Below are positions 1-64,000 of a stretch of 64,000 bases of DNA, one piece after another. The stretch is from Barnesiella viscericola DSM 18177 (GTDB lineage Bacteria > Bacteroidota > Bacteroidia > Bacteroidales > Barnesiellaceae): assembly GCF_000512915.1 (NCBI RefSeq), contig NZ_CP007034.1, positions 2,542,501 to 2,606,500 on the forward strand, read 5' to 3'. The notes under the pieces are model-generated. The model saw only the letters and a list, made by a program, of their open reading frames with translations, was not told the origin of the DNA and did no database searches. Each line of letters begins with the position of its first letter. Within the stretch, counting starts at the first letter, position 1. A program made the position numbers and the translations under genes.

Positions 1-991
1 GTTGGTCTCTCCGCAATATTCTGATGTACACGATTTGGTGTCATGGATGGGTATGTTGCAGGCTCAGGAGTATAAGATGATGCGCTGGGCGGTAGGTACG
101 AGAGTGAAGAAACCTTCGATGGCTGCTTTTCGGGAGGCTTACGATATGGGACGTATCGTGCGGGCTCATCTGTTTCGGTGTACGTGGCAACTGGTGGCAG
201 CCGAGGATTATCGGTGGATGCTTTCGTTGTGTACCGATAAAAACAGGTTGGCTATTCGGGGTTATTTGGCATATCACGGAAAGCGACTCGAAGAGCGAGA
301 GTATGAGCGTGCCAATGACCTTATTCGTCGGTCGCTCGAGGGAAAGGGCTCGGTGTCGAAGGATACTCTTCTGCGAAGACTCAAAGAGCTGGGTCTTGTT
401 GATGATGCTCATACGATGTCAATCTATTTGCGCCGAGCCGAGGCGGACGGAGTTATTTGTAGCGGCGTGTTGGACAATCGTCAGAATACTTATGCTCTGG
501 TCGATGACCGAATACCTCAGGTCCCGGATATGTTGCGGGAAGAGGCTCTTGCTTTGTTGGTCCGCAGGTATTTCCAGAGCCATGCTCCCGCCACGCTCGA
601 AGATTTTGTGTGGTGGTCGAATCTGGGTGTAGGTGAGTGTCGGGCAGCCATCGAGTCGATTCGCAGTGAGTTGATTGCCGAGTCGTATGCCGGGGAGACT
701 TATTTTATACATCGCGATTGCCGGGTGAGGGGATACCGTCGGCAGACGATTCTGTTGCCGTCGTATGACGAATATCTCATTGGCTATAAAAGTCGGTACC
801 ATGCTTTTGAAGAGGAGTTCCGCCATCGGGTGCATAGTAGTAACGGCTTGTTCTATCCGGTGATTCTTCACGATGGACAGGTGGTGGGTAACTGGCACCC
901 AAAACAAGAAGTTTCCTTTTTCAAGGACGAGATGCAACCCGATATTGCCGATGCGATGTTGCGTTATCGACGATTCCTGGACTCGGAATGA
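1..991 (+). CDS. Winged-helix DNA-binding domain protein, AlkZ/HTH_42-like (5' end cut off)
   Basis: The reading frame is open at the left edge, so the true start lies upstream and about 330 residues are visible. Near the start is the GMLQAQEY segment, which contains the QxQ pattern (QAQ) seen in AlkZ-type DNA glycosylases of the HTH_42 superfamily. WAVGTRV and RAHLFRCTWQLV follow, also typical of the family, and a C-terminal stretch around LLPSYDEYLIGY matches the usual ending. Known AlkZ enzymes unhook interstrand crosslinks, but many family members are uncharacterised. The family call is firm; glycosylase activity is inference. Confidence 0.8.
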   Translation, partial: LVSPQYSDVHDLVSWMGMLQAQEYKMMRWAVGTRVKKPSMAAFREAYDMGRIVRAHLFRCTWQLVAAEDYRWMLSLCTDKNRLAIRGYLAYHGKRLEEREYERANDLIRRSLEGKGSVSKDTLLRRLKELGLVDDAHTMSIYLRRAEADGVICSGVLDNRQNTYALVDDRIPQVPDMLREEALALLVRRYFQSHAPATLEDFVWWSNLGVGECRAAIESIRSELIAESYAGETYFIHRDCRVRGYRRQTILLPSYDEYLIGYKSRYHAFEEEFRHRVHSSNGLFYPVILHDGQVVGNWHPKQEVSFFKDEMQPDIADAMLRYRRFLDSE

Positions 992-1049
992 CTGTGGCTG
1001 TGGGGTAGAATTTTTGTAAATGAGTTGTGGAATGATAGGTATAGGAAGC

Positions 1050-2216
1050 ATGAAAAAATTTAGCCTGTTTTTGGTGGCGATTGTTTATGTGTTGGCTATG
1101 TATGCCGCCGAACCACGTGTGGTGGTAGGGGCTGAGCGCACGGACTTGTATTATCCGGCCTTGGAGGGGCAGCGGGTGGCTGTTTTCTCGAACCATACGG
1201 GGCGGGTAGGTGACCGTCATTTGGTGGATATGCTGGTGGACGATGGGGTGAATGTGGTGACGATTTTTTCGCCGGAACATGGCTTTCGCGGTGATGCCGA
1301 TGCGGGCGAACATGTGTCGGGGTCGGTTGATGCCAAGACGGGAATACGGATTCGTTCGTTGTATGACGGGCGTTCGGGTCGCCCGTCGGACGAGGCGATG
1401 CGTACTTTCGATGTGCTGCTGGTCGACATTCAAGATGTAGGGCTGCGCTACTACACCTATTATATTTCGATGGTGAAACTGATGGACGCTTGTGCCGAGT
1501 TTGGCCGACGGGTGATTGTGCTCGACCGTCCGAACCCCAACGGGCATTATGTGGACGGCCCTATTCTCGACATGAAGTACAAGTCGGGGGTGGGGTGGTT
1601 GCCTATCCCGGTGGTGCATGGCCTGACGCTGGGCGAGCTGGCCCGTATGGTGAATGGCGAGCATTGGTTGACCGCAGGGCGGGAGTGCGACCTCACGGTG
1701 GTGCCGTGTCTTCACTACACGCATCAGACGCACTATGTGCTGTCGGTGGCTCCATCGCCCAACTTGCCCAACATGCAGGCGGTCTATCTTTATCCTTCGC
1801 TCTGTTATTTCGAGGCTACGCCGGTGAGTTTGGGGCGGGGGACCGATTGGCCTTTCCAGGTGTATGGACACCCCGATATGAAGGGGGGTGACTTTTCCTT
1901 CACGCCTCGCAGCGTGAAGGGGGCCAAGAATCCACCGCTTCGGGACCAGCTTTGCTACGGTCGAGATTTACGGGGGCTCTCGCCTGAGGTGATTTGGACC
2001 CGGGGGCTCGACCTCGAATATCTGATAGATGCCTATCGCAATCTGGGTATGGGTGACCGCTTTTTCACTTCGTTTTTCGAGAAGCTGATCGGGGTGGATT
2101 ATGTGCGCCCCATGATTGAGGCGGGAAAGTCGGCCGATGAGATTAAGGCGATGTGGCGTGACGATGTGGCCCGATTCAAGGAGCTGCGGCGGCCTTACCT
2201 GCTGTATGAAGAGTAA
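1050..2216 (+). CDS. namZ: Exo-beta-N-acetylmuramidase, NamZ family (DUF1343)
   Basis: 388 residues. I chose the ATG at 1050 because it opens a clean signal peptide (MKKFSLFLVAIVYVLAMYAA); an in-frame upstream start at 1020 would bury it. Conserved DUF1343 blocks are visible: FSNHTGR (46-52), FSPEHGFRG (73-81) and LLVDIQDVGLRYYTYY (about 123-138). Characterised NamZ proteins release MurNAc from the non-reducing end of peptidoglycan fragments, so this enzyme probably acts in the periplasm or outside the cell. A sodium:solute symporter starts 35 bases downstream on the same strand, suggesting an operon that cuts and takes up muropeptide sugars. Assignment to the family is strong; the exact substrate is inferred. 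Confidence 0.88.
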   Translation: MKKFSLFLVAIVYVLAMYAAEPRVVVGAERTDLYYPALEGQRVAVFSNHTGRVGDRHLVDMLVDDGVNVVTIFSPEHGFRGDADAGEHVSGSVDAKTGIRIRSLYDGRSGRPSDEAMRTFDVLLVDIQDVGLRYYTYYISMVKLMDACAEFGRRVIVLDRPNPNGHYVDGPILDMKYKSGVGWLPIPVVHGLTLGELARMVNGEHWLTAGRECDLTVVPCLHYTHQTHYVLSVAPSPNLPNMQAVYLYPSLCYFEATPVSLGRGTDWPFQVYGHPDMKGGDFSFTPRSVKGAKNPPLRDQLCYGRDLRGLSPEVIWTRGLDLEYLIDAYRNLGMGDRFFTSFFEKLIGVDYVRPMIEAGKSADEIKAMWRDDVARFKELRRPYLLYEE

Positions 2217-2251
2217 AGAGAATGGTTGAACCCCGATAGAGACAGAAAGAG

Positions 2252-3706
2252 ATGACACCTGTTGTAGTTTTAATCACGATATTCGCTTACTTTATAGTCT
2301 TGTTTTCCATTTCGTATGCCGTGGGTCGCCGGGCCGACAGTCAGGGTTTTTTCGTGGGTAACCGGCGGTCGCCTTGGTTTGTGGTGGCCTTTGCCATGAT
2401 TGGTTCCATGATTTCGGGGGTGACCTTCATCTCGGTGCCCGGCATGGTGGCCGCCAGTGGATTCTCCTATTTGCAGATGGTGCTGGGGTTTGTCGTGGGA
2501 CAGTTGCTCATCGCCTATGTACTGGTGCCGCTCTTTTACCGCATGAATGTGGTCTCAATTTATGAGTATCTCGAAACCCGATTCGGTATCGCCTCCTATC
2601 GCACGGGAGCCTGGTTCTTCTTCATCTCCAAGATGCTGGGGGCGGCCGTGCGGCTCTTCCTCGTGTGTGTAGTCTTGCAGTTGCTGGTATTCGAGCCGCT
2701 GCACCTGCCGTTTGTGCTGAATGTGGTTTTTACGGTGGGGCTGGTGTGGCTCTATACGTTCAGAGGTGGGGTGAAGTCGCTGATTTGGACCGATACGTTG
2801 AAGACCGTCTGTCTGGTCGTCTCGGTCGTGCTGTGCATCTACTATATAGCCCGGGGGCTGCATCTCGACCTGGGGGGACTGTGGCAGACGATACGTGGGT
2901 CGGAGATGTCGCAGATGTTCTTCTTTGACGATGTGAACGACAAGCGGTATTTCTTCAAGCAGTTCCTGGCGGGGGTATTCACGGTAATTGCCATGAACGG
3001 ACTCGATCAGGATATGATGCAGCGCAACCTGAGTTGCCGGAATTCCAGAGATTCGCAAAAGAACATGATTACGAGCGGTATCGCCCAGTTTTTTGTCAAC
3101 GCTCTGTTCCTGATGCTGGGGGTGTTGCTCTATGTCTATGCCTCGGCCTATGGCATTGCCATACCGGCGAAGAGCGACGAGCTGTTCCCGTGGATAGCGA
3201 AACAGGGCTATTTCCCCGGGATTGTGGGCATCTTGTTTGTGGTGGGGCTCATCTCGTCGGCCTATTCGGCAGCCGGGTCGGCCTTGACCGCCCTGACCAC
3301 CTCGTTTACGGTCGATATTCTGGGCGTGAAGGGCAAGAGCGAGGAGCAGGTGTCGCATCTGCGCAAACGGGTGCATATAGGCATGGCTGTCGTGATGGGT
3401 GTGGTGATATTCATCTTCAACGTGCTGAACAATACGAGTGTAATCGATGCCGTATATACGCTGGCCAGCTATACCTATGGTCCCATCTTGGGGCTGTTTG
3501 CCTTTGGCCTGTCGGTCAAGACACCGGTGCGAGACCGCTATATCCCGCTGGTCGCCATCGTCTCACCGATACTCTGTTTCATTTTGGATCGCCATTCGCA
3601 AGAGTGGTTCGGCGGTTACTCGTTCAGTTACGAGCTGTTGATACTGAATGCCTTGTTTACCTACATCGGGCTGTTGCTTTTGATTCGTCGGGGAAAGGAT
3701 AAATAG
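2252..3706 (+). CDS. Sodium:solute symporter (SSS family)
   Basis: 484 residues with about 13 hydrophobic segments. The N-terminus carries the SSS landmarks: GFFVGNRRSPWFVVAFAMIG near residues 31-50, then a glycine/serine-rich helix (SMISGVTFISVPG). GLDQDMMQRNLS and SSAYSAAGSALTALTTSF later are also typical of the family. It should couple inward Na+ movement to uptake of a small organic solute across the inner membrane. It follows the NamZ-type muramidase closely, so an amino sugar such as MurNAc or a related product is the natural guess. No residue in the sequence proves the substrate. Confidence 0.85.
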   Translation: MTPVVVLITIFAYFIVLFSISYAVGRRADSQGFFVGNRRSPWFVVAFAMIGSMISGVTFISVPGMVAASGFSYLQMVLGFVVGQLLIAYVLVPLFYRMNVVSIYEYLETRFGIASYRTGAWFFFISKMLGAAVRLFLVCVVLQLLVFEPLHLPFVLNVVFTVGLVWLYTFRGGVKSLIWTDTLKTVCLVVSVVLCIYYIARGLHLDLGGLWQTIRGSEMSQMFFFDDVNDKRYFFKQFLAGVFTVIAMNGLDQDMMQRNLSCRNSRDSQKNMITSGIAQFFVNALFLMLGVLLYVYASAYGIAIPAKSDELFPWIAKQGYFPGIVGILFVVGLISSAYSAAGSALTALTTSFTVDILGVKGKSEEQVSHLRKRVHIGMAVVMGVVIFIFNVLNNTSVIDAVYTLASYTYGPILGLFAFGLSVKTPVRDRYIPLVAIVSPILCFILDRHSQEWFGGYSFSYELLILNALFTYIGLLLLIRRGKDK

Positions 3707-3711
3707 ATAAA

Positions 3712-4158
3712 ATGGCCCTCTCCTTATCCATCGGTCCATCGCTAATTCTCTCAAAGGTTTGGAGAATAGCTTGGAAATCTTTACCTTTGGCCCTCCTCCT
3801 AAAAGAGAACCGAGTGAACCGGCTGCTCCGTCATATTGCGAAATATTTTCTGCCTGTATTGTTTATCTCCTATATAGGCTGCATTTCGCTGTTTACCCAC
3901 GCCCACGTGGTAAACGGGGTGACCATCGTGCACTCTCACCCCTACAAGCCCGAGGGTCATCACAGTCACACGACTACCGAGTTTCAGCTCATTCATATTC
4001 TGTCGCATCTCACTACCTCCACTCCGTCGGTAGGGGTTGTGTTTGCGACGGTTTCGGTGGCTTTTGTCAGGCTGCTTTACCCTTGTGTCAGAGAGGCTCT
4101 TCCCTCGGTCAAGTTGAAGGCTCACGGGCTGCGGGCTCCACCCGTTTCGATTCTGTAA
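3712..4158 (+). CDS. Small histidine-rich membrane-associated protein
   Basis: Up to 148 residues; the start is uncertain. ATG 3712 gives a weak N-terminus, while GTG 3814 would give about 114 residues opening just before the hydrophobic segment YFLPVLFISYIGCISLF. After that segment comes a His-rich stretch (THAHVVNGVTIVHSHPY, then GHHSH and more) with about nine histidines in 40 residues, and a second hydrophobic segment. Proteins of this look often sit upstream of TonB-dependent receptors in Bacteroidales, and here a receptor follows at once. Metal binding (zinc or another transition metal) is inferred from the histidines only; no named domain is recognised. Confidence 0.6.
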   Translation: MALSLSIGPSLILSKVWRIAWKSLPLALLLKENRVNRLLRHIAKYFLPVLFISYIGCISLFTHAHVVNGVTIVHSHPYKPEGHHSHTTTEFQLIHILSHLTTSTPSVGVVFATVSVAFVRLLYPCVREALPSVKLKAHGLRAPPVSIL

Positions 4159-4251
4159 ATATTCCAACGTACACAAATGCAAATCAAAGGTTTTCTCCTG
4201 CTCTCGGCGAGTGGGGGAGAACAGGTTATTTATTATTCAGAATCGAAAAAA

Positions 4252-6557
4252 ATGAAGAAATATATCATCGTATTGGCGATGTGCCTGGGGTGCATCGGCC
4301 TTCTGCATTCCGAGACGGCAGCTAAAAAAACATTGGATATCAATATTGTGGGACATGTGCTCGACAAGAGTACCCGGGAACATCTTCCCTACATTACCAT
4401 TTCGTTGAAGGGTACGACCGTGGGGACGATGACCGATGCCTCGGGACACTACTTTTGAAAAATCTGCCCGAAGGTGATTTTGTGCTCGAAGCCTCGTCGG
4501 TAGGGTATGAGATCAGTCGCCGGCCGGTGTCGTTGAAAAAGGGGGTGACACTTGAAATCGACTTTGAAATCGAGCCGAGTGCCGTCGCTCTCGACGGGGT
4601 CGTGGTGTCGGCCAACCGCAGCGAGACCACGCGGCAGTTGGCGCCTACGCTGGTCAATGTATTGAATATAAAGACTTTCGAGAATACCAACTCGGGCAAC
4701 CTGGCCCAAGGGTTGAATTTCCAGCCGGGAGTGCGGGTCGAGAACGACTGCCAGAATTGCGGGTTCCAGCAGGTGCGCATCAACGGGCTCGATGGTCCCT
4801 ACACGCAGATACTGATTGATTCGCGGCCCATATTCAGTGCGCTGTCGGGGGTATATGGGCTGGAACAGATTCCGGCCAATATGATCGAGCGAGTCGAGGT
4901 GATGCGCGGTGGAGGGTCGGCTCTGTTCGGCTCGTCGGCCATTGCGGGAACCATCAACGTCATTACCAAGGAACCGTTGCGCAACAGCGGGTCGATTGCC
5001 CACAGCATCACCTCAATTGGCGGTAGCGGAAACTTCGAAAACAATACCTCGCTCAATGCCTCGCTGGTGACCGACAACAACAAGGCGGGGCTCTACGTCT
5101 TCGGGCAGAACCGGCAACGGGCCGGCTACGACCACGATGGCGACGGCTTTACCGAGTTGCCCGCTTTGAGGGCTCAGACGATAGGACTGCGCTCCTACCT
5201 GAAAACCAGCAACTACTCTAAGCTCACTTTGGAATACCACCACATTGGCGAATTCCGTCGAGGGGGAAACCTGTTGAATCGTCCGCCCCACGAGGCCGAC
5301 ATAGCCGAGCAGCTGAACCATTCGATTAATGGGGGAGGTCTCAACTACAACCTCTTTACCCCCAACGAGAAGCATCGTATCAACCTGTATGCCTCGGCTC
5401 AGCACATCGACCGCGAGAGCTACTACGGCACGAAGCAGAATCTCGATGCCTATGGGGCGACTACCGACCTGACCGTCGTGGCCGGCGGACAGTATGTGTA
5501 CAGCTTCGACCGCTGCCTGTTCATGCCGGCCGACCTGACCGCGGGCATCGAGTATAACTATGACAAGTTGCGCGACGAGATGAAGGGATACCACCGCACC
5601 ACCCGTCAGGAGGTGCACATCGAAAGTGCTTTCTTGCAGAACGAGTGGAAGAACGAGCGGTGGAGTTTCCTGGTGGGCGGTCGCCTCGACAAGCATAATC
5701 TTATTGACCATGTGATTTTCAGTCCCCGGGCTAACGTGCGCTTCAACCCTACGCCCAACATCAATCTGCGGGCCAGCTACTCGTCGGGATTCCGAGCTCC
5801 CCAGACCTACGATGAGGATTTGCACGTGGCTGCCGTAGGTGGCGAAGGGACGATTATCCAGCAGGCCTCTAACCTGAAAGAGGAGAAATCGCACAGTGTG
5901 AGCCTCTCGGCCGACATGTACCGTCGCTTCGGCCCCTTCCAGTGCAACCTGTTGCTCGAAGGGTTCTACACCCGGTTGAACCATGTGTTCGTACTCGAAG
6001 AGATTGGTTTCGACCAGACCCACAATGCCACGGTGAAGGAGCGTCGTAACGGCGCCGGTGCCCAGGTGGCCGGTGTGACGGTTGAGGGAAAGGTAGCCTA
6101 TCTCTCGCTCGTTCAGTTGCAGGCCGGCGTTACCTGGCAACAGAGTCACTACACCCGGGCCGAGCGTTGGAGCGACGACGAATTGGTCCCGGCCGAAAAG
6201 CGCATCTTCCGCACGCCCGACTGGTATGGCTATTTTACCGCTACCTATACCCCCGTCAAACCGTTGAACATTGCCCTGTCGGGGACCTACACGGGCTCCA
6301 TGCTCGTGCAGCACATGGCGGGTTACATTGCCAAAGATGTGGCGGTGACGGCCCCCGACTTCTTCGACATGACGGCCAAGGTGTCGTATGATTTTTCGCT
6401 TTACAAGACCATCACCTTGCAGGTCAATGCCGGGGTGCAGAATATCTTCAATGCCTATCAGAAGGATTTCGACCAGGGCAAGGAGCGTGACTCGGGCTAT
6501 ATCTACGGCCCCTCCATGCCCCGCAGCTATTTTGCCGGCATGAAACTGATGTTTTAA
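4252..6557 (+). pseudogene. TonB-dependent outer-membrane receptor, split by a one-base frameshift
   Basis: The first frame starts at ATG 4252 with a signal peptide (MKKYIIVLAMCLGCIGLLHS) and a carboxypeptidase-regulatory-like domain. It stops at 4456-4458 right after GTMTDASGHYF. The rest continues in the other frame from 4455 (KNLPEGDFVLEASSVGYE) through a plug domain (VRINGLDGPYTQILIDSR, IERVEVMRGGGSALFGSSAI) to a beta-barrel ending in an aromatic residue (KLMF). Adding one T to the TTTT run at 4453-4456 restores a protein of about 768 residues of normal architecture. It may be a real recent mutation, a slippage-regulated gene or a sequence error. The His-rich neighbour hints at metal or metal-complex uptake. 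Confidence 0.75.
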
Positions 6558-6588
6558 GCGTTGAGTGATTGGTCAAGAGGTATCTCCA

Positions 6589-6625
6589 AGAGAAGTCGCA
6601 GCATTGCTGTGACTTCTCTTTTTTA
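6589..6625 (+). terminator. Rho-independent terminator after the TonB receptor
   Basis: A 13-base stem with one mismatch (AGAGAAGTCGCAG at 6589-6601 against CTGTGACTTCTCT at 6607-6619), a 5-base loop and a following T run. It lies 32 bases past the receptor stop codon. Confidence 0.85.
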
Positions 6626-6716
6626 TATTTAATAGTTTAGGAATCAGGATATTGTATTTTGATAAAATATAATTTAAAGAAATTAACGAATTCTATTCTG
6701 ATTGAGCCCCATAAAT

Positions 6717-6724
6717 TATCTTTG
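6717..6724 (+). promoter_or_regulatory. Candidate -7 promoter element (TATCTTTG)
   Basis: Matches the Bacteroidetes TAnnTTTG consensus in an AT-rich stretch, 76 bases upstream of the GTG start at 6800. I see no good TTTG element at the expected 19-21 base spacing, so this is only a candidate. Confidence 0.4.
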
Positions 6725-6799
6725 CGTTTGTGATTATTAACAAATAGAGAAGCAAACAAAAATACCCATACGTGTTTTTATATAAAAATATCAATAGGG

Positions 6800-8080
6800 G
6801 TGGATAGCTGTAATCATATAAAAAGGGGACTGTTATTGTTCGTCTGGAGTACATGGATTGTGGGAACAGTTCATGCACGGCAGCCCTTGAAGTCACAGGC
6901 TTTGTGTCGTACTTATCCCGATTATGTCGTTTTTTTGCCTCCAAGCCAGATGGATTCGGTTTATTATTCCCACAATACATCGATTATACCTGTGGTGTTT
7001 CGAGTCAATAAGTACGACCTGCAACCCAACAGCCAGCTCGACACGATTGTGCAGGAGCTGCGCAGTCTGCAAAGCGACACGACCGTACGCATCGCCCGTG
7101 TGTGGATAGGGGGCAGTGCCTCGCCCGAGGGACCTTTGGACTGGAACTACCGTTTGGGCGAATACCGTTCACAGGCGTTGGCCCGCTATTTGTCGCAGCA
7201 GGTCGGTTTCCGGCAGGAGCAGATGGAGGTGGTGAATCTGGGTGAGGACTGGTACTCGTTTGAACTGGCTTTGAAGCATGGGGCGCAGATACCCTACCGG
7301 GAGGAGGTTTTGGCTATTTTGCAACGTGAGCCTGATGCCGCGCAGCGCAAGCAGCAGATTATTGCGCTCGATGGCGGACACACGTGGCACCGGATTATAC
7401 ACGATCTCTTTCCTCCTTTCCGCAATGCCCGCCTGGCCATCGTCTGCCATGAACAACCCCGGGTAATCTCGGCCGCTCCGGCCAGGCTCTCTCTGTACCG
7501 TTGTGCAAAACCCGAGTTCCGGTCTATGTTGTTCTCGACGCTCTTGCGTCGGGACGAAGAGAAACGTCCGTGGCATCTGGCCGTCAAGAGCAATCTGCTA
7601 GTTCTGGCAGCTACCGTAGCCAATGCGGGTGTCGAGGTGGAGCTATGGTCTCACGGAACTCTGGATATACCGGTATTTTATTCGCCATACGACCTTACTC
7701 CCACACGCAAGTTGCGTGTATTGGCTACCCAGCCCGAGTTGCGGTGGTGGCCGGGCTCGGTGATGCAGGGCCATTTCGTGGGACTTCATACTCATGTGGT
7801 CGGGTTCAATGTGGCTCTCAACGACAAGGGGCGCTACCAGGACCCCAACCATGCTCTGTGGGGTATGGGAGTGAGTTATGGTTATGCTCTTTCGTGGGGC
7901 AAATCGAAGCAGTGGGGAGTGGAGTTTACTCTTGGTGTCGGGTTTGCCGAATATGATTACGATGTGTATCGGAATCGACCCGATGGGCCTCTGTTCAAGT
8001 CGGGCTCCGATTGGTATTGGGGGATTACCCGGGCAGGTATCAGTTTGTCGTACAAGTGGGCTTTTCCTCGTAAAAGGTAA
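6800..8080 (+). CDS. DUF3575/OmpA-like envelope protein of a fimbria-type locus
   Basis: 426 residues from a GTG start; no in-frame ATG precedes it. The N-terminus is a signal peptide ending near VGTVHA. Residues of about 95-140 (ARVWIGGSASPEGP, then NYRLGEYRSQALARYL) resemble the OmpA C-terminal peptidoglycan-binding motif. The last 160 residues (WHLAVKSNLLVLAATVANAGVEVEL, here described only by its ends) look like a DUF3575 outer-membrane barrel. Such proteins lead fimbrillin/Mfa-type operons in Bacteroidales and probably anchor or assemble surface filaments. The next gene begins 8 bases after the stop. The domain call is good; the assembly role is inferred from context. Confidence 0.75.
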   Translation: MDSCNHIKRGLLLFVWSTWIVGTVHARQPLKSQALCRTYPDYVVFLPPSQMDSVYYSHNTSIIPVVFRVNKYDLQPNSQLDTIVQELRSLQSDTTVRIARVWIGGSASPEGPLDWNYRLGEYRSQALARYLSQQVGFRQEQMEVVNLGEDWYSFELALKHGAQIPYREEVLAILQREPDAAQRKQQIIALDGGHTWHRIIHDLFPPFRNARLAIVCHEQPRVISAAPARLSLYRCAKPEFRSMLFSTLLRRDEEKRPWHLAVKSNLLVLAATVANAGVEVELWSHGTLDIPVFYSPYDLTPTRKLRVLATQPELRWWPGSVMQGHFVGLHTHVVGFNVALNDKGRYQDPNHALWGMGVSYGYALSWGKSKQWGVEFTLGVGFAEYDYDVYRNRPDGPLFKSGSDWYWGITRAGISLSYKWAFPRKR

Positions 8081-8088
8081 GAATAGAG

Positions 8089-9198
8089 ATGTGTGGGAGA
8101 GCAAAGAGACTGATAGGTAAGATGATACTCGCTTGTCTCGTGGCAGAAGGAATATTGGCCTGTGACCGGACGATTCATGAGTATCCCCGTTCGACCGATG
8201 TAGTGGTGCTGGTCGAACTGAATGCCGACCGCACGCCGCCTGTATATTACAAAGGGTTGAACTATAATGAGAAGGGCGAATATTTTGAAGAGGAGTTGAC
8301 CCCCGAACCATCGCGGGCTTATGTGCCCGATGAACGCCTGTGTACACGATTTGTTGTCGAACTGTATCGGCTACCTTCGGCCAGTGCTACGGTGGATAAG
8401 GGGCTATTGTACGAACGGCGCGAGATAGTTGCCGACCGTTTGGCACAACCGCCTCAGGACACGTTGGCCTTCCATGTGCCCGAGGGATATTACCGAGTAT
8501 TGGCCTGGGGCGATTACACGCCCGAAACCCAGACAGGAGATTGGCACTATGATACCCATCGGCTGAATGCAGTGAAGGAGAATGTCGACCAGACGCTGCA
8601 AGTCAATCACCACAAGAACTCGGCGGCAGGCAGTTGCGACTTTTCGGTTATGTCGAATCGTCGTGGCAATGAGGTGTCGGTAGGGATTGTGGGGAATCTC
8701 GCTTCAATCACTCCGGCCGGCGACCCTATCGTGACGGTCCACATGGAACGACCTTCGGGACGTTTTCGTCTGTGGGCAACCGATTTGGAGGAGTTTTCCA
8801 AGAAGAGAGCGCTGTCGGTAAACGATTTGCAAATCAAGATTGTTTATAAGCAGTATGTGAGCGTGGGGTATAACGTGGAGACATCGACCCTCAACGCGTT
8901 TATCGAGTCGCGCGACATGGATATGACCCCGGTAACGGTGGCCGACGACGGCTCTCTGCTGCTGGCCTATGACTATGTGCTCACCGACGATGGTCGGGAA
9001 GATCATGTGCTTATCGATGTGTTTGTCTATGACGAAAATGGCGATGAGGTGAACCATTACCAGAATATCGATGTACCGTTGTACCGTAATCGGGAGACTG
9101 TCCTGAGAGGTCCGTTCCTGACTCAAAACGTGGGCAGCGGCGACATCGGTATCGACGATGGCTTCGATGATGAATTTGTCGTGGTGATACCCGATTGA
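8089..9198 (+). CDS. Mfa2/FimB-like fimbrial lipoprotein (Mfa-like family)
   Basis: 369 residues. The signal sequence ends in a lipobox (GILAC, Cys25), so the protein should be lipidated and exported. A two-domain beta-sandwich look is suggested by alternating hydrophobic segments. YRVLAWGDY at about residue 137 is a motif I associate with FimB/Mfa2 and related fimbrial anchor families. The C-terminus is acidic (DIGIDDGFDDEFVV). It lies between the DUF3575 protein and a fimbrillin-like lipoprotein, the usual place for an anchor or regulator subunit. The exact Pfam family (DUF5119, FimB/Mfa2 or DUF6562) cannot be settled by eye. Confidence 0.65.
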   Translation: MCGRAKRLIGKMILACLVAEGILACDRTIHEYPRSTDVVVLVELNADRTPPVYYKGLNYNEKGEYFEEELTPEPSRAYVPDERLCTRFVVELYRLPSASATVDKGLLYERREIVADRLAQPPQDTLAFHVPEGYYRVLAWGDYTPETQTGDWHYDTHRLNAVKENVDQTLQVNHHKNSAAGSCDFSVMSNRRGNEVSVGIVGNLASITPAGDPIVTVHMERPSGRFRLWATDLEEFSKKRALSVNDLQIKIVYKQYVSVGYNVETSTLNAFIESRDMDMTPVTVADDGSLLLAYDYVLTDDGREDHVLIDVFVYDENGDEVNHYQNIDVPLYRNRETVLRGPFLTQNVGSGDIGIDDGFDDEFVVVIPD

Positions 9199-9237
9199 GA
9201 AGGATATATACAGTTAATCATTATATAAGATTTTGTT

Positions 9238-11253
9238 ATGAACAAGAGTTGTTATCTGATAGGAATAGCGTTGCTGGGACTGGCAACCGGCTGTTCCGAA
9301 ATGACGGAAGAACCCGGGTTGAATCCGCATGGCGATGTGATAAGCCTGCGATTCGAAGTTCCCGAGGTGATGCAAGTGACACGTTCCATGCCGGGGACCA
9401 ACAGTGCCTATGGAGGCCTGACAAATGTGGATTGGAGTAAATACGATCTTCGTTATCAGGTGGCGGTCTACACGGAAGACGGTTCGACGCAACTTGTCGC
9501 ACCGCAGGTTCAGACGGTCGACACCTATGGACCGGTGGCTTTTGAATTTAGGCTCACTCCCAACAATACCTATAAGTTTGTGGCTTGGGCCGACTATGTG
9601 CGGCAGGGCGAGACGGCTGACTTGCATTACAATACGGCCGATTTCACTCGTATCGCAATACAAGATGCTCCGGAGGCTCAGTTGAACGACGAGAGCCGCG
9701 ATGCCTATTTCTTCTCCAAGAATATTGCGGTGTCGCAGACCTTCGGGGAGACCATGACGCTGAAACGCCCCTTTGCCAAGTTGCGGGTAGTGACGACCGA
9801 TTGGGGCGCCGAAGGTATGTCGATGCCCGATAACTTCAAGGTGGCTTATCACGATTGTACCCGGTTTGCCGAGTTGAATGCCGTTACCGGCGAGGCTGCG
9901 GGCAGTGCCGATGCCGACGTTGCTACGGTCTATACGGCGGCTCTCGCACAGGACGAGGCGGGCGACAAGCTCTATGAAGGGGGCTATGACGCTACCGCCG
10001 GAAACCGTACCCTGCTTGTCGATTACCTCATTGCCGGTGATGCCCAGCAGGCTATCCATTTCAATGTAGAGATGCTCAAAGGCGACGCTCCTATCGTGGA
10101 GAAAGATTTCACGACCAATATCCCCATACAGCGCAACTACCTCACCACGGTTCTGGGTAACTTGCTTACTGTGGGCGGCAGTGTGACCATCGACATCGAC
10201 GAGGGCTTTGTCAACGGGTGGACCGACGGACAGGAGTGGTGGAGCGCTTCGCCGGTGACCCCGGTAGAACCGGCCTGTGACGAGATCCGCAATGCCAGCG
10301 GTCAGGCGGTGAGGACCTATCACATCTACACGCGTGAAGAGTTTGCCTGGTTGCCCGACCACATCTACGACATGGTTACCGAGAGCTATACCGACGACCA
10401 GGGTGCCGAGCAGCGGAAGGCTGCGGTGACTACGATTCTCATCGAGAACGACATCGATATGAGCGGTGTGGACTGGAAACCCATCTATACGACCGGCGAA
10501 AATACCTATACGGTCGACGGTCAGGGTCATGTGCTGCGCAATTTCTCGATGAACGGGCAGTTCGGTGCCGTGTATGAATACAAACTGGGGCCCTTCGTAT
10601 TGGGTACCTATCATGCTTATACCGGTGTGTGGGGTAAGTTCGAAGGGGTGATGAAGAATCTGACCTTCGAGAACATTACCATCAACGGCCTGGCCAACAG
10701 CGAGGTCGATGTCGATACCGAAGGTAACCCCGTCGACCACAGTCAGGAGTATGCCTACTTTGCCGGTTGCATCGGTTACACCGGAGCCAATTACAGTACG
10801 GTGGTCAATATCGAGAATGTGCAGGCCCGTCACGTGCGCATCAGAGCTTCCGACGGTTTGCAGACTCAGAATGTAGGCGGTCTCATCGGTTGGATCGGTG
10901 TGGGCGGCGGTAATACCTGGTTGAAGGATTGCTCCGTCGACGACATCATGATAACCGGCTATCAGGCCGGAGGTCTGGTCGGTCAGGTGGTTGGCGGCCG
11001 CGGTGTAGCCTTTACCCGGTGCAGTGCCGAGAATGTGACCTTGCGCATGCGGGGCTTTGCCAGCACGGGCATTTCGGGCTTCATCGGCCAGTTCAACGAC
11101 GGTGCCGGCTCCAAAATCGAGCAGTGCACCTACCCGACGAATGTGCGCTACCTCGACGATGAAACCGGGCTCCCCGACGAGAGCTACAAGCCCGACAGCC
11201 CTTACTACGGCTATTGCAGCTATGGCAAGGATACGCCAACCATTGTCGAGTAA
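9238..11253 (+). CDS. Large fimbrillin-like surface lipoprotein with GLUG-type repeats
   Basis: 671 residues. The lipobox is LATGC (Cys19), followed by acidic residues (SEMTEE) of the kind linked to surface export of Bacteroidetes lipoproteins. The first about 330 residues form a fimbrillin/DUF6562-like region (TYKFVAWADYV). After a proline-rich hinge (TPVEPA), residues of about 400-650 hold repeated glycine motifs (GGLIGWIG, AGGLVGQVVGG, ISGFIGQF) like GLUG or right-handed beta-helix repeats, often seen in adhesins. It is the last gene of the operon and ends before a strong terminator. Surface adhesin or tip subunit is the best guess. Confidence 0.7.
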   Translation: MNKSCYLIGIALLGLATGCSEMTEEPGLNPHGDVISLRFEVPEVMQVTRSMPGTNSAYGGLTNVDWSKYDLRYQVAVYTEDGSTQLVAPQVQTVDTYGPVAFEFRLTPNNTYKFVAWADYVRQGETADLHYNTADFTRIAIQDAPEAQLNDESRDAYFFSKNIAVSQTFGETMTLKRPFAKLRVVTTDWGAEGMSMPDNFKVAYHDCTRFAELNAVTGEAAGSADADVATVYTAALAQDEAGDKLYEGGYDATAGNRTLLVDYLIAGDAQQAIHFNVEMLKGDAPIVEKDFTTNIPIQRNYLTTVLGNLLTVGGSVTIDIDEGFVNGWTDGQEWWSASPVTPVEPACDEIRNASGQAVRTYHIYTREEFAWLPDHIYDMVTESYTDDQGAEQRKAAVTTILIENDIDMSGVDWKPIYTTGENTYTVDGQGHVLRNFSMNGQFGAVYEYKLGPFVLGTYHAYTGVWGKFEGVMKNLTFENITINGLANSEVDVDTEGNPVDHSQEYAYFAGCIGYTGANYSTVVNIENVQARHVRIRASDGLQTQNVGGLIGWIGVGGGNTWLKDCSVDDIMITGYQAGGLVGQVVGGRGVAFTRCSAENVTLRMRGFASTGISGFIGQFNDGAGSKIEQCTYPTNVRYLDDETGLPDESYKPDSPYYGYCSYGKDTPTIVE

Positions 11254-11270
11254 TCAAGACGAATCATGGA

Positions 11271-11310
11271 TACGAGAAACCCCGGCTCATGAAAGCCGGG
11301 GTTTCTCGTA
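11271..11310. terminator. Bidirectional terminator between convergent genes
   Basis: A perfect 17-base inverted repeat (11271-11287 and 11294-11310, core CCCCGGCT/AGCCGGGG) with a 6-base CATGAA loop. It lies between the fimbrillin-like gene on the plus strand and the TonB receptor on the minus strand. Confidence 0.85.
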
Positions 11311-11348
11311 TGGGGCAGCCTCCGAACGTTTTTACGATGGGCAAGCGG

Positions 11349-13271
11349 TTAGAAATTCAGGTTTACACCGGCCATGACCGTCGCTTTGGGCATGGGGTAA
11401 CCGGCGTTGATTTCGTAGCGTTGGGCCAGCAGGTTCTCACCTCGGGCCCACAGGCCGAGCCAGCGGTTCACGCGGAACGAGGCGTTGAGGTTCCACAGGA
11501 CAAACTCTTCGGTCTGGCTGTTGCTGCCCACGGCGGTATAGAGATTGTCGATGTATTGCACGCCGGTAGAGACGGTCCACCGTTTGTGGGTGTATTGGGC
11601 ACCGGCATAGAGTTTGTGCTCGGGAGCACCCACCACGGGATTCTCCATGTGCAGATAGCTGTAATTGGCCTCGACCGACCAGTGCGGGTCGATGCGATAG
11701 CTCACCTCGGCCTCCACGCCGCAGTTGTCGATTTTGCCGGTATTCTGGTTCAGCATACCCGTACCGTTGGGGTTGGGCAGCGTGACGATGAGGTTCTTGC
11801 CGTCGATGTAGAAGAGGTTGATGCCATAGGCGATGCGGTTGTCGAGCAGGTGCTGGGCAAAGGCCAGTTCGTAACTCCACATCGACTCGGGTTTCAAGTT
11901 GGGGTTTTGGGGCGGGAACATGTACATCTCGCGCAGAATGGGGTAGCGGAATCCCTTTGCCGCCGAGGCTTTCAGCTCGATGGTGCGGGGCAGGTGGAAC
12001 GAGAGTCCGGCTTGCGGTACCCATTCGGTCCCTATCCGCGAGTGGTGGTCGATGCGCACGCCGGCATCGAGGGTGAGCCATTGTTGTATGTTTTGCCGGA
12101 AGTCGACATATCCGGCCAGCTCGTCCTCGTGCTTGTCGACCAGGTCGCTCGTCGTGCCCGCCTTGTCGCCGCTCACGAACTTGTTCCAGGCATGGCCGCC
12201 GTAACGGAACCAGTCGAAGCCGAAGGTGATGCGGTTGCCCGGGAAGAACCGGGTGCTCTGGTAGAGCGACAGACCCAGCATGTTGTCGAACGAGAGGAAG
12301 CGGCTCTCTTGCGGGTCCTCGCCCAGCGAGGGGGTGTAACCGTCGTTAATCCAGTGGTTACCCCAGTTGTAGAAGAAGCTGGCGGCTCCCGATGTCTTTT
12401 CATATTTGTTTCCTACGGCAAACGAGGTCATGCCGCGGGTGATGCGTTGGTCGCCTTCGAGCAGCGGAGCACTCACCGGACCCGGGTAGGAGGCGTTGAA
12501 GTGGGTCACGTTCACGTCGCCGCGCAGGTTCCAGTTGCGGGTTACCTCATAGCCCAGTTTGGCATAGCCGCCGTATTGCTCGAAGCCCATGTCTTTGCGG
12601 TGGCCGTCGGTGCGGTTGTACGAGCCGCTGATGAGGCTCGAAAACTTGCCTTTCTTGATGCGGTTGGTCACCTCGCTTTGCAGCGTGTTGAACGAGCCGT
12701 ATCCCAGGTTGACGTTGGTCTTCACCCCCTCCTCGTGCATGCGGCGGGTGACGATGTTGACGACGCCGCCCATGGCATTCGAGCCATAGAGCACCGAGGC
12801 CGGTCCGCGCAGCACCTCAACCCGTTCGGTCATAAGCGACTGGTAGGCATCGGAGATGGGGTGGCCGAAGATGCCGGCATATTGCGGGTGGCCGTCGATG
12901 AGTACCATCAGCCGGCCCGAGCCACCGCTCAATCCGCGCAGCGAGATGTTCCCGGCAGCGCCGCCCGATACGCCGTAGCCCATGATGCCTCGCGAGGTCA
13001 CGAAGAGGCCGGGTACCTGCTGGGTGATTACCGGCAGCACCGAGGGTTGCATGCTCTGCTCGATTTCCTCACGGTCGATGACCGAGACGGTGAGGGGCAG
13101 ATGCCGCACGTCGGTTTCGTTGCGGGTGCCGGTCACCACCACCTCGTTGATATGAATCGGGTCGGCGGGATTCCCGGCCAGAGCCAGGAGCGAGTTGTTG
13201 TCGGTGTTGTCGATTTGGGCCGATGTTATTCCGGCCATCATTGAAAACAGGAGTAAAAATCTGGTCCTCAT
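11349..13271 (-). CDS. TonB-dependent outer-membrane receptor
   Basis: 640 residues from the ATG at 13271, chosen because it opens a signal peptide (MRTRFLLLFSMMAGITSAQ); an upstream start at 13352 gives a polar extension. A TonB-box-like stretch (INEVVVTGTRNETD) and a plug domain (ISLRGLSGGSGRLMVLIDGH, VEVLRGPASVLYGSNAMGGVVNIV, given here as two blocks) precede the barrel, which ends NLNF. The regulatory-like N-terminal extension is absent, so it resembles vitamin B12, haem or siderophore receptors rather than SusC. It is last in a minus-strand run after two Fe-S reductase-like genes and a polyferredoxin, 157 bases behind the nearest one. The substrate is unknown. Confidence 0.85.
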   Translation of the reverse strand: MRTRFLLLFSMMAGITSAQIDNTDNNSLLALAGNPADPIHINEVVVTGTRNETDVRHLPLTVSVIDREEIEQSMQPSVLPVITQQVPGLFVTSRGIMGYGVSGGAAGNISLRGLSGGSGRLMVLIDGHPQYAGIFGHPISDAYQSLMTERVEVLRGPASVLYGSNAMGGVVNIVTRRMHEEGVKTNVNLGYGSFNTLQSEVTNRIKKGKFSSLISGSYNRTDGHRKDMGFEQYGGYAKLGYEVTRNWNLRGDVNVTHFNASYPGPVSAPLLEGDQRITRGMTSFAVGNKYEKTSGAASFFYNWGNHWINDGYTPSLGEDPQESRFLSFDNMLGLSLYQSTRFFPGNRITFGFDWFRYGGHAWNKFVSGDKAGTTSDLVDKHEDELAGYVDFRQNIQQWLTLDAGVRIDHHSRIGTEWVPQAGLSFHLPRTIELKASAAKGFRYPILREMYMFPPQNPNLKPESMWSYELAFAQHLLDNRIAYGINLFYIDGKNLIVTLPNPNGTGMLNQNTGKIDNCGVEAEVSYRIDPHWSVEANYSYLHMENPVVGAPEHKLYAGAQYTHKRWTVSTGVQYIDNLYTAVGSNSQTEEFVLWNLNASFRVNRWLGLWARGENLLAQRYEINAGYPMPKATVMAGVNLNF

Positions 13272-13428
13272 GAGTGGATACAATTCTTCTTTGTGGTTAT
13301 ACAAATCGGTTGTTTCGGAGATCTCTCCTTTCGGTTGCCCCGCTGCATGCACTCACAGCATCACAGGGGAGGGGCCCGAAGGGTCTCTCTCTGTTTAGGT
13401 TTTCATTGTCGTTCTTGCGTGAACTGTG

Positions 13429-14577
13429 TCAGTAGCCAAACCGTTGGGCCGCCCGTTGCATCGACTCGATAATCTTCACCCCGAAGGGGCAGCGCGTTTC
13501 GCAGGCGCCGCAGGTGATGCACTCCGAGGCGTGATGTTCGAGCGCCTTGTAGTGTTCCCGCACGGTTTCGGGAATCTCCCCTTGTGCAACAGTCAGGTTG
13601 TAGAATTTGTTCACGGCGGCGATGTCGATTTTCGACGTGCAGGGTGCGCAGTGGCCGCAATACATGCAGTGACCCCGCCAGGAGAAGCGGTCGAGGTGGG
13701 TCATCACCGCGGTGTAGTCGCGCTCCTCGGGAGTAGCCCGGCACCAGGCTACGGCCGCTTCTATCTCGTCCTGCGTCTTGCAGCCCAGCATGACGGCAGC
13801 CACGGCGGGGCGGGTGAGGGCGTAGTCGATGGCCTGCACGGGGGTGAAGGCACAGCCGAAGGGTGAGTTCTCCCGGTCCAGCAGGTCGCCGCCGCCGAAG
13901 ACCTTCATCACGTCGATGGCCACCCCTTCGCGTTCGCACAGGGCATAGAGCTGCTCGCGGGCCGGGTCGACATTGTGCAGGGCGCCGGCATAGCTTTGCT
14001 GGTCGAAGAGCACGTCGACATCTTCGTTGGGCGGGAGCAGGTCGTAGCAGGGGTTGATGGAGAAGAGCAGCACATCGATGAGCCCCGTCTTTACCGCCAT
14101 ACTGGCTACAATCGGGTTGTGGCTGCTCATGCCGATGTGTCTGATTTTCCCCTCGGCTTTCAGCCGTTGGGCTATCTCGATGATTTCGTGGTCGAAGACG
14201 GTGTGGAAATCCTTCTCGGCGTCGACATAGTGAATCATGCCCACGTCGACGTGGTCGGTGCGCAACGCTTTGAGCAGGGCGTCGAACGACTCGATGGTTT
14301 TCTTCGGGTCGCGGGTGCGCAGATACTGGTCGTTCTCCCAGACGGTGCAGAGGTGACCTTGTATGACGAAGCGGTCGCGGCGGCCTTCCAGTGCCTGCCC
14401 GATGTGGGCACGCAGGTCGGGGTTCGACGAGTAGATGTCGACGAAGTTAATACCCCGGTCGATGGCAAAGTCGAAATCGGCTTTTACCTCCTGGGCGCTC
14501 TTGTTGATGAACCCTTCACAGCCGAGGGCGATGGCACTTACCTGTATGCCGGTGTGGCCTAATGTGCGGTATTCCAT
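13429..14577 (-). CDS. Aldo/keto reductase-like protein with C-terminal 2x[4Fe-4S] domain
   Basis: 382 residues with no signal peptide, so probably cytoplasmic. The N-terminal TIM-barrel region reads MEYRTLGHTGIQVSAIALG, as in the aldo/keto reductase family. Two ferredoxin motifs close the protein: Cys304, 307, 310, 313 and Cys353, 356, 359, 363. By alignment in my head, Asp47 and His116 of the catalytic tetrad are kept, but the Tyr position holds Asn52 and the Lys position His75. The reductase chemistry may therefore be altered. The start is 8 bases past the stop of the Tat-exported paralogue, so the two are co-transcribed and possibly partners. Confidence 0.8.
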   Translation of the reverse strand: MEYRTLGHTGIQVSAIALGCEGFINKSAQEVKADFDFAIDRGINFVDIYSSNPDLRAHIGQALEGRRDRFVIQGHLCTVWENDQYLRTRDPKKTIESFDALLKALRTDHVDVGMIHYVDAEKDFHTVFDHEIIEIAQRLKAEGKIRHIGMSSHNPIVASMAVKTGLIDVLLFSINPCYDLLPPNEDVDVLFDQQSYAGALHNVDPAREQLYALCEREGVAIDVMKVFGGGDLLDRENSPFGCAFTPVQAIDYALTRPAVAAVMLGCKTQDEIEAAVAWCRATPEERDYTAVMTHLDRFSWRGHCMYCGHCAPCTSKIDIAAVNKFYNLTVAQGEIPETVREHYKALEHHASECITCGACETRCPFGVKIIESMQRAAQRFGY

Positions 14578-14585
14578 ATGTGGGT

Positions 14586-15968
14586 TTAAAATTCTTTACC
14601 TTGTTTCAAATCCTCGACAAAGCGGTCGATGCGGTGCAACTCCTTGGGAATGTTGATGCTTTGCGGACAGTGCGATACACACTGGTGACACCCGATGCAG
14701 TGGCTGGCCTGGCGCAACTTGGGTACGCTGCGGTCGTAGCCCACGAGGAAGGCCCGGCGAGCCTTGCGATAGTTCTCGTCCTGCGACGAGGCGGGTACGT
14801 TGCCCTCGTTGATACACTTGTTGTAGTGGACCAGAATGGCCGGTATGTCGATGCCGTAGGGGCAGGGCATGCAGTACTTGCAGTCGTTGCAGGGAATGGT
14901 GGGGTAGCGCAGCATCAGTTGGGCCGTCTCTTCGAGAAACGCCAGATCGTCGTCGGTGAGCGGGTGCAGGGGAGAGTAGGTGCGCAGGTTGTCCTGCAAG
15001 TGCTCCATGTAGGTCATGCCGCTCAGTACGGTGAGCACGTCGGGGAAGGAGCCGGCGAAGCGGAAGGCCCACGAAGCTACGCTCGCCTCGGGCGTGTGTT
15101 GTTTGAGCGTGGCGGCGATGTGGTCGGGCACATTCGACAGCCGGCCGCCCAGCAGGGGCTCCATGATGACGGCGGGAATATTGCGTTTTTTCAACTCGGC
15201 ATAGAGGTACTCGGCATTGACGTTGTTGCCCGAGGCGTGCCGCCAGTCGACGTAGTTGAGCTGTATCTGCACGAAATCCCAGTGTACGGTCTCGTGCATG
15301 GCCAGCACCTCGTCAAAGACCGCCTGGGTGCCGTGGAACGAGAATCCCAGGTTGCGAATGCGGCCGGCCTTGCGCTCCTCAACGAGGAAGTCGAGTATGC
15401 CGTTGTCGATGTAGCGGGCCCGGAAGGTCTCGATACCGCCGTTGCCGATGGAGTGGAGCAGGTAGTAGTCGATGTAGTCGACTTGCAGGTTCTCGAACGA
15501 TTTGCGGTACATGGTGATGGAGTTCTCGCGGGTGAAGTTCGAGAAGTTCGACAGCTTGGTCGCTACGAAATATTTGTCGCGCGGATAGCGTTTGAGGGCG
15601 ATTCCGGTTGACTTCTCCGACCCGCCCTGCATGTAGACGGGGGAGGTGTCGAAGTAGTTCACGCCGTGGGCGATGGCATAGTCGACCAGTTCGTTGACCG
15701 CCTCCTGGTCGATGGTGCTGCGGGTGCCGTCGGGCGAGGGAATGTTGGGGAGCCGCATCATGCCGTAGCCGAGCAGCGACACCCGGTCCTGAGTCTTGGG
15801 GTTGGTGCGGTAGGTCATCTGGTCGGTGGGGACTTCGGTTGTGGCCGTATGGGCCGCCTCTTGCCGGTTCTTGCAGCCGGGCAGAACGGTGGCCGAGGCG
15901 AGGGCCGTGCCGCCCAACACTTTCAGGAAGTTGCGGCGGTTTATATTTTTATTCGATTTGTTTTCCAT
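14586..15968 (-). CDS. Tat-exported aldo/keto reductase with C-terminal 2x[4Fe-4S] domain
   Basis: 460 residues. The N-terminus has a twin-arginine motif (INRRNFLKVLGG, Arg11-Arg12) and then a lipobox-like LPGC (Cys32), pointing to folded export by Tat and possible lipidation. The barrel keeps the classical tetrad positions: Asp107, Tyr112, Lys138 and His172. Two [4Fe-4S] motifs follow (Cys360, 363, 366, 369 and Cys424, 427, 430, 434). An extracytoplasmic Fe-S reductase needs electrons from the membrane, and the polyferredoxin encoded just upstream (21 bases) could supply them. Family and export signal are clear; substrate and partner are inference. Confidence 0.85.
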   Translation of the reverse strand: MENKSNKNINRRNFLKVLGGTALASATVLPGCKNRQEAAHTATTEVPTDQMTYRTNPKTQDRVSLLGYGMMRLPNIPSPDGTRSTIDQEAVNELVDYAIAHGVNYFDTSPVYMQGGSEKSTGIALKRYPRDKYFVATKLSNFSNFTRENSITMYRKSFENLQVDYIDYYLLHSIGNGGIETFRARYIDNGILDFLVEERKAGRIRNLGFSFHGTQAVFDEVLAMHETVHWDFVQIQLNYVDWRHASGNNVNAEYLYAELKKRNIPAVIMEPLLGGRLSNVPDHIAATLKQHTPEASVASWAFRFAGSFPDVLTVLSGMTYMEHLQDNLRTYSPLHPLTDDDLAFLEETAQLMLRYPTIPCNDCKYCMPCPYGIDIPAILVHYNKCINEGNVPASSQDENYRKARRAFLVGYDRSVPKLRQASHCIGCHQCVSHCPQSINIPKELHRIDRFVEDLKQGKEF

Positions 15969-15989
15969 TGTTTCCGAGGTTTTGAAAGG

Positions 15990-17486
15990 TTAGATGATGC
16001 GGTGATTCTTGTGCCCTTCGACATAGATGGCGCTGAACGGCCGTGCCGGACACAGGTTTTCGCAGGTGCCGCAGCCGATGCAACGCTCCACGTTCACGAC
16101 CGGAATCTTGGGTGAGTCGGCCACGTCGGGGTTCGAGGCGACCATCTGAATGGCGCTGGTGGGGCAGTGGCGGGCACAGTTGCCGCAATCCACCCCGTCG
16201 GTCAGGGGCACGCAGTTCTCCTTTACCCACACGGCATGACCTATCTGTATGCTCGATTTCTCGGCCACGGTGATGGGACGAATGGCGCCGGTGGGGCACA
16301 CCTCGGAGCAGCGGGTGCACTCGGGGCGGCAATAGCCCCGCTCATACGACATCTCGGGTTGCATGAAGGTCATCAGGTTGCCCGAGGGGCGCAGCACCTG
16401 GTTGGGGCAACTCGATATGCACAGCTGGCAGGCCGTGCAGTGCTGGGCCAGATGCGAGGCACTCTGCGATCCCGGCGGGGTGATGGGGGTAGCCCGTTTG
16501 GGAACCTTCTTTTCTTCGATGGCGGCCAGTCCGCCGTCGACCTTCATCTCTTGAGCTTTCAGCAGGGCGCTGCCGGCCAATACACCGGTGAGCGTCAGGA
16601 ACTCCCGGCGGGAGTTGTTGCCCGTCTGTTTTTCGGGAGCAGCCGGGTGTTCGGCCTTTTTAGCAGCCCGGGTGCGGGGCACGTAATGAATGGCATGTTG
16701 GGTGCATCGGCCTATGCAGTCCATGCACACCACGCAACGGCTGTAATCGATGGCGTGGTTCTTGGCATCGATGCACGAGGCTTTGCAGTTGCGGGCACAC
16801 GTCTGGCAGCCGTTACAGCGGGTGGTGTCGATGGTGGGGCGGAAGAGCGAAAAGCGCGACAGTAGCCCCAGCGTGGTGCCTACCGGGCAGATGGTGTTGC
16901 AGTAGGTGCGTCCGTTGCGCCAGGCCAGCACGACGATAACCACCAGCGTGATGATGGCGACGATGAGCGAAGGGAGGCTTTTGAGCCACACCTCGGTCGA
17001 GTAGAAGGCGTAGCTGTCCATGCGCTCGGCCAGGAGAGCCAGCAGGTTGTTGCCCCACCGGTAGACCGGGGCAAAGAGGTTGGTGGCTATGCGGCCGTAG
17101 GCGCTGTATGGTGCGATGAGGGCGGCCCAGGAGGCAAACCCGGCGACCAGTGCGGCGATGAAGATGACCAGCATGCCGTAGCGCAGCCACGAGAGGGCGC
17201 GCGAGTAGCGGAACCGGTGTTTCTTGCGTTTGCCGGCTATCCACGAGACAATATCCTGGAACACGCCCAGCGGGCAGATAACCGAACAGTAGATACGCCC
17301 GAAGAGCAGGGTCAGTGCCACGAGCAGGACGATGACGCCCACGTTCAAGGCCAGTATGGCCGGCAGGAACTGTATCCGGGCCAGCCACCCGAACCACAGG
17401 TGCATTGTCCCCGTAAAGTCGAGGAACAACAGGGTGATGAGCGCAAAACAGATAGTAGCAGCGACTATTCTGATTTTTCGTAACAT
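15990..17486 (-). CDS. Polyferredoxin membrane protein, NapH-like, with internal twin-arginine motif
   Basis: 498 residues. About four membrane segments (near 6-22, 44-62, 104-124, 172-188) carry the CxxxCP pairs RIYCSVICP (64-72) and TYCNTICP (194-201) typical of NapH/RnfB-like quinol-linked proteins. Ferredoxin motifs follow at Cys224-238 and 251-261. Residues 292-297 read SRREFL and precede a hydrophobic stretch (GVLAGSALL), an internal Tat-like signal. After it come four more Cys clusters (350-360, 386-397, 434-441, 469-479). It looks like a NapH-like and a NapG-like protein fused in one chain that could carry electrons across the inner membrane. It is the first gene of the minus-strand redox operon. 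Confidence 0.85.
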   Translation of the reverse strand: MLRKIRIVAATICFALITLLFLDFTGTMHLWFGWLARIQFLPAILALNVGVIVLLVALTLLFGRIYCSVICPLGVFQDIVSWIAGKRKKHRFRYSRALSWLRYGMLVIFIAALVAGFASWAALIAPYSAYGRIATNLFAPVYRWGNNLLALLAERMDSYAFYSTEVWLKSLPSLIVAIITLVVIVVLAWRNGRTYCNTICPVGTTLGLLSRFSLFRPTIDTTRCNGCQTCARNCKASCIDAKNHAIDYSRCVVCMDCIGRCTQHAIHYVPRTRAAKKAEHPAAPEKQTGNNSRREFLTLTGVLAGSALLKAQEMKVDGGLAAIEEKKVPKRATPITPPGSQSASHLAQHCTACQLCISSCPNQVLRPSGNLMTFMQPEMSYERGYCRPECTRCSEVCPTGAIRPITVAEKSSIQIGHAVWVKENCVPLTDGVDCGNCARHCPTSAIQMVASNPDVADSPKIPVVNVERCIGCGTCENLCPARPFSAIYVEGHKNHRII

Positions 17487-17862
17487 AGAAGTTTGTTTTT
17501 ACAGTTAAATGATGTGTGTCGTGATGATTTCCCACAGATAAAAATCACCTACGAAAATACGCAAAGATTTTTTAATTTTGGGAATCGGTCTGCGAGAAAA
17601 GTCACTTTTTATAAATTTTTCTTACACTTTTCTCTTCCACGGGGCTATTCGTGCACATTTGTGCATAAGAAAGCTCTTCTTCCCGTCTTTGCGGCAGCGC
17701 ACATCGTTTATCTTTTCGATAGCAAAGGTAGAGGGAAGACGTGAAATCGGGCGTAGACAAATTACGGATAGTTGTACCCCGTTTACCGATTGTCGGTTTG
17801 GAGGCAGGAGTTATACTTTTTTATCTGTCGGGCCGTTTTAAATTATAGATAAAAATTGAAAT
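17487..17862. other. Intergenic region between the divergent redox operon and Nudix gene
   Basis: 376 AT-rich bases between divergent genes, so both promoters should lie here. A minus-strand TACCTTTG at 17723-17730 fits the -7 consensus, and a weaker AAATCTTTG lies closer to the polyferredoxin start. No RNA gene or credible coding frame was recognised. Confidence 0.5.
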
Positions 17863-18495
17863 ATGGAATCATCTGCAAGTGAAAGCCCTGCCTGGCTCGA
17901 CTGGGCCAAGGAGTTACAATTTATTGCGCAAGCCGGATTGACCTACTCGAAAGATCCGTTTGACTTGGAGCGCTTCCAGCGAATACGCGATATTTCGGCC
18001 GAGATTATGAGTCGTCACACCGGTCTTCCGTATGAGCAGGTGAGGCATCTGTTTTGTAGCGAGGTCGGCTTTCAAACGCCCAAACTGGATACCCGGGCGG
18101 CTATTTTCAAAGACGGAAAAATTTTACTGGTCGAGGAGCGCGACGGCTCCTGGTCGCTCCCGGGCGGGTGGGTCGATGTGAATCAAACCCTTAAAACAAA
18201 TACTGAAAAAGAGGTCCTCGAAGAGGCTGGTCTCGAAGTCGAGGTTGTGCGCCTGTTGGCTCTGCAAGATCGCAATTTGCACAACCGACCTCCGTATGCT
18301 TACAATGTATGTAAAGCCTTTTTCCTCTGTCGGGTTAAGCAGGGGGCTTTTCGCCCTAATACCGAGACGTTGGGAAGCGGCTATTTTGCGTTGGACGAGT
18401 TGCCTCTTCTCTCGGAAGATAAAGTTACCCGCGAGCAAATAGCCCTCTGCTTTGAAGCGGCTCGTCGCGAATTTTGGGAGGTTCCTTTCGATTGA
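17863..18495 (+). CDS. Nudix hydrolase with PF12535-like N-terminal domain
   Basis: 210 residues. Residues 1-65 resemble the N-terminal helical domain found on ADP-ribose/nucleoside-diphosphate-X Nudix enzymes (WLDWAKELQFIAQAGLTY). The Nudix fold follows (TRAAIFKDGKILLVEE, SWSLPGGWVDV). The Nudix box begins at Gly102 but is unusual: the first conserved Glu is Gln108 and the Arg of REUxEE is Lys116, while Glu117, Glu120 and Glu121 remain. Metal binding by the EE pair should still be possible. It stands alone, divergent from the redox operon. Substrate unknown; a nucleotide sugar or ADP-ribose is typical. Confidence 0.8.
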   Translation: MESSASESPAWLDWAKELQFIAQAGLTYSKDPFDLERFQRIRDISAEIMSRHTGLPYEQVRHLFCSEVGFQTPKLDTRAAIFKDGKILLVEERDGSWSLPGGWVDVNQTLKTNTEKEVLEEAGLEVEVVRLLALQDRNLHNRPPYAYNVCKAFFLCRVKQGAFRPNTETLGSGYFALDELPLLSEDKVTREQIALCFEAARREFWEVPFD

Positions 18496-18837
18496 ACAGG
18501 ATTTTGAAAGATAAGTGGGTAATACTTGACTAATCGGTTGATATAGAAAGCTGATTGTAGTTATAAATTATAATTGAGAAGAAATTTTTTTGAGAAAAAT
18601 GGTGCTGATATTCCAATTTTTTGTACCTTTACACCCCGAATGGAGTATATTGCTCCATCAGACCGATGAAACAGAATACAATCTATCGCAATTACATCTT
18701 TTGTAGTGGAGTATTGACGAAACTCGATTCGTTTCACCAATGGGGAATGGCCAATTCCGATTGATAAATAGCCCAGGTCGATACATCTTTTTTCAGTAGT
18801 TAATTCCATTTTTTTAATTCATAAATTTTTTTTACGC
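18496..18837. other. Intergenic region upstream of the efflux operon
   Basis: 342 AT-rich bases. It holds a -7-like TACCTTTA at 18624-18631 and a small hairpin just after it (TGGAG at 18641-18645, CTCCA at 18653-18657). This probably contains the promoter and a long leader for the TolC-HlyD-MFS operon. No gene seen. Confidence 0.4.
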
Positions 18838-20157
18838 ATGAACAAATTCTATTTGTCCATAGCAGTGCTGTGTGCATCGTTATGTGCAGGAGGCGCATGT
18901 GCTCAGGAGCCGGTTCGGCGTGTGTATACGCTGGACGAAATTTTTGCTCTGGCCGACCGCAACAGCAAGTCGTTGCGCCCCTCGTTTACTGCAATCGACG
19001 AGGCCCGCGAGGCGGTGAGAGTCGCCAAGAACGACCGTCTGCCCGATATTGATGCCTCGTTGTCGTTCAGTTATTTGGGCGACGGCACGATGATGGAGCG
19101 CGATTTCACGCAGGTAGAGCGTGCCCCCATGCCTCACTTGGGAAATAATTTTGCCTTGGAAGTATCGCAGATTATCTATTCGGGCGGTGCCGTCTCTAAC
19201 GGTATCGCCATAGCGCAGTTGCAGGAGGAGAATGCCCGGCTCGACTGGGCCAAGGACCGCAACAAGGTGCGCTTCCTGCTGGCCGGCTATTATTTCGACC
19301 TGTTCAAGCAGCTCAACCTGATTAAGGTCTATGAGCAGAATATCGAGCAGACCCGTCAGCTGTTGAAGGACATTCGGGCCAAACAGGGCGAGGGGCTGGC
19401 GCTGAAAAACGACATCACCCGCTATGAGTTGCTCCTCTCGGACCTTGAATTTACCGTGGTTCAAATCAAGAATACGCTGGGCATTCTCAACCGCAACTTG
19501 GTGACCAATTTGGGGCTCGACGAATCGGTGTGGATCGAGCCCGACACCACCCTGCTGTCGCGCACGCTGCCTGTGGGCGATGTGGCCTACTGGCAGAATG
19601 AGGCGATGACCAATTCGCCCGAATTGAAGCAGTTGGCTCTGGCCGTCAAGATGAACAAACATCAGGACAAGATTGTGAAATCGGACCGCCTGCCCAAGAT
19701 AGCCCTCATGGCCGGGAACCACTTCGACGGCCCCATCACCATCGAGGTGCCGCCTATCGACAAGAATTTCAACTACTGGTATGTGGGCGTGGGCATCAGC
19801 TACAACCTGGCTTCGCTCTACAAGACCAACAAGGCGGCCAGCCGCAGCAAGCTGACGATACGCCGCACGCAGGAGCGATATGACGATGCGAGCGAGCAGA
19901 CCGGCCTGGCCGTGCAGGCGGCCTATGTGCGCTACATCGAGGCCTACGATCAGCTCGTTACCCGTAAGAAAAACGTGGAGCTGGCCGGGCAGAACTATGC
20001 CGTGATCGAGAACCGTTACAAAAACGAACTTTCGCTCATCACCGACATGCTCGATGCCAGCAACGCCAAGCTCTCGGCCGAGGTGCAGCTGGCCAATGCG
20101 CAAATCGACATCGCTTTCAATTATTACAAACTTCTTTATTTAACAGGTACATTATAA
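18838..20157 (+). CDS. TolC-family outer-membrane efflux channel
   Basis: 439 residues with a signal peptide (ends near GGACA). Two similar halves of long amphipathic helices are visible, as in TolC (for example EAREAVRVAKNDRLPDIDAS and ERYDDASEQTGLAVQAAYVR). The pattern SQIIYSGG matches the beta-strand region of the family. The membrane-fusion and inner-membrane transporter genes follow with almost no gap, so this protein should form the outer-membrane exit duct of a tripartite pump. Substrates are not evident. Confidence 0.87.
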   Translation: MNKFYLSIAVLCASLCAGGACAQEPVRRVYTLDEIFALADRNSKSLRPSFTAIDEAREAVRVAKNDRLPDIDASLSFSYLGDGTMMERDFTQVERAPMPHLGNNFALEVSQIIYSGGAVSNGIAIAQLQEENARLDWAKDRNKVRFLLAGYYFDLFKQLNLIKVYEQNIEQTRQLLKDIRAKQGEGLALKNDITRYELLLSDLEFTVVQIKNTLGILNRNLVTNLGLDESVWIEPDTTLLSRTLPVGDVAYWQNEAMTNSPELKQLALAVKMNKHQDKIVKSDRLPKIALMAGNHFDGPITIEVPPIDKNFNYWYVGVGISYNLASLYKTNKAASRSKLTIRRTQERYDDASEQTGLAVQAAYVRYIEAYDQLVTRKKNVELAGQNYAVIENRYKNELSLITDMLDASNAKLSAEVQLANAQIDIAFNYYKLLYLTGTL

Positions 20158-20170
20158 ATTGTTTACAGTC

Positions 20171-21226
20171 ATGAATAAGAGAACTCGCAAAATAGTATTC
20201 AACGTTATTGTCATCACCTTGCTGGTGATAGGTTTTGTGTGGGTGTGCTCGCGGTTCGTCCATCTGGGACGGGTCGAGTATACCGACAATGCGCAGGTGC
20301 GACAGCACATCGTGCCGGTGAACAGCCGGTTGCAGGGCTTTATCAAGAAAATCTATTTCGAGGAGTATGCTCCCGTACACAAGGGCGATACGCTGCTGCT
20401 CATCGAGGATGCCGAGTTTCGCCTGCGGTTGGCTCAGGCCGAGGCCGACTACCAGAATGCCTTGGCCGGGCGCGGAGCCATGGGTGCGGCCGTGTCGACG
20501 GCTCACAACAATCTGGCAGTATCCGATGCCGGTATCGAGGAGGCTGAGGTGCTGTTGAAGAATGCCGAGAAGGATTATGAACGGTACAAGAAACTGCTCT
20601 CCGAAGAGGCCGTTACCCAGCAGCAATACGACGGGGTGAAGACCAACTACGAGGCGTTGAAGGCCAAGTATGAGATGCTGGTGCGGCAGAGACGGTCGGC
20701 CTCGCTGGTGAAAGACGAGCAGTCGCAACGCCTCAGCCAGAACGAGGCCGCCGTGGCTGTGGCCGAGGCTGCACTCGACCTGGCCAAACTGAACCTGTCG
20801 TACACCGTGGTACTGGCACCTTGCGACGGGGTGACCTCGCGCAAGACCATACAGGAGGGGCAGCTCATTCAGCCGGGGCAGACACTGGTGTCGATTGTCG
20901 ATGAGGCCGAGAAGTGGGTTGTAGCCAACTACAAGGAGACGCAGACGGCTCACATCGCCGAAGGTATGCCGGTCGACATGACCATCGATGCCATACCCGG
21001 AGTCGTCTACAAGGGTCGGGTACAGTCCCTCTCGAAGGCGACGGGTGCCCAGTATTCGCTGGTACCGCAAGACAACTCGGCCGGCAACTTCGTGAAGGTC
21101 GAGCAGCGTATCCCGGTGCGCATCGTCTTCTCGGAGGAAAATTCGCCCGAGAATATGGACCGGATGCGGGCCGGACTGAACGTGGAGTGTGAGGTAAAGT
21201 ATCGCGACCATGACTCCGCTCGATGA
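20171..21226 (+). CDS. HlyD/EmrA-type membrane fusion protein
   Basis: 351 residues from ATG 20171 (an in-frame TTG at 20159 is less likely). There is one N-terminal membrane helix (about 10-30). A lipoyl/barrel-sandwich half follows (HIVPVNSRLQGFIKKIYFEE), then a coiled-coil hairpin (about 85-190). The second lipoyl half (SYTVVLAPCDGVTSRKTIQE) and a beta-barrel (KWVVANYKETQTAHIAEGMP) close it. It bridges the MFS pump and TolC. Its last 17 bases overlap the start of the MFS gene, which implies translational coupling. Confidence 0.88.
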   Translation: MNKRTRKIVFNVIVITLLVIGFVWVCSRFVHLGRVEYTDNAQVRQHIVPVNSRLQGFIKKIYFEEYAPVHKGDTLLLIEDAEFRLRLAQAEADYQNALAGRGAMGAAVSTAHNNLAVSDAGIEEAEVLLKNAEKDYERYKKLLSEEAVTQQQYDGVKTNYEALKAKYEMLVRQRRSASLVKDEQSQRLSQNEAAVAVAEAALDLAKLNLSYTVVLAPCDGVTSRKTIQEGQLIQPGQTLVSIVDEAEKWVVANYKETQTAHIAEGMPVDMTIDAIPGVVYKGRVQSLSKATGAQYSLVPQDNSAGNFVKVEQRIPVRIVFSEENSPENMDRMRAGLNVECEVKYRDHDSAR

Positions 21227-22814
21227 CTTGATGCGCCGGGTGCCCGCCTTCAAGGAGTGGGTGCCCATGTGGGCGCGGGTGGTGTCGTTCCTCTTCTGCA
21301 TACTGGTGTTCCAGTGTTCGGGAGGAATCTACCTCTCGTCGGTGAGCGAGATGATGGGGGCCACGACGCTCATGCAGGAGGATATCCTCATGGCGGGGTA
21401 TGCCTCGTTCATCGGCATCACGATGATATTCCCTGTGCTCTTCCGGTTGAAATTCAGGCTGCCGACGCGCACTATTCTGCCGGTGGTTGCCGTGGGGCTT
21501 ATCGTGGGGAATCTCATCACCATGTCGACCGACAGTCTGCTGGTGCTCTCCATCACCTGCTTCTTCACGGGGGCGCTGCGCATGTGGGGAACCTTCGAGT
21601 GCTTCTCGTCGATACAGCTGCGCATCACCCCCACGCGCAACTTTGCCGTCTTCTTCCCGGTTATCTATCTCACGGTGTTCGGCTGCATACAACTCTCGGG
21701 GTTGGTCACTACCTACCTCACCTACTTTTACAGCTGGCACTACATGCACTACCTGGCCGTAGGGCTGTTGCTGATGGTGATTGTTCTGTCGCTGTGGCTG
21801 CTGCGGCCCTTCTACCTGCGTCCGCCGCTGCCGCTGTTCGGTATCGACTGGCTGGGGGCTATCCTGTGGAGCGTGGTGTTGCTGCTCATCGCCTTTGCCT
21901 TCAACTATGGCGACTATTACGACTGGTTCGACTCGCCATACATACGGTTGGCGCTGGTGTGCGCCGGGCTCTTCCTCTTCCTAAGCCTGCAACGCATGTG
22001 GCACATACGCCATGCCTATATCGAGAACGACACCTTCAAGTATCGGAATTTCGGCTCGGTGGTATTCCTCTTCTTCGCCCTCAACTGCCTGTCGGCCACC
22101 TCGACGGTGTTGCAGGGAGCCTTTACCGGAGGGATACTCCACTACGACACCCTCAACGCCATTTCGCTGAACGTGCCCAGTCTGTTGGGTGTGGCTGCGG
22201 GAGCCCTCCTCTCATGGCTCTTTATGGCCCGTTGGCAGATGAGTTATAAGACGGTCACTTTCATCGGCTTTGTGCTGATGGTCGCCTATCAGGTGCTCAT
22301 GTATTTCCTGATTTCGCCCGACATGAATATCGAGCTGCTCTATCTGCCCCTCTTCCTGAAAAATGCGGGCAACGTGATGATCTATGCCGTACTCACCACC
22401 TACCTGTCGCAGATTGTCCCCTTCAAGCATTTCTTTCAGGCCCTTTGTGCCGTGGGATTTGTGCGCGAAGGTATAGGCGGCCCCATCGCCTCGGCCTTGG
22501 TGGCGCGGGTCTTCAAGATGGCGATGCAGTCGAACTACTACACCTTGGGAGGCACGCTCGATGCCGTGAATCCCCTCACGGGGCAGGTGCCCTTTGCAGC
22601 CTACGTCGGCGAGTTGCAGCGGCAGGCCACGCTGGTCTCAATCAAGCAGGTGTTCGGCTATGCCGTGCTGTTGGGTATACTGTTCCTTATTTTTATTCTC
22701 TTTGCCCGATATACCCGCATCACCCATCGAGTCAAACTCTTCCGGGTACCGGTTGTGGGGCGGCTCTTTGCCATCAACCTCTCGCGTGAGCGGTCGGAAG
22801 AAAGTGTCCGGTAA
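21210..22814 (+). CDS. MFS transporter, DHA2/EmrB-like
   Basis: 534 residues with about 14 hydrophobic segments, the number expected for DHA2 proton-driven drug exporters. It overlaps the HlyD-type gene by 17 bases and ends just before a pair of hairpins, completing a TolC-HlyD-MFS operon. The classical motif A (GxLaDrxGrkxxl) is not well kept after helix 2, so it is a divergent member of the kind common in Bacteroidales. Export of drugs, bile-derived or other amphipathic compounds is inferred from the family. Confidence 0.82.
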   Translation: MTPLDDLMRRVPAFKEWVPMWARVVSFLFCILVFQCSGGIYLSSVSEMMGATTLMQEDILMAGYASFIGITMIFPVLFRLKFRLPTRTILPVVAVGLIVGNLITMSTDSLLVLSITCFFTGALRMWGTFECFSSIQLRITPTRNFAVFFPVIYLTVFGCIQLSGLVTTYLTYFYSWHYMHYLAVGLLLMVIVLSLWLLRPFYLRPPLPLFGIDWLGAILWSVVLLLIAFAFNYGDYYDWFDSPYIRLALVCAGLFLFLSLQRMWHIRHAYIENDTFKYRNFGSVVFLFFALNCLSATSTVLQGAFTGGILHYDTLNAISLNVPSLLGVAAGALLSWLFMARWQMSYKTVTFIGFVLMVAYQVLMYFLISPDMNIELLYLPLFLKNAGNVMIYAVLTTYLSQIVPFKHFFQALCAVGFVREGIGGPIASALVARVFKMAMQSNYYTLGGTLDAVNPLTGQVPFAAYVGELQRQATLVSIKQVFGYAVLLGILFLIFILFARYTRITHRVKLFRVPVVGRLFAINLSRERSEESVR

Positions 22815-22845
22815 ATACATTTGTAATCAGTACGTTTTGAAAATA

Positions 22846-22904
22846 AGACAGCCCGCCGAAAGCGGGCTGTCTGCGTAACGGGGAAAGGGGATAACCCGTT
22901 ACGC
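22846..22904 (+). terminator. Two tandem hairpins after the efflux operon
   Basis: First hairpin: AGACAGCCCGC (22846-22856) with GCGGGCTGTCT (22862-22872). Second: GCGTAACGGG (22873-22882) with CCCGTTACGC (22895-22904). Both are perfect stems, but neither has a strong T run, so termination may be Rho-aided or the structures may protect the 3' end. Confidence 0.6.
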
Positions 22905-22999
22905 GGGGCGAGGAAAGACGAGGTATCGCGTGAGGGACGGAAACGAGCAAGGATATACGTCGCATACACGGGCTTCGCATTTCCCGGATTGTTGCCGGG

Positions 23000-23554
23000 C
23001 TATTTGAGCAGGTTGAGGCGCTTCAACCACTTGTCGACCTCGGGGCGGCAGGTCGATACCGAGCCGTCGCGCACCGAGAGTCCGTCGAGGAAGGTGGCCT
23101 CGGGACACAACGCTTTGAGGTCGTCGATGGCATGACCGAACCGGCCTCCACCGTGCGTCATAAAAGGAACGACGGTCTTCCCGGAGAAATCGTAGCTCTT
23201 CATGAACGTGACGACAGGCGGAGCCACGGTGCTCCACCAGTTGGGCGAGCCGATAAAGATGACATCATACGCCTCAAAATCCTTTACCCGCTCTTTCAAG
23301 GCAGGGTGCTTGTGGGCGTTGATTTCACGTTTGGCCACATCGAGCAGCGTGCCGTAATCGGTGGGATAATCCTGTTGCGGGATAATCTCGAAGAGGTCGG
23401 CACCGGTAGCCTCACTGATTGCTTGGGCCACGGTGCGGGTATTGCCGCTGTGGGAGAAGTAGGCGACAAGCACCTTGTGCCCCCCTTTTCGATTTTGAGC
23501 CGGCAGGGCGATACAGGTAAACATAAGCATGGCGAATACAATTTTTTGAATCAT
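23000..23554 (-). CDS. Exported flavodoxin
   Basis: 184 residues. It starts with a signal peptide (MIQKIVFAMLMFTCIALPAQ). The FMN phosphate loop SHSGNT lies at 34-39 in VLVAYFSHSGNTRTVA, and YDVIFIGSPNWWSTVAPPV is the second family block. Flavodoxins of this group (flavodoxin_4) usually act as low-potential electron carriers or NAD(P)H-linked quinone reductases. A signal peptide on such a protein implies a periplasmic or lipoprotein-associated role. It stands alone on the minus strand. Confidence 0.83.
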   Translation of the reverse strand: MIQKIVFAMLMFTCIALPAQNRKGGHKVLVAYFSHSGNTRTVAQAISEATGADLFEIIPQQDYPTDYGTLLDVAKREINAHKHPALKERVKDFEAYDVIFIGSPNWWSTVAPPVVTFMKSYDFSGKTVVPFMTHGGGRFGHAIDDLKALCPEATFLDGLSVRDGSVSTCRPEVDKWLKRLNLLK

Positions 23555-23587
23555 ACGATCTGTTATTTGTAGAATAATGTTACCCTA

Positions 23588-23595
23588 CAAAATTA
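23588..23595 (-). promoter_or_regulatory. Candidate -7 element for the flavodoxin gene
   Basis: TAATTTTG on the minus strand fits TAnnTTTG, 33 bases before the flavodoxin start codon. No clear upstream TTTG element. Confidence 0.4.
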
Positions 23596-23721
23596 TATCG
23601 CTTGCCTGCTTGCCATTGTATATGAATTACAGATAGATATACCTTTTTTACCGGTTGGCCGATCCTCGCGAATCAGGGATAAAACGGGGCTACTCCTTGT
23701 GTCAAGGGGGCTGTTTGTCGC

Positions 23722-23756
23722 TTTTGGCTACCCTTTGGCTACACCTATGTTACACC
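23722..23756. repeat. Three near-direct copies of an 11-13 base unit
   Basis: TTTTGGCTACC, CTTTGGCTACACC and TATGTTACACC follow one another without a gap, in the 250-base space between the flavodoxin gene and two tRNA genes. No coding frame uses them. Their role is unknown. Confidence 0.45.
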
Positions 23757-23767
23757 TGGGAAAATAA

Positions 23768-23801
23768 ATAGAGCTGAAAATCAAATGATTAACAGCTCTA
23801 T
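23768..23801 (-). terminator. Terminator of the tRNA-Gly/tRNA-Leu transcript
   Basis: A 9-base perfect stem (23768-23776 and 23793-23801, core AGAGCTG/CAGCTCT) followed on the minus strand by ATTTATTTT. Confidence 0.7.
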
Positions 23802-23805
23802 ACAG

Positions 23806-23889
23806 TACCCGAAGGGGGACTTGAACCCCCACAGCCGCAATGGCCAAAGGATTTTAAGTCCTTCGTGTCTACCATTCCACCATTCGGGC
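23806..23889 (-). tRNA. tRNA-Leu (UAA)
   Basis: 84 bases. The acceptor arm GCCCGAA pairs with TTCGGGT. The anticodon stem AAGGA/TCCTT holds loop CTTAAAA, anticodon TAA. A long variable arm is present as expected for leucine, and the T-loop TTCAAGT is standard. CCA is not encoded. It lies 8 bases downstream of tRNA-Gly in the same transcript. Confidence 0.95.
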
Positions 23890-23897
23890 AGCCTTGG

Positions 23898-23970
23898 AGC
23901 GAAAAACGGGACTCGAACCCGCGACCCCAACCTTGGCAAGGTTGTGCTCTACCAACTGAGCTATTTTCGC
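23898..23970 (-). tRNA. tRNA-Gly (GCC)
   Basis: 73 bases. The acceptor GCGAAAA pairs with TTTTCGC. The anticodon stem CAACC/GGTTG encloses TTGCCAA, anticodon GCC. The D-loop and T-loop (TTCGAGT) are normal. It is first in a two-tRNA transcript whose promoter ends a few bases upstream. Confidence 0.95.
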
Positions 23971-23981
23971 AGTTGCGAGTG

Positions 23982-24013
23982 CAAAGATAAAATGGTTTTT
24001 TGTTTCTGCAAAA
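23982..24013 (-). promoter_or_regulatory. Bacteroidetes-type promoter of the tRNA-Gly/tRNA-Leu unit
   Basis: On the minus strand TTTTG (24009-24013) and TATCTTTG (23982-23989) are separated by exactly 19 bases, a full match to the TTTG-N19-TAnnTTTG consensus. Transcription would start about 5 bases before the tRNA-Gly 5' end. Confidence 0.85.
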
Positions 24014-24100
24014 TTAAGGCTCGAAAATCTCTTTGGCCTCATGGGGCGCCTCTGCGGGTGATGTGGCTCCCGGGGTATGCCGGAGGTGTGTCGGGGGCAA

Positions 24101-24586
24101 TCAGCGGTAGATGAGCTGACCGCCGGCGGTGCCGTAGGGGGCTATGTGGTAGACTTGCAGAAAGTAGCGCCCGTCTTTGGCGGGGCCGCTCATGGGGCCT
24201 CCGGTCGAGATGTCGTAGGTGGAGCCGCATTTGGGGCAGCGCAGGCAGAGGTTCTCTTCGTCGAACTCGATGCGAATGTTGGAGTTTATCTCGACGGGGC
24301 AGCAGAGGTCGTAGACGAAGGGCACGGCGTGCTCGTTGGTGATGAGCATGAGCCCGGCATAGCCGGTGGCCGACGAGAGAGTATAGGGGAATCCGGCGGG
24401 AATCTTTTGGCTGAGGATAAACTGGCGGTGTATGAAACTGCCGCTTACCCCGTACTGGTTCCACATGGCCTGACTGGCAAATTCTACCCGCACGGCGGCG
24501 GTGGGTATGCGGTCGCGGTCGCCTGCGTCGCAACTGGCGACGATGATGGCGAGTAGGAGCAGAAGTATGGTTTGCAGTTTTTTCAT
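24101..24586 (-). CDS. Rieske-like lipoprotein with altered metal ligands
   Basis: 161 residues. A lipobox (IIVASC, Cys19) gives a lipoprotein. The C-terminal half follows the Rieske pattern, including CPKCGSTYDISTGGPMSGPA (117-136) in place of the usual CPCHGSxFD...TGxPxxGPA. The first box is CCPVE (95-99) instead of CxH. Both cluster histidines are therefore missing (Val98, Cys120), while Cys95, Cys96, Cys117 and Cys120 could form a four-Cys zinc or iron site. Its start overlaps the stop of the aldo/keto reductase gene (ATGA), so the two are translationally coupled. Function unknown. Confidence 0.75.
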   Translation of the reverse strand: MKKLQTILLLLLAIIVASCDAGDRDRIPTAAVRVEFASQAMWNQYGVSGSFIHRQFILSQKIPAGFPYTLSSATGYAGLMLITNEHAVPFVYDLCCPVEINSNIRIEFDEENLCLRCPKCGSTYDISTGGPMSGPAKDGRYFLQVYHIAPYGTAGGQLIYR

Positions 24587-25575
24587 TTCAATATCTCCTC
24601 AATCAATTCGGTTTCGGCAGGGGTGAGGGTGAGGTTCTCGACGGTGTGGAGGTTGTCTTTCAGCTGGTCGAGGGTGCGCGCTCCCACAATCACGCTGCTC
24701 ACCTCGTTGTGGCGCAATACCCAGGCGAGGGCCAGTTGCGAGATGGATTGTCCTCGCTGGTCGGCCAGTGATTTCAACCGGGCTACTCGAGCTATCTTTT
24801 CGGGGGTGACGTCGGTGGTTTTGAGGTGGCCTTCGGGGCGGGCAGCCCGTGAGTCGGCCGGTATGCCGTGCAGATATTTGTCGCTGAGTATGCCTTGTGC
24901 CAGGGGCGAGAAGGCAACGACACCGATGCCTTTTGAGGCACAGAGTTGCAGATGCTTCTCCTCGACGTGGCGGTCGAACATGTGGTAACGGTCCTGGTAG
25001 GCCAGACAGGGGACTCCGGCCTCGTGCAGGTAGCTGAGGGCGTAGAGCAGTTTGTCGATGGGGTATTTCGACAGCCCGATGTAGAGCGCCTTGCCCTGGT
25101 GAACGATGTCGACGAGGGCCTGCATGGTTTCGTCGATGGGGGTAATTCCGTCGTAGCGGTGGCTGTAAAAGAGGTCGACGTAGTCGAGCCGCATGCGCCG
25201 CAGGCTCTGGTCGATGCTGGCCATGAGGTTCTTGCGAGAACTGTTTCCGCCGTAGGGCCCCGCCCACATTTCGTGTCCGGCCTTGGTGGTGATGAACATC
25301 TCGTCGCGGTGGGCGGCGAAGCATTGTTTCATCATGCGGCCGAAGTTCTCCTCGGCACTGCCGGGAGGGGGGCCGTAGTTGTTGGCCAGGTCGAAGTGGC
25401 AGATGCCGTGGTCGAAGGCGTACCGGACCATTTCGAGGCCGGTGGCGTAGGAGTCGATGTGGCCGAAATTGTGCCACAGTCCGAGGGAGATGACGGGCAG
25501 TTCGATGCCACTGTTGCCGCAACGGCGGTAAATCATGCCGTTGGAGTAGCGGTCGGGTTGGGGTTGGTAGTCCAT
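24583..25575 (-). CDS. Aldo/keto reductase (YghZ/MgrA-like)
   Basis: 330 residues from ATG 25575. A longer in-frame start (25806) would run into argH, so I reject it. The barrel motifs are GICHFDLANNYGPPPGSAEE (Asp and Tyr of the tetrad), ITTKAGHEMW (Lys) and VDLFYSHRYD (His). LALAWVLRHNEVSSVIVGAR near the end binds NADP in this group. The GPPPGSAEE block marks the L-glyceraldehyde-3-phosphate reductase/YghZ subfamily. It begins 4 bases after argH and is coupled to the Rieske-like gene. The probable role is NADPH-dependent reduction of aldehydes. Confidence 0.85.
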   Translation of the reverse strand: MDYQPQPDRYSNGMIYRRCGNSGIELPVISLGLWHNFGHIDSYATGLEMVRYAFDHGICHFDLANNYGPPPGSAEENFGRMMKQCFAAHRDEMFITTKAGHEMWAGPYGGNSSRKNLMASIDQSLRRMRLDYVDLFYSHRYDGITPIDETMQALVDIVHQGKALYIGLSKYPIDKLLYALSYLHEAGVPCLAYQDRYHMFDRHVEEKHLQLCASKGIGVVAFSPLAQGILSDKYLHGIPADSRAARPEGHLKTTDVTPEKIARVARLKSLADQRGQSISQLALAWVLRHNEVSSVIVGARTLDQLKDNLHTVENLTLTPAETELIEEILK

Positions 25576-25579
25576 AGTG

Positions 25580-26929
25580 TCAATCGTTTTGTAGTCCCAG
25601 CAGCCGGGCTTCGGCCCGTTGGGCACGGTCGAAGTCGAAACTGGCCACGGTCTGCTGCATGAGTGCCGTGATGCGGTCGTTGCACAGGTTGCCGATGCTG
25701 CCTTCGTGGGTGTGGGCGATGTGCTTGTCGGGGGTGAATTGTCCGGCTTCGATTTCGAGCCCCACCTGCTTGTAGGCATCGCGGAAGGGGACACCGGCCT
25801 GTACACGGCGGTTCACCTCTTCGACACTGAACATGTAGTTGTAGCGAGGGTCGTCGATGATGTGGGTATTCACCTCGATTTGAGCCATCATGAGGTCGAC
25901 CATGTGCAGACACTCTTCCAGTTCGTCGAAGGCCGGCAGGAAGAGCTCCTTGATGATTTGCAGGTCTCTGAAATAGCCCGAAGGCAGATTGTTGGCGATG
26001 AGCGTAATCTGGTAGGGCAGGGCTTGCAGCTTGTTGCATTTGGCCCGGGTGAGTTCAAAGACGTCGGGGTTTTTCTTGTGCGGCATGATGCTCGAGCCGG
26101 TGGTAAAGGCGTCGGGCAGCTTGATGAAGCCGAAATTTTGCGAGTTGTAGAGGCAGGCGTCGAAGGCCAGTTTGGCCAGCGTGGCGGCTACCGAGGCGAT
26201 GGCCGAGGCCACGAGCCGTTCGGTTTTTCCACGTCCCATCTGGGCATAGACCACGTTGTAGTCCATCGACTCGAATCCCAGCAGGTCGGTGGTGCGGGTG
26301 CGGTCGAGGGGGAATGACGAGCCGTAACCGGCGGCCGAACCCAAGGGGTTGCGGTTGCACACCCGGTAGGCGGCCTGCATGACGATGAGGTCGTCGACCA
26401 GACTTTCGGCATAGGCTGCGAACCACAGGCCGAACGACGAAGGCATGGCCACTTGCAGGTGGGTATAGCCCGGCATGAGTACCGTTTTGTAGCGTTCGCT
26501 CTGGTCGATGAGGGTGGTGAACAGGTGTTCTACCCCTTCGACAAGCCGATGCAGCCGGGCCCGCGTGAAGAGTTTGAGGTCGACCAGCACCTGGTCGTTG
26601 CGGGAGCGTCCGCTGTGAATCTTCTTGCCCATGTCGCCCAGTCGGCGGGTGAGCAGCAGTTCCACCTGCGAATGCACGTCCTCGACCCCCTCTTCGATGG
26701 TGAAGGTGCCTGCCTGGGTTTCGTGGTAAATCTGTCGTAACTCGGCGGTCAGTTTCTCCAACTCATCGGCCGTGAGCAGCCCGATGGATTGCAGCATGTT
26801 GATATGAGCCAGCGACCCCAGTATGTCGTAGGGGGCGAGGTAAAGATCCATCTCCCGGTCGCGGCCTACGGTGAATCGCTCTACATCGTGATCGACCTGT
26901 ACCGATTTTTCCCAAAGTTTTTGTGCCAT
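25580..26929 (-). CDS. argH: Argininosuccinate lyase
   Basis: 449 residues, normal length. Signature GSSIMPHKKNP lies at 278-288 and contains the catalytic Ser loop. HSGRSRNDQV (105-114) and PGYTHLQVAMP (153-163) are the other conserved blocks. It splits argininosuccinate into arginine and fumarate, the last step of arginine synthesis. It starts a minus-strand operon with the aldo/keto reductase and the Rieske-like lipoprotein, and no other arg gene is present in the window. A terminator from the previous unit lies just upstream. Confidence 0.95.
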   Translation of the reverse strand: MAQKLWEKSVQVDHDVERFTVGRDREMDLYLAPYDILGSLAHINMLQSIGLLTADELEKLTAELRQIYHETQAGTFTIEEGVEDVHSQVELLLTRRLGDMGKKIHSGRSRNDQVLVDLKLFTRARLHRLVEGVEHLFTTLIDQSERYKTVLMPGYTHLQVAMPSSFGLWFAAYAESLVDDLIVMQAAYRVCNRNPLGSAAGYGSSFPLDRTRTTDLLGFESMDYNVVYAQMGRGKTERLVASAIASVAATLAKLAFDACLYNSQNFGFIKLPDAFTTGSSIMPHKKNPDVFELTRAKCNKLQALPYQITLIANNLPSGYFRDLQIIKELFLPAFDELEECLHMVDLMMAQIEVNTHIIDDPRYNYMFSVEEVNRRVQAGVPFRDAYKQVGLEIEAGQFTPDKHIAHTHEGSIGNLCNDRITALMQQTVASFDFDRAQRAEARLLGLQND

Positions 26930-26954
26930 ACGAGTTACGTTTTAGGTTGTCATG

Positions 26955-26996
26955 AAAAAAATTCGGGCAAGAGCTTTTGTCTCCCGCCCTTGCCCG
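26955..26996 (-). terminator. Terminator after the SRPBCC gene
   Basis: An 8-base stem (CGGGCAAG at 26964-26971 with CTTGCCCG at 26989-26996), followed on the minus strand by AATTTTTTT. It separates pyrE-SRPBCC from argH. Confidence 0.75.
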
Positions 26997-27004
26997 CAGT
27001 GGGG

Positions 27005-27433
27005 TTATTGTTCGTAGGGGAGAACCAACAGCATGTCGGCCATCTTGTCGACCCCCTCTTGCAGCGGCTTCGATACCAGGGGCTTGATGAAGGGGTTCAA
27101 CTCGGCCTTGACCGTGACGCGCGAGGCCGTCTCGTTTTCGCCGGTGGGCACAAACTGTATCCACAGGTTGAGCGGCAGCGGTGAGTTTTCGGCCTCGAAC
27201 TTGATGGTTTTGTTCGGTTCCCGGTTCACGATGCGGAAGGTGACCGAGCCGATAGGGCTCACCTCGATGGAGAGGCTGTCGCAATCGTAGCCGGTGATTT
27301 TGAGTTTGCTCCTGTTCTCGGGAGCATTCAGCACACTTTGGAACCGGTCGAGGTTCGAGAGGTCCGAAAGAAGGGCATACACCTTCTCTACGGCGTGGGC
27401 AATCCGCACCGTTTTGCTTTCGAAACTGGTCAT
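27005..27433 (-). CDS. SRPBCC/START-like small ligand-binding fold protein
   Basis: 142 residues with the polyketide cyclase/SRPBCC pattern: N-terminal strand, VEKVYALLSDLSNLDRF helix pair, a series of beta-strands, and a long amphipathic C-terminal helix. There is no signal peptide. Its ATG overlaps the pyrE stop (ATGA), so it is translated together with pyrE. Such a pair is common in Bacteroidales, but I know of no defined function. A link to pyrimidine metabolism is only suggested by location. Confidence 0.7.
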   Translation of the reverse strand: MTSFESKTVRIAHAVEKVYALLSDLSNLDRFQSVLNAPENRSKLKITGYDCDSLSIEVSPIGSVTFRIVNREPNKTIKFEAENSPLPLNLWIQFVPTGENETASRVTVKAELNPFIKPLVSKPLQEGVDKMADMLLVLPYEQ

Positions 27434-28083
27434 ACGGCGGGTGTGTTGTTGGGACCATGCCAGTTCGCAGGGTCTTTACGCCACTCCTGCAACGTTTCGA
27501 GATCCTCGGGTTTGATATAGTTGGTCTCCAAAGCCGTTTCGAGCATGGCGTTGTAGTTGCTCAGCGTAATCAGTTCGACCTGAGCGGTCTTGAACTTACG
27601 GGTAGCCACGGGGAATCCGTAGGTAAAGATGGCTACCATGCCAATCACTTCGCAACCGGCATTGCGGATAGCCTCGACTGCTTTCAGGCTGCTGCCGCCG
27701 GTCGAGATGAGGTCCTCGATAACGACTACTTTCTGTCCGGGAACCAGGTTACCCTCGATGAGGTTTTCGAGACCGTGGTCCTTCGGAGCCGAACGCACAT
27801 ACACATAGGGCAGGCCCAATGTCTCGGCTACCAGAGCACCTTGTGCAATGGCACCGGTAGCTACGCCGGCAATGGCATCGACCGAGCCGAAGTTCTCCAT
27901 GATGACACGGCAAAGTTCTACTTTGATAAAGGTTCTTACCTCGGGGTAAGAGAGCGTGCGACGGTTGTCGGTGTATATGGGTGAATTCCAGCCCGAAGCC
28001 CAGGTGAAGGGATTCTCGGGTTGCAGTTTGATGGCTCTGATTTTTAAGAGTTTCTCGGCCAGTAATCGTTCTACCGTTTTCAT
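27430..28083 (-). CDS. pyrE: Orotate phosphoribosyltransferase
   Basis: 217 residues. The PRPP-binding motif VVVIEDLISTGGSS lies at 119-132, and ASGWNSPIYTDNR (29-41) and the flexible-loop region SAPKDHG (98-104) are typical of PyrE. It makes OMP from orotate and PRPP in pyrimidine synthesis. A -7-like TACCTTTG lies 30 bases upstream. It forms an overlapping pair with the SRPBCC gene and is separated by 87 bases from comF. Confidence 0.95.
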   Translation of the reverse strand: MKTVERLLAEKLLKIRAIKLQPENPFTWASGWNSPIYTDNRRTLSYPEVRTFIKVELCRVIMENFGSVDAIAGVATGAIAQGALVAETLGLPYVYVRSAPKDHGLENLIEGNLVPGQKVVVIEDLISTGGSSLKAVEAIRNAGCEVIGMVAIFTYGFPVATRKFKTAQVELITLSNYNAMLETALETNYIKPEDLETLQEWRKDPANWHGPNNTPAV

Positions 28084-28112
28084 GACGAATAATATTTAGG
28101 ATAATTTGAAAA

Positions 28113-28120
28113 CAAAGGTA
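28113..28120 (-). promoter_or_regulatory. Candidate -7 element for pyrE
   Basis: TACCTTTG on the minus strand, a full match to TAnnTTTG, 30 bases upstream of the pyrE start. No convincing TTTG at 19-21 bases. Confidence 0.5.
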
Positions 28121-28170
28121 AGAAAAATAGCAGATAAACTGACCAATGTAGATTAAAAATATGAAAATAT

Positions 28171-28866
28171 TTACCGGGTTGCTGCGAGGACGAGGCAACT
28201 GATGCGGAGGGCACCGTGGGCATGGAGTGCCTGGGCACAGGCCAGCAGGGTGGCTCCGGTAGTCACCACGTCGTCGATGAGCAGGAGGTGATGGCCGTCG
28301 AGGTCGGGAGCTTCCGGGGCGTCGTAGGCGGTGTGGGTGTCGAGCCAGCGGTCGTACACGCCTTTACGGGTTTGCGACCGGGTGTCGCGGGTGTGTTTCA
28401 GCCAGTCGGTGTGCAGTGTTATGCCGGTGGCCCGGGCTACGCCGCGGGCTATCCATTCGCTCTGGTTGTAGCCCCGACGCCGCAATTTGTCGGGGTGGAG
28501 AGGGACGGGCACCAGGGCGTCGATGCCCTCGAAGAATCCGTCGGGAATCAGCTCCCGGGCAAAGATTTCGCCCATGATGAGGCCGCATTGTTTCCCGCCG
28601 TGGTACTTGATGTGGTGTATGAGTTGCCTGGCGTCGCCCGGGGTGGTGAAGTGCAGGTAGGCGGCACACCGCTCGATGGGAGTTTTGCCGAGAAAGAGCT
28701 GCGCCATGGGGCTGAGCGGGTCGAGGTGGTAGCGGGTGCGGGGCAAACGGTGCAGACAGCCGGTACAGAGGCCTCGCTCGTCGCGGTTCATGGCCCGCTG
28801 GCAGATGGGGCAGAGCCGGGGAAAGAAGAGGTCGAGCAGTTCGTCGAGCGGGCGGAAGGGTCTCAT
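28171..28866 (-). CDS. comF: ComF-family phosphoribosyltransferase-like protein
   Basis: 231 residues. A zinc-finger of Cys19, Cys22, Cys34 and Cys37 (CPIC, CTGC) opens the protein, followed by a ComF body (VPVPLHPDKLRRRGYNQSEWIA, two blocks here) and a C-terminal PRPP-type loop HLLLIDDVVTTGATL. In competent bacteria ComF helps draw DNA into the cytoplasm; in Bacteroidales it may have another role. Its start overlaps the recX stop (ATGA). It is the last gene of prmC-recX-comF. Confidence 0.9.
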   Translation of the reverse strand: MRPFRPLDELLDLFFPRLCPICQRAMNRDERGLCTGCLHRLPRTRYHLDPLSPMAQLFLGKTPIERCAAYLHFTTPGDARQLIHHIKYHGGKQCGLIMGEIFARELIPDGFFEGIDALVPVPLHPDKLRRRGYNQSEWIARGVARATGITLHTDWLKHTRDTRSQTRKGVYDRWLDTHTAYDAPEAPDLDGHHLLLIDDVVTTGATLLACAQALHAHGALRISCLVLAATR

Positions 28867-29330
28867 GGCTCTATCTGTTTCAAGGCGTTGAAGATAAGGT
28901 TACTCTCGAATCCCCGGGAGGTGGCGAATCGGAAGAGCTTGGCCCGGCGGGCTTCGGTGTCGTCGCCGGTTGTCGAGCGGGCTTTGGCGCGGAGCAGGTC
29001 GAGCAGACGTTGGGTGTATTGCTCTTCGTCGAGACAGGCCAGGGCTGCGTCGATGTCGCTGCTGGCGATACGCTTCTGTTGCAGGGCATAACGTATTTTG
29101 ATGCGTCCCCACCCCGAGAATCGGAATTTGTCTTTGACAAAGGCGATGGCGTAGCGTGGCTCGTCGATGAACCGTTCCTGCACGAGGCGGTCGATGATAG
29201 TCCGGCTGTCGGCGGGGCTGATGCCCCAGCGCGTGAGTTTGTCGAGGATGTCGGCCTTGCAGTGTTCGGCCGAGGAGCAGAGGGCGGCGGCCCGGTGCAG
29301 GGCTTCGGGGGGAGTCAGAGGTTTAGCCAT
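28863..29330 (-). CDS. recX: Regulatory protein RecX
   Basis: 155 residues from ATG 29330; a much longer in-frame extension to 29579 lies inside prmC and is rejected. The helical RecX repeats are visible: CSSAEHCKADILDKLTRWGI, then FIDEPRYAIAFVKDKFRFSG and a third RIKIRYALQQKRI. RecX inhibits RecA filament growth. It overlaps prmC by 8 bases and comF by 4, so the three are one translationally coupled operon. Confidence 0.9.
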   Translation of the reverse strand: MAKPLTPPEALHRAAALCSSAEHCKADILDKLTRWGISPADSRTIIDRLVQERFIDEPRYAIAFVKDKFRFSGWGRIKIRYALQQKRIASSDIDAALACLDEEQYTQRLLDLLRAKARSTTGDDTEARRAKLFRFATSRGFESNLIFNALKQIEP

Positions 29331-30189
29331 GGGCGTGAGGTTTTGAGGCCGAGGCAAATCGGTCCTTGTCGTAGAGGTCTTTGATGATGCGTATCTGTTT
29401 GTAACCGTAGCTGGCGAGCATGTGGGCAATGGCCTCGCCCTGCGTCTCGTTGATTTCGAAGTAGAGGCGGCCGCCGGGCGAGAGCAGTGTGAGGGCGTCG
29501 CGGGCAATCTTGTCGTAGAAGAGAAGCGGCGTCGCGTCGGGGACGAAGAGGGCTTCGTGAGGTTCATAGTCGAGCACATTCCCGCTCATCGACTCGCGTT
29601 CGCTCTGTCGCACATAGGGCGGGTTGCTCACGATGAGGTCGAGCGACTGGGGGGACACCTGCGAGAGATCGTAGTGCAATATGTCGCGCTGCACGAAATC
29701 GACACGGGTCTGCCACTTCGAGGCGTTGCGGCAGGCGATGGCCAGGGCGTCGGACGACAGCTCCCACGCTTCGACCCGGCTGTGGGGAAGCTCTAACGCC
29801 AGAGTGACGGCGATGCAGCCGCTGCCTGTACCCAGGTCGGCAATGCGCAATTCCCGCCCGCTGTTCTCCTTGATTATCAACCGCACCAGCTCCTCGGTCT
29901 CGGGCCGGGGAATGAGGGCTCCGGGGGCTATGTCGAAGCACCGGTTGCAGAACCAGGCGTAGCCCAAGATGTACTGAATAGGCTCCTGTCGAGCCAACCG
30001 CCCGGCTATCTCTTCGACTTTTCGATGTATATCCTCAGATAAAATCGTATCTTTGCGAAGCAGTATATCGGTAGGCGTGTAGCCGCACAGAGCCTCGAAA
30101 ATCATGCGGGTGAAGGCGGTGATTTCGCCGGGAGGATAGATGCCCCCCAGTTGATGTCGTAGCAGGTCGATACTGGTTTGCATGCGCAT
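29323..30189 (-). CDS. prmC: Release factor N5-glutamine methyltransferase
   Basis: 288 residues. IPRPETE (93-99), the SAM motif DLGTGSG (118-124) and the catalytic NPPY (189-192) define PrmC/HemK. It methylates the glutamine of the GGQ motif in release factors RF1 and RF2, which sharpens termination. ATG at 30189 and a second ATG at 30183 are both possible. It is divergent from ribD across 115 bases and leads the prmC-recX-comF operon. Confidence 0.93.
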   Translation of the reverse strand: MRMQTSIDLLRHQLGGIYPPGEITAFTRMIFEALCGYTPTDILLRKDTILSEDIHRKVEEIAGRLARQEPIQYILGYAWFCNRCFDIAPGALIPRPETEELVRLIIKENSGRELRIADLGTGSGCIAVTLALELPHSRVEAWELSSDALAIACRNASKWQTRVDFVQRDILHYDLSQVSPQSLDLIVSNPPYVRQSERESMSGNVLDYEPHEALFVPDATPLLFYDKIARDALTLLSPGGRLYFEINETQGEAIAHMLASYGYKQIRIIKDLYDKDRFASASKPHAHG

Positions 30190-30278
30190 ATTCTCTTGGG
30201 TACGGATACCGGAGGAGGGGCAGGGCCCGGGCTCTCGAACCGTTGGAACCGGGGCAGACTCTCGTCGGTATGTGCAGA

Positions 30279-30286
30279 CAAAGGTA
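30279..30286 (-). promoter_or_regulatory. Candidate -7 element for prmC-recX-comF
   Basis: TACCTTTG on the minus strand, full match to TAnnTTTG, 90 bases upstream of prmC in the ribD-prmC divergent gap. Confidence 0.45.
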
Positions 30287-30304
30287 AATAAAAAAGTTCA
30301 AGAT

Positions 30305-31402
30305 ATGGATAGAGAGATACATTCTGCTTTCATGCGCCGCTGCTTGCAGCTGGCGTCGCTGGGACGTGGACACGTGTCGCCCAACCCCATGGTGGGGGCG
30401 GTGGCCGTGCACGAGGGGCGTATCATCGGCGAGGGGTATCACCGCTGTTACGGGAAACCGCACGCCGAGGTGAATGCCATTGCCTCGGTGGTCGACGAGC
30501 GGTTGCTCACCGAGTCGACCCTTTATGTCTCGCTCGAGCCCTGTTCGCATTACGGAAAGACGCCGCCCTGTGCCGAATTGATTGTGGCCAAGCACATTCC
30601 CCGGGTGGTCGTGGGTTGTCTCGACCCCTTTCCGGCTGTTTCGGGGCGAGGCATAGCCCGACTGCGCGAGGCGGGAGTCGAGGTGGTTACCGGGGTGTTG
30701 GAGGAGGAGTGCCTGGCGTTGAACCGCACGTTCATGACCTTCCAGACCCACCATCGTCCTTTCGTTACCCTCAAATGGGCCCAAAGCAGCGACGGCTATA
30801 TCGACCGGTTGCGCGAGCCGTCGGAACCGGCCGCCCGCATTTCGGACGATGTCTCGGCCGTGTGGGTACACCGTCTGCGGGCCGATGTCGATGCCATACT
30901 GGTGGGCACCCGTACGGCTGTTGCCGATAACCCGTCGTTGACGGCCCGGTTGTGGCCCGGACGTTCTCCCCTGCGCGTGGTGCTCGATGAACATGCCCGG
31001 GTGCCTGCGGGAGCCCGTCTCTTCACCGATGGGTTGCCGACCCTGCTGGTGACGGGTGAAGCGACCGACTATCCGGTGTTGCCCCCGTCGGTCGAGGTGG
31101 TGCGGCTACCTTTTGGCCAGACGCTGATACCGGCGCTGCTCGACGAGCTGTATCGCCGGCGGTTGCAGCACTTGCTGGTCGAGGGGGGGGCTGCCCTTTT
31201 GCAGTCGTTTATCGACAGCGGCTATTGGGACGAGGCTCGGGTAGAGACCGGGCAGATGAGGCTGGGCGAAGGGGTTGCCGCCCCGATATTGAGACAGCCG
31301 TCACAACGGTTGGAGCAGTGTGGTCGTGCCCGAATCGACTGGTATGAAAATAGAGAAAAAACAACCGTTTGCCCGGCGAATCATTCGGTTGGTCTAAAAT
31401 AA
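30305..31402 (+). CDS. ribD: Bifunctional riboflavin deaminase/reductase
   Basis: 365 residues from ATG 30305. The ORF could extend to 30182, but only the shorter start gives the normal DREIHSAFMRRCLQLA opening. The zinc-binding HAE (53-55) and PCSHYGKTPPC (79-89) mark the deaminase. The C-terminal half (VTLKWAQSSDGYID, ILVGTRTAVADNPSLTAR, HLLVEGGAALLQSF) is the NADPH-dependent reductase. Together they do steps 2 and 3 of riboflavin synthesis. No FMN riboswitch was recognised in front. It stands apart from other rib genes here. Confidence 0.93.
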   Translation: MDREIHSAFMRRCLQLASLGRGHVSPNPMVGAVAVHEGRIIGEGYHRCYGKPHAEVNAIASVVDERLLTESTLYVSLEPCSHYGKTPPCAELIVAKHIPRVVVGCLDPFPAVSGRGIARLREAGVEVVTGVLEEECLALNRTFMTFQTHHRPFVTLKWAQSSDGYIDRLREPSEPAARISDDVSAVWVHRLRADVDAILVGTRTAVADNPSLTARLWPGRSPLRVVLDEHARVPAGARLFTDGLPTLLVTGEATDYPVLPPSVEVVRLPFGQTLIPALLDELYRRRLQHLLVEGGAALLQSFIDSGYWDEARVETGQMRLGEGVAAPILRQPSQRLEQCGRARIDWYENREKTTVCPANHSVGLK

Positions 31403-31524
31403 TGCAGGATACGAGTTTTTTTCTCTATTTTTGAAGTCCGAGATGTGGCGACAAGAAGCCAAAATCTTATCCATAAATAATTATAATTATTGGAGTTTGT
31501 AGTGTGCAAAGACAAAAATGTTGC

Positions 31525-31532
31525 TAAATTTG
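31525..31532 (+). promoter_or_regulatory. Candidate -7 element for the DUF6242 gene
   Basis: TAAATTTG fits TAnnTTTG, 38 bases before the ATG at 31570. A TTTG at 31496-31499 is 25 bases away, wider than the consensus. Confidence 0.45.
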
Positions 31533-31569
31533 CCGATTGTAACTGCAAACTTGTAACACATATCAGTTG

Positions 31570-33063
31570 ATGAAGACGCAAAAAATATATTTTTTCCTGT
31601 GTGTAGCAGCTCTTATTTTATCTGGCGTTTCATGTAACTCTTCCGATGATGAGCAGATAACCTATACGTTGTCGGAGAGTGTGCGGGTCTCGGCCTTTTC
31701 GTTGGCCGCCAACGACTCGGTACTGGCCAATCTCGATACGATTTTCTTTACCATCGACCTGAACGGAGGGCAAATTTATAATGCCGACTCCCTGCCGAAG
31801 GGAACCGATGTGTCGGCTTTGATTGCCAACATCTCGTTTGATAACGTGGGCCGCGCCCGCATACTGATGGACAGGGGCGACCCCGCCAAAAATGATACGA
31901 TTGAATATTTGGCCTCGCCTACCGATTCGATTGACTTTACCTCGAAGGTGTCGCTGATAGTGACTGCGCAAAACGGGGTGACCGAGAAGTGGTATTCGGT
32001 CAAGGTCAACGTGCACCAGATTGATCCCGATTCGCTCTACTGGAATACCGCTTTTGGCGTAAAGCCCCTACCTTGCGGCAGTGGTGCAGCCGTTGCGGCA
32101 CAAAAGACCGTTCGTCTGAACGATTTGGTATATACGTTTGTCGAGTCCAATTCGACCTATACGGTCTATACTACCACGAACCCTTATGGCGACGAGTGGA
32201 CTGCTCGGGAGTTGGCGCTGCCGTTTACGCCCAACGTGGAATCGGTACAGGCAACCAATGATGCGCTCTATATGTTGTTTCAGACGGGTGAACTCTACCG
32301 GTCGGACGATGGTGTGAACTGGACGGCTACCGGGCAGACCTTCTATTCGCTGGTGGGCACGTGGCAATCGAGAGTACTGGGTATCGTCGACGACAACGGC
32401 GTGTACAAGCACGACTGTTATCCGCGCCCCGATGGCTTTACTCCCTATCCGGCTCCGGCCGGTTTTCCCATCACGGGCAGCAGCCAGATGGTGACATTCG
32501 TGTCGAATTACGACTTGAATACCCCGCAGTCGATTATGGTGGGCGGCCGCTTGGCCGACAACAGTCTGACGGGTGCGACCTGGGGCTATGACGGCGAGGC
32601 GTGGGCTCAGCTCGACGGCTCGATTACGCCCAGCGAAGGGGTTGTATTGTTCCCCTATTTTACCTTTACGACCAACGCATATTGGGTTACCACACAATAT
32701 ACCTCGTGGATTGCCATCGGTGGGCGCGATGCCAATGGCGTGAACAACAACGTCTATGTGTCGATCAACAATGGCAACACGTGGAGCAAGGCTCCCGAGT
32801 CACTGGCCATGCCTGCCTATATTGAACCGCGGGCTTTTGCCTCGGTACTGGTGATTGAGCGTGCGGCCGAGGCTGCACAAAGGGCGTCGGGTCTGTGGAA
32901 ATGGCTGCCTGTGCGCACGGTGCCGAAGGCCGTTACCCGGGCCGACGAGGAATACAAGGTGCCCTACATCTATCTGTTCGGTGGCGAGAATGCTGAGGAA
33001 CCCGTTTACAACCAGATATGGCGGGGCGCGATAGGACGCCTGAGCTATCCCCCTATACCGTAA
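31570..33063 (+). CDS. DUF6242-like lipoprotein with Kelch-like C-terminal region
   Basis: 497 residues. The signal peptide ends in a lipobox (GVSC, Cys22 in the MKTQ numbering). The first about 140 residues are a beta-rich domain (KVSLIVTAQNGVTEKWYSV). The rest has repeated short strands with exposure-type motifs (GELYRSDDGVNWTATG, NNVYVSINNGNTWSKAPES, YIYLFGGEN) like sialidase/BNR or Kelch propellers. The same order DUF6242-DUF6089-uppS-bamA is common in Bacteroidales as I recall. Role unknown; probably outer-membrane or surface. Confidence 0.7.
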   Translation: MKTQKIYFFLCVAALILSGVSCNSSDDEQITYTLSESVRVSAFSLAANDSVLANLDTIFFTIDLNGGQIYNADSLPKGTDVSALIANISFDNVGRARILMDRGDPAKNDTIEYLASPTDSIDFTSKVSLIVTAQNGVTEKWYSVKVNVHQIDPDSLYWNTAFGVKPLPCGSGAAVAAQKTVRLNDLVYTFVESNSTYTVYTTTNPYGDEWTARELALPFTPNVESVQATNDALYMLFQTGELYRSDDGVNWTATGQTFYSLVGTWQSRVLGIVDDNGVYKHDCYPRPDGFTPYPAPAGFPITGSSQMVTFVSNYDLNTPQSIMVGGRLADNSLTGATWGYDGEAWAQLDGSITPSEGVVLFPYFTFTTNAYWVTTQYTSWIAIGGRDANGVNNNVYVSINNGNTWSKAPESLAMPAYIEPRAFASVLVIERAAEAAQRASGLWKWLPVRTVPKAVTRADEEYKVPYIYLFGGENAEEPVYNQIWRGAIGRLSYPPIP

Positions 33064-33147
33064 AGCGATGAGGGGTGCGAGTGACAGATATACTTTTCGT
33101 CGGATTATTCCGTTTTATGTATGTAGGCCTGTAAAAACGTCACGCAC

Positions 33148-33825
33148 ATGAAAAAAATAATTCCGATTATAGTTATATGGATAAGTAGTTGTACGGCAAT
33201 CTTGTCGGCTCAGGAGTTCCGTTACGACGGAGGCCTGGCAGGCGGCATCAGTTGCTACATGGGCGATGCGAATCAGGTGTCGCCGTGGCATCGGCCGGGG
33301 GTGGCGATGAGCGGGGTATTCCGCTTCCTGCTCAACTACCGGTGGTCGGTCAAGACCGATTTCTCGGCCATGCAGTTCTCGGGCGACACACGCGACTTTG
33401 ACAATCGGTTCCCCAACGGGAACGACTATTCGTTCGAGAGTTGGCAATATCGGTTGGGCGGACAGGTGGAGTTCAACTTCTTCAACTACGGGATAGGCTA
33501 TTCCTATCAGGGGTTGAAACGGATTTCGCCCTATTTGCAGGCCGGTGCCGGCGTGGGTTACTCGACCGTCGACGGCGGTTATGTGAGTGTCGATGGGTCG
33601 CTGGGTGTGGGGGTGCGATACAAGATAGCCCCTCGGTGGAACATCAGTTTGGAGTTCGCCATGCACAAGACGTTGGGCGACAGCTTCGACGGCAAGTCAT
33701 TGAGCGACCCCTATAACATAAAAAGCAGCGTGCTGAAAAATACCGACTGGTTCTCGACGACTTTGTTCTCGATTACCTATGAATTTGGCCGCAAAGAAGA
33801 GATTTGTAACAACGATAATCGTTGA
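33148..33825 (+). CDS. DUF6089 outer-membrane beta-barrel protein
   Basis: 225 residues with a signal peptide (MKKIIPIIVIWISSCTAILSAQ). The rest is a small beta-barrel with alternating aromatic residues (YDGGLAGGISCYMGDANQVS, SPYLQAGAGVGYS, NISLEFAMHKTLGDSF), like OmpA/OmpW-fold proteins. DUF6089 proteins sit just before uppS and bamA in Bacteroidales. The stop overlaps the uppS leader by a few bases. A role in envelope assembly is inferred from the neighbours only. Confidence 0.75.
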   Translation: MKKIIPIIVIWISSCTAILSAQEFRYDGGLAGGISCYMGDANQVSPWHRPGVAMSGVFRFLLNYRWSVKTDFSAMQFSGDTRDFDNRFPNGNDYSFESWQYRLGGQVEFNFFNYGIGYSYQGLKRISPYLQAGAGVGYSTVDGGYVSVDGSLGVGVRYKIAPRWNISLEFAMHKTLGDSFDGKSLSDPYNIKSSVLKNTDWFSTTLFSITYEFGRKEEICNNDNR

Positions 33826-33830
33826 AAGGA

Positions 33831-34568
33831 ATGACATACGCAGAGCAGATAAATCGTACTCGTGTGCCCAGGCATATCGCCATTATCATGGACGGGAATG
33901 GCCGTTGGGCCAAGGAACGTGGCCTGGATCGATCGGAGGGGCACCGCAAGGGGCTCGACGTGGTTCACGAAATTACCGATGCCGCAGCCGAGGTGGGGGT
34001 GCAGTATCTTACGCTATACGCTTTCTCTACCGAGAACTGGAATCGTCCCCAGGCCGAGGTCGACGCCCTCATGGCGTTGGTGGTCTTTGGCATCGAGCGG
34101 GAGACCCCCGGCATGATCGAGAAGGGTGTGCGCCTGTCGGTCATCGGCGACATCGATCGGTTGCCGGCCGATGTGAAGGCTCGTTTGCTGAAATGTATCA
34201 GCGACACCTCGGGCGGGAAACGCATCGTGTTGAATCTGGCACTCAGCTACTCGTCGCGGTGGGAGATTGCCCGGGCTGCCCGGTGCATAGCCCGCGAGGT
34301 TCAGTCGGGAGCCTTGGCCATCGACGACATCACCGAGTCGACCCTCGACCGGTTCATGACCACGGCCGACATGCCCAACCCCGATTTACTCATCAGGACG
34401 GGGGGCGAGATACGGCTCAGCAATTTCCTGTTGTGGCAACTGTCGTATGCCGAGTTCTATTTCACCGAAGAGTATTGGCCCGACTTTACGGGCGAGAGCC
34501 TCTACAAGGCCATCGTCGAGTATCAGTCGCGCGAACGTCGGTTCGGGAAAACGAGTGAACAACTATAA
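33831..34568 (+). CDS. uppS: Isoprenyl (undecaprenyl) diphosphate synthase
   Basis: 245 residues from ATG 33831; a TTG at 33822 is upstream but overlaps the DUF6089 stop. IAIIMDGNGRWAKERG (17-32) holds the catalytic Asp21 and the diphosphate site. YAFSTENWNRP and LLIRTGGEIRLSNFLLWQL are the other cis-prenyltransferase signatures. It makes the C55 lipid carrier for cell-wall synthesis. Its stop abuts the bamA start (TAAATG), so both are one operon. Confidence 0.95.
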   Translation: MTYAEQINRTRVPRHIAIIMDGNGRWAKERGLDRSEGHRKGLDVVHEITDAAAEVGVQYLTLYAFSTENWNRPQAEVDALMALVVFGIERETPGMIEKGVRLSVIGDIDRLPADVKARLLKCISDTSGGKRIVLNLALSYSSRWEIARAARCIAREVQSGALAIDDITESTLDRFMTTADMPNPDLLIRTGGEIRLSNFLLWQLSYAEFYFTEEYWPDFTGESLYKAIVEYQSRERRFGKTSEQL

Positions 34569-37241
34569 ATGAAGAATTTGAATTTGAAAATGCAATATAA
34601 TATGCCTTTCAGGTATTTGGCCGTCCTTTTGACCTTGTTGTTGTGTTCATTGGCGGCAACCGCTCAGAACGAAGAAAAGCTCGATACGATATACAACCCC
34701 AAAGTTGTCTACTCGGCCATACCTCAAAAATACGAGATTGCCGGTATTACCGTGACGGGAGCTCCCAACTATGAGGACTATGTGCTCATCGGCTATTCGG
34801 GTCTCGAAGTGGGACAGGTAATCGAGATTCCCGGTAATGCCATTACCGATGCCGCCAAGAAATTCTGGCGACAGGGGCTCTTCTCCGACGTTACTATCAA
34901 GTTGACCAAAGTTTACGGCGACAAGGCTTGGATTGAAATTCAACTGAAACAGCAGCCGCGTATCTCGCAAATCAACTATCATGGCATCAAAAAGAGCGAA
35001 CGCGAGGATTTGGAGAACCGGTTGGGGCTGGTGAAGGGTAACCAGATTACCCCCAACATCGTGGACCGGGCCACCTCCATCATCAAGAAACATTTTGAGG
35101 AGAAGGGTTTCAAGAATGCCGAGGTGAATATCAAGCAGACCGATGACCTTACTCACGAAAACGAGGTGATTGTCGACATCTATATCGATAAGAAGGAGAA
35201 AATCAAAGTCCACAAAATCTACATCGAAGGCAATCAGGTGCTCTCGGATCGCAAGATCAAGTGGGCCATGAAGAAGACCAACGAGAAGGGCAACCTGCTC
35301 CACCTGTTCCGTACCAAGAAATTTGTCGAGGAGAACTACGAAAACGATAAGAACCTTATCATCGAGAAGTACAACGAGTTGGGCTATCGCGATGCGACTA
35401 TCGTAAGCGACAGCGTGGTGCGCTACAATGACAAGACGGTCGACGTCTACCTCACTATTGACGAGGGCGACAAATACTATATCCGCAACATCGAGTGGGT
35501 GGGCAACACGATTTATCCCTCGGACTATCTGTCGGCCGTGTTGGGCATGAAGCCGGGTGATGTCTATAACCAGAAGATGCTGAACAAGCGGACAATGGAG
35601 GACGAAGATGCCGTGGCCAACCTCTACATGGACCGGGGTTACCTCTTCTTCCAGCTGATACCTATCGAGGGGAATGTGCAGAACGACTCGATTGACCTCC
35701 AAATTCGCCTCTTCGAGGGCCCGCAGGCCCGTATCAACAAAGTGGTCATCAACGGTAACGACCGCTTGTATGAACACGTGATTCGTCGTGAGTTGCGTAC
35801 AAAACCGGGCGAACTGTTCAGCAAGTCGGACCTCATGCGTTCGGCTCGTGAAATTGCCCAGACCGGTCACTTCGACCCCGAGACCATGGATATCAGACCC
35901 GAACCGAACGAAGAGAACGGTACGGTCGACCTCATTTACAACCTCGAATCGAAGGCCAACGACCAGATTGAGTTCTCGGCCGGTTGGGGGCAGACGGGTG
36001 TGATTGGTAAACTCAGTCTGAAATTTACCAACTTCTCGGTTCGCAACCTGTTGAATCCCAAATCATTCAAGGGTATTATACCTCAGGGCGACGGGCAGAC
36101 CTTCACCATCAGTGCGCAGACCAATGCCCGGTATTACCAACAGTACAGTATCTCGTTCTACGACCCCTGGTTCGGTGGTAAACGACCCAACTCGTTCCAG
36201 TTCTCGGCCTATTACAGCCGCCAGACCGGTATCGAAAGTTCGTTCCTGAGCAATGCCTACAACAGCATCTACAACAGTTCGCTCTATGGTAACTATTACG
36301 GTAATTACTATGGCAATTATTACGGCAACTATTACGACGACTACTACCAGAATGCCTATGAGAATGCCCTCGACCCCAGCAAGTCGTTGCAGATGGTGGG
36401 TGTTTCGCTTGGATTCGGTAAGCGGTTGGAGTGGCCCGATGACTATTTCACCTTCATGGCCGAGTTGGGCTATCAGGCCTATATCCTCAAAAACTGGGAG
36501 TATCTCTATTACATGCAGAACGGAACCTCGCACAGCTTCACCTTGGGATTGACCTTGGGACGTAGCTCAATCGACAATCCCATCTATACCCGCCGTGGTT
36601 CGCAGTTCACCCTGTCGGCTCAGATTACTCCGCCTTATTCGCTCTTCTCCAAGACCGATTACAAGAGCCTTTACGAAAGTTCGTCGCAGGCCGACCGCGA
36701 GAAACTGTATCGCTGGATCGAGTACTACAAGATCAAGTTCAAGAGCCGCATCTACACGCCGCTGAACAACTCCGAGAAATATACGCTGGTGCTCATGGGC
36801 CGTGCCGACTTCGGTTTGCTGGGCTCGTACAACAAATACAAACAGACCCCCTTCGAGACCTTCTATGTGGGAGGTGACGGTATGACCGGTTCCTACACCT
36901 ATGCTACCGAGACCATCGGGTTGAGAGGTTACGACAACGGTTCGCTTACACCTTATTCCGACGGTCGTGCCTATACCCGCTTCTCCATGGAGTTGCACTT
37001 CCCGTTCCTGTTGCAACCCTCGTCGACCATCTACGGTTTGGCCTTTGTCGAGGGTGGTAATGCCTGGACTCAGCTCGAAAACTTTAACCCCTTCTCGTTG
37101 AAGCGGTCGGCCGGTGTGGGTGTGCGCATCTTCCTGCCGATGATTGGTCTGATGGGTATCGACTGGGCCTACGGTTTCGACAAGGTACAGGGCGAACGGG
37201 GCGGAAGCCATTTCCACTTCATCTTGGGTCAGGAATTTTAA
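34569..37241 (+). CDS. bamA: Outer-membrane protein assembly factor BamA
   Basis: 890 residues. A signal peptide (ends near LAATAQ) precedes five POTRA-like repeats across about residues 50-440, each with the strand-helix-helix-strand pattern (for example ITVTGAPNYEDYVLIGYSGL). The barrel ends FHFILGQEF, with the C-terminal Phe expected for BamA. The VRGY-type loop is visible as GLRGYDNGSLTPYSD. It inserts outer-membrane proteins. Residues 574-593 hold a repeat of GNYY units that looks unusual for a BamA loop. Next come two OmpH/Skp-like chaperones after a terminator. Confidence 0.94.
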   Translation: MKNLNLKMQYNMPFRYLAVLLTLLLCSLAATAQNEEKLDTIYNPKVVYSAIPQKYEIAGITVTGAPNYEDYVLIGYSGLEVGQVIEIPGNAITDAAKKFWRQGLFSDVTIKLTKVYGDKAWIEIQLKQQPRISQINYHGIKKSEREDLENRLGLVKGNQITPNIVDRATSIIKKHFEEKGFKNAEVNIKQTDDLTHENEVIVDIYIDKKEKIKVHKIYIEGNQVLSDRKIKWAMKKTNEKGNLLHLFRTKKFVEENYENDKNLIIEKYNELGYRDATIVSDSVVRYNDKTVDVYLTIDEGDKYYIRNIEWVGNTIYPSDYLSAVLGMKPGDVYNQKMLNKRTMEDEDAVANLYMDRGYLFFQLIPIEGNVQNDSIDLQIRLFEGPQARINKVVINGNDRLYEHVIRRELRTKPGELFSKSDLMRSAREIAQTGHFDPETMDIRPEPNEENGTVDLIYNLESKANDQIEFSAGWGQTGVIGKLSLKFTNFSVRNLLNPKSFKGIIPQGDGQTFTISAQTNARYYQQYSISFYDPWFGGKRPNSFQFSAYYSRQTGIESSFLSNAYNSIYNSSLYGNYYGNYYGNYYGNYYDDYYQNAYENALDPSKSLQMVGVSLGFGKRLEWPDDYFTFMAELGYQAYILKNWEYLYYMQNGTSHSFTLGLTLGRSSIDNPIYTRRGSQFTLSAQITPPYSLFSKTDYKSLYESSSQADREKLYRWIEYYKIKFKSRIYTPLNNSEKYTLVLMGRADFGLLGSYNKYKQTPFETFYVGGDGMTGSYTYATETIGLRGYDNGSLTPYSDGRAYTRFSMELHFPFLLQPSSTIYGLAFVEGGNAWTQLENFNPFSLKRSAGVGVRIFLPMIGLMGIDWAYGFDKVQGERGGSHFHFILGQEF
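36288..36347 (+). repeat. Five 12-base tandem units inside bamA
   Basis: Units at 36288, 36300, 36312, 36324 and 36336 encode GNYY, GNYY, GNYY, GNYY and DDYY. The third-base positions vary, so it is not a fresh duplication. It lies in the barrel part, likely an exposed loop. Confidence 0.85.
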
Positions 37242-37284
37242 TTTGTGAAAAAATAGATACTTTTTTTGTTAAATGCTATAAAAG

Positions 37285-37323
37285 GATAGCGCGATTTCAG
37301 AAGAATCGCGCTATCTTTATTTT
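37285..37323 (+). terminator. Terminator after bamA
   Basis: A perfect 12-base stem (GATAGCGCGATT at 37285-37296 with AATCGCGCTATC at 37304-37315), 7-base loop, then TTTATTTT. Confidence 0.85.
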
Positions 37324-37397
37324 CGGAGACTGTGGTGATTGGTTCGCTCTCTCCCCGGGAACGTAGATAATTGTATAACTAAATCCAATGATTTGAT

Positions 37398-37913
37398 ATG
37401 AAAAGAATAGCCCTTTTGGCGATTGCGGCGATAGCCTTTGCCGCCTCGTCGGTAGCTCAGAAATATGCTTTGGTCGATATGGAGTACATTCTCAAAAACA
37501 TACCCTCCTACGAGATGGCCAACGAACAGTTGAACCAGGTGTCGCAACGCTGGCAGAAGGAGTGCGACGACAAGGCTGCCGAGGCCAAGACGATGTACCA
37601 GAACTACCAGTCCGATTTGGTCTTCCTCACCGAGGAGATGAAGGTGAAACGCGAGGAGGAGATTCGCAACAAGGAGACCGAGGTGGTGGAACTGCGTCGC
37701 AAATACTTTGGCCCCGAAGGCGAACTGTTCAAGAAACGCGAGATCCTCATGAAGCCTATCCAGGACGATATTTACAATGCCATCAAGAAAATTTCGGAGG
37801 ATAAAGGTTACTCGATGGTCATCGACCGAGCCTCGTCGCCCAACATTATTTTCGCTTCGCCCAAGATTGATATAAGCAATGAAGTGCTCACAAAGTTAGG
37901 ATATTCAAAATAA
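37398..37913 (+). CDS. OmpH/Skp-family periplasmic chaperone (copy 1)
   Basis: 171 residues. Signal peptide (MKRIALLAIAAIAFAASSVAQ), a short beta part (KYALVDMEYILKNIPSYEMA), then a long charged coiled-coil (about 40-120) and a C-terminal strand. Skp trimers hold unfolded outer-membrane proteins on the way to BamA, which precedes this gene. A second OmpH-like gene follows 55 bases downstream. The two copies are only moderately alike. Confidence 0.88.
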   Translation: MKRIALLAIAAIAFAASSVAQKYALVDMEYILKNIPSYEMANEQLNQVSQRWQKECDDKAAEAKTMYQNYQSDLVFLTEEMKVKREEEIRNKETEVVELRRKYFGPEGELFKKREILMKPIQDDIYNAIKKISEDKGYSMVIDRASSPNIIFASPKIDISNEVLTKLGYSK

Positions 37914-37919
37914 TTGCGT

Positions 37920-37927
37920 ACTTTTGT
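37920..37927 (+). promoter_or_regulatory. Candidate -7 element before the second OmpH gene
   Basis: TACTTTTG matches TAnnTTTG in the 55-base gap between the two OmpH genes; start codon 41 bases on. No clear -33 element. Confidence 0.35.
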
Positions 37928-37968
37928 GCTATTATTCATAACTTACAGTTAAAACAAAAAATTATAGT

Positions 37969-38484
37969 ATGATCAAGAAACTTCTTTTTGCTGCTGTGTG
38001 CTTCTGCTCGCTGAGCTTTATGGCACAGGCGCAACAGGCCCTTAAATTCGGTACCGTAAACTCTCAGGAAATTTTCATGCTGATGCCCGAGAAAGCAACT
38101 GCCGAGAAAACTCTTCAAGATATCAATAAGAAATACGAAGACGAATTTGTAAAGATTCAAGAGGAGTTCACCAAAAAGTATAAAGAGTATATGGCTTTGG
38201 GCGATACGATTCCCGAGACAATCCGTGCCCGTCGCATGCAAGAGGTTCAAGACTCGCAATCGCGTATCGAGAGCTTCCGCGAAATGGCAACCCAGGATAT
38301 TCAAAAACAACAGGAAGCCCTCTTCGCTCCGGTTCAACAGAAGTTGATGGACGCCATTAAGGCCGTAGGTGCCGAAGGCAAGTATACCTATATCTTCGAT
38401 TTGGCCTATCCCATCGTGATCTATCAAGGTGCTCCCAGCGAAGATGTGACTCCGTTGGTAAAAGCCAAACTGGGCTTGAAATAA
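37969..38484 (+). CDS. OmpH/Skp-family periplasmic chaperone (copy 2)
   Basis: 171 residues, the same length as its neighbour. Signal peptide (MIKKLLFAAVCFCSLSFMAQAQ, cleaved near AQA), then LKFGTVNSQEIFMLMPEKAT and a coiled-coil of charged residues up to about 120. The end is a beta-strand (YTYIFDLAYPIVIYQG). It is probably a second Skp subunit, able to form mixed or separate trimers. It has its own candidate promoter and terminator. Confidence 0.88.
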   Translation: MIKKLLFAAVCFCSLSFMAQAQQALKFGTVNSQEIFMLMPEKATAEKTLQDINKKYEDEFVKIQEEFTKKYKEYMALGDTIPETIRARRMQEVQDSQSRIESFREMATQDIQKQQEALFAPVQQKLMDAIKAVGAEGKYTYIFDLAYPIVIYQGAPSEDVTPLVKAKLGLK

Positions 38485-38510
38485 TATTCCCTCGTCGAGG
38501 GATTTCATAA

Positions 38511-38541
38511 AAGGGTGATAACGCAACTTATCATCCTTTTT
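38511..38541 (+). terminator. Terminator after the second OmpH gene
   Basis: An 11-base stem with one G-T pair (38511-38521 and 38528-38538), then TTT. Confidence 0.7.
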
Positions 38542-38549
38542 CCATATTT

Positions 38550-39407
38550 ATGCCATCAATGATGAATATGCAAAACGAGCATACGGCGGTAGGGCCTATC
38601 GGTATCTTCGACTCGGGATACGGCGGCCTCACCATTCTCGAACAGGTGCGCAAGGGGTTGCCGCAGTACGACTACCTCTATTTGGGCGACAATGCCCGTG
38701 CCCCCTACGGTACAAGGTCGTTTGAGATTGTCTACGAGTTCACCAAACAGGCGGTGCTGCACCTCTTCGACGAGGGGTGCTCGCTGGTAATCTTGGCTTG
38801 CAACACGGCTTCGGCCAAGGCGTTGCGCAGTATCCAGCAGAACGATTTGCCCCGCATCGCCCCCGACAAGCGGGTGCTGGGGGTTATACGCCCCACGGTC
38901 GAGGCGTTGTCGACGTTGACCCATACGGGGCACATCGGCATACTGGCCACCCCGGGTACCATACAGTCGCACTCCTACGAGATGGAAATCAAGAAAATGT
39001 ATCCCTCGTTCGAGGTCTACGGGCAGGCCTGCCCCATGTGGGTACCGCTGGTCGAGAACAACGAGGCACAGGGGCCGGGAGCCGATTACTTCGTGCAGAA
39101 ATACATCGACGAACTGTTGGCCCAATCGTCGGCCATCGACACCGTGGTGCTGGGGTGTACTCATTACCCCCTGCTGCTCGACAAGATAAGGCGGTATCTG
39201 CCCCCGTCGGTATCGGTGGTGGTGCAGGGCCCGCTGGTTACCGACCGGCTCGACGACTATCTGCACCGTCACCCCGAGATAGAGAGCCGTTGCTCGAAAG
39301 GGGGGAGTTGCCGGTATCTCACTACCGAGTCGACGGCCAAATTTTCCGAGGCGGCCACCCTGTTCCTCAACGAACCGGTCGAGGCCGAACGCATTGTATT
39401 GGGATAA
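38550..39407 (+). CDS. murI: Glutamate racemase
   Basis: 285 residues. The two catalytic cysteines are Cys84 in ACNTASA and Cys203 in GCTHYPLL. GIFDSGYGGLTIL (18-30) is the substrate loop. It makes D-glutamate for peptidoglycan. Several Met codons close together (38550, 38559, 38562, 38568) leave the exact start open. An S4-domain gene follows 23 bases on, without a visible terminator. Confidence 0.94.
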   Translation: MPSMMNMQNEHTAVGPIGIFDSGYGGLTILEQVRKGLPQYDYLYLGDNARAPYGTRSFEIVYEFTKQAVLHLFDEGCSLVILACNTASAKALRSIQQNDLPRIAPDKRVLGVIRPTVEALSTLTHTGHIGILATPGTIQSHSYEMEIKKMYPSFEVYGQACPMWVPLVENNEAQGPGADYFVQKYIDELLAQSSAIDTVVLGCTHYPLLLDKIRRYLPPSVSVVVQGPLVTDRLDDYLHRHPEIESRCSKGGSCRYLTTESTAKFSEAATLFLNEPVEAERIVLG

Positions 39408-39430
39408 CGATAAAAAATTTTTAGTCTGCT

Positions 39431-40006
39431 ATGGCAAAGAAAGAGACATTACCGGGTATCCGGATTAACAAATACATCGGCGATTCGGGATTTTGTTCCC
39501 GTCGCGAGGCCGATAAACTCATTACCGACGAGCGGGTTACCATCAACGGTGAGCTGGCTACGCTGGGCAGTCGGGTCGAAGAGGGCGACAAGGTAAAGAT
39601 CGACGGCGAACCGCTGCACTATATTCCTATGGAGCAGCGCGAGTATAAGCTACGTCGCTATGGAGCCTCTTCGCGCCGAAACGCCTCGTTTGGGGCCGAA
39701 GCGGCCGAGGAGGGTCGCTTGGCCCGTCATACCCCGCGCAATCGGGCGACGGGAGGCGACGAGGAGCCTCGGAATACACGCCGGGGGCATCGGGAAGAGG
39801 AATCGGCGGGTGGACGTCGTGGCCGTCACACAGGGCCTGCCGCAGCCCACGAATCGTCCCGGCGGGGTACCCTTGCCGATAAAAACCGTGTGGCCGGTCG
39901 TCCCGACAGGAAGAGTACGGGTCGAGGTGCGTCGCCCGAGTCTGCGCGTGGTCGCCACTCGTCCTCCAACAAATCGCGCCCCGATGAGAAACGTCGCAAG
40001 GGTTGA
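39431..40006 (+). CDS. S4-domain RNA-binding protein with a basic disordered tail
   Basis: 191 residues. Residues 10-70 are an S4 domain of the RsuA/RluB type (INKYIGDSGFCSRREADKLI, then ERVTINGELATLGSRVEEGD). The pseudouridine synthase catalytic domain that normally follows is missing. In its place is about 110 residues of low complexity rich in Arg, Gly, Ser and Glu (GRRGRHTGP, RGRHSSSNKSRPDEKRRKG). It might bind rRNA or a structured RNA and be otherwise unfolded. The gene is intact, not a visible frameshift. Function beyond RNA binding is unknown. Confidence 0.7.
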   Translation: MAKKETLPGIRINKYIGDSGFCSRREADKLITDERVTINGELATLGSRVEEGDKVKIDGEPLHYIPMEQREYKLRRYGASSRRNASFGAEAAEEGRLARHTPRNRATGGDEEPRNTRRGHREEESAGGRRGRHTGPAAAHESSRRGTLADKNRVAGRPDRKSTGRGASPESARGRHSSSNKSRPDEKRRKG

Positions 40007-40129
40007 ATACTGGCGCCTGCTGATGGGGCAGTATGCAAAGCAATGACAAGTATCTGATCCAACCGGGAAAAGGGGCATCAAGCCGTAGGTACATGGTGCC
40101 TTTCTTCCGGCCGGAAACGATAAAAACGA

Positions 40130-40182
40130 CAATCCCTCCTGGTTGAAGCCGAATGGCACAACCAGGAGGGATTGCTTTTTTT
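40130..40182. terminator. Bidirectional terminator between convergent genes
   Basis: A perfect 16-base inverted repeat (40130-40145 and 40159-40174, CAATCCCTCCTGGTTG and its complement) with a 13-base loop. CTTTTTTT follows on the plus strand and a T-rich stretch on the minus strand. Confidence 0.85.
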
Positions 40183-40218
40183 GACCCTATATTTGAGATT
40201 CCTTTTTTTAGAATAGAA

Positions 40219-41280
40219 TTAGACCAGCCATTTTACCAGCAGGTAACCGCCACCCACCAGCCAGATGAAAAGTCCAAAGGCCAAAATGAAGGGCTTGGCT
40301 CCTGCCTGCTTGAACTTGTCGATGCTGGTCTCGGCGCCCAGTGCCGTCATGGCCATGGTCAGCATGAAGGTATCGATGTATTCGATGGCTCCGTTCAGAG
40401 GAATGTCTTTTACGGTCGGGGCACCGAAGAGGTACTGGAGCAAGGAATTCAGGCAGATGATGCCGATGAATCCGAATGCAAACCAGGGAATGGTAATCTT
40501 GCTCTTGGCCACTGTGCCGTCAGCTGATACTTTTTTACGTCCGGCAAGGGCGAAGCTCATGATGACCAATACGGGGGCCAGGAGCATGACCCGAATCATC
40601 TTGGTGATGGTGGCTGTACCGGCAATGCCCAGCGTGTCGGTGGGATCCATCGCATTGCCTGCACCGGCCACGTGGGCCACTTCGTGCAGGGTGCTTCCTG
40701 TGTAGATGGCCACCTGGGTATCGGACAGACTGGAGAGCAGTCCTGAGCGGTACATGATGGGGTAGAGGAACATGGCAATGGTTCCGAAGATAACCACGGT
40801 AGACACGGCGATGGCGGTCTTATGGCCTTCGCACTTGATAACCGGCTCGGCACCGAGTACGGCGGCTGCACCACAGATGGCACTGCCGGTAGAGGTAATC
40901 AGGGCGGTGTCTTGGTCTATCTTCAATAGCTTGCCCAGGAAGATGCCCAGGAAGATGGTGCCGCAAACGATGATGCTGTCTACCACAATGGCCGGGAGAC
41001 CTACGGCAGCTACGTCGGTCAGCGTCAGACGGAACCCGTAGAGCACGATACCGGCGCGCAGAATCTGTTTCGAGCAGAACTTGATACCCGGTACCCACGT
41101 CTCGGGTAACCGGTTGCGCAGGCTGTTGGCATAGAGCATACCCAATATGATACCCACGATAAGCGGACTGAGTGAGAGATTCTTTATGAATTGAATTTCG
41201 GCAATGTAGAAGGCCGAAAACGAAAAGAGTACAATCAGCAGAATGCCGTGAAGTACATTGCCTTGTTTTTCGCTGAACAT
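40219..41280 (-). CDS. YeiH/UPF0324-family membrane protein (putative sulfate exporter)
   Basis: 353 residues from ATG 41280 (an in-frame 41406 start adds a basic non-helical tail). About 10 hydrophobic segments; the family block ICGAAAVLGAEPVIKCEGHKTA is split here as SAICGAAAVLGAEPV and KCEGHKTAIAVSTVV. GSTLHEVAHVAGAGNA follows in a later loop. Family members are often called putative sulfate exporters, but that function is poorly proven. It stands alone with its own promoter candidate and a shared terminator. Confidence 0.8.
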   Translation of the reverse strand: MFSEKQGNVLHGILLIVLFSFSAFYIAEIQFIKNLSLSPLIVGIILGMLYANSLRNRLPETWVPGIKFCSKQILRAGIVLYGFRLTLTDVAAVGLPAIVVDSIIVCGTIFLGIFLGKLLKIDQDTALITSTGSAICGAAAVLGAEPVIKCEGHKTAIAVSTVVIFGTIAMFLYPIMYRSGLLSSLSDTQVAIYTGSTLHEVAHVAGAGNAMDPTDTLGIAGTATITKMIRVMLLAPVLVIMSFALAGRKKVSADGTVAKSKITIPWFAFGFIGIICLNSLLQYLFGAPTVKDIPLNGAIEYIDTFMLTMAMTALGAETSIDKFKQAGAKPFILAFGLFIWLVGGGYLLVKWLV

Positions 41281-41403
41281 AATTGTTAGAATATTAGAGT
41301 GTTTGTTTTTCTTTTTCTCCCGAGGCCCTGTTCGCCTGCCTTTTGCAAATGCTTGCCGGTAAAATGTTTGAGCCCGGGATTCTGTTTCCTTGGTTTTGCG
41401 CTG

Positions 41404-41411
41404 CAAAGGTA
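41404..41411 (-). promoter_or_regulatory. Candidate -7 element for the YeiH-like gene
   Basis: TACCTTTG on the minus strand, 124 bases upstream of the start. A long leader would result. Confidence 0.4.
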
Positions 41412-41509
41412 GACTTTTATTCTCAAATAAATGATTTCTTTATGGTTATAATGTATAACCGCAGGTTATGACCTCGGTCTTTCCTCGATTGCAGTTGCTC
41501 TTTAAACAG

Positions 41510-41545
41510 CCGACGGGGCTGTCTCGGTAAAGGCAGCCCCGTCGG
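41510..41545 (-). terminator. Hairpin after the gamma-carbonic-anhydrase-like gene
   Basis: A perfect 12-base GC-rich stem (41510-41521 and 41534-41545, CCGACGGGGCTG). The T run on the minus strand side is weak (CTGTTTAAA). Confidence 0.65.
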
Positions 41546-41568
41546 GGTATGGTTAAGTGCGAGGGGAA

Positions 41569-42087
41569 TTACTCCTCCTCGTACCAGGTCGAGTACATGA
41601 GGTAGTTCTTGGCAATCTTCTGGTTGATCTCTTTCGATTGCTCGGAGTCAACCATTTTGATAAATTTGGCCGGAGTCCCGCCCCAGAGTTCGCCCGGCTT
41701 GATTACCGTCTTGCTCAGTACAACGGCACCGGCGGCTACGATAGCCCCTTCGCCCACGACAGCGTGGTCGAGCACTACCGCTCCCATGCCGATGAGGGCT
41801 CCGTTGTGTATGGTAGCGCCGTGTATCGTCACGTTGTGGCCTATCGAAACATCGTCGCCTATTTCGATGGTCGATTTCTCATAGAGGGTGTGCAGTACCG
41901 CTCCGTCCTGAATGTTCACCCGGTTGCCGATGCGTATCGAGTTGACATCGCCGCGCAACACGGCTCCGAACCAGATGCTGCATTCGTCGCCCAGAACGGT
42001 ATCGCCGATGAGTACGGCGTTGTCGGCCAGAAAACAGTTTTTGCCGACTTGGGGAGTAAATCCCCGTACAGATTTGATCAGTGCCAT
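41569..42087 (-). CDS. Gamma-carbonic-anhydrase-like (PaaY/YrdA) left-handed beta-helix protein
   Basis: 172 residues. Repeated hexapeptides (VLIGDTVLGDECSIWFGAV, SIGHNVTIHGATIHNGALIG and similar) form a left-handed beta helix. His residues in LHTLYEKSTIEIG, GHNVTIHGA and nearby place the metal site of the gamma-CA class. A C-terminal helix finishes the trimer-forming fold. Real carbonic anhydrase activity is unproven in many such proteins. The gene lies 22 bases after the M24 aminopeptidase and may be co-transcribed with it. Confidence 0.85.
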   Translation of the reverse strand: MALIKSVRGFTPQVGKNCFLADNAVLIGDTVLGDECSIWFGAVLRGDVNSIRIGNRVNIQDGAVLHTLYEKSTIEIGDDVSIGHNVTIHGATIHNGALIGMGAVVLDHAVVGEGAIVAAGAVVLSKTVIKPGELWGGTPAKFIKMVDSEQSKEINQKIAKNYLMYSTWYEEE

Positions 42088-42109
42088 ATCGAATATCTTT
42101 TTTTAGTCG

Positions 42110-43888
42110 TTAAATAGAGGTTGTCTTGCGGTGCAGCCACTGCTGTTCCTCTTCGTTGAGCATGGGGCTGAGCCGGTCGTACACCATCTCGTGGTAGTTG
42201 TTGAGCCATTCGATCTCCTTCTCGGTCATGATCGAGAGGTCGAGCGCCTCGGTGTCGAAGGGGAAGAGGGTGAGGGTCTCGAAGCGGTAGAACATGCCGA
42301 ACTCGTTTTGGTAGTCGGGTACGGTGAGAATGAGGTTCTCGCAGCGAATGCCATACTCGCCCGTGCGGTAGAGACCCGGTTCGTTCGAGGTAATCATGCC
42401 CGGCATGAGCGGGGTGGGGTTCTCTTCGAGGCGAATGTTCTGCGGGCCCTCGTGCACGTTGAGGAAGTGGCCCACGCCGTGTCCCGTGCCGTGCAGGTAG
42501 TTGAGGTGGTCGTCCCACAGGAAGTGACGGGCCAGGGCATCGAGTTGCGAGCCCCTCGTGCCTTGCGGGAAGTGGCAGGTAGCCAGGGCGATGTGTCCCT
42601 TCATGACCAGCGTGAAGTCGCGTTTCTGGCGTGGCGAGAGGTTGCCCAACGAGATGGTGCGGGTGATGTCGGTCGTACCGTCGAGGTATTGGGCGCCCGA
42701 GTCGATGAGTAGGAATCCGTGAGGTTCGATGGTGGCGTTGCTCTCGGGAGTGGCCGAGTAGTGGACGATGGCACCGTGTTCGTTAAATCCGGCGATGGTG
42801 GCAAAGCTCTCACCCACGTAAAGGTTCTGTTGCGAACGGTATTCGCGCAACTTCTCGGCAACGGTTATCTCGGTCACCTTGCCGCTGTCGATATTCTGTT
42901 CGAGCCAGCGGAAGAAGCGCACGAGGGCGACACCGTCGCGAATCATCGCTTCGCGGGTACCGGCCAGCTGCGTCTCGTTCTTGACGCTCTTCAACAGTGC
43001 AATGGGCGATTGCCCCGAAACCGATGTAGCATTGAGTTTATTTAATAAGGTGTAGTTGATTTTGTTGGTATCGACGAATACCTTCTTGTTGACGGGCAGG
43101 GTGCCCACGAAATCGAAGATGCTCTCGTAGGGCATGATTTCTACTCCATTCTTGTTCAGATACTGAGCTACGGAGTCGCCGATTTTGTCCTTGTCGATGA
43201 AGAGTATGCGGCGTGTGTCGTCAATGTAGGCGTAGCAAACCACTACGGGGTTGCACTCCACATCGTTCCCGCGGATATTGAAAGCCCACGCAATCTCGTC
43301 GAGAGCCGCCAGCAGCAAGGCCTCGGCGCCGGCCTGGTGTACCTGCTCCATGATGCGGTTCATCTTGTCGGCCACCGATTCGCCGCTATATTTCTCCTCG
43401 TGAATGAACACCTCGTTTTTGGGAATCGACGGACGATCCTCCCAAATGGAGTCGAACGGCGTGAAGTCGGTGACGAAGCGCAATCCGTGTTTCTCGAAAT
43501 TCTGTTTCATTTCGGCCGCCTTGGAGGCACCGAACAGAGTCCCGTCGATGGCCACGGTAGCTCCCTGGGGCAACGTGTTCAGGAGCCATTGCTCGATGGT
43601 GGGCGTGTCGGGCAGGCCCTCTTTGAAAAGTTCAAATCCCGAGCCCTCCAACTGTTGAGCCGCTTGCAGGAAATAGCGCGAATCGGTCCACAGTCCGGCC
43701 CGGTTGGTGGTTACGACAGCCGTTCCGGCCGATCCGTTGAAACCCGAAATCCAGGTACGTGCAGCCCAGTGGCTGGCATAGTATTCGCTTTGGTGCGGAT
43801 CGGTCCCCGGTATGATAAACGCGGTAATACCGGCTTTGCCCATCTCTTCGCGCAGGGCTTTCAGTCGGGGTAATGTCGATTTGCTCAT
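42110..43888 (-). CDS. Xaa-Pro aminopeptidase (M24B family)
   Basis: 592 residues from ATG 43888 (an extension to 43993 is possible but adds a poor N-terminus). Two N-terminal creatinase-like domains precede the pita-bread domain. The metal ligands are visible: Asp in LLIDSGAQYLDGTTDITR (two Asp), His in GTGHGVGHFLNVHEG, Glu in ITSNEPGLY and Glu in IRCENLIL. It removes N-terminal residues before proline. The length fits the larger group found in Bacteroidales. It starts the short minus-strand unit with the gamma-CA-like gene. Confidence 0.92.
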   Translation of the reverse strand: MSKSTLPRLKALREEMGKAGITAFIIPGTDPHQSEYYASHWAARTWISGFNGSAGTAVVTTNRAGLWTDSRYFLQAAQQLEGSGFELFKEGLPDTPTIEQWLLNTLPQGATVAIDGTLFGASKAAEMKQNFEKHGLRFVTDFTPFDSIWEDRPSIPKNEVFIHEEKYSGESVADKMNRIMEQVHQAGAEALLLAALDEIAWAFNIRGNDVECNPVVVCYAYIDDTRRILFIDKDKIGDSVAQYLNKNGVEIMPYESIFDFVGTLPVNKKVFVDTNKINYTLLNKLNATSVSGQSPIALLKSVKNETQLAGTREAMIRDGVALVRFFRWLEQNIDSGKVTEITVAEKLREYRSQQNLYVGESFATIAGFNEHGAIVHYSATPESNATIEPHGFLLIDSGAQYLDGTTDITRTISLGNLSPRQKRDFTLVMKGHIALATCHFPQGTRGSQLDALARHFLWDDHLNYLHGTGHGVGHFLNVHEGPQNIRLEENPTPLMPGMITSNEPGLYRTGEYGIRCENLILTVPDYQNEFGMFYRFETLTLFPFDTEALDLSIMTEKEIEWLNNYHEMVYDRLSPMLNEEEQQWLHRKTTSI

Positions 43889-44063
43889 AATATCTCTATT
43901 TTTTAATGTGTATTCTACCCTATTGTATAATTGCTTGTAAAGGTAGTCATATTTGGTTAAATAAGACGATAAAAGGGTGTGAAAATATCGCAATGAAGAT
44001 GAATGGAGATTGCGACGAATTATTGAAAAAAATGTCGATGCGATGTATTTTAGCGGTCGAAAG

Positions 44064-44095
44064 TTTTGCTAATCACAAAACAATCTATAATTTTG
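44064..44095 (+). promoter_or_regulatory. Bacteroidetes-type promoter for rpsU
   Basis: TTTTG (44064-44068), exactly 19 bases, then TAATTTTG (44088-44095). A full match to the consensus. Transcription would start near 44102, giving a leader of about 44 bases. Confidence 0.85.
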
Positions 44096-44145
44096 CACCG
44101 CAATTATCTAAACAAGGAAACAAATAAACTAATATCTAAATAATT

Positions 44146-44337
44146 ATGATTATAGTTCCAGTAAAAGAAGGCGAAAACATCGAAAAGGCTTTGAAGAAAT
44201 TCAAACGGAAATTTGAAAAAACAGGTGTAATAAAAGAATTGCGTAACCGTCAGGCTTTTGAAAAACCGTCGGTAACAAACCGTAAAAAGATGATGCGGGC
44301 TATCTATATTCAGAAACTCCATCAGAACGAAGAGTAA
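44146..44337 (+). CDS. rpsU: 30S ribosomal protein S21
   Basis: 63 residues, highly basic, with MIIVPVKEGENIEKALKKFK and the conserved RNRQAFEKPSVTNRKK stretch. It binds near the mRNA exit side of the 30S subunit. A strong promoter lies just upstream. A tyrosine recombinase and hpf follow, an order I recall from Bacteroidales genomes. Confidence 0.97.
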   Translation: MIIVPVKEGENIEKALKKFKRKFEKTGVIKELRNRQAFEKPSVTNRKKMMRAIYIQKLHQNEE

Positions 44338-44413
44338 TTTTTTTATTCCCGGCAGATATTGGATTTTTCAATAATTTCCCTTATATTCGTAGCGTAAGTA
44401 AAAGCTACGAGTT

Positions 44414-45295
44414 ATGCTGGCCGAATCGTTTTTAAGATATATCCGGTATGAGAAGAATCTTTCTACTCATACCGTATTGTCATATAAAAACGATTTGTTT
44501 CAGTTTAAAGAGTTCCTTGAAACCATTGCTCCGGGGTGTGAATTGCAACAGGTAACCCCCGATCAGGTGAGGGAGTGGATAGCCGCCCTGTCGGAGGACG
44601 GTATGTCGGCCCGCACCGTTTCGCGCAAGATCTCCTCGTTGCGGGCGTTTTATCGTTACCTGATGGCGCAGTCGGTGATTGCCGGCAGCCCGGTAAAAGA
44701 GGTGCGGGTGCCCAAAGTGAGGAAGAAATTGCCGGTCTACCTGCGGCGCGACACGATGGACGAGCTGCTTGATGACGTGGAGTATGGTGACGATTTTGAA
44801 GGCATACGCAACAAACTGATCATCGAGATGTTCTACAGTACCGGAATCCGTCGGGCCGAGTTGATAGGATTGCATGACGATGATGTGCGGGCTGAGGAGA
44901 TAAAGGTGACCGGTAAGCGCAACAAGCAGCGTCTGGTGCCTTACGGCCCGGAACTGGCGGCGCTGATAGCCGACTATCGAAAGGCTCGTCGGGAAGCCGG
45001 GTTTGCTCACGCCGACTATTTCTTTGTAAAGAAAGACGGTGAACCCCTCTATCCGCAATTGGTTTATCGGGTAGTCAAGCAAGCCCTGTCGCAGGTATGC
45101 ACACTCGAAAAAAAGAGTCCGCACGTGCTGCGTCATACCTTTGCCTCGGTCATGCTCAACAACGGCGCAGGTCTCAATAGTGTCAAGGAACTGCTCGGGC
45201 ACCATTCGTTAGCTTCAACCGAAGTATATACACATATTACGTTTGAAGAGCTAAAACAAAGTTATAACCAGGCTTTCCCGAAAAGGAAGCCATAA
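44414..45295 (+). CDS. Tyrosine recombinase XerC-like
   Basis: 293 residues. An N-terminal SAM-like core-binding domain (LRYIRYEKNLSTHTVLSYKN) is followed by the catalytic domain with all six residues: Arg146, Lys168, His237, Arg240, His263 and Tyr272. It should resolve chromosome dimers at a dif site, or be a close paralogue of the XerC/D pair. No attachment site or mobile cargo was seen around it, so it is probably the chromosomal enzyme. hpf begins 14 bases downstream. Confidence 0.88.
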   Translation: MLAESFLRYIRYEKNLSTHTVLSYKNDLFQFKEFLETIAPGCELQQVTPDQVREWIAALSEDGMSARTVSRKISSLRAFYRYLMAQSVIAGSPVKEVRVPKVRKKLPVYLRRDTMDELLDDVEYGDDFEGIRNKLIIEMFYSTGIRRAELIGLHDDDVRAEEIKVTGKRNKQRLVPYGPELAALIADYRKARREAGFAHADYFFVKKDGEPLYPQLVYRVVKQALSQVCTLEKKSPHVLRHTFASVMLNNGAGLNSVKELLGHHSLASTEVYTHITFEELKQSYNQAFPKRKP

Positions 45296-45309
45296 AAAAA
45301 GGAGGGAAT

Positions 45310-45612
45310 ATGGAAATTCGTATTCAAGCTATTCATTTCGATGCATCGGAGAAACTGGAAAAGTTCATTCAGAAGAAGGTATCCAAACTCGAACAATATT
45401 ACGATGGTATCATCGCCGTGGAGGTTTCATTAAAGGTGGTAAAACCCGAGACGGCACAAAATAAAGAGGCCGGCATCAAAGTACTTATCCCGAGAAACGA
45501 AGCTGTATTTTCGAGCAAAGTGGCTGATTCTTTTGAAGAAGCGGTCGATGTGGCTGTCGATGCACTGGCCAAGCAGCTGGTGAAATCCAAAGAAAAGATG
45601 AGAGAAAAGTAA
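45310..45612 (+). CDS. hpf: Ribosome hibernation-promoting factor (HPF/RaiA)
   Basis: 100 residues, the short form. The double-strand RNA-binding-like fold reads MEIRIQAIHFDASEKLEKFI, then KVSKLEQYYDGIIAVEVSLK and a basic C-terminus (LVKSKEKMREK). It blocks the decoding centre of idle ribosomes in slow growth. It lies just before the tRNA-tuf operon, whose promoter starts 19 bases after the stop. Confidence 0.93.
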   Translation: MEIRIQAIHFDASEKLEKFIQKKVSKLEQYYDGIIAVEVSLKVVKPETAQNKEAGIKVLIPRNEAVFSSKVADSFEEAVDVAVDALAKQLVKSKEKMREK

Positions 45613-45630
45613 AAAAAATGTACTGATATT

Positions 45631-45660
45631 TTTGTAGTTTAAAATTAATGCCTAAATTTG
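45631..45660 (+). promoter_or_regulatory. Promoter of the tRNA-Tyr/Gly/Thr-tuf operon
   Basis: TTTG (45631-45634), 18 bases, then TAAATTTG (45653-45660), close to the Bacteroidetes consensus. It would give a leader of about 110 bases before tRNA-Tyr. Confidence 0.75.
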
Positions 45661-45776
45661 CACCCGTTTCTCACCGACACGCAGCGTGACAAGCGGGTGC
45701 AAAATTGTCCCCGGCAAAAGAAACGGGGCGAGCCGGACGGCAGGGCGGAGGCCTTTGCCGGGGAGACAAAAGAAAT
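45661..45776 (+). other. Structured leader before tRNA-Tyr
   Basis: Two inverted repeats: GCACCCG (45660-45666) with CGGGTGC (45694-45700), and CCCCGGCAAA (45709-45718) with TTTGCCGGGG (45754-45763). There is no coding frame and no T run. It may guide processing of the tRNA precursor. Confidence 0.5.
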
Positions 45777-45859
45777 GGGCAAATACCAGAGTGGCCAAAT
45801 GGGGCAGACTGTAAATCTGCTGGCTTACGCCTTCGGTGGTTCGAATCCATCTTTGCCCA
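45777..45859 (+). tRNA. tRNA-Tyr (GUA)
   Basis: 83 bases with a long variable arm. Acceptor GGGCAAA/TTTGCCC, anticodon stem GCAGA/TCTGC with loop CTGTAAA, anticodon GTA. First of three tRNAs ahead of tuf. Confidence 0.95.
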
Positions 45860-45869
45860 CGTAGAGATT

Positions 45870-45942
45870 GCGGAAGTAGCTCAGTTGATAGAGCATCAGC
45901 CTTCCAAGCTGAGGGTCGCGAGTTTGAGCCTCGTCTTCCGCT
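45870..45942 (+). tRNA. tRNA-Gly (UCC)
   Basis: 73 bases. Acceptor GCGGAAG/CTTCCGC, anticodon stem TCAGC/GCTGA with loop CTTCCAA, anticodon TCC. The T-loop reads TTTGAGC rather than TTCGAnT, a small deviation. Confidence 0.93.
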
Positions 45943-45958
45943 CGAAAAAGAAATTATT

Positions 45959-46033
<75 letters not shown>

Positions 46034-46075
46034 AGTTTTTAGAAACGCTAATCATTTTATAAAAAATACAAAACT

Positions 46076-47260
46076 ATGGCAAAAGAACAGTTTCAACGTA
46101 CCAAACCCCACGTAAACATTGGTACTATTGGTCACGTAGACCACGGTAAAACGACCTTGACCGCCGCCATTACGATGGTTCTTGCAAAGAAAGGTCTTTC
46201 GGAAATGCGCTCGTTCGACTCGATCGATAACGCACCTGAAGAGAAAGAACGTGGTATCACAATTAATACTTCGCACGTAGAATATGAAACTGCAAACCGT
46301 CACTATGCACACGTTGACTGCCCGGGTCACGCCGACTATGTAAAGAACATGGTAACCGGTGCTGCTCAAATGGACGGTGCTATTATCGTAGTTGCAGCAA
46401 CTGATGGTCCTATGCCTCAAACTCGTGAGCACATCTTGTTGGCCCGTCAGGTGAACGTGCCTCGTATCGTTGTGTTCCTGAACAAATGTGATATGGTAGA
46501 CGACGAAGAGATGCTCGAACTCGTTGAAATGGAGATGAGAGAGCTGCTCAACGCCTATGAATATGATGGTGACAACACGCCTATTATCCGTGGCTCTGCT
46601 CTGGGTGCCTTGAATGGCGAACCCAAATGGGAAGAGAAAATCATGGAGCTGATGGACGCCGTAGATACTTGGATTCCTCTGCCTCCGCGTGATGTTGATA
46701 AACCCTTCTTGATGCCTGTTGAGGACGTATTCTCGATCACTGGTCGTGGTACTGTTGCTACGGGTCGTATCGAAGCCGGTCGCGTAAAAGTTGGCGACGA
46801 GGTACAAATCCTGGGCTTGGGTGCCGACAAGAAATCGGTTGTAACCGGTGTTGAGATGTTCCGTAAGATCCTCGACGAAGGTGAAGCTGGTGATAACGTA
46901 GGTCTGTTGCTCCGTGGTATCGACAAGAACGAAATCAAACGTGGTATGGTAATCTGCCACCCGGGACAAGTAAAACCCCACTCGGAATTCAAGGCTCAAG
47001 TTTATATCTTGAAGAAAGAAGAAGGTGGTCGTCACACTCCGTTCCACAACCACTATCGTCCTCAATTCTACATCCGTACGCTTGACGTAACGGGCGAAAT
47101 CACTCTCCCCGAAGGTGTAGAAATGGTAATGCCTGGTGACCACGTAACCATCAACGTGAAACTCATCACGCCGGTTGCTTGCGACAAAGGTCTGCGCTTC
47201 GCAATCCGTGAAGGTGGTCGTACGGTAGGTTCGGGTCAAATCACCGAAATCCTCGACTAA
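46076..47260 (+). CDS. tuf: Translation elongation factor Tu
   Basis: 394 residues, normal length. P-loop GHVDHGKT at 19-26, switch [10 protein letters not shown] and NKCD for guanine recognition are all present. It carries aminoacyl-tRNA to the ribosome. It is transcribed behind three tRNAs and ends before a strong terminator that sits right in front of tRNA-Trp. Confidence 0.98.
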
Positions 47261-47293
47261 TATTCCACGCGAATTTAGTACTGAAAAATCATA

Positions 47294-47322
47294 AAAATCA
47301 GCCCTCACGCGGGGCTGATTTT
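47294..47322 (+). terminator. Terminator or attenuator between tuf and tRNA-Trp
   Basis: A perfect 11-base stem (AAAATCAGCCC 47294-47304 with GGGCTGATTTT 47312-47322) and a 7-base loop. It ends three bases before the tRNA-Trp gene. Confidence 0.8.
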
Positions 47323-47324
47323 AT

Positions 47325-47397
47325 ACGGGTCTAGCTCAGTTGGTAGAGCACTGGTCTCCAAAACCAGGTGTCGGGAGTTCGAGTCTCTCGACCCGTG
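47325..47397 (+). tRNA. tRNA-Trp (CCA)
   Basis: 73 bases. Acceptor ACGGGTC/GACCCGT, anticodon stem CTGGT/ACCAG with loop CTCCAAA, anticodon CCA. T-loop TTCGAGT. It lies 17 bases ahead of secE, the usual bacterial neighbour. Confidence 0.95.
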
Positions 47398-47414
47398 CAA
47401 AACTTAATGAAGCA

Positions 47415-47612
47415 ATGAAGAAATTGAAAATACTTGCCGATATCCAGGATTCTTACAATGAACTGGTTCATAAAGTATCTTGGCCTACCAAATCGGAGTT
47501 GGCAAATAGCGCAGTGGTGGTTATGTTTGCTTCCCTTATTATCGCCATCGTGATATTTGCAATGGACCAATGTATCGACAAAATCATGCACCTTATTTAC
47601 GGAGGTTTTTAA
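47415..47612 (+). CDS. secE: Preprotein translocase subunit SecE
   Basis: 65 residues from ATG 47415 (the frame extends back into tRNA-Trp, which is not used). The family motif ELVHKVSWPTKSELANSA precedes a single membrane helix (VVVMFASLIIAIVIFAM). It is the essential clamp of the SecYEG channel. nusG starts 16 bases after its stop. Confidence 0.94.
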   Translation: MKKLKILADIQDSYNELVHKVSWPTKSELANSAVVVMFASLIIAIVIFAMDQCIDKIMHLIYGGF

Positions 47613-47628
47613 TTAGGGAGGTAAATCA

Positions 47629-48174
47629 ATGTCTGAAGAAAAAAGAGGCTGGTACGTGCTGCGTGCCATAAGCGGAAAAGAGAGCAAGGTCAAGGAAGTT
47701 CTTGATGCCGAAATCAAGAATACTGATCTTGGCAATTACGTATTTCAGGTCTTGATACCTACCGAAAAAGTCTATACCGTACGTAACGGGAAAAAAGTGG
47801 TAAAGGAGAAAAACCTTTACTCGGGCTATGTTTTTGTTGAAGCCATCTTAGTAGGCGAGGTGATTCACCACCTGCGCAACACCACCAACGTAATCGATTT
47901 CCTGGGTGGAAAATCTAACCAACCGGAGCCCTTGCGGCCTTCGGAGGTTAATCGTATGTTGGGGGCTGTGGACGAGATGCAGGAAGTAGGCGACGAGCCT
48001 GCTGTTGTATATCACGTAGGCGAAACGGTAAAAGTAAACTATGGCCCCTTCAACGGCTTTAGTGGAATTATCGAAGAGGTGAACAACGAGAAGAAGAAGC
48101 TGAAAGTGATGGTCAAGATTTTCGGTCGCAAGACTCCGTTGGAATTGGAAAACTCGCAAGTAGAGCGGGAGTAA
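47629..48174 (+). CDS. nusG: Transcription termination/antitermination protein NusG
   Basis: 181 residues. The N-terminal NGN domain (WYVLRAISGKESKVKEVLDA) and the C-terminal KOW domain (GETVKVNYGPFNGFSGIIEE) are clear. NusG links RNA polymerase to Rho or to the ribosome. The stop is inside a small hairpin before rplK. Confidence 0.96.
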   Translation: MSEEKRGWYVLRAISGKESKVKEVLDAEIKNTDLGNYVFQVLIPTEKVYTVRNGKKVVKEKNLYSGYVFVEAILVGEVIHHLRNTTNVIDFLGGKSNQPEPLRPSEVNRMLGAVDEMQEVGDEPAVVYHVGETVKVNYGPFNGFSGIIEEVNNEKKKLKVMVKIFGRKTPLELENSQVERE

Positions 48175-48197
48175 TACAAGAGGTTACGCGCTTGTAT
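48174..48197 (+). promoter_or_regulatory. Small hairpin in the nusG-rplK gap
   Basis: ATACAAG (48174-48180) pairs with CTTGTAT (48191-48197) over a 10-base loop, with no T run. It could be a leader site for ribosomal-protein feedback (L1 control of rplKA is known in other bacteria), but I see no clear L1-site match. Confidence 0.3.
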
Positions 48198-48235
48198 GAA
48201 TCCTCGGTATTTTAATAATATCAAAATTAAAAACA

Positions 48236-48679
48236 ATGGCTAAAGAAATTGCTGGACAAATCAAATTACAGATTAAAGGTGGTGCAGCAAACCCCTCTCC
48301 TCCCGTAGGACCTGCTCTGGGTTCGAAGGGTATAAACATCATGGAGTTTTGCAAGCAATTCAATGCCCGTACCCAAGACAAGGCCGGTAAGATTCTGCCG
48401 GTTGTCATCACCTATTACAGCGACAAGTCTTTCGACTTTGTTGTAAAGACTCCTCCCGTAGCCATTCAGGTTATGGAAGCTGCCAAAGTAAAAGGTGGTT
48501 CGGCCGAGCCCAACCGTAAGAAAGTGGGTGAGATCACTTGGGATCAGGTAAAAGCAATCGCCGAGGACAAAATGGTTGACTTGAACTGTTTTACCGTAGA
48601 ATCGGCCATGCGCATGGTTGCTGGTACAGCGAGAAGTATGGGTATCACCGTAAAAGGGGAATTCCCGGTAAATAACTAA
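48236..48679 (+). CDS. rplK: 50S ribosomal protein L11
   Basis: 147 residues. [20 protein letters not shown] at the N-terminus and the C-terminal RNA-binding domain ([20 protein letters not shown]) fit L11. It forms the GTPase-associated stalk base. rplA follows after 15 bases. Confidence 0.97.
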
Positions 48680-48694
48680 TAAACTTCAATTGAA

Positions 48695-49393
48695 ATGGGT
48701 AAACTGACAAAAAATCAAAAGTTAGCTTTAGCAAAGATTGAAGCAGGGAAGGCCTACTCACTCAGCGAGGCATCTCAGTTGGTAAAAGATGTTACTTTTA
48801 CCAAGTTCGACGCATCGCTTGATATTGATGTACGCTTGGGTGTTGACCCTCGTAAAGCCAATCAGATGGTTCGTGGCGTCGTATCGTTGCCTCACGGAAC
48901 CGGTAAGCAAGTACGTGTATTGGTGCTCTGTACGCCCGATGCCGAGGCTGCTGCCAAAGAAGCCGGTGCCGACTATGTAGGACTCGACGAGTATATCGAG
49001 AAAATCAAAGGCGGTTGGACCGATATCGACGTGATCATTACGATGCCTGCTATCATGGGTAAAATCGGTGCTCTGGGTCGTGTGTTGGGCCCCCGTGGTT
49101 TGATGCCTAACCCCAAGAGTGGTACGGTTACTACCGATGTGGCTAAAGCTGTAAAAGAAGTAAAACAAGGTAAGATCGACTTCAAAGTCGACAAGAACGG
49201 TATAGTACATGCCTCGATAGGTAAGATTTCGTTTGCTGCCGAGCAGATTCGCGACAACGCAAAAGAGTTTGTTTCGACGTTGATCAAATTGAAACCTACT
49301 GCTGCTAAGGGTGCTTATATCAAGAGTATTTATCTTTCGAGTACAATGAGCCCGGGTATCAAGATTGATCCCAAATCGGTTGACGAGAACTAA
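48695..49393 (+). CDS. rplA: 50S ribosomal protein L1
   Basis: 232 residues. The L1 signature [19 protein letters not shown] is present, and [20 protein letters not shown] opens domain I. It builds the mobile L1 stalk. Only 11 bases separate it from rplJ, so the usual long L10 leader is absent here. Confidence 0.97.
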
Positions 49394-49404
49394 AATTAGG
49401 AATT

Positions 49405-49920
49405 ATGAGAAAGGAAGATAAAGGCACTATTATTGCACAAATAGCAGACACTGTAAAGGAGTACAGCTGCTTCTACCTCGCCGAAACCGCTACGTTGAAT
49501 GCCGAAAAAACCAGTAATCTGCGTCGCGCATGTTTCAAAGAAGGTATCAAAATGATGGTTGTAAAGAACGCTTTGCTGCACAAGGCTCTCGAAGGTCTCG
49601 ATGCCGACTACACGCCGCTGTACAGCTCGTTGAAGGGTTCTACAACAATGTTCTTCTCGAATGTAGGTAACGCTCCGGCCAAACTGATCAAGGAATTCAG
49701 AAAAACTTCTGAGGACCTCGTCTTGAAAGCCGCTTATGTAGAAGAAGGTTTCTATATCGGCGCCGATCAGTTGGATACGCTGGTTGCCATCAAGAGCAAA
49801 AACGAACTTATTGCTGAGGTTATCGCCCTCTTGCAGTCTCCTGCCAAGAATGTGGTATCGGCTCTTCAGTCAGGCGGTTCGACCCTCCATGGAGTATTGC
49901 AGACTCTATCAGAAAGATAA
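49405..49920 (+). CDS. rplJ: 50S ribosomal protein L10
   Basis: 171 residues. The N-terminal RNA-binding domain (YLAETATLNAEKTSNLRRAC) and the C-terminal helix that holds L12 dimers (LLQSPAKNVVSALQSGGSTL) are visible. It lies 51 bases before rplL. Confidence 0.96.
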   Translation: MRKEDKGTIIAQIADTVKEYSCFYLAETATLNAEKTSNLRRACFKEGIKMMVVKNALLHKALEGLDADYTPLYSSLKGSTTMFFSNVGNAPAKLIKEFRKTSEDLVLKAAYVEEGFYIGADQLDTLVAIKSKNELIAEVIALLQSPAKNVVSALQSGGSTLHGVLQTLSER

Positions 49921-49971
49921 CTTTTTATACAAAAACATTATTACGAATAATAACATTTAATTCATACAAAA

Positions 49972-50346
49972 ATGGCAGATTTGAAAGCTTTTGCAGAACA
50001 ATTAGTTAACTTGACCGTAAAGGAAGTAAACGAACTTGCTCAAATTTTGAAAGACGAATATGGTATTGAACCTGCTGCTGCAGCTGTTGCTGTTGCTGCT
50101 GCTCCCGCTGCCGGCGGAGCTGCTGCTGAGGAAAAAACATCGTTCGATGTAGTTCTGAAAGCTGCTGGTGCAAATAAACTGGCTATCGTTAAATTGGTGA
50201 AAGAACTCACCGGCCTTGGTTTGAAAGAGGCCAAAGACCTCGTAGATGGTGCTCCTAACAACATCAAGGAAGGTCTTGCTAAAGCTGATGCTGAAGCTCT
50301 GAAAAAACAACTCGAAGACGCTGGAGCAGAAGTTGAACTTAAATAA
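49972..50346 (+). CDS. rplL: 50S ribosomal protein L7/L12
   Basis: 124 residues. An N-terminal dimer helix, an Ala/Gly-rich hinge ([17 protein letters not shown]) and the C-terminal domain that contacts factors ([19 protein letters not shown]). It is followed by an attenuator-like hairpin and then rpoB. Confidence 0.97.
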
Positions 50347-50369
50347 TATATCTGATTATCAGATAGGTT

Positions 50370-50409
50370 GGTTAAGAATCATCTTAGTCGGTGATTCTTA
50401 ACCTTTTTG
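50370..50409 (+). terminator. Attenuator-type terminator between rplL and rpoB
   Basis: A perfect 12-base stem (50370-50381 and 50392-50403, GGTTAAGAATCA) with a 10-base loop and TTTTTG after. It probably lowers rpoBC transcription relative to the ribosomal genes. Confidence 0.8.
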
Positions 50410-50449
50410 TGTATATATTTTTAATTAAGTTCACTTAATCCATTTTTAA

Positions 50450-53400
50450 ATGTCTTCTACAATAGGTAAACCACGCGTAAATTTCGCTTCAATCAAAAAT
50501 CCGCTGCCTTATCCGGATTTTCTTGAAGTTCAGTTGAAGTCGTTTCAAGACTTTTTGCAACTTGACACTCCGCCTGAAAAGAGAAAAAACGAAGGTCTTT
50601 TCAAGGTATTTGCCGAGAACTTTCCCATTGCTGATACGCGCAACAATTTTGTCCTCGAATTCCTGGACTACTATATCGACCCGCCCAGATACACGATTGA
50701 GGAGTGTCTGGAAAGAGGGTTGACATACAGTGTACCCTTAAAGGCCAAGCTGAAACTATATTGTACCGACCCCGATCACGAGGATTTCGCTACGGTAATC
50801 CAAGACGTTTATTTGGGCCCGATTCCCTACATGACGGCCAAAGGCACGTTTGTCATCAACGGTGCCGAGCGGGTAGTGGTATCGCAGCTGCACCGTTCGC
50901 CGGGAGTCTTCTTCGGCCAGAGTACGCACGCCAACGGGACGAAGCTCTATTCGGCCCGTATCATTCCGTTCCGCGGTTCCTGGATCGAGTTTGCTACCGA
51001 CATCAACAACGTAATGTATGCCTATATCGACCGGAAGAAGAAATTGCCCGTGACTACCTTGTTGCGTGCCATTGGGTTCGAGACCGATAAGGATATTCTC
51101 GAAATCTTCGGTCTGGCAGAAGACCTCAAAGTATCCAAGACCAACCTGAAAAAAGCTATCGGTCGTCGTCTGGCCGGTAATGTGGTGAAGTCGTGGGTAG
51201 AAGATTTTGTCGATGAAGATACGGGCGAGGTTGTTTCCATCGAACGTACCGAAATCGTCATTCCCCGTGAAACCGTCCTGGAAGAGTCGCACATCGCCGA
51301 CATTCTCGAATCGGGTGTTCAGAATATCCTCCTGCACAAGGAAGGCGGAAACACCTCGGACTATTCGATTATCTTCAACACCCTCCAAAAAGATTCCAGC
51401 AACTCGGAGAAGGAGGCAGTGCTCTATATCTATCGCCAGTTGCGTAATGCCGAGCCGGCCGACGAAGCCAGTGCCCGCGAGGTTATCACCAACCTCTTCT
51501 TCTCGGAGAAACGTTACGACTTGGGCGAAGTAGGACGTTACAGAATAAACAAGAAATTAAACCTCTCCACCTCGCCCGACGTGAAGGTGCTCACCAAGGA
51601 GGACATCATCGAGATTATCAAGTATCTCATCGAACTGATTAACTCCAAGACCGATGTCGATGATATCGACCACCTGAGCAACCGTCGTGTGCGCACCGTA
51701 GGAGAGCAATTATACAATCAGTTCGGCGTAGGGTTGGCCCGTATGGCCCGCACCATTCGCGAGCGTATGAACGTGCGCGACAACGAGGTGTTTACCCCCA
51801 TCGACCTGATTAACGCCAAGACGATATCGTCGGTAATCAACACCTTCTTCGGTACCAATGCCTTGTCGCAGTTCATGGACCAGACCAACCCGTTGGCCGA
51901 GATTACCCACAAGCGCCGTATGTCGGCCCTGGGTCCCGGCGGTCTGTCGCGTGAGCGTGCCGGTTTCGAGGTGCGCGACGTGCACTACACCCACTATGGT
52001 CGTCTGTGTCCTATCGAGACGCCCGAGGGTCCTAACATCGGTCTGATTTCGTCGTTGTGCGTATATGCCAAGATTAATGATTTAGGTTTCATCGAAACTC
52101 CGTACCGTAAGGTAAAAGACGGAAAAGTGGACCTGTCGCCCGAAGGTGTTGTCTACCTGACCGCCGAGGTTGAAGAGGGTCAGATTATCGCTCAGGGTAA
52201 TGCCCCGCTCAACGACGACGGTACCTTTATCCGCAACAAGGTAAAAGCCCGTTTGGATGCCGACTTCCCCATCGTGTCGCCCGACCAGGTGAACCTGATG
52301 GACGTGTCGCCTACGCAAATTGCCTCGATTGCCGCATCGCTCATTCCCTTCCTCGAACACGACGATGCCAACCGTGCATTGATGGGATCGAACATGATGC
52401 GCCAGGCCGTACCTCTGCTGCGTCCCGAGGCTCCTATCGTAGGAACCGGTATCGAGGGCCAGCTGATACGCGACTCGCGCACCCAGATTATGGCCGAAGG
52501 CGCCGGTGTTGTCGAGTTTGTCGACGCCACTGTGATTCGTATCCGCTACGACCGCACCGAGGACGAAGAGTTTGTAAGTTTTGAAGATGCCGTTAAAGAG
52601 TATAAGCTCCCGAAATTCCGCAAGACCAACCAGAGCACCACGATTGACCTGCGTCCTATCTGCCACAAGGGCGACCGTGTGAAAGCCGGCGACATTCTCA
52701 CCGAAGGTTATTCGACAGAGAACGGCGAGTTGGCTTTGGGCCGCAACCTCAAAGTGGCCTTCATGCCTTGGAAGGGTTACAACTACGAGGACGCCATCGT
52801 GCTGAACGAGCGCATGGTTCGTGAAGATATCCTCACCTCGGTTCACGTCGACGAGTATTCGCTCGAAGTGCGTGAGACCAAGCGCGGTATGGAAGAGCTC
52901 ACCTCCGATATTCCCAACGTGAGCGAAGATGCCACCAAGGACCTCGACGAACGCGGTATTATCCGCGTGGGTGCCCAGGTGAACCCCGGGGACATCATGA
53001 TTGGTAAGATTACCCCCAAAGGCGAGTCGGATCCTTCGCCCGAAGAGAAGCTGTTGCGCGCCATCTTTGGCGACAAGGCCGGCGATGTGAAAGATGCTTC
53101 GTTGAAAGCTACCCCCTCGTTGAAAGGTGTAGTTATCGGTACCAACCTCTTCTCGCGTGCCATCAAGAAGAAAAAATCGAAACTGAGCGACAAAGCCATT
53201 CTGCCCAAGCTCGACGAAGAGTATGAAGAGAAGATGAACGGCTTGAAAGCCATTCTCATCGACAAGTTGCTCGTCCTCACTCAGGGCAAGGTTTCGCAAG
53301 GTGTGAAAGACTTCATGGGTACCGACATCGTTCCCAAGGGAACCAAGTTTACCCAGGCTGCTCTCAATAAAATCGACTATACCACCGTACAGGTGAGCAA

Positions 53401-54262
53401 GTGGACGACCGATGCTGCCAAGAACGAGTTGATTCGTGCCACCATCATCAACTACTTGAAGAAATACAAAGAGTATGATGCCGAGTTGCGTCGCAAGAAA
53501 TTCGATATCTCGATTGGTGACGAGCTCCCCTCGGGTATCGTGCAAATGGCCAAGGTCTACATCGCCAAGAAGCGTAAGATCAGCGTGGGCGACAAGATGG
53601 CCGGTCGTCACGGTAACAAAGGTATCGTGTCGCGTATCGTGCGTCAGGAAGATATGCCGTTCCTGGCCGACGGAACTCCCGTCGACATCGTGCTGAACCC
53701 GCTGGGTGTGCCTTCGCGTATGAACCTGGGTCAGATTTTTGAAACCGTTCTGGGTTGGGCCGGAGCCGAGCTGGGCGAGAAATTCGCTACGCCTATCTTC
53801 GACGGAGCCAGCCTCGACGACCTCAATGACTGGACCGACAAGGCTGGTCTTCCCCGCTACGGTAAGACCTACCTCTACGACGGTGGCACCGGCGAGCGTT
53901 TCGACCAACCTGCCACGGTAGGTGTCATCTACATGTTGAAACTGGGCCACATGGTCGAAGACAAGATGCACGCCCGTTCAATCGGTCCGTACTCGCTCAT
54001 TACGCAACAGCCGTTGGGTGGTAAAGCTCAGTTCGGTGGTCAGCGTTTCGGAGAGATGGAGGTTTGGGCACTCGAAGCCTTCGGTGCCGCTCACGTGTTG
54101 CAAGAGATTCTGACCATCAAGTCGGACGACGTCGTAGGCCGTTCCAAAGCCTACGAGGCTATTGTCAAAGGTGAGCCCATGCCTACACCCGGTATCCCCG
54201 AGTCTTTGAACGTGCTCCTGCACGAGTTGAGAGGTCTCGGTCTTAGCGTCAACTTAGAGTAA
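50450..54262 (+). CDS. rpoB: RNA polymerase beta subunit
   Basis: 1270 residues, typical for Bacteroidetes. The rifampicin pocket reads [19 protein letters not shown] followed by [15 protein letters not shown]. The Asp, His and Ser positions mutated in resistant strains are wild type. [12 protein letters not shown] and the C-terminal [20 protein letters not shown] are also conserved. With rpoC it forms the active centre. Confidence 0.98.
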
Positions 54263-54334
54263 AATAAAATCCAAACGGTCGGGCCGTCGCCTTGTGTGAC
54301 GGCCGGCCAATAACTCTTTATACATTAAACATTT

Positions 54335-57300
54335 ATGGCTTTTAGAAAAGATAACAAAATAAAGAGTAACTTTTCGAAGATTTCGATTGGTTTGGCTTCG
54401 CCCGAAGAGATTTTGGAAAATTCGAGCGGCGAGGTGCTGAAACCCGAAACCATCAACTACCGTACCTATAAACCCGAGCGGGACGGTCTTTTCTGCGAAC
54501 GTATATTCGGGCCTGTCAAGGACTACGAGTGCCATTGCGGAAAATACAAACGTATCCGTTACAAAGGGATTGTCTGCGACCGATGCGGTGTCGAGGTGAC
54601 CGAGAAGAAGGTGCGCCGCGAACGTATGGGTCACATCCAACTGGTGGTGCCCGTAGCCCACATCTGGTATTTCCGTTCGTTGCCCAACAAGATTGGGTAT
54701 CTGTTGGGATTGCCCAGCAAGAAACTCGACGCCGTGATCTATTACGAGCGTTACATCGTGATACAACCGGGTCCTCAAACCGACCTGGCTACTTACGACC
54801 TCCTCTCCGAAGAGGAATATCTCAACATCATGGACTCGCTTCCCCGCGAGAACCAGATGCTCGAAGATACCGATCCCAACAAGTTCATCGCCAAGATGGG
54901 TGCCGAGGCTATCTATGATCTGCTGTGCCGTCTCGACCTCGACGAACTCTCCTACGAGCTGCGTCACCGCGCCAGCACCGACGGCTCGCAACAACGCAAG
55001 ACCGAGGCTTTGAAACGCCTCCAAGTGGTTGAGTCGTTCCGGGCTTCCAAGGGGCGCAACCGTCCCGAGTGGATGATCTTGAAGGTGATTCCCGTGATTC
55101 CCCCCGAACTGCGTCCGTTGGTTCCCCTCGATGGTGGACGTTTCGCCACGAGCGACCTCAACGACCTCTATCGCCGGGTAATTATCCGTAACAACCGTCT
55201 GAAACGGTTGATGGAAATCAAGGCCCCCGAGGTGATTCTGCGCAACGAAAAACGTATGTTGCAAGAGGCTGTCGACTCGCTGCTCGACAACTCGCGCAAA
55301 TCGAGTGCCGTGAAGACCGAGGCCAACCGTCCGTTGAAATCACTCTCCGACAGCTTGAAAGGTAAACAAGGTCGTTTCCGTCAGAACCTGCTCGGTAAAC
55401 GTGTAGACTACTCGGCCCGTTCGGTTATCGTTGTAGGTCCTGAGTTGAAGATGCACGAATGCGGTCTGCCCAAGAACATGGCAGCCGAACTTTATAAACC
55501 CTTCATTATCCGCAAGCTCATCGAGCGCGGTATTGTCAAGACCGTGAAATCGGCCAAGAAGATTGTGGATCGCAAGGAGCCCGTCGTATGGGATATCCTC
55601 GAACACGTGATGAAGGGTCACCCCGTGCTGCTGAACCGTGCCCCGACGTTGCACCGTCTGGGTATCCAGGCCTTCCAGCCCAAGATGATCGAGGGTAAGG
55701 CTATCCAACTGCACCCGCTGGCATGTACGGCATTCAACGCCGACTTCGATGGTGACCAGATGGCCGTACACTTGCCCCTCGGCAACGAGGCTATTCTCGA
55801 AGCCCAATTGCTGATGCTGGGAGCCCACAACATTCTGAACCCTGCCAACGGAGCTCCTATCACCGTGCCTTCGCAGGACATGGTATTGGGTCTGTACTAC
55901 ATCACCAAACTGCGTCCCGGTTCGCTGGGCGAGGGCTTGAAATTCTACGGCCCCGAAGAGGCCGAGATTGCCTACAACGAAGGTAAGGTGTCGTTGCACG
56001 CTCCCGTATCGGTGGTAGTAAAAGACATCGACAAAGAAGGCAACATCATCGAGCACATGGTCGAGAATACATCGGTAGGCCGTGTACTGGTGAACCAATA
56101 CGTACCCCAGGAGATCGGCTATGTCAACGAGATTCTCTCGAAGAAATCGTTGCGCGACATCATCGGTCGGGTCATTAAGGTATGCGGTGTAACCCGTTCG
56201 GCCCAGTTCCTCGACGACATCAAGAACCTGGGTTACTACATGGCCTTCAAGGGCGGTCTGTCGTTCAACCTGGGCGACGTGCTCGTACCGCCTGAAAAGG
56301 AGACATTGGTTGCCGAAGGTAACGCCGAGGTTGAGCAGATTATGAATAACTACAACATGGGTTTCATTACCTACAACGAGCGTTACAACCAGATTATCGA
56401 TACCTGGACGCACGTCAACTCGCGTCTGTCCGACATCTTGATGAAGCAGCTTTCGGCCGACAATCAAGGTTTCAACTCGGTATTCATGATGCTCGACTCG
56501 GGAGCCCGTGGTTCGAAGGACCAGATTCGTCAGCTCTCCGGTATGCGTGGTCTGATGGCCAAGCCGCAGAAATCGGGTGCCGAGGGTGGTCAAATCATCG
56601 AGAACCCTATTTTGGCCAACTTCAAGGAGGGCTTGTCGGTGTTGGAGTACTTCATCTCCACGCACGGTGCTCGTAAGGGTCTTGCCGATACCGCCTTGAA
56701 GACAGCCGATGCCGGTTACCTGACCCGTCGTCTGGTCGACGTAGCCCACGACGTGATTATTCACGAGGAGGACTGCGGAACCCTGCGTGGTCTGGTTTGC
56801 ACCGAAATTAAGAACAACGAAGAGGTAGTAGCCTCGCTGGGCGAGAGAATCCTGGGTCGTGTGTCGGTTCACGATGTAGTGAATCCGCTGAACAACGAGA
56901 TTCTGGTTCACGCCGGCGAAGAGATCACCGAGGCTATTGCCCAGAAGATAGAAGAGTCGCCTATCGAGCAAGTCGAGATTCGTTCGGTACTCACCTGCGA
57001 ATCGAAGAAAGGCGTCTGCGCCAAGTGTTACGGCCGTAACCTGGCCAACAACCGCATGGTACAGAAAGGTGAGGCTGTGGGTGTGATTGCTGCACAGTCC
57101 ATCGGCGAGCCGGGTACACAGCTGACACTGCGTACGTTCCACGTCGGTGGTATCGCCTCGAACATCGCTGCCGTGTCGAGCGTGCTTTCGCGTTACGACG
57201 GTATCCTCGAAATCGAGGAGCTGCGTACCGTAGACAGTGTGTCGGACAGCGGTACCAAGGTGCAGATTGTGGTAGGACGTTTGGCCGAGATGCGTATTAT

Positions 57301-58609
57301 CGATGCCAACACCAAGATGGTATTGATGTCGGCCAACATTCCTTACGGTTCCAAGTTGTATTTCAACAACGGCGACACCGTGAAGAAGGGCGACATGATT
57401 TGCGAGTGGGACCCCTTCAACGCCGTTATCGTTTCGGAGGTTGGCGGTAAAGTTAAGTTCGATGCCGTCGAAGAGGGTGTTACCTATCGTGTTGAATCGG
57501 ACGAACAGTCGGGTTTGAAAGAGAAGATCATTATCGAGTCGAAAGACCGTACCCGCGTACCGTCGGCTCAGATTCTCGATGAGAACGGACAGGTAATCAA
57601 AACATACGCGTTGCCTGTGGGCGCTCACTTGATGATTGAAGACGGCGATACGATCAAGACCGGTGATGTGTTCGTGAAGATACCGCGTGCCGTAGGTAAG
57701 GCCGGTGATATCACGGGTGGTCTGCCTCGTGTAACCGAGTTGTTCGAGGCCCGTAACCCGTCCAACCCTGCTGTCGTATCGGAAATCGATGGTGAGGTTA
57801 TCTTCGGTAAAGTGAAACGTGGTAACCGTGAAATCTCGGTCGTTTCCAAGACGGGCGAGACGAAGAAATACCTGGTGCCTCTGTCGAAACAGATTCTGGT
57901 ACAGGAGAACGACTACGTGCGTGCCGGTACGCCGCTGTCCGATGGTGCTGTTACACCGTCCGATATTCTGGCCATCAAAGGTCCCACGGCTGTACAGGAA
58001 TATATCGTGAACGAGGTTCAAGATGTATATCGTATGCAGGGTGTGAAGATCAACGACAAGCACTTTGAGGTAATCGTTCGTCAGATGATGCGCAAGGTGC
58101 AGATTCTCGACCCGGGAGATACCCGTTTCCTCGAACAGCAAATCGTCGATAAACGCGACTTCATGGACGAGAACGACCGTATCTGGGGCAAGAAAGTGGT
58201 TACCGATCCGGGCGATTCGCAAACGCTCAAAGCCGGTCAGATTGTTACGGCCCGCAAGCTGCGCGACGAAAACTCGGCCTTGAAACGCAAGGACCTCAAA
58301 CTCATTCAGGTGCGCGACGCTATCCCCGCAACCTCCGAGCAGATTCTGCAAGGTATTACCCGTGCCGCTCTGCAAACGTCGAGCTTCATGTCGGCTGCTT
58401 CGTTCCAGGAGACGACCAAGGTGCTCAACGAAGCTGCCATCAACGGTAAGGTCGATACCCTCGAAGGTATGAAGGAGAATGTGATTTGCGGTCACTTGAT
58501 TCCGGCCGGTACCGGTCAACGCGAGTTCGACAAACTTATCGTTGGCTCCAAAGAGGAGTTCGATCGGGTGTTTGCCAACCGCAAGAACGTAACCGACTTC
58601 TCCAATTGA
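54335..58609 (+). CDS. rpoC: RNA polymerase beta' subunit
   Basis: 1424 residues. The N-terminal zinc site is Cys66, Cys68, Cys81 and Cys84 ([16 protein letters not shown]). The catalytic [15 protein letters not shown] starts at Asn468, with Mg-binding Asp470, 472 and 474. Trigger-loop and clamp regions ([16 protein letters not shown]) follow. It lies 72 bases after rpoB and ends before a strong terminator. Confidence 0.98.
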
Positions 58610-58634
58610 TAGAACGTTAAATCAATGTTATATG

Positions 58635-58668
58635 AAAAGAGCAACCTGCACGCAGGTTGCTCTTTTTT
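58635..58668 (+). terminator. Terminator after rpoC
   Basis: A perfect 14-base stem (58635-58648 and 58653-58666, core GAGCAACCTG) with a CACG loop; the T run overlaps its 3' side. Confidence 0.88.
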
Positions 58669-58870
58669 ATTTGCTTTTATGACACTTGCTTGTGGAACGA
58701 AATTTCTGGAAAGACGGTGACCCTGGCAGCCCCTCCATCAATAGAGGTAGTGGCTAGATACAAGATAATGGGGATAGACGATAGGTAGCGGGCATACCTG
58801 CATGACAAGGCAGGTGCGTTATATTATTGCATCGATGTAGGTTGTAAGGTTGTAAGGGGAGTGCGGGCCG

Positions 58871-59530
58871 TTATCGGTCGCCCAGGGTGTGATCGATGTA
58901 GAGGTTGCGGTTCGACAGGGCGATGAAGGGCTCTATCTCGTGCGATACCATCATGATGGTGGTACCCCGGCTCGACAGCTCCCGAAGAATATCGACCATG
59001 CGCACCTCGAATTGGCGGTCGATATACGACGAGGGTTCGTCCAGGATAAGCATCTCGGGGTGTGAGATGAGTGCCCGGCCGAAAAGAGTGCGTTGCAACT
59101 GTCCGCCCGAGAGTACCCCGATGGGCCTTTCGCGCAGTGCCGTGATGCCCATGAGGTCGAGCATGTAGTCTATTTCGCGTTTCAGTACCGATTGGGGACG
59201 CTTGGCGCTCTTGCCCATGAGACCCGAGGCTACGACCTCTTCTACGGTAATGGGAAATTTGCTGTCGATACTGTTTTTCTGGGGCAGGTATCCGATGTCG
59301 AGCGAGTCGACCGGCTCACCCTTTTCGAAAAAATAGATGGCTCCCCGCGTAGGCTTCTGCAAGCCCAGTATGGTGCGCAGCAGCGAGGTCTTTCCCCCGC
59401 CGTTCGGTCCCGAGACCAGCAGAAAATCACCCTGGTAGATGTCCAGGTTTATGTCTTCGAGCACACTCTTGTCGGTGTATGAGAGCCACAGGTTCTCGAT
59501 GGATATGATTTTATTCTCCTGCAATGGCAT
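58871..59530 (-). CDS. Metal ABC transporter ATP-binding protein (ZnuC/MntB-like)
   Basis: 219 residues. Walker A GPNGGGKT (41-48), signature LSGGQLQR (140-147) and Walker B LILDEP (161-166) are intact. LPQKNSIDSKFPITVEEVV is typical of the zinc/manganese group. It powers metal uptake. Its start overlaps the substrate-binding gene by 20 bases, so the two are co-translated. No membrane permease gene follows; the next thing downstream is the rpoC terminator. Confidence 0.9.
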   Translation of the reverse strand: MPLQENKIISIENLWLSYTDKSVLEDINLDIYQGDFLLVSGPNGGGKTSLLRTILGLQKPTRGAIYFFEKGEPVDSLDIGYLPQKNSIDSKFPITVEEVVASGLMGKSAKRPQSVLKREIDYMLDLMGITALRERPIGVLSGGQLQRTLFGRALISHPEMLILDEPSSYIDRQFEVRMVDILRELSSRGTTIMMVSHEIEPFIALSNRNLYIDHTLGDR

Positions 59531-60383
59531 CGGCTATGTGTAAAAGTTCTTCGCTCCAGTTGTAACTGAGCGGGTTGATAGGTACTACTCGGGCATCGAT
59601 TTCCTGGGCAAAGGATTGTGCCTGTTTGGCATCGAATTCCTGCTGGATAAAGATAACCTTTACGTGATTCTCTTTGGCTACGTCGACCGCCTTTTTCAGG
59701 TAGAAGGCCGAAGGCTCCTTGCCGTTGTATTCGAGGCTGAGCTGGTGCAGGTGGTAATCCTTGGCCAGATAGCTGAGCGACGGGTGATAGATGGCAAACA
59801 TGGTGCCATGTGCCGGTGCGAGCCGCTGCGTGATAATCGAGTCGACCCGGTTGATCTCGGCAAGCAGATTCTCATAGTTCTCACGATACACCTTTTTGCC
59901 GTTGGGGTCGAGGCTCACAAAGGCTTCGTACATGTTTTGGGCAATGATGCGTGCGTTTTTGGGCGAACTCCACGTGTGGGGGTCGGCTTCGAGATGATGG
60001 CTGTCGCCGTCGCCATGCTCATGGGTACCTGTGAGCAGATCGATACCCTCTGAGTTGTCGAATATCTTCATCGTCGGGTTGTTCTGTTCCAGCTTGTCCA
60101 TCCAGGCCAGTTCAAACCCGATGTGCCCTATTTTGAAATAGGCAACGCTTTTGCCCACATAGACCAAATGCGATGGCGAGGGATCGTAAGCCTCGGGGTT
60201 GCTGCCCGGGGGTACGATGCAGTTGATGCTGAAGCGGTCGCCGGCAATCTTCTCGGCAAAATACTTCTGAGGTTGTACGGTTACGGTAACAATCTTTTGT
60301 TCCTTATTTCCAGTCGCACACGATACGGTCATGAAAGCGAGCAGTATATATGTGCAATATTTTAGAAAAGAATGTTTTTTCAT
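59511..60383 (-). CDS. Metal ABC transporter substrate-binding lipoprotein (ZnuA/TroA-like)
   Basis: 290 residues from ATG 60383; the longer frame to 60461 has a poor start. Lipobox TVSC (Cys22). Likely metal-binding residues are His in ADPHTWSSPKNA and IYHPSLSYLAKDY plus acidic residues in QQEFDAKQ. A His/Asp loop (HEHGDGDSHH) of the zinc-capture kind is present. The usual first ligand PHxYxP is PEAYDP here. It should deliver zinc or manganese to the ABC pair. A perfect palindrome lies 25 bases upstream. Confidence 0.88.
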   Translation of the reverse strand: MKKHSFLKYCTYILLAFMTVSCATGNKEQKIVTVTVQPQKYFAEKIAGDRFSINCIVPPGSNPEAYDPSPSHLVYVGKSVAYFKIGHIGFELAWMDKLEQNNPTMKIFDNSEGIDLLTGTHEHGDGDSHHLEADPHTWSSPKNARIIAQNMYEAFVSLDPNGKKVYRENYENLLAEINRVDSIITQRLAPAHGTMFAIYHPSLSYLAKDYHLHQLSLEYNGKEPSAFYLKKAVDVAKENHVKVIFIQQEFDAKQAQSFAQEIDARVVPINPLSYNWSEELLHIADAIAGE

Positions 60384-60407
60384 AATAAAATGTTTTGCCT
60401 CACGGCA

Positions 60408-60425
60408 TATTTTTGTACAAAAATA
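60408..60425. promoter_or_regulatory. 18-base perfect palindrome, probable operator
   Basis: TATTTTTGTACAAAAATA lies 25 bases before the substrate-binding gene. Its minus-strand half TATTTTTG also fits the -7 consensus TAnnTTTG. A repressor bound here would block the promoter, as Fur/Zur/DtxR-type metal regulators do. The regulator is not identified. Confidence 0.7.
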
Positions 60426-60542
60426 GTATAATAATATTAATAACCCTTCTATTTGTCTCAATTTAATATGTTAAAATCAGCATTTAACATTTGCCTCGGT
60501 TGTGAGTCGGGAGGGGCTGTGACTTCTCTGTATTCAGTCCCT

Positions 60543-61076
60543 CTATTCCACACCATAAACTCGGTTGTGAATGCGAGTGACCACGAGGTCGAAGGTTGGG
60601 TCGAGGTCAATCTCCCCGTATGACATGAGTCGCAGTTCGAGCGGATGCCGGTCGGGCGAGTAGGGTGGTTGGGTATAGGGTCGTGGCGACAAGACAAACC
60701 CCAGTCGCTGATAGAAGCGTATGCGTCGCTGGCTCAGTTCGTCGTCGGGTTTCTCCACTTCGAGCACGGCCGGTTTCCCGGTCTGTTTCAGCAGTTCGGT
60801 CATGGCCGTGGCTCCATAGCCAGCTCCTCGGCAGCGACTGTCGATGGCAAAGTGTTCCAAATAGGTAAAGTCGCTCCATGGCCAGTACGAGATAAATCCT
60901 ACCGGATTCTTTTCGTCGCACAGCAGTACGATGGCAAAATCGTCGTTTTCCCGTAACAGTCGCACTACCTCGTCGAAGTCTCGACGTTCGTCCATGGGGA
61001 ATGACTCGGTGTACACGCGTTCGATAAAATCGAGTGCTTGCACGTCGTGGGGATTGACAGGGGTAATTCGTATCAT
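60543..61076 (-). CDS. GNAT-family N-acetyltransferase
   Basis: 177 residues. The acetyl-CoA loop RCRGAGYGATAM lies at about 81-92. FYQRLGFVL is the usual fourth motif. The N-terminus (IERVYTESFPMDERRDFDEV) is like that of other Bacteroides acetyltransferases of unknown target. It stands alone; the upstream gap is AT-rich. Confidence 0.82.
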   Translation of the reverse strand: MIRITPVNPHDVQALDFIERVYTESFPMDERRDFDEVVRLLRENDDFAIVLLCDEKNPVGFISYWPWSDFTYLEHFAIDSRCRGAGYGATAMTELLKQTGKPAVLEVEKPDDELSQRRIRFYQRLGFVLSPRPYTQPPYSPDRHPLELRLMSYGEIDLDPTFDLVVTRIHNRVYGVE

Positions 61077-61425
61077 AGTCGGTAGGATTTAAATCGGTAC
61101 AAATATAATAGATTTAAATAAATCTTTAAAAAATATAGTGGTAAAGTTATTGGTAGGCCCATAAGCAAGGGGGAGAGAGAAGCTGAAAATATGAAAATCG
61201 ATTGGCAAAATTCTATCTGTCATCTCGTTTGAGTAGGTGAAGTCTCTTACTGTAAGGGGGTTCTTCTTACAAATTGAAACTTGTTGGCGGGAAATGGGGA
61301 GATTGATTTTTCCTAACATCTATTATATCCTGTAAATTTAATATGATAAATAAATGAATAATGTAAATTTATTACTATCTTTGCTCTCTATATGATAAAA
61401 CAGCTGTAAAAAATCGAAAAAACAC
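61077..61425. other. Intergenic region before the Lrp/AsnC gene
   Basis: 349 AT-rich bases with divergent genes on each side. A plus-strand -7-like TATCTTTG at 61376-61383 lies 43 bases before the Lrp/AsnC start. No gene seen. Confidence 0.5.
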
Positions 61426-61902
61426 ATGGGACATCATCAATTAGACGAATTGGATTATAAGATTCTGAAACTGATAGCAGCCAATGCTCGCATACCTTTC
61501 CTCGAAGTGGCACGGGAGTGTAATGTATCGGGAGCCGCTATTCATCAACGAGTGCAAAAACTGACCAATCTGGGTATTCTCAAAGGGTCGGAGTTCATCA
61601 TGGATTCCAACAAGATTGGATTTGAGACTTGTGCCTATATGGGATTCTATCTGAAAAACCCGGGTGACTTTTCGCATGTGGTCGAAGAGCTTCGCAAAAT
61701 TCCCGAAGTGGTCGAGTGCCATTTCACGACGGGGCAATACGACATGTTCATCAAACTGTTTGCCCGCAACAATCAGCACCTGCTCGAAATTATTCACACC
61801 AAGTTGCAGCCGATAGGGTTGTCGCGCACCGAAACGCTTATCTCCTTCCGCGAGATTTTCAGACGTCAGCTTCCTATCGAAGAGGTGGAGAATATGGATT
61901 AA
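61426..61902 (+). CDS. Lrp/AsnC-family transcriptional regulator
   Basis: 158 residues. The N-terminal winged helix reads LDELDYKILKLIAANARIPF, then a recognition helix (SGAAIHQRVQKLTNLGILKG). The RAM domain follows (VVECHFTTGQYDMFIKLFAR). Such proteins sense amino acids and control amino-acid metabolism or transport. It stands alone, followed by a terminator. The ligand cannot be read from sequence. Confidence 0.92.
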   Translation: MGHHQLDELDYKILKLIAANARIPFLEVARECNVSGAAIHQRVQKLTNLGILKGSEFIMDSNKIGFETCAYMGFYLKNPGDFSHVVEELRKIPEVVECHFTTGQYDMFIKLFARNNQHLLEIIHTKLQPIGLSRTETLISFREIFRRQLPIEEVENMD

Positions 61903-61933
61903 AAGATACAGTAAAATTGAAAACGAAAAGTCT

Positions 61934-61983
61934 CCCGGCTTGAATCTCCCTTTGAGAGAGTGACAAGCCGGGTTTTATTTTTT
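61934..61983 (+). terminator. Terminator after the Lrp/AsnC gene
   Basis: A 9-base stem (CCCGGCTTG at 61934-61942 with CAAGCCGGG at 61964-61972), a long loop, and TTTTATTTTTTT after. Confidence 0.8.
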
Positions 61984-62325
61984 TAGCAATGGATAAACCG
62001 GCTCCCGTGGGTACTTGCAGGGTGCGTGCATTTCGTACCGGCCGCAACATCTCTATCGTGAGCGGTAACCCGTCCATGGAGGCTCAATTGTCGGCCTGTC
62101 TCTCCGACAAGCCGTGGAATGGTACCTTGTAGTCTCGAACGGCATTTTTTTTTTCGGGGTATGAGATTCTATCTTATCGCGATTTTTGTACCTTTGCCGA
62201 GGTATGAAACCGGCGCAAGACTTGAACGACAGGATTACCGGAAGTGTCTCTCATCGAGGGCAGGATTTCTCGTAAGAGTGGCCGGAGGTAAAAAAGAGAA
62301 TAGTGAAAGATAAATTTTAGGATAT
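61984..62325. other. Intergenic region before trpS with two small ORFs
   Basis: 342 bases. A 47-codon ORF (61989-62132) starts MDKPAPVG, without visible similarity. A 7-base hairpin TTGTCGG/CCGACAA lies at 62088-62110. A -7-like TACCTTTG at 62189-62196 probably drives trpS. A 23-codon ORF starts at 62204, about where transcription would begin. Confidence 0.45.
62189..62196 (+). promoter_or_regulatory. Candidate -7 element for trpS
   Basis: TACCTTTG followed by C, full match to TAnnTTTG, 129 bases before trpS. The -33 region is not clear. Confidence 0.5.
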
Positions 62326-63387
62326 ATGAGAAAAGAAGTTGTAGTAAGTGGCATACGCTCCACGGGAAATTTACATTTGGGAAATTATTACGGTGCATTG
62401 CGCAATTTTGTGAAGATGCAGGAAGAGGATAAATACAACAGCTATTTTTTCATAGCCGACCTGCACGCCCTCACGACGCACCCCGATCCCAAGATGCTGC
62501 ATGAGAACGTGCGCGATATCCTTTGCGAATATCTGGCCGCCGGGCTCGACCCCGAGAAGTCGACCCTGTTTGTGCAGAGCGATGTGCCCGAGATTTCGGA
62601 GATGTATCTGCTGATGAATATGCACGTAGGTATCGGTGAGTTGATGCGTACCGCCTCGTTTAAGGACAAGGCCCGCAAACAGCTGGGTATCAAGACCGAT
62701 AACGACGGCGACATCGAGCACGAGATTATCGGTAACAACACCAACAAACGGGTGAATGCCGGTCTGCTTACATACCCCACGTTGATGGCGGTCGATATTC
62801 TTATCCAGCATGGTAACTATGTGCCGGTAGGGAAGGACCAGGAACAACACTTGGAGTTGACCCGCCGCTTTGCCCGTCGCTTCAATTCGACCTACGGGGT
62901 GGAGTATTTCGAGGAACCGCAGAATTTCAACTTCGGCAGCGAACCCATCAAAATTCCCGGCCTCGACGGTTCGGGCAAGATGGGTAAGTCGGAAGGCAAC
63001 TGCGTCTACCTCATTGACGACGAAAAGACCTTGCGCAAGAAGATCATGCGGGCTGTGACCGACGAGGGTCCCAAAGTTCCCAACTCGCCCAAGGCCGAGT
63101 CGGTGGAGAACCTCTTCACGTTGCTTCGAGTTGTCTCTTCGTCCGATACGGTAGCCTATTTCGAGGAGAAATACAACACCTGCGAAATCCGCTATGGCGA
63201 CTTGAAGAAACAGTTGGCCGACGATATTCTCAAAGTAACACTGCCCATTCGGGAGCGCTTCTTCGAGATTCAGAACGACGAGGCCTATCTGGCCCGTGTC
63301 GTGAAGATGGGTGCCGAGAAGGCTCGCGAGACGGCCTCGAAAACGCTGCGCGACGTGCGCGAAATCATGGGATTCAAACCTTTTTAA
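62326..63387 (+). CDS. trpS: Tryptophanyl-tRNA synthetase
   Basis: 353 residues. HLGN (17-20) is the HIGH-class motif and KMGKS (218-222) the KMSKS motif. SGIRSTGNLHLGNYYGALRN is the usual start. It charges the tRNA-Trp found at 47325. A cation efflux gene starts 12 bases after its stop and may be co-transcribed. Confidence 0.96.
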   Translation: MRKEVVVSGIRSTGNLHLGNYYGALRNFVKMQEEDKYNSYFFIADLHALTTHPDPKMLHENVRDILCEYLAAGLDPEKSTLFVQSDVPEISEMYLLMNMHVGIGELMRTASFKDKARKQLGIKTDNDGDIEHEIIGNNTNKRVNAGLLTYPTLMAVDILIQHGNYVPVGKDQEQHLELTRRFARRFNSTYGVEYFEEPQNFNFGSEPIKIPGLDGSGKMGKSEGNCVYLIDDEKTLRKKIMRAVTDEGPKVPNSPKAESVENLFTLLRVVSSSDTVAYFEEKYNTCEIRYGDLKKQLADDILKVTLPIRERFFEIQNDEAYLARVVKMGAEKARETASKTLRDVREIMGFKPF

Positions 63388-63399
63388 TAGATAGCAACT

Positions 63400-64000
63400 A
63401 TGGAACCACATCATCACCATCATGTGCACCCGACGCCCGATTTGCAGAAACTCAATCGGTCGTTCATCATCGGTATCGTGCTGAACATTGTCTTTGTGTT
63501 GGCCGAGGCCGGTGCCGGATTCTATTACGATTCACTGGCTCTGCTCTCCGATGCCGGGCATAACCTGAGCGATGTGGTGAGCCTGGTGCTGGCTCTTTTT
63601 GCCCTGAGGCTTTCGTTGGCGAAACCCTCGTTGCAATATACCTATGGCTACAAGAAGAGTACCGTACTGGTGTCGCTGCTCAATGCAGCTATCCTTTTCA
63701 TTGCCGTGGCCGTGATACTCTACGAGAGTATCGACAAGCTGCGCAATCCCGCCCCGCTCGACGGTGGGGCCATTGCCTGGGTGGCTGCGATAGGTATTGT
63801 GGTGAATGCCTTTACCGCCTATCTCTTCTTTGCCGACAAGTCGAAAGACCTGAATGTCAAAGGGGCCTATCTGCACATGGCTGCCGACACGCTGGTGTCG
63901 GTGGGGGTGTTGATTTCGGGCGTCGTGATCAAGTACACGGGTTGGGATATCATCGACCCCATTATCGGTATCGTGGTGGGGCTGGTTATCCTCTACTCCA
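63400..64000 (+). CDS. Cation diffusion facilitator (CDF/CzcD-like), 3' end cut off
   Basis: About 200 residues are visible before the right edge. ATG 63400 opens a His-rich N-terminus (MEPHHHHHVHPTP). Membrane helices follow, with the metal-site motif SLALLSDAGHNLSDVVSLVL (Asp and His of the zinc site) and a second HMAADTLVSVGV. It should export Zn2+, Cd2+ or Co2+ in exchange for protons. The cytoplasmic domain is outside the window. Confidence 0.87.
   Translation, partial: MEPHHHHHVHPTPDLQKLNRSFIIGIVLNIVFVLAEAGAGFYYDSLALLSDAGHNLSDVVSLVLALFALRLSLAKPSLQYTYGYKKSTVLVSLLNAAILFIAVAVILYESIDKLRNPAPLDGGAIAWVAAIGIVVNAFTAYLFFADKSKDLNVKGAYLHMAADTLVSVGVLISGVVIKYTGWDIIDPIIGIVVGLVILYS

What the first reader, a model, noticed from the sequence alone, without database searches (positions are those of the whole stretch)
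11349..17486. Operon joining a trans-membrane polyferredoxin, two Fe-S aldo/keto reductase-like proteins and a TonB receptor
Four minus-strand genes share tight spacing (21 and 8 bases, then 157) and one direction. The products can be arranged as an electron path from the inner membrane to a Tat-exported Fe-S reductase, next to an outer-membrane importer. This would suit reduction of an imported compound, such as a metal chelate or a cofactor, in the periplasm. Separate family members are known, but I cannot name a described pathway that uses all four.
Basis: partly seen in the sequence, partly recalled or inferred. Interest (0 to 1): 0.65.

Follow-up and report, generated by a model that had tools for sequence, protein, structure and literature searches.

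The report
Modular periplasmic reductase-plus-importer operon
A gut bacterium carries one operon that pairs an electron-carrying membrane protein and an exported iron-sulfur reductase with an outer-membrane importer whose nearest outside relatives mostly sit beside NikR-type regulator genes, which suggests a way to take up and chemically reduce a scarce, probably metal-containing compound.

Summary
The four genes, spacings and direction are as described. In Barnesiella they look like one transcription unit: a promoter-like block before the first gene is conserved in 9 of 9 species, and a 19-bp perfect hairpin follows the TonB receptor (TBDR). All four occur together in 8 of 9 Barnesiella species, hardly elsewhere.

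The unit is one version of a modular Bacteroidales system. Its core is a NapH-NapG-like polyferredoxin plus AKR1, a Tat-type 4Fe-4S aldo/keto-reductase lipoprotein with intact tetrad: adjacent in 95 of 104 usable AKR1 loci. Optional partners: DUF1893/TM1506 (42), an orphan ECF S-component (26), TatC (20), the TBDR (18), a LarA-clan DUF362 protein (7). AKR2 is nearly genus-specific, without signal peptide and without two catalytic residues.

The TBDR is specific: 22 of 24 close homologs found by an independent search sit by a module gene; in the next score tier 19 of 25 sit by nikR. I therefore favour a nickel-type metal complex or organometallic cofactor, imported and then reduced in the periplasm. 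Substrate, electron direction and joint function are inferred; most of those NikR proteins have unusual metal-site residues. Salvage of a nickel-pincer-like nucleotide is the boldest reading not excluded.

The parts
15990..17486 (-). Polyferredoxin, NapH-NapG-like fusion: 4 predicted TM helices, two CxxxCP motifs, two 4Fe-4S motifs, then an RR-hydrophobic stretch (about residue 290) and further 4Fe-4S motifs
   Evidence: Pfam; NapH/MauN E 1e-21 and NapG E 3e-18, both below cut-off; hydropathy scan and Cys list
14586..15968 (-). AKR1: Tat-signal lipoprotein (predicted), aldo/keto reductase domain plus two 4Fe-4S motifs
   Evidence: invariant R11 R12, C32, D107 Y112 K138 H172 and eight cluster Cys in 12 of 12
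13429..14577 (-). AKR2: Fe-S aldo/keto-reductase-like protein, no signal peptide, tetrad Tyr and Lys absent; next to AKR1 in 9 of 9 Barnesiella
11349..13271 (-). TonB-dependent receptor of a clade that is mostly either module-linked or nikR-linked
13272..13428 (-). 157-base gap; no promoter match, no conserved RNA structure; a DUF1893 gene lies at this place in L053
17549..17571 (-). Conserved promoter-like block upstream of the polyferredoxin gene, in 9 of 9 Barnesiella (one base missing in L049)
11270..11311 (-). 19-bp perfect hairpin after the TBDR stop, terminator-like (no long T run), before the convergent DUF6562 gene
   Evidence: -37.9 kcal/mol, z -6.97, 0 of 200 shuffles as stable; not listed by the simple terminator scan

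Best explanation
The operon builds a cell-envelope reduction module tied to an importer. Shown by sequence: (1) the TBDR belongs to one clade whose members mostly sit either beside nikR or in this kind of module; (2) polyFd and AKR1 form a conserved pair, AKR1 carrying a Tat-type signal, a lipobox-like Cys, Fe-S motifs and an intact catalytic tetrad; (3) other genomes add a solitary ECF S-component for the inner membrane, a DUF1893/TM1506 protein and a LarA-clan DUF362 protein in the same unit. Inferred: the TBDR brings a nickel-type metal complex or organometallic cofactor into the periplasm; quinol electrons pass through the NapH-NapG-like polyferredoxin to the clusters of AKR1, which reduces the cargo (or a protein that binds it) in the periplasm; where an ECF S-component is present the product is taken further into the cell. 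The window's species keeps the outer-membrane and periplasmic half, lacks DUF1893 and ECF-S, keeps a DUF362 gene elsewhere, and has AKR2, probably a cytoplasmic Fe-S protein without classical AKR catalysis.
For: Pair conserved in 95 of 104 AKR1 loci. TBDR searched without regard to neighbours in 295 genomes: 22 of 24 hits above 800 bits (window included) lie within 6 kb of AKR1, DUF1893, ECF-S, DUF362, polyFd or the PRTase of a sister module, 12 of 24 near AKR1; of 25 fetched hits at 584-772 bits (26 exist) 19 have nikR and none a module gene. NikR_C found in 19 of 19 of these regulators. TBDR tree: 36-row module clade 100/99 with one nikR-linked receptor (L237) nested inside it, another (L244) joined to a module one (99/99). 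H137, H224, H306, M167, M627 at 94-100% in both groups (32 and 22 rows). In several genomes the TBDR start overlaps DUF1893 or is 1-30 bases away. Promoter and hairpin. ECF S fold: the best 19 PDB rows are S-component chains, Z 10.6-14.4, next row 7.5; EcfT gene not found in 13 of 15 ECF-S-bearing genomes tested.
Against: 86 of 104 AKR1 loci have no TBDR, so the reductase works without it. No NikR in 9 of 9 Barnesiella, and no LarC or LarA in the four Barnesiella in those searches, so a known nickel need is not shown there. Only 6 of the 19 NikR proteins keep the QHxHL pattern at the presumed metal site; 9 have QY(Y/F)(L/I) and 4 differ otherwise, so their metal is uncertain. The plug His H128 is 94% in the module group but Gln is the commonest residue (45%) in the nikR group. 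My search for a shared NikR box failed. Foldseek gave no ECF-S match at E 0.001 or better (best 0.018). AKRs normally take hydride from NAD(P)H, which is not expected in the periplasm (recalled). Direction of electron flow is not testable here.
Confidence: 0.37

Rival explanations
1. PolyFd-AKR1 is a general periplasmic reductase (of a dietary or host carbonyl or quinone, or of a protein), and the TBDR is a passenger or separate function that shares the transcription unit in some lineages.
For: 37 of 104 AKR1 loci show only polyFd as partner and 5 none, 86 of 104 lack the TBDR; 10 of the 22 module-linked TBDRs lie away from AKR1, by DUF362, ECF-S, DUF1893 or PRTase.
Against: When the TBDR is away from AKR1 it mostly stays with other genes of the same module, and sister modules combine polyFd with ECF-S, a Tat-signal DUF362 and in some loci a TBDR instead of AKR1, so reductant and importer are recombined repeatedly.
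Confidence: 0.3
2. Iron: the TBDR imports a ferric siderophore or heme and AKR1/polyFd release iron by reduction in the periplasm.
For: NCBIfam matches include siderophore and heme receptor models, all shown ones below cut-off; an exported flavodoxin joins 9 of 104 loci.
Against: Nearest outside relatives are nikR-linked in 19 of 25. Passages of a Bacteroidetes iron-stimulon paper (PMC10434189) that I saw do not name such an operon; I did not read its tables in full.
Confidence: 0.13
3. An organic vitamin such as a corrinoid or a queuosine precursor is the cargo.
For: BtuB is the nearest solved receptor by sequence; the ECF S-component touches PF12822 below its cut-off, the family to which PMC11130926 assigns QrtT (passages); a nucleoside hydrolase lies by 7 of 25 nikR-tier TBDRs.
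Against: TIGR01779 (B12 receptor) scores 152 against a cut-off of 599.7; no Rfam family at gathering threshold in six module loci; none near the operon in the window.
Confidence: 0.1

Closest known systems
NapGH / MauMN quinol-dehydrogenase ferredoxins
   Same: Four TM helices with CxxxCP motifs followed by 4Fe-4S motifs, and a NapG-like RR segment with further clusters; both models hit the one protein
   Different: Fused in one chain, below both curated cut-offs; partner is an AKR lipoprotein
Aldo/keto reductases with C-terminal 4Fe-4S domain (COG1453 type, name recalled)
   Same: AKR barrel plus two 4Fe-4S motifs; tetrad intact in AKR1
   Different: AKR1 has a Tat-type signal and lipobox-like Cys; AKR2 lacks two tetrad residues
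NikR-linked TonB-dependent receptors (predicted nickel TBDRs; C. abyssi loci in PMC5317091, passages seen)
   Same: Same clade, GxPQ(Y/F/W)xGxxGH plug motif and His/Met positions as nikR-adjacent Bacteroidales receptors
   Different: Window genus has no NikR; receptor sits with a reductase. I did not compare the C. abyssi receptors themselves
Solitary ECF S-components (BioY, BtuM; recalled)
   Same: S-component fold, EcfT not found in 13 of 15 genomes tested
   Different: Own family, no PDB sequence relative (best E 1.6, unrelated); not found in the window's genome
LarA superfamily (nickel-pincer nucleotide enzymes)
   Same: DUF362 is in the same Pfam clan (PMC11770544, passage); the H-x9-K-x15-H spacing of two LarA sequences is kept in 7 of 7 module-type DUF362 (my reading of sequences printed)
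   Different: Signal-bearing, about 330 aa, far below LarA cut-offs; hhalign to two LarA sequences found nothing; the Tat-type DUF362 lack the third position

Membership tests
NapGH-type quinol:periplasm electron carrier | NapH- and NapG-like domains | tested here: inconclusive
   Both match (E 1e-21, 3e-18) but score 77.5 and 65.9 against cut-offs 213 and 269 bits
NapGH-type quinol:periplasm electron carrier | Oxidises quinol | not testable with these tools
   biochemistry needed
Aldo/keto reductase superfamily (AKR1) | Barrel and D-Y-K-H tetrad | tested here: met
   PF00248 128.5 bits against 24; D107 Y112 K138 H172 invariant in 12 of 12
Aldo/keto reductase superfamily (AKR2) | D-Y-K-H tetrad | tested here: not met
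   Tyr and Lys positions replaced in window, L051, L053 and six more distant homologs aligned; a seventh (L229) was cut out wrongly and dropped. The barrel match itself is above cut-off (66 bits)
Nickel (NikR-linked) TBDR | Close homology to nikR-adjacent TBDRs | tested here: met
   584-772 bits for the nikR tier against about 90 for BtuB with the same alignment; tree
Nickel (NikR-linked) TBDR | nikR in the genome or a NikR box at the gene | tested here: not met
   No NikR in 9 of 9 Barnesiella. The box search on nikR loci found nothing, so no box could be sought in the window
Nickel (NikR-linked) TBDR | Transports nickel | not testable with these tools
   needs uptake assay
BtuB vitamin B12 receptor | TIGR01779 cut-off, B12 riboswitch | tested here: not met
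   152 of 599.7 bits; no cobalamin riboswitch at gathering threshold in the window or six module loci
ECF S-component (partner gene in other genomes) | S-component fold | tested here: met
   Z 10.6-14.4 to 19 S-component rows, then 7.5; Foldseek prob 1.00 for the best five rows, E 0.018-0.16
LarA / NPN superfamily (DUF362 partner) | Lar_N or LarA model match and Lys/His spacing | tested here: inconclusive
   Lar_N below cut-off in 5 of 8 module-type DUF362 scanned (E 1.6e-4 to 6.3e-3), none in L053, L048, L209; LarA model E 1e-6 at 27.8 of 460 bits in the one scanned; spacing kept, profile comparison negative

The most novel reading that the evidence does not exclude
The module is a salvage system for a nickel-pincer-like nucleotide (or another organonickel cofactor): a NikR-clade TBDR imports it; periplasmic enzymes (AKR1 with polyferredoxin, DUF362, and in related loci a nucleoside hydrolase, mostly fused to an FmdE domain) reduce or trim it; a solitary ECF S-component takes the base in; DUF1893/TM1506 (a family reported to ADP-ribosylate) or a phosphoribosyltransferase makes it a nucleotide again; LarA-clan DUF362 proteins use it. 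LarC, needed to make the nucleotide, was not found in 34 of 34 ECF-S-bearing or 49 of 49 strong-AKR1 genomes, although 37 of 295 genomes have it; host-associated lifestyle could explain that too.
Probability: 0.08. Interest if true: 0.9.

Novelty: new variant of a known kind. Interest (0 to 1): 0.55.

Why it matters
It gives a testable function to a gene pair spread over gut Bacteroidales (record titles include Bacteroides, Phocaeicola, Parabacteroides, Alistipes, Barnesiella, Odoribacter, Dysgonomonas) and to several unknown families (DUF1893, DUF362, an orphan ECF S-component) that recur with it. If the cargo is a metal-organic cofactor, it would show that these bacteria reduce an imported cofactor in the periplasm before use.

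Tried and rejected
RNA element in the 157-base gap: no family near the operon at gathering threshold in the window (one search found six tRNAs elsewhere), only hits far below their gathering scores in the gap, fold little better than shuffles (z -1.03, 27 of 200 as good), not conserved among sister species; rejected. B12 by riboswitch: none. NikR box by exact inverted repeats: nothing shared by two loci; the test was crude. LarA-DUF362 profile alignment with hhalign: no useful alignment (global mode, only two LarA sequences). The LarA rows were wrong ORFs (a permease) and are not used; its DUF362 rows are. One search scored only the best five candidates per genome. One search ended with an error after its main tables were printed; those are used. 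Row L229 was mis-cut and dropped. Rows dropped before the counts: 4 duplicate AKR1 loci, L103 and L104 (AKR1 under 600 bits), and 29 of 133 unique loci with too little flank. One of 26 TBDR hits of the nikR tier (G197) and 16 of the 18 weaker ones were not fetched.

Papers: full-text searches (searches found no paper). Passages only were seen of PMC11770544, PMC11796402, PMC8946771, PMC5317091, PMC11130926, PMC10434189; no paper was read whole. Residue roles in LarA and NikR, the Bacteroides promoter consensus, NapGH, BioY/BtuM and COG1453 facts are recalled.
Full report
WHAT IS THERE. The window lies in a Barnesiella genome (9 genomes of one genus searched; the record titled Barnesiella sp. 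An22 carries the same locus as G004 of that genus). Four minus-strand genes, with gaps of 21, 8 and 157 bases, run polyferredoxin - AKR1 - AKR2 - TBDR. Upstream lies a divergent Nudix gene. Between the two, a block around aaaatctttgcgtattttcgtag is kept in 9 of 9 species and looks like a promoter; a relaxed match to the recalled Bacteroides consensus is found there once (0.02 expected by base shuffling), but its second half lies outside the conserved block and is not kept in the sister species; no match lies in the AKR2-TBDR gap. Just after the TBDR stop is a 19-bp perfect hairpin, then a convergent DUF6562 gene. The gap of 157 bases shows no conserved RNA. In sister species it is 26 bases (L052), or it holds a DUF1893 gene (L053, gaps 14 and 4). 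I read the four genes as one unit.

THE PROTEINS. The polyferredoxin has four hydrophobic helices, two CxxxCP motifs and several 4Fe-4S motifs, and matches both NapH and NapG models below their cut-offs; an RR-FLTLTG stretch near residue 290 divides the two halves. AKR1 has an RRxFLK-like start and a Cys at 32; the two Arg, the Cys, D107, Y112, K138, H172 and eight cluster cysteines are invariant in 12 of 12 homologs. It is most likely a Tat-exported lipoprotein; tatC itself lies in the gene run of 20 of 104 loci. AKR2 has no signal here, although four distant homologs (L223, L224, L226, L227) begin with lipoprotein-like signals; it lacks the tetrad Tyr and Lys. AKR2 homologs are few: 12 of 295 genomes at E 1e-40, of which the four sampled Barnesiella and one other (G029, 62%, on another contig than its AKR1) reach 60% identity; locus L131 (uncultured Alistipes) has one beside AKR1, DUF1893 and DUF362.

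THE MODULE. AKR1 orthologs with E under 1e-150 are in 49 of 295 Bacteroidales genomes (my count). From I fetched 59 neighbourhoods, second copies, five further Barnesiella and two weaker paralogs included, and 80 more by the record search, and annotated them with models made from their own members. After removing duplicates, weak paralogs and short contigs 104 remain: polyFd 95, DUF1893 42, ECF-S 26, TatC 20, TBDR 18, exported flavodoxin 9, DUF362 7, AKR2 6. These loci were chosen for closeness to AKR1, so the counts describe that sample. The fullest form is polyFd-AKR1-AKR2-DUF1893-TBDR-DUF362-ECF-S in L053, a Barnesiella. DUF1893 is absent from the other 8 of 9 Barnesiella genomes; ECF-S was found in G003 but not in G000, G005 or G008. 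A module-type DUF362 survives elsewhere in the window's genome (C1:2420761).

THE ECF PARTNER. Its AlphaFold model (mean pLDDT 88) matches ECF S-component chains: 19 rows at Z 10.6-14.4, next 7.5. Foldseek alone gives prob 1.00 but no E-value under 0.018, and there is no sequence relative in the PDB. EcfT was not found in 13 of 15 tested genomes that carry it, so it seems to work alone there. Where it lies away from AKR1 it often sits with DUF1893, with a TBDR and TatC, or in sister modules made of ECF-S, a phosphoribosyltransferase, a Tat-signal DUF362, polyFd and in some loci a TBDR; a few copies (L199, L200) have no such neighbour in view.

THE RECEPTOR. To avoid bias I searched the TBDR alone in 295 genomes (68 hits in 67 genomes). 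Of 24 hits above 800 bits, the window included, 22 have a module gene within 6 kb (12 have AKR1); the exceptions are L231 and L233. Of 26 hits at 584-772 bits I fetched 25: none has a module gene, 19 have nikR next door (NikR_C in 19 of 19) and 7 a nucleoside hydrolase, 6 of these 7 fused to an FmdE domain; an eighth locus has an FmdE protein only. Solved receptors are far away (BtuB about 90 bits). The tree (only two outgroup rows, some long branches) gives the module receptors a clade of 36 rows with 100/99 support, with one nikR-linked receptor inside and most others outside. A plug motif GxPQ(Y/F/W)xGxxGH in the rows printed and H137, H224, H306, M167, M627 are common to both groups; H128 is not. 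That is the strongest clue to the cargo. It is weakened by the missing NikR in Barnesiella, by unusual residues at the presumed metal site in 13 of 19 NikR proteins, and by my failure to find a NikR box.

HOW IT MAY WORK. TBDR import, then reduction by quinol-polyferredoxin-AKR1 in the periplasm, then (in other species) inner-membrane import by ECF-S. Import specificity, the electron donor and the reaction are inferred. DUF1893 matches TM1506, a group that a review calls auto-ADP-ribosylating (PMC8946771, one passage). DUF362 shares a Pfam clan with LarA (PMC11770544, passage), and the LarA spacing H-x9-K-x15-H is present in 7 of 7 module-type DUF362 printed, but profile comparison failed and Lar_N matches stay below cut-off (5 of 8). 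LarC occurs in 37 of 295 genomes and in none of the 34 with ECF-S or the 49 with strong AKR1 (about 4 and 6 expected if independent, my arithmetic); gut lifestyle may explain this. From these pieces comes the novel case, salvage of an organonickel nucleotide, which I hold at 0.08.

VERDICT. The foursome is close to Barnesiella-specific; the wider reality is a modular reductase-importer system with a receptor from a nikR-linked clade. Searches found no paper holding these terms together in the library used; most subscription papers are not in it.

Noticed in passing
L239, L252, L255, L261 (nikR, TBDR, nucleoside hydrolase); L246, L253, L259 (no nikR in reach); L258 (FmdE only): A nucleoside hydrolase, fused to an FmdE domain in 6 of 7, lies by a TBDR of the nikR tier in several Bacteroidales; why is unexplained.
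   Followed up: partly
L193, L194, L195, L196, L197, L198, L203: Sister modules built from ECF-S, phosphoribosyltransferase, Tat-signal DUF362 and polyferredoxin, some with a TBDR; not every locus has all parts.
   Followed up: partly
L068:6778-9057, L071:6717-9167, L234:7555-9843: DUF1893 and the TBDR lie in one open frame without a stop between; fusion, readthrough or error not resolved.
   Followed up: no
L190:4562-5767, L191:6949-8151: A 400-aa protein (the L190 one weakly matches deoxyhypusine synthase, TIGR00300 and GSU2086 models) sits before ECF-S and DUF1893.
   Followed up: no
L240-L245, L247, L248, L250: NikR-like regulators with QY(Y/F)(L/I) at the presumed metal site; they may sense something other than nickel.
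   Followed up: partly
L279 (G000:C1:2420761-2421399): Module-type DUF362 lipoprotein kept unlinked in the window's own genome.
   Followed up: partly
8089-11253: Two DUF6562 proteins, convergent with the operon.
   Followed up: no
13305-13390: GC-rich hairpin-forming stretch in the AKR2-TBDR gap, not conserved.
   Followed up: yes
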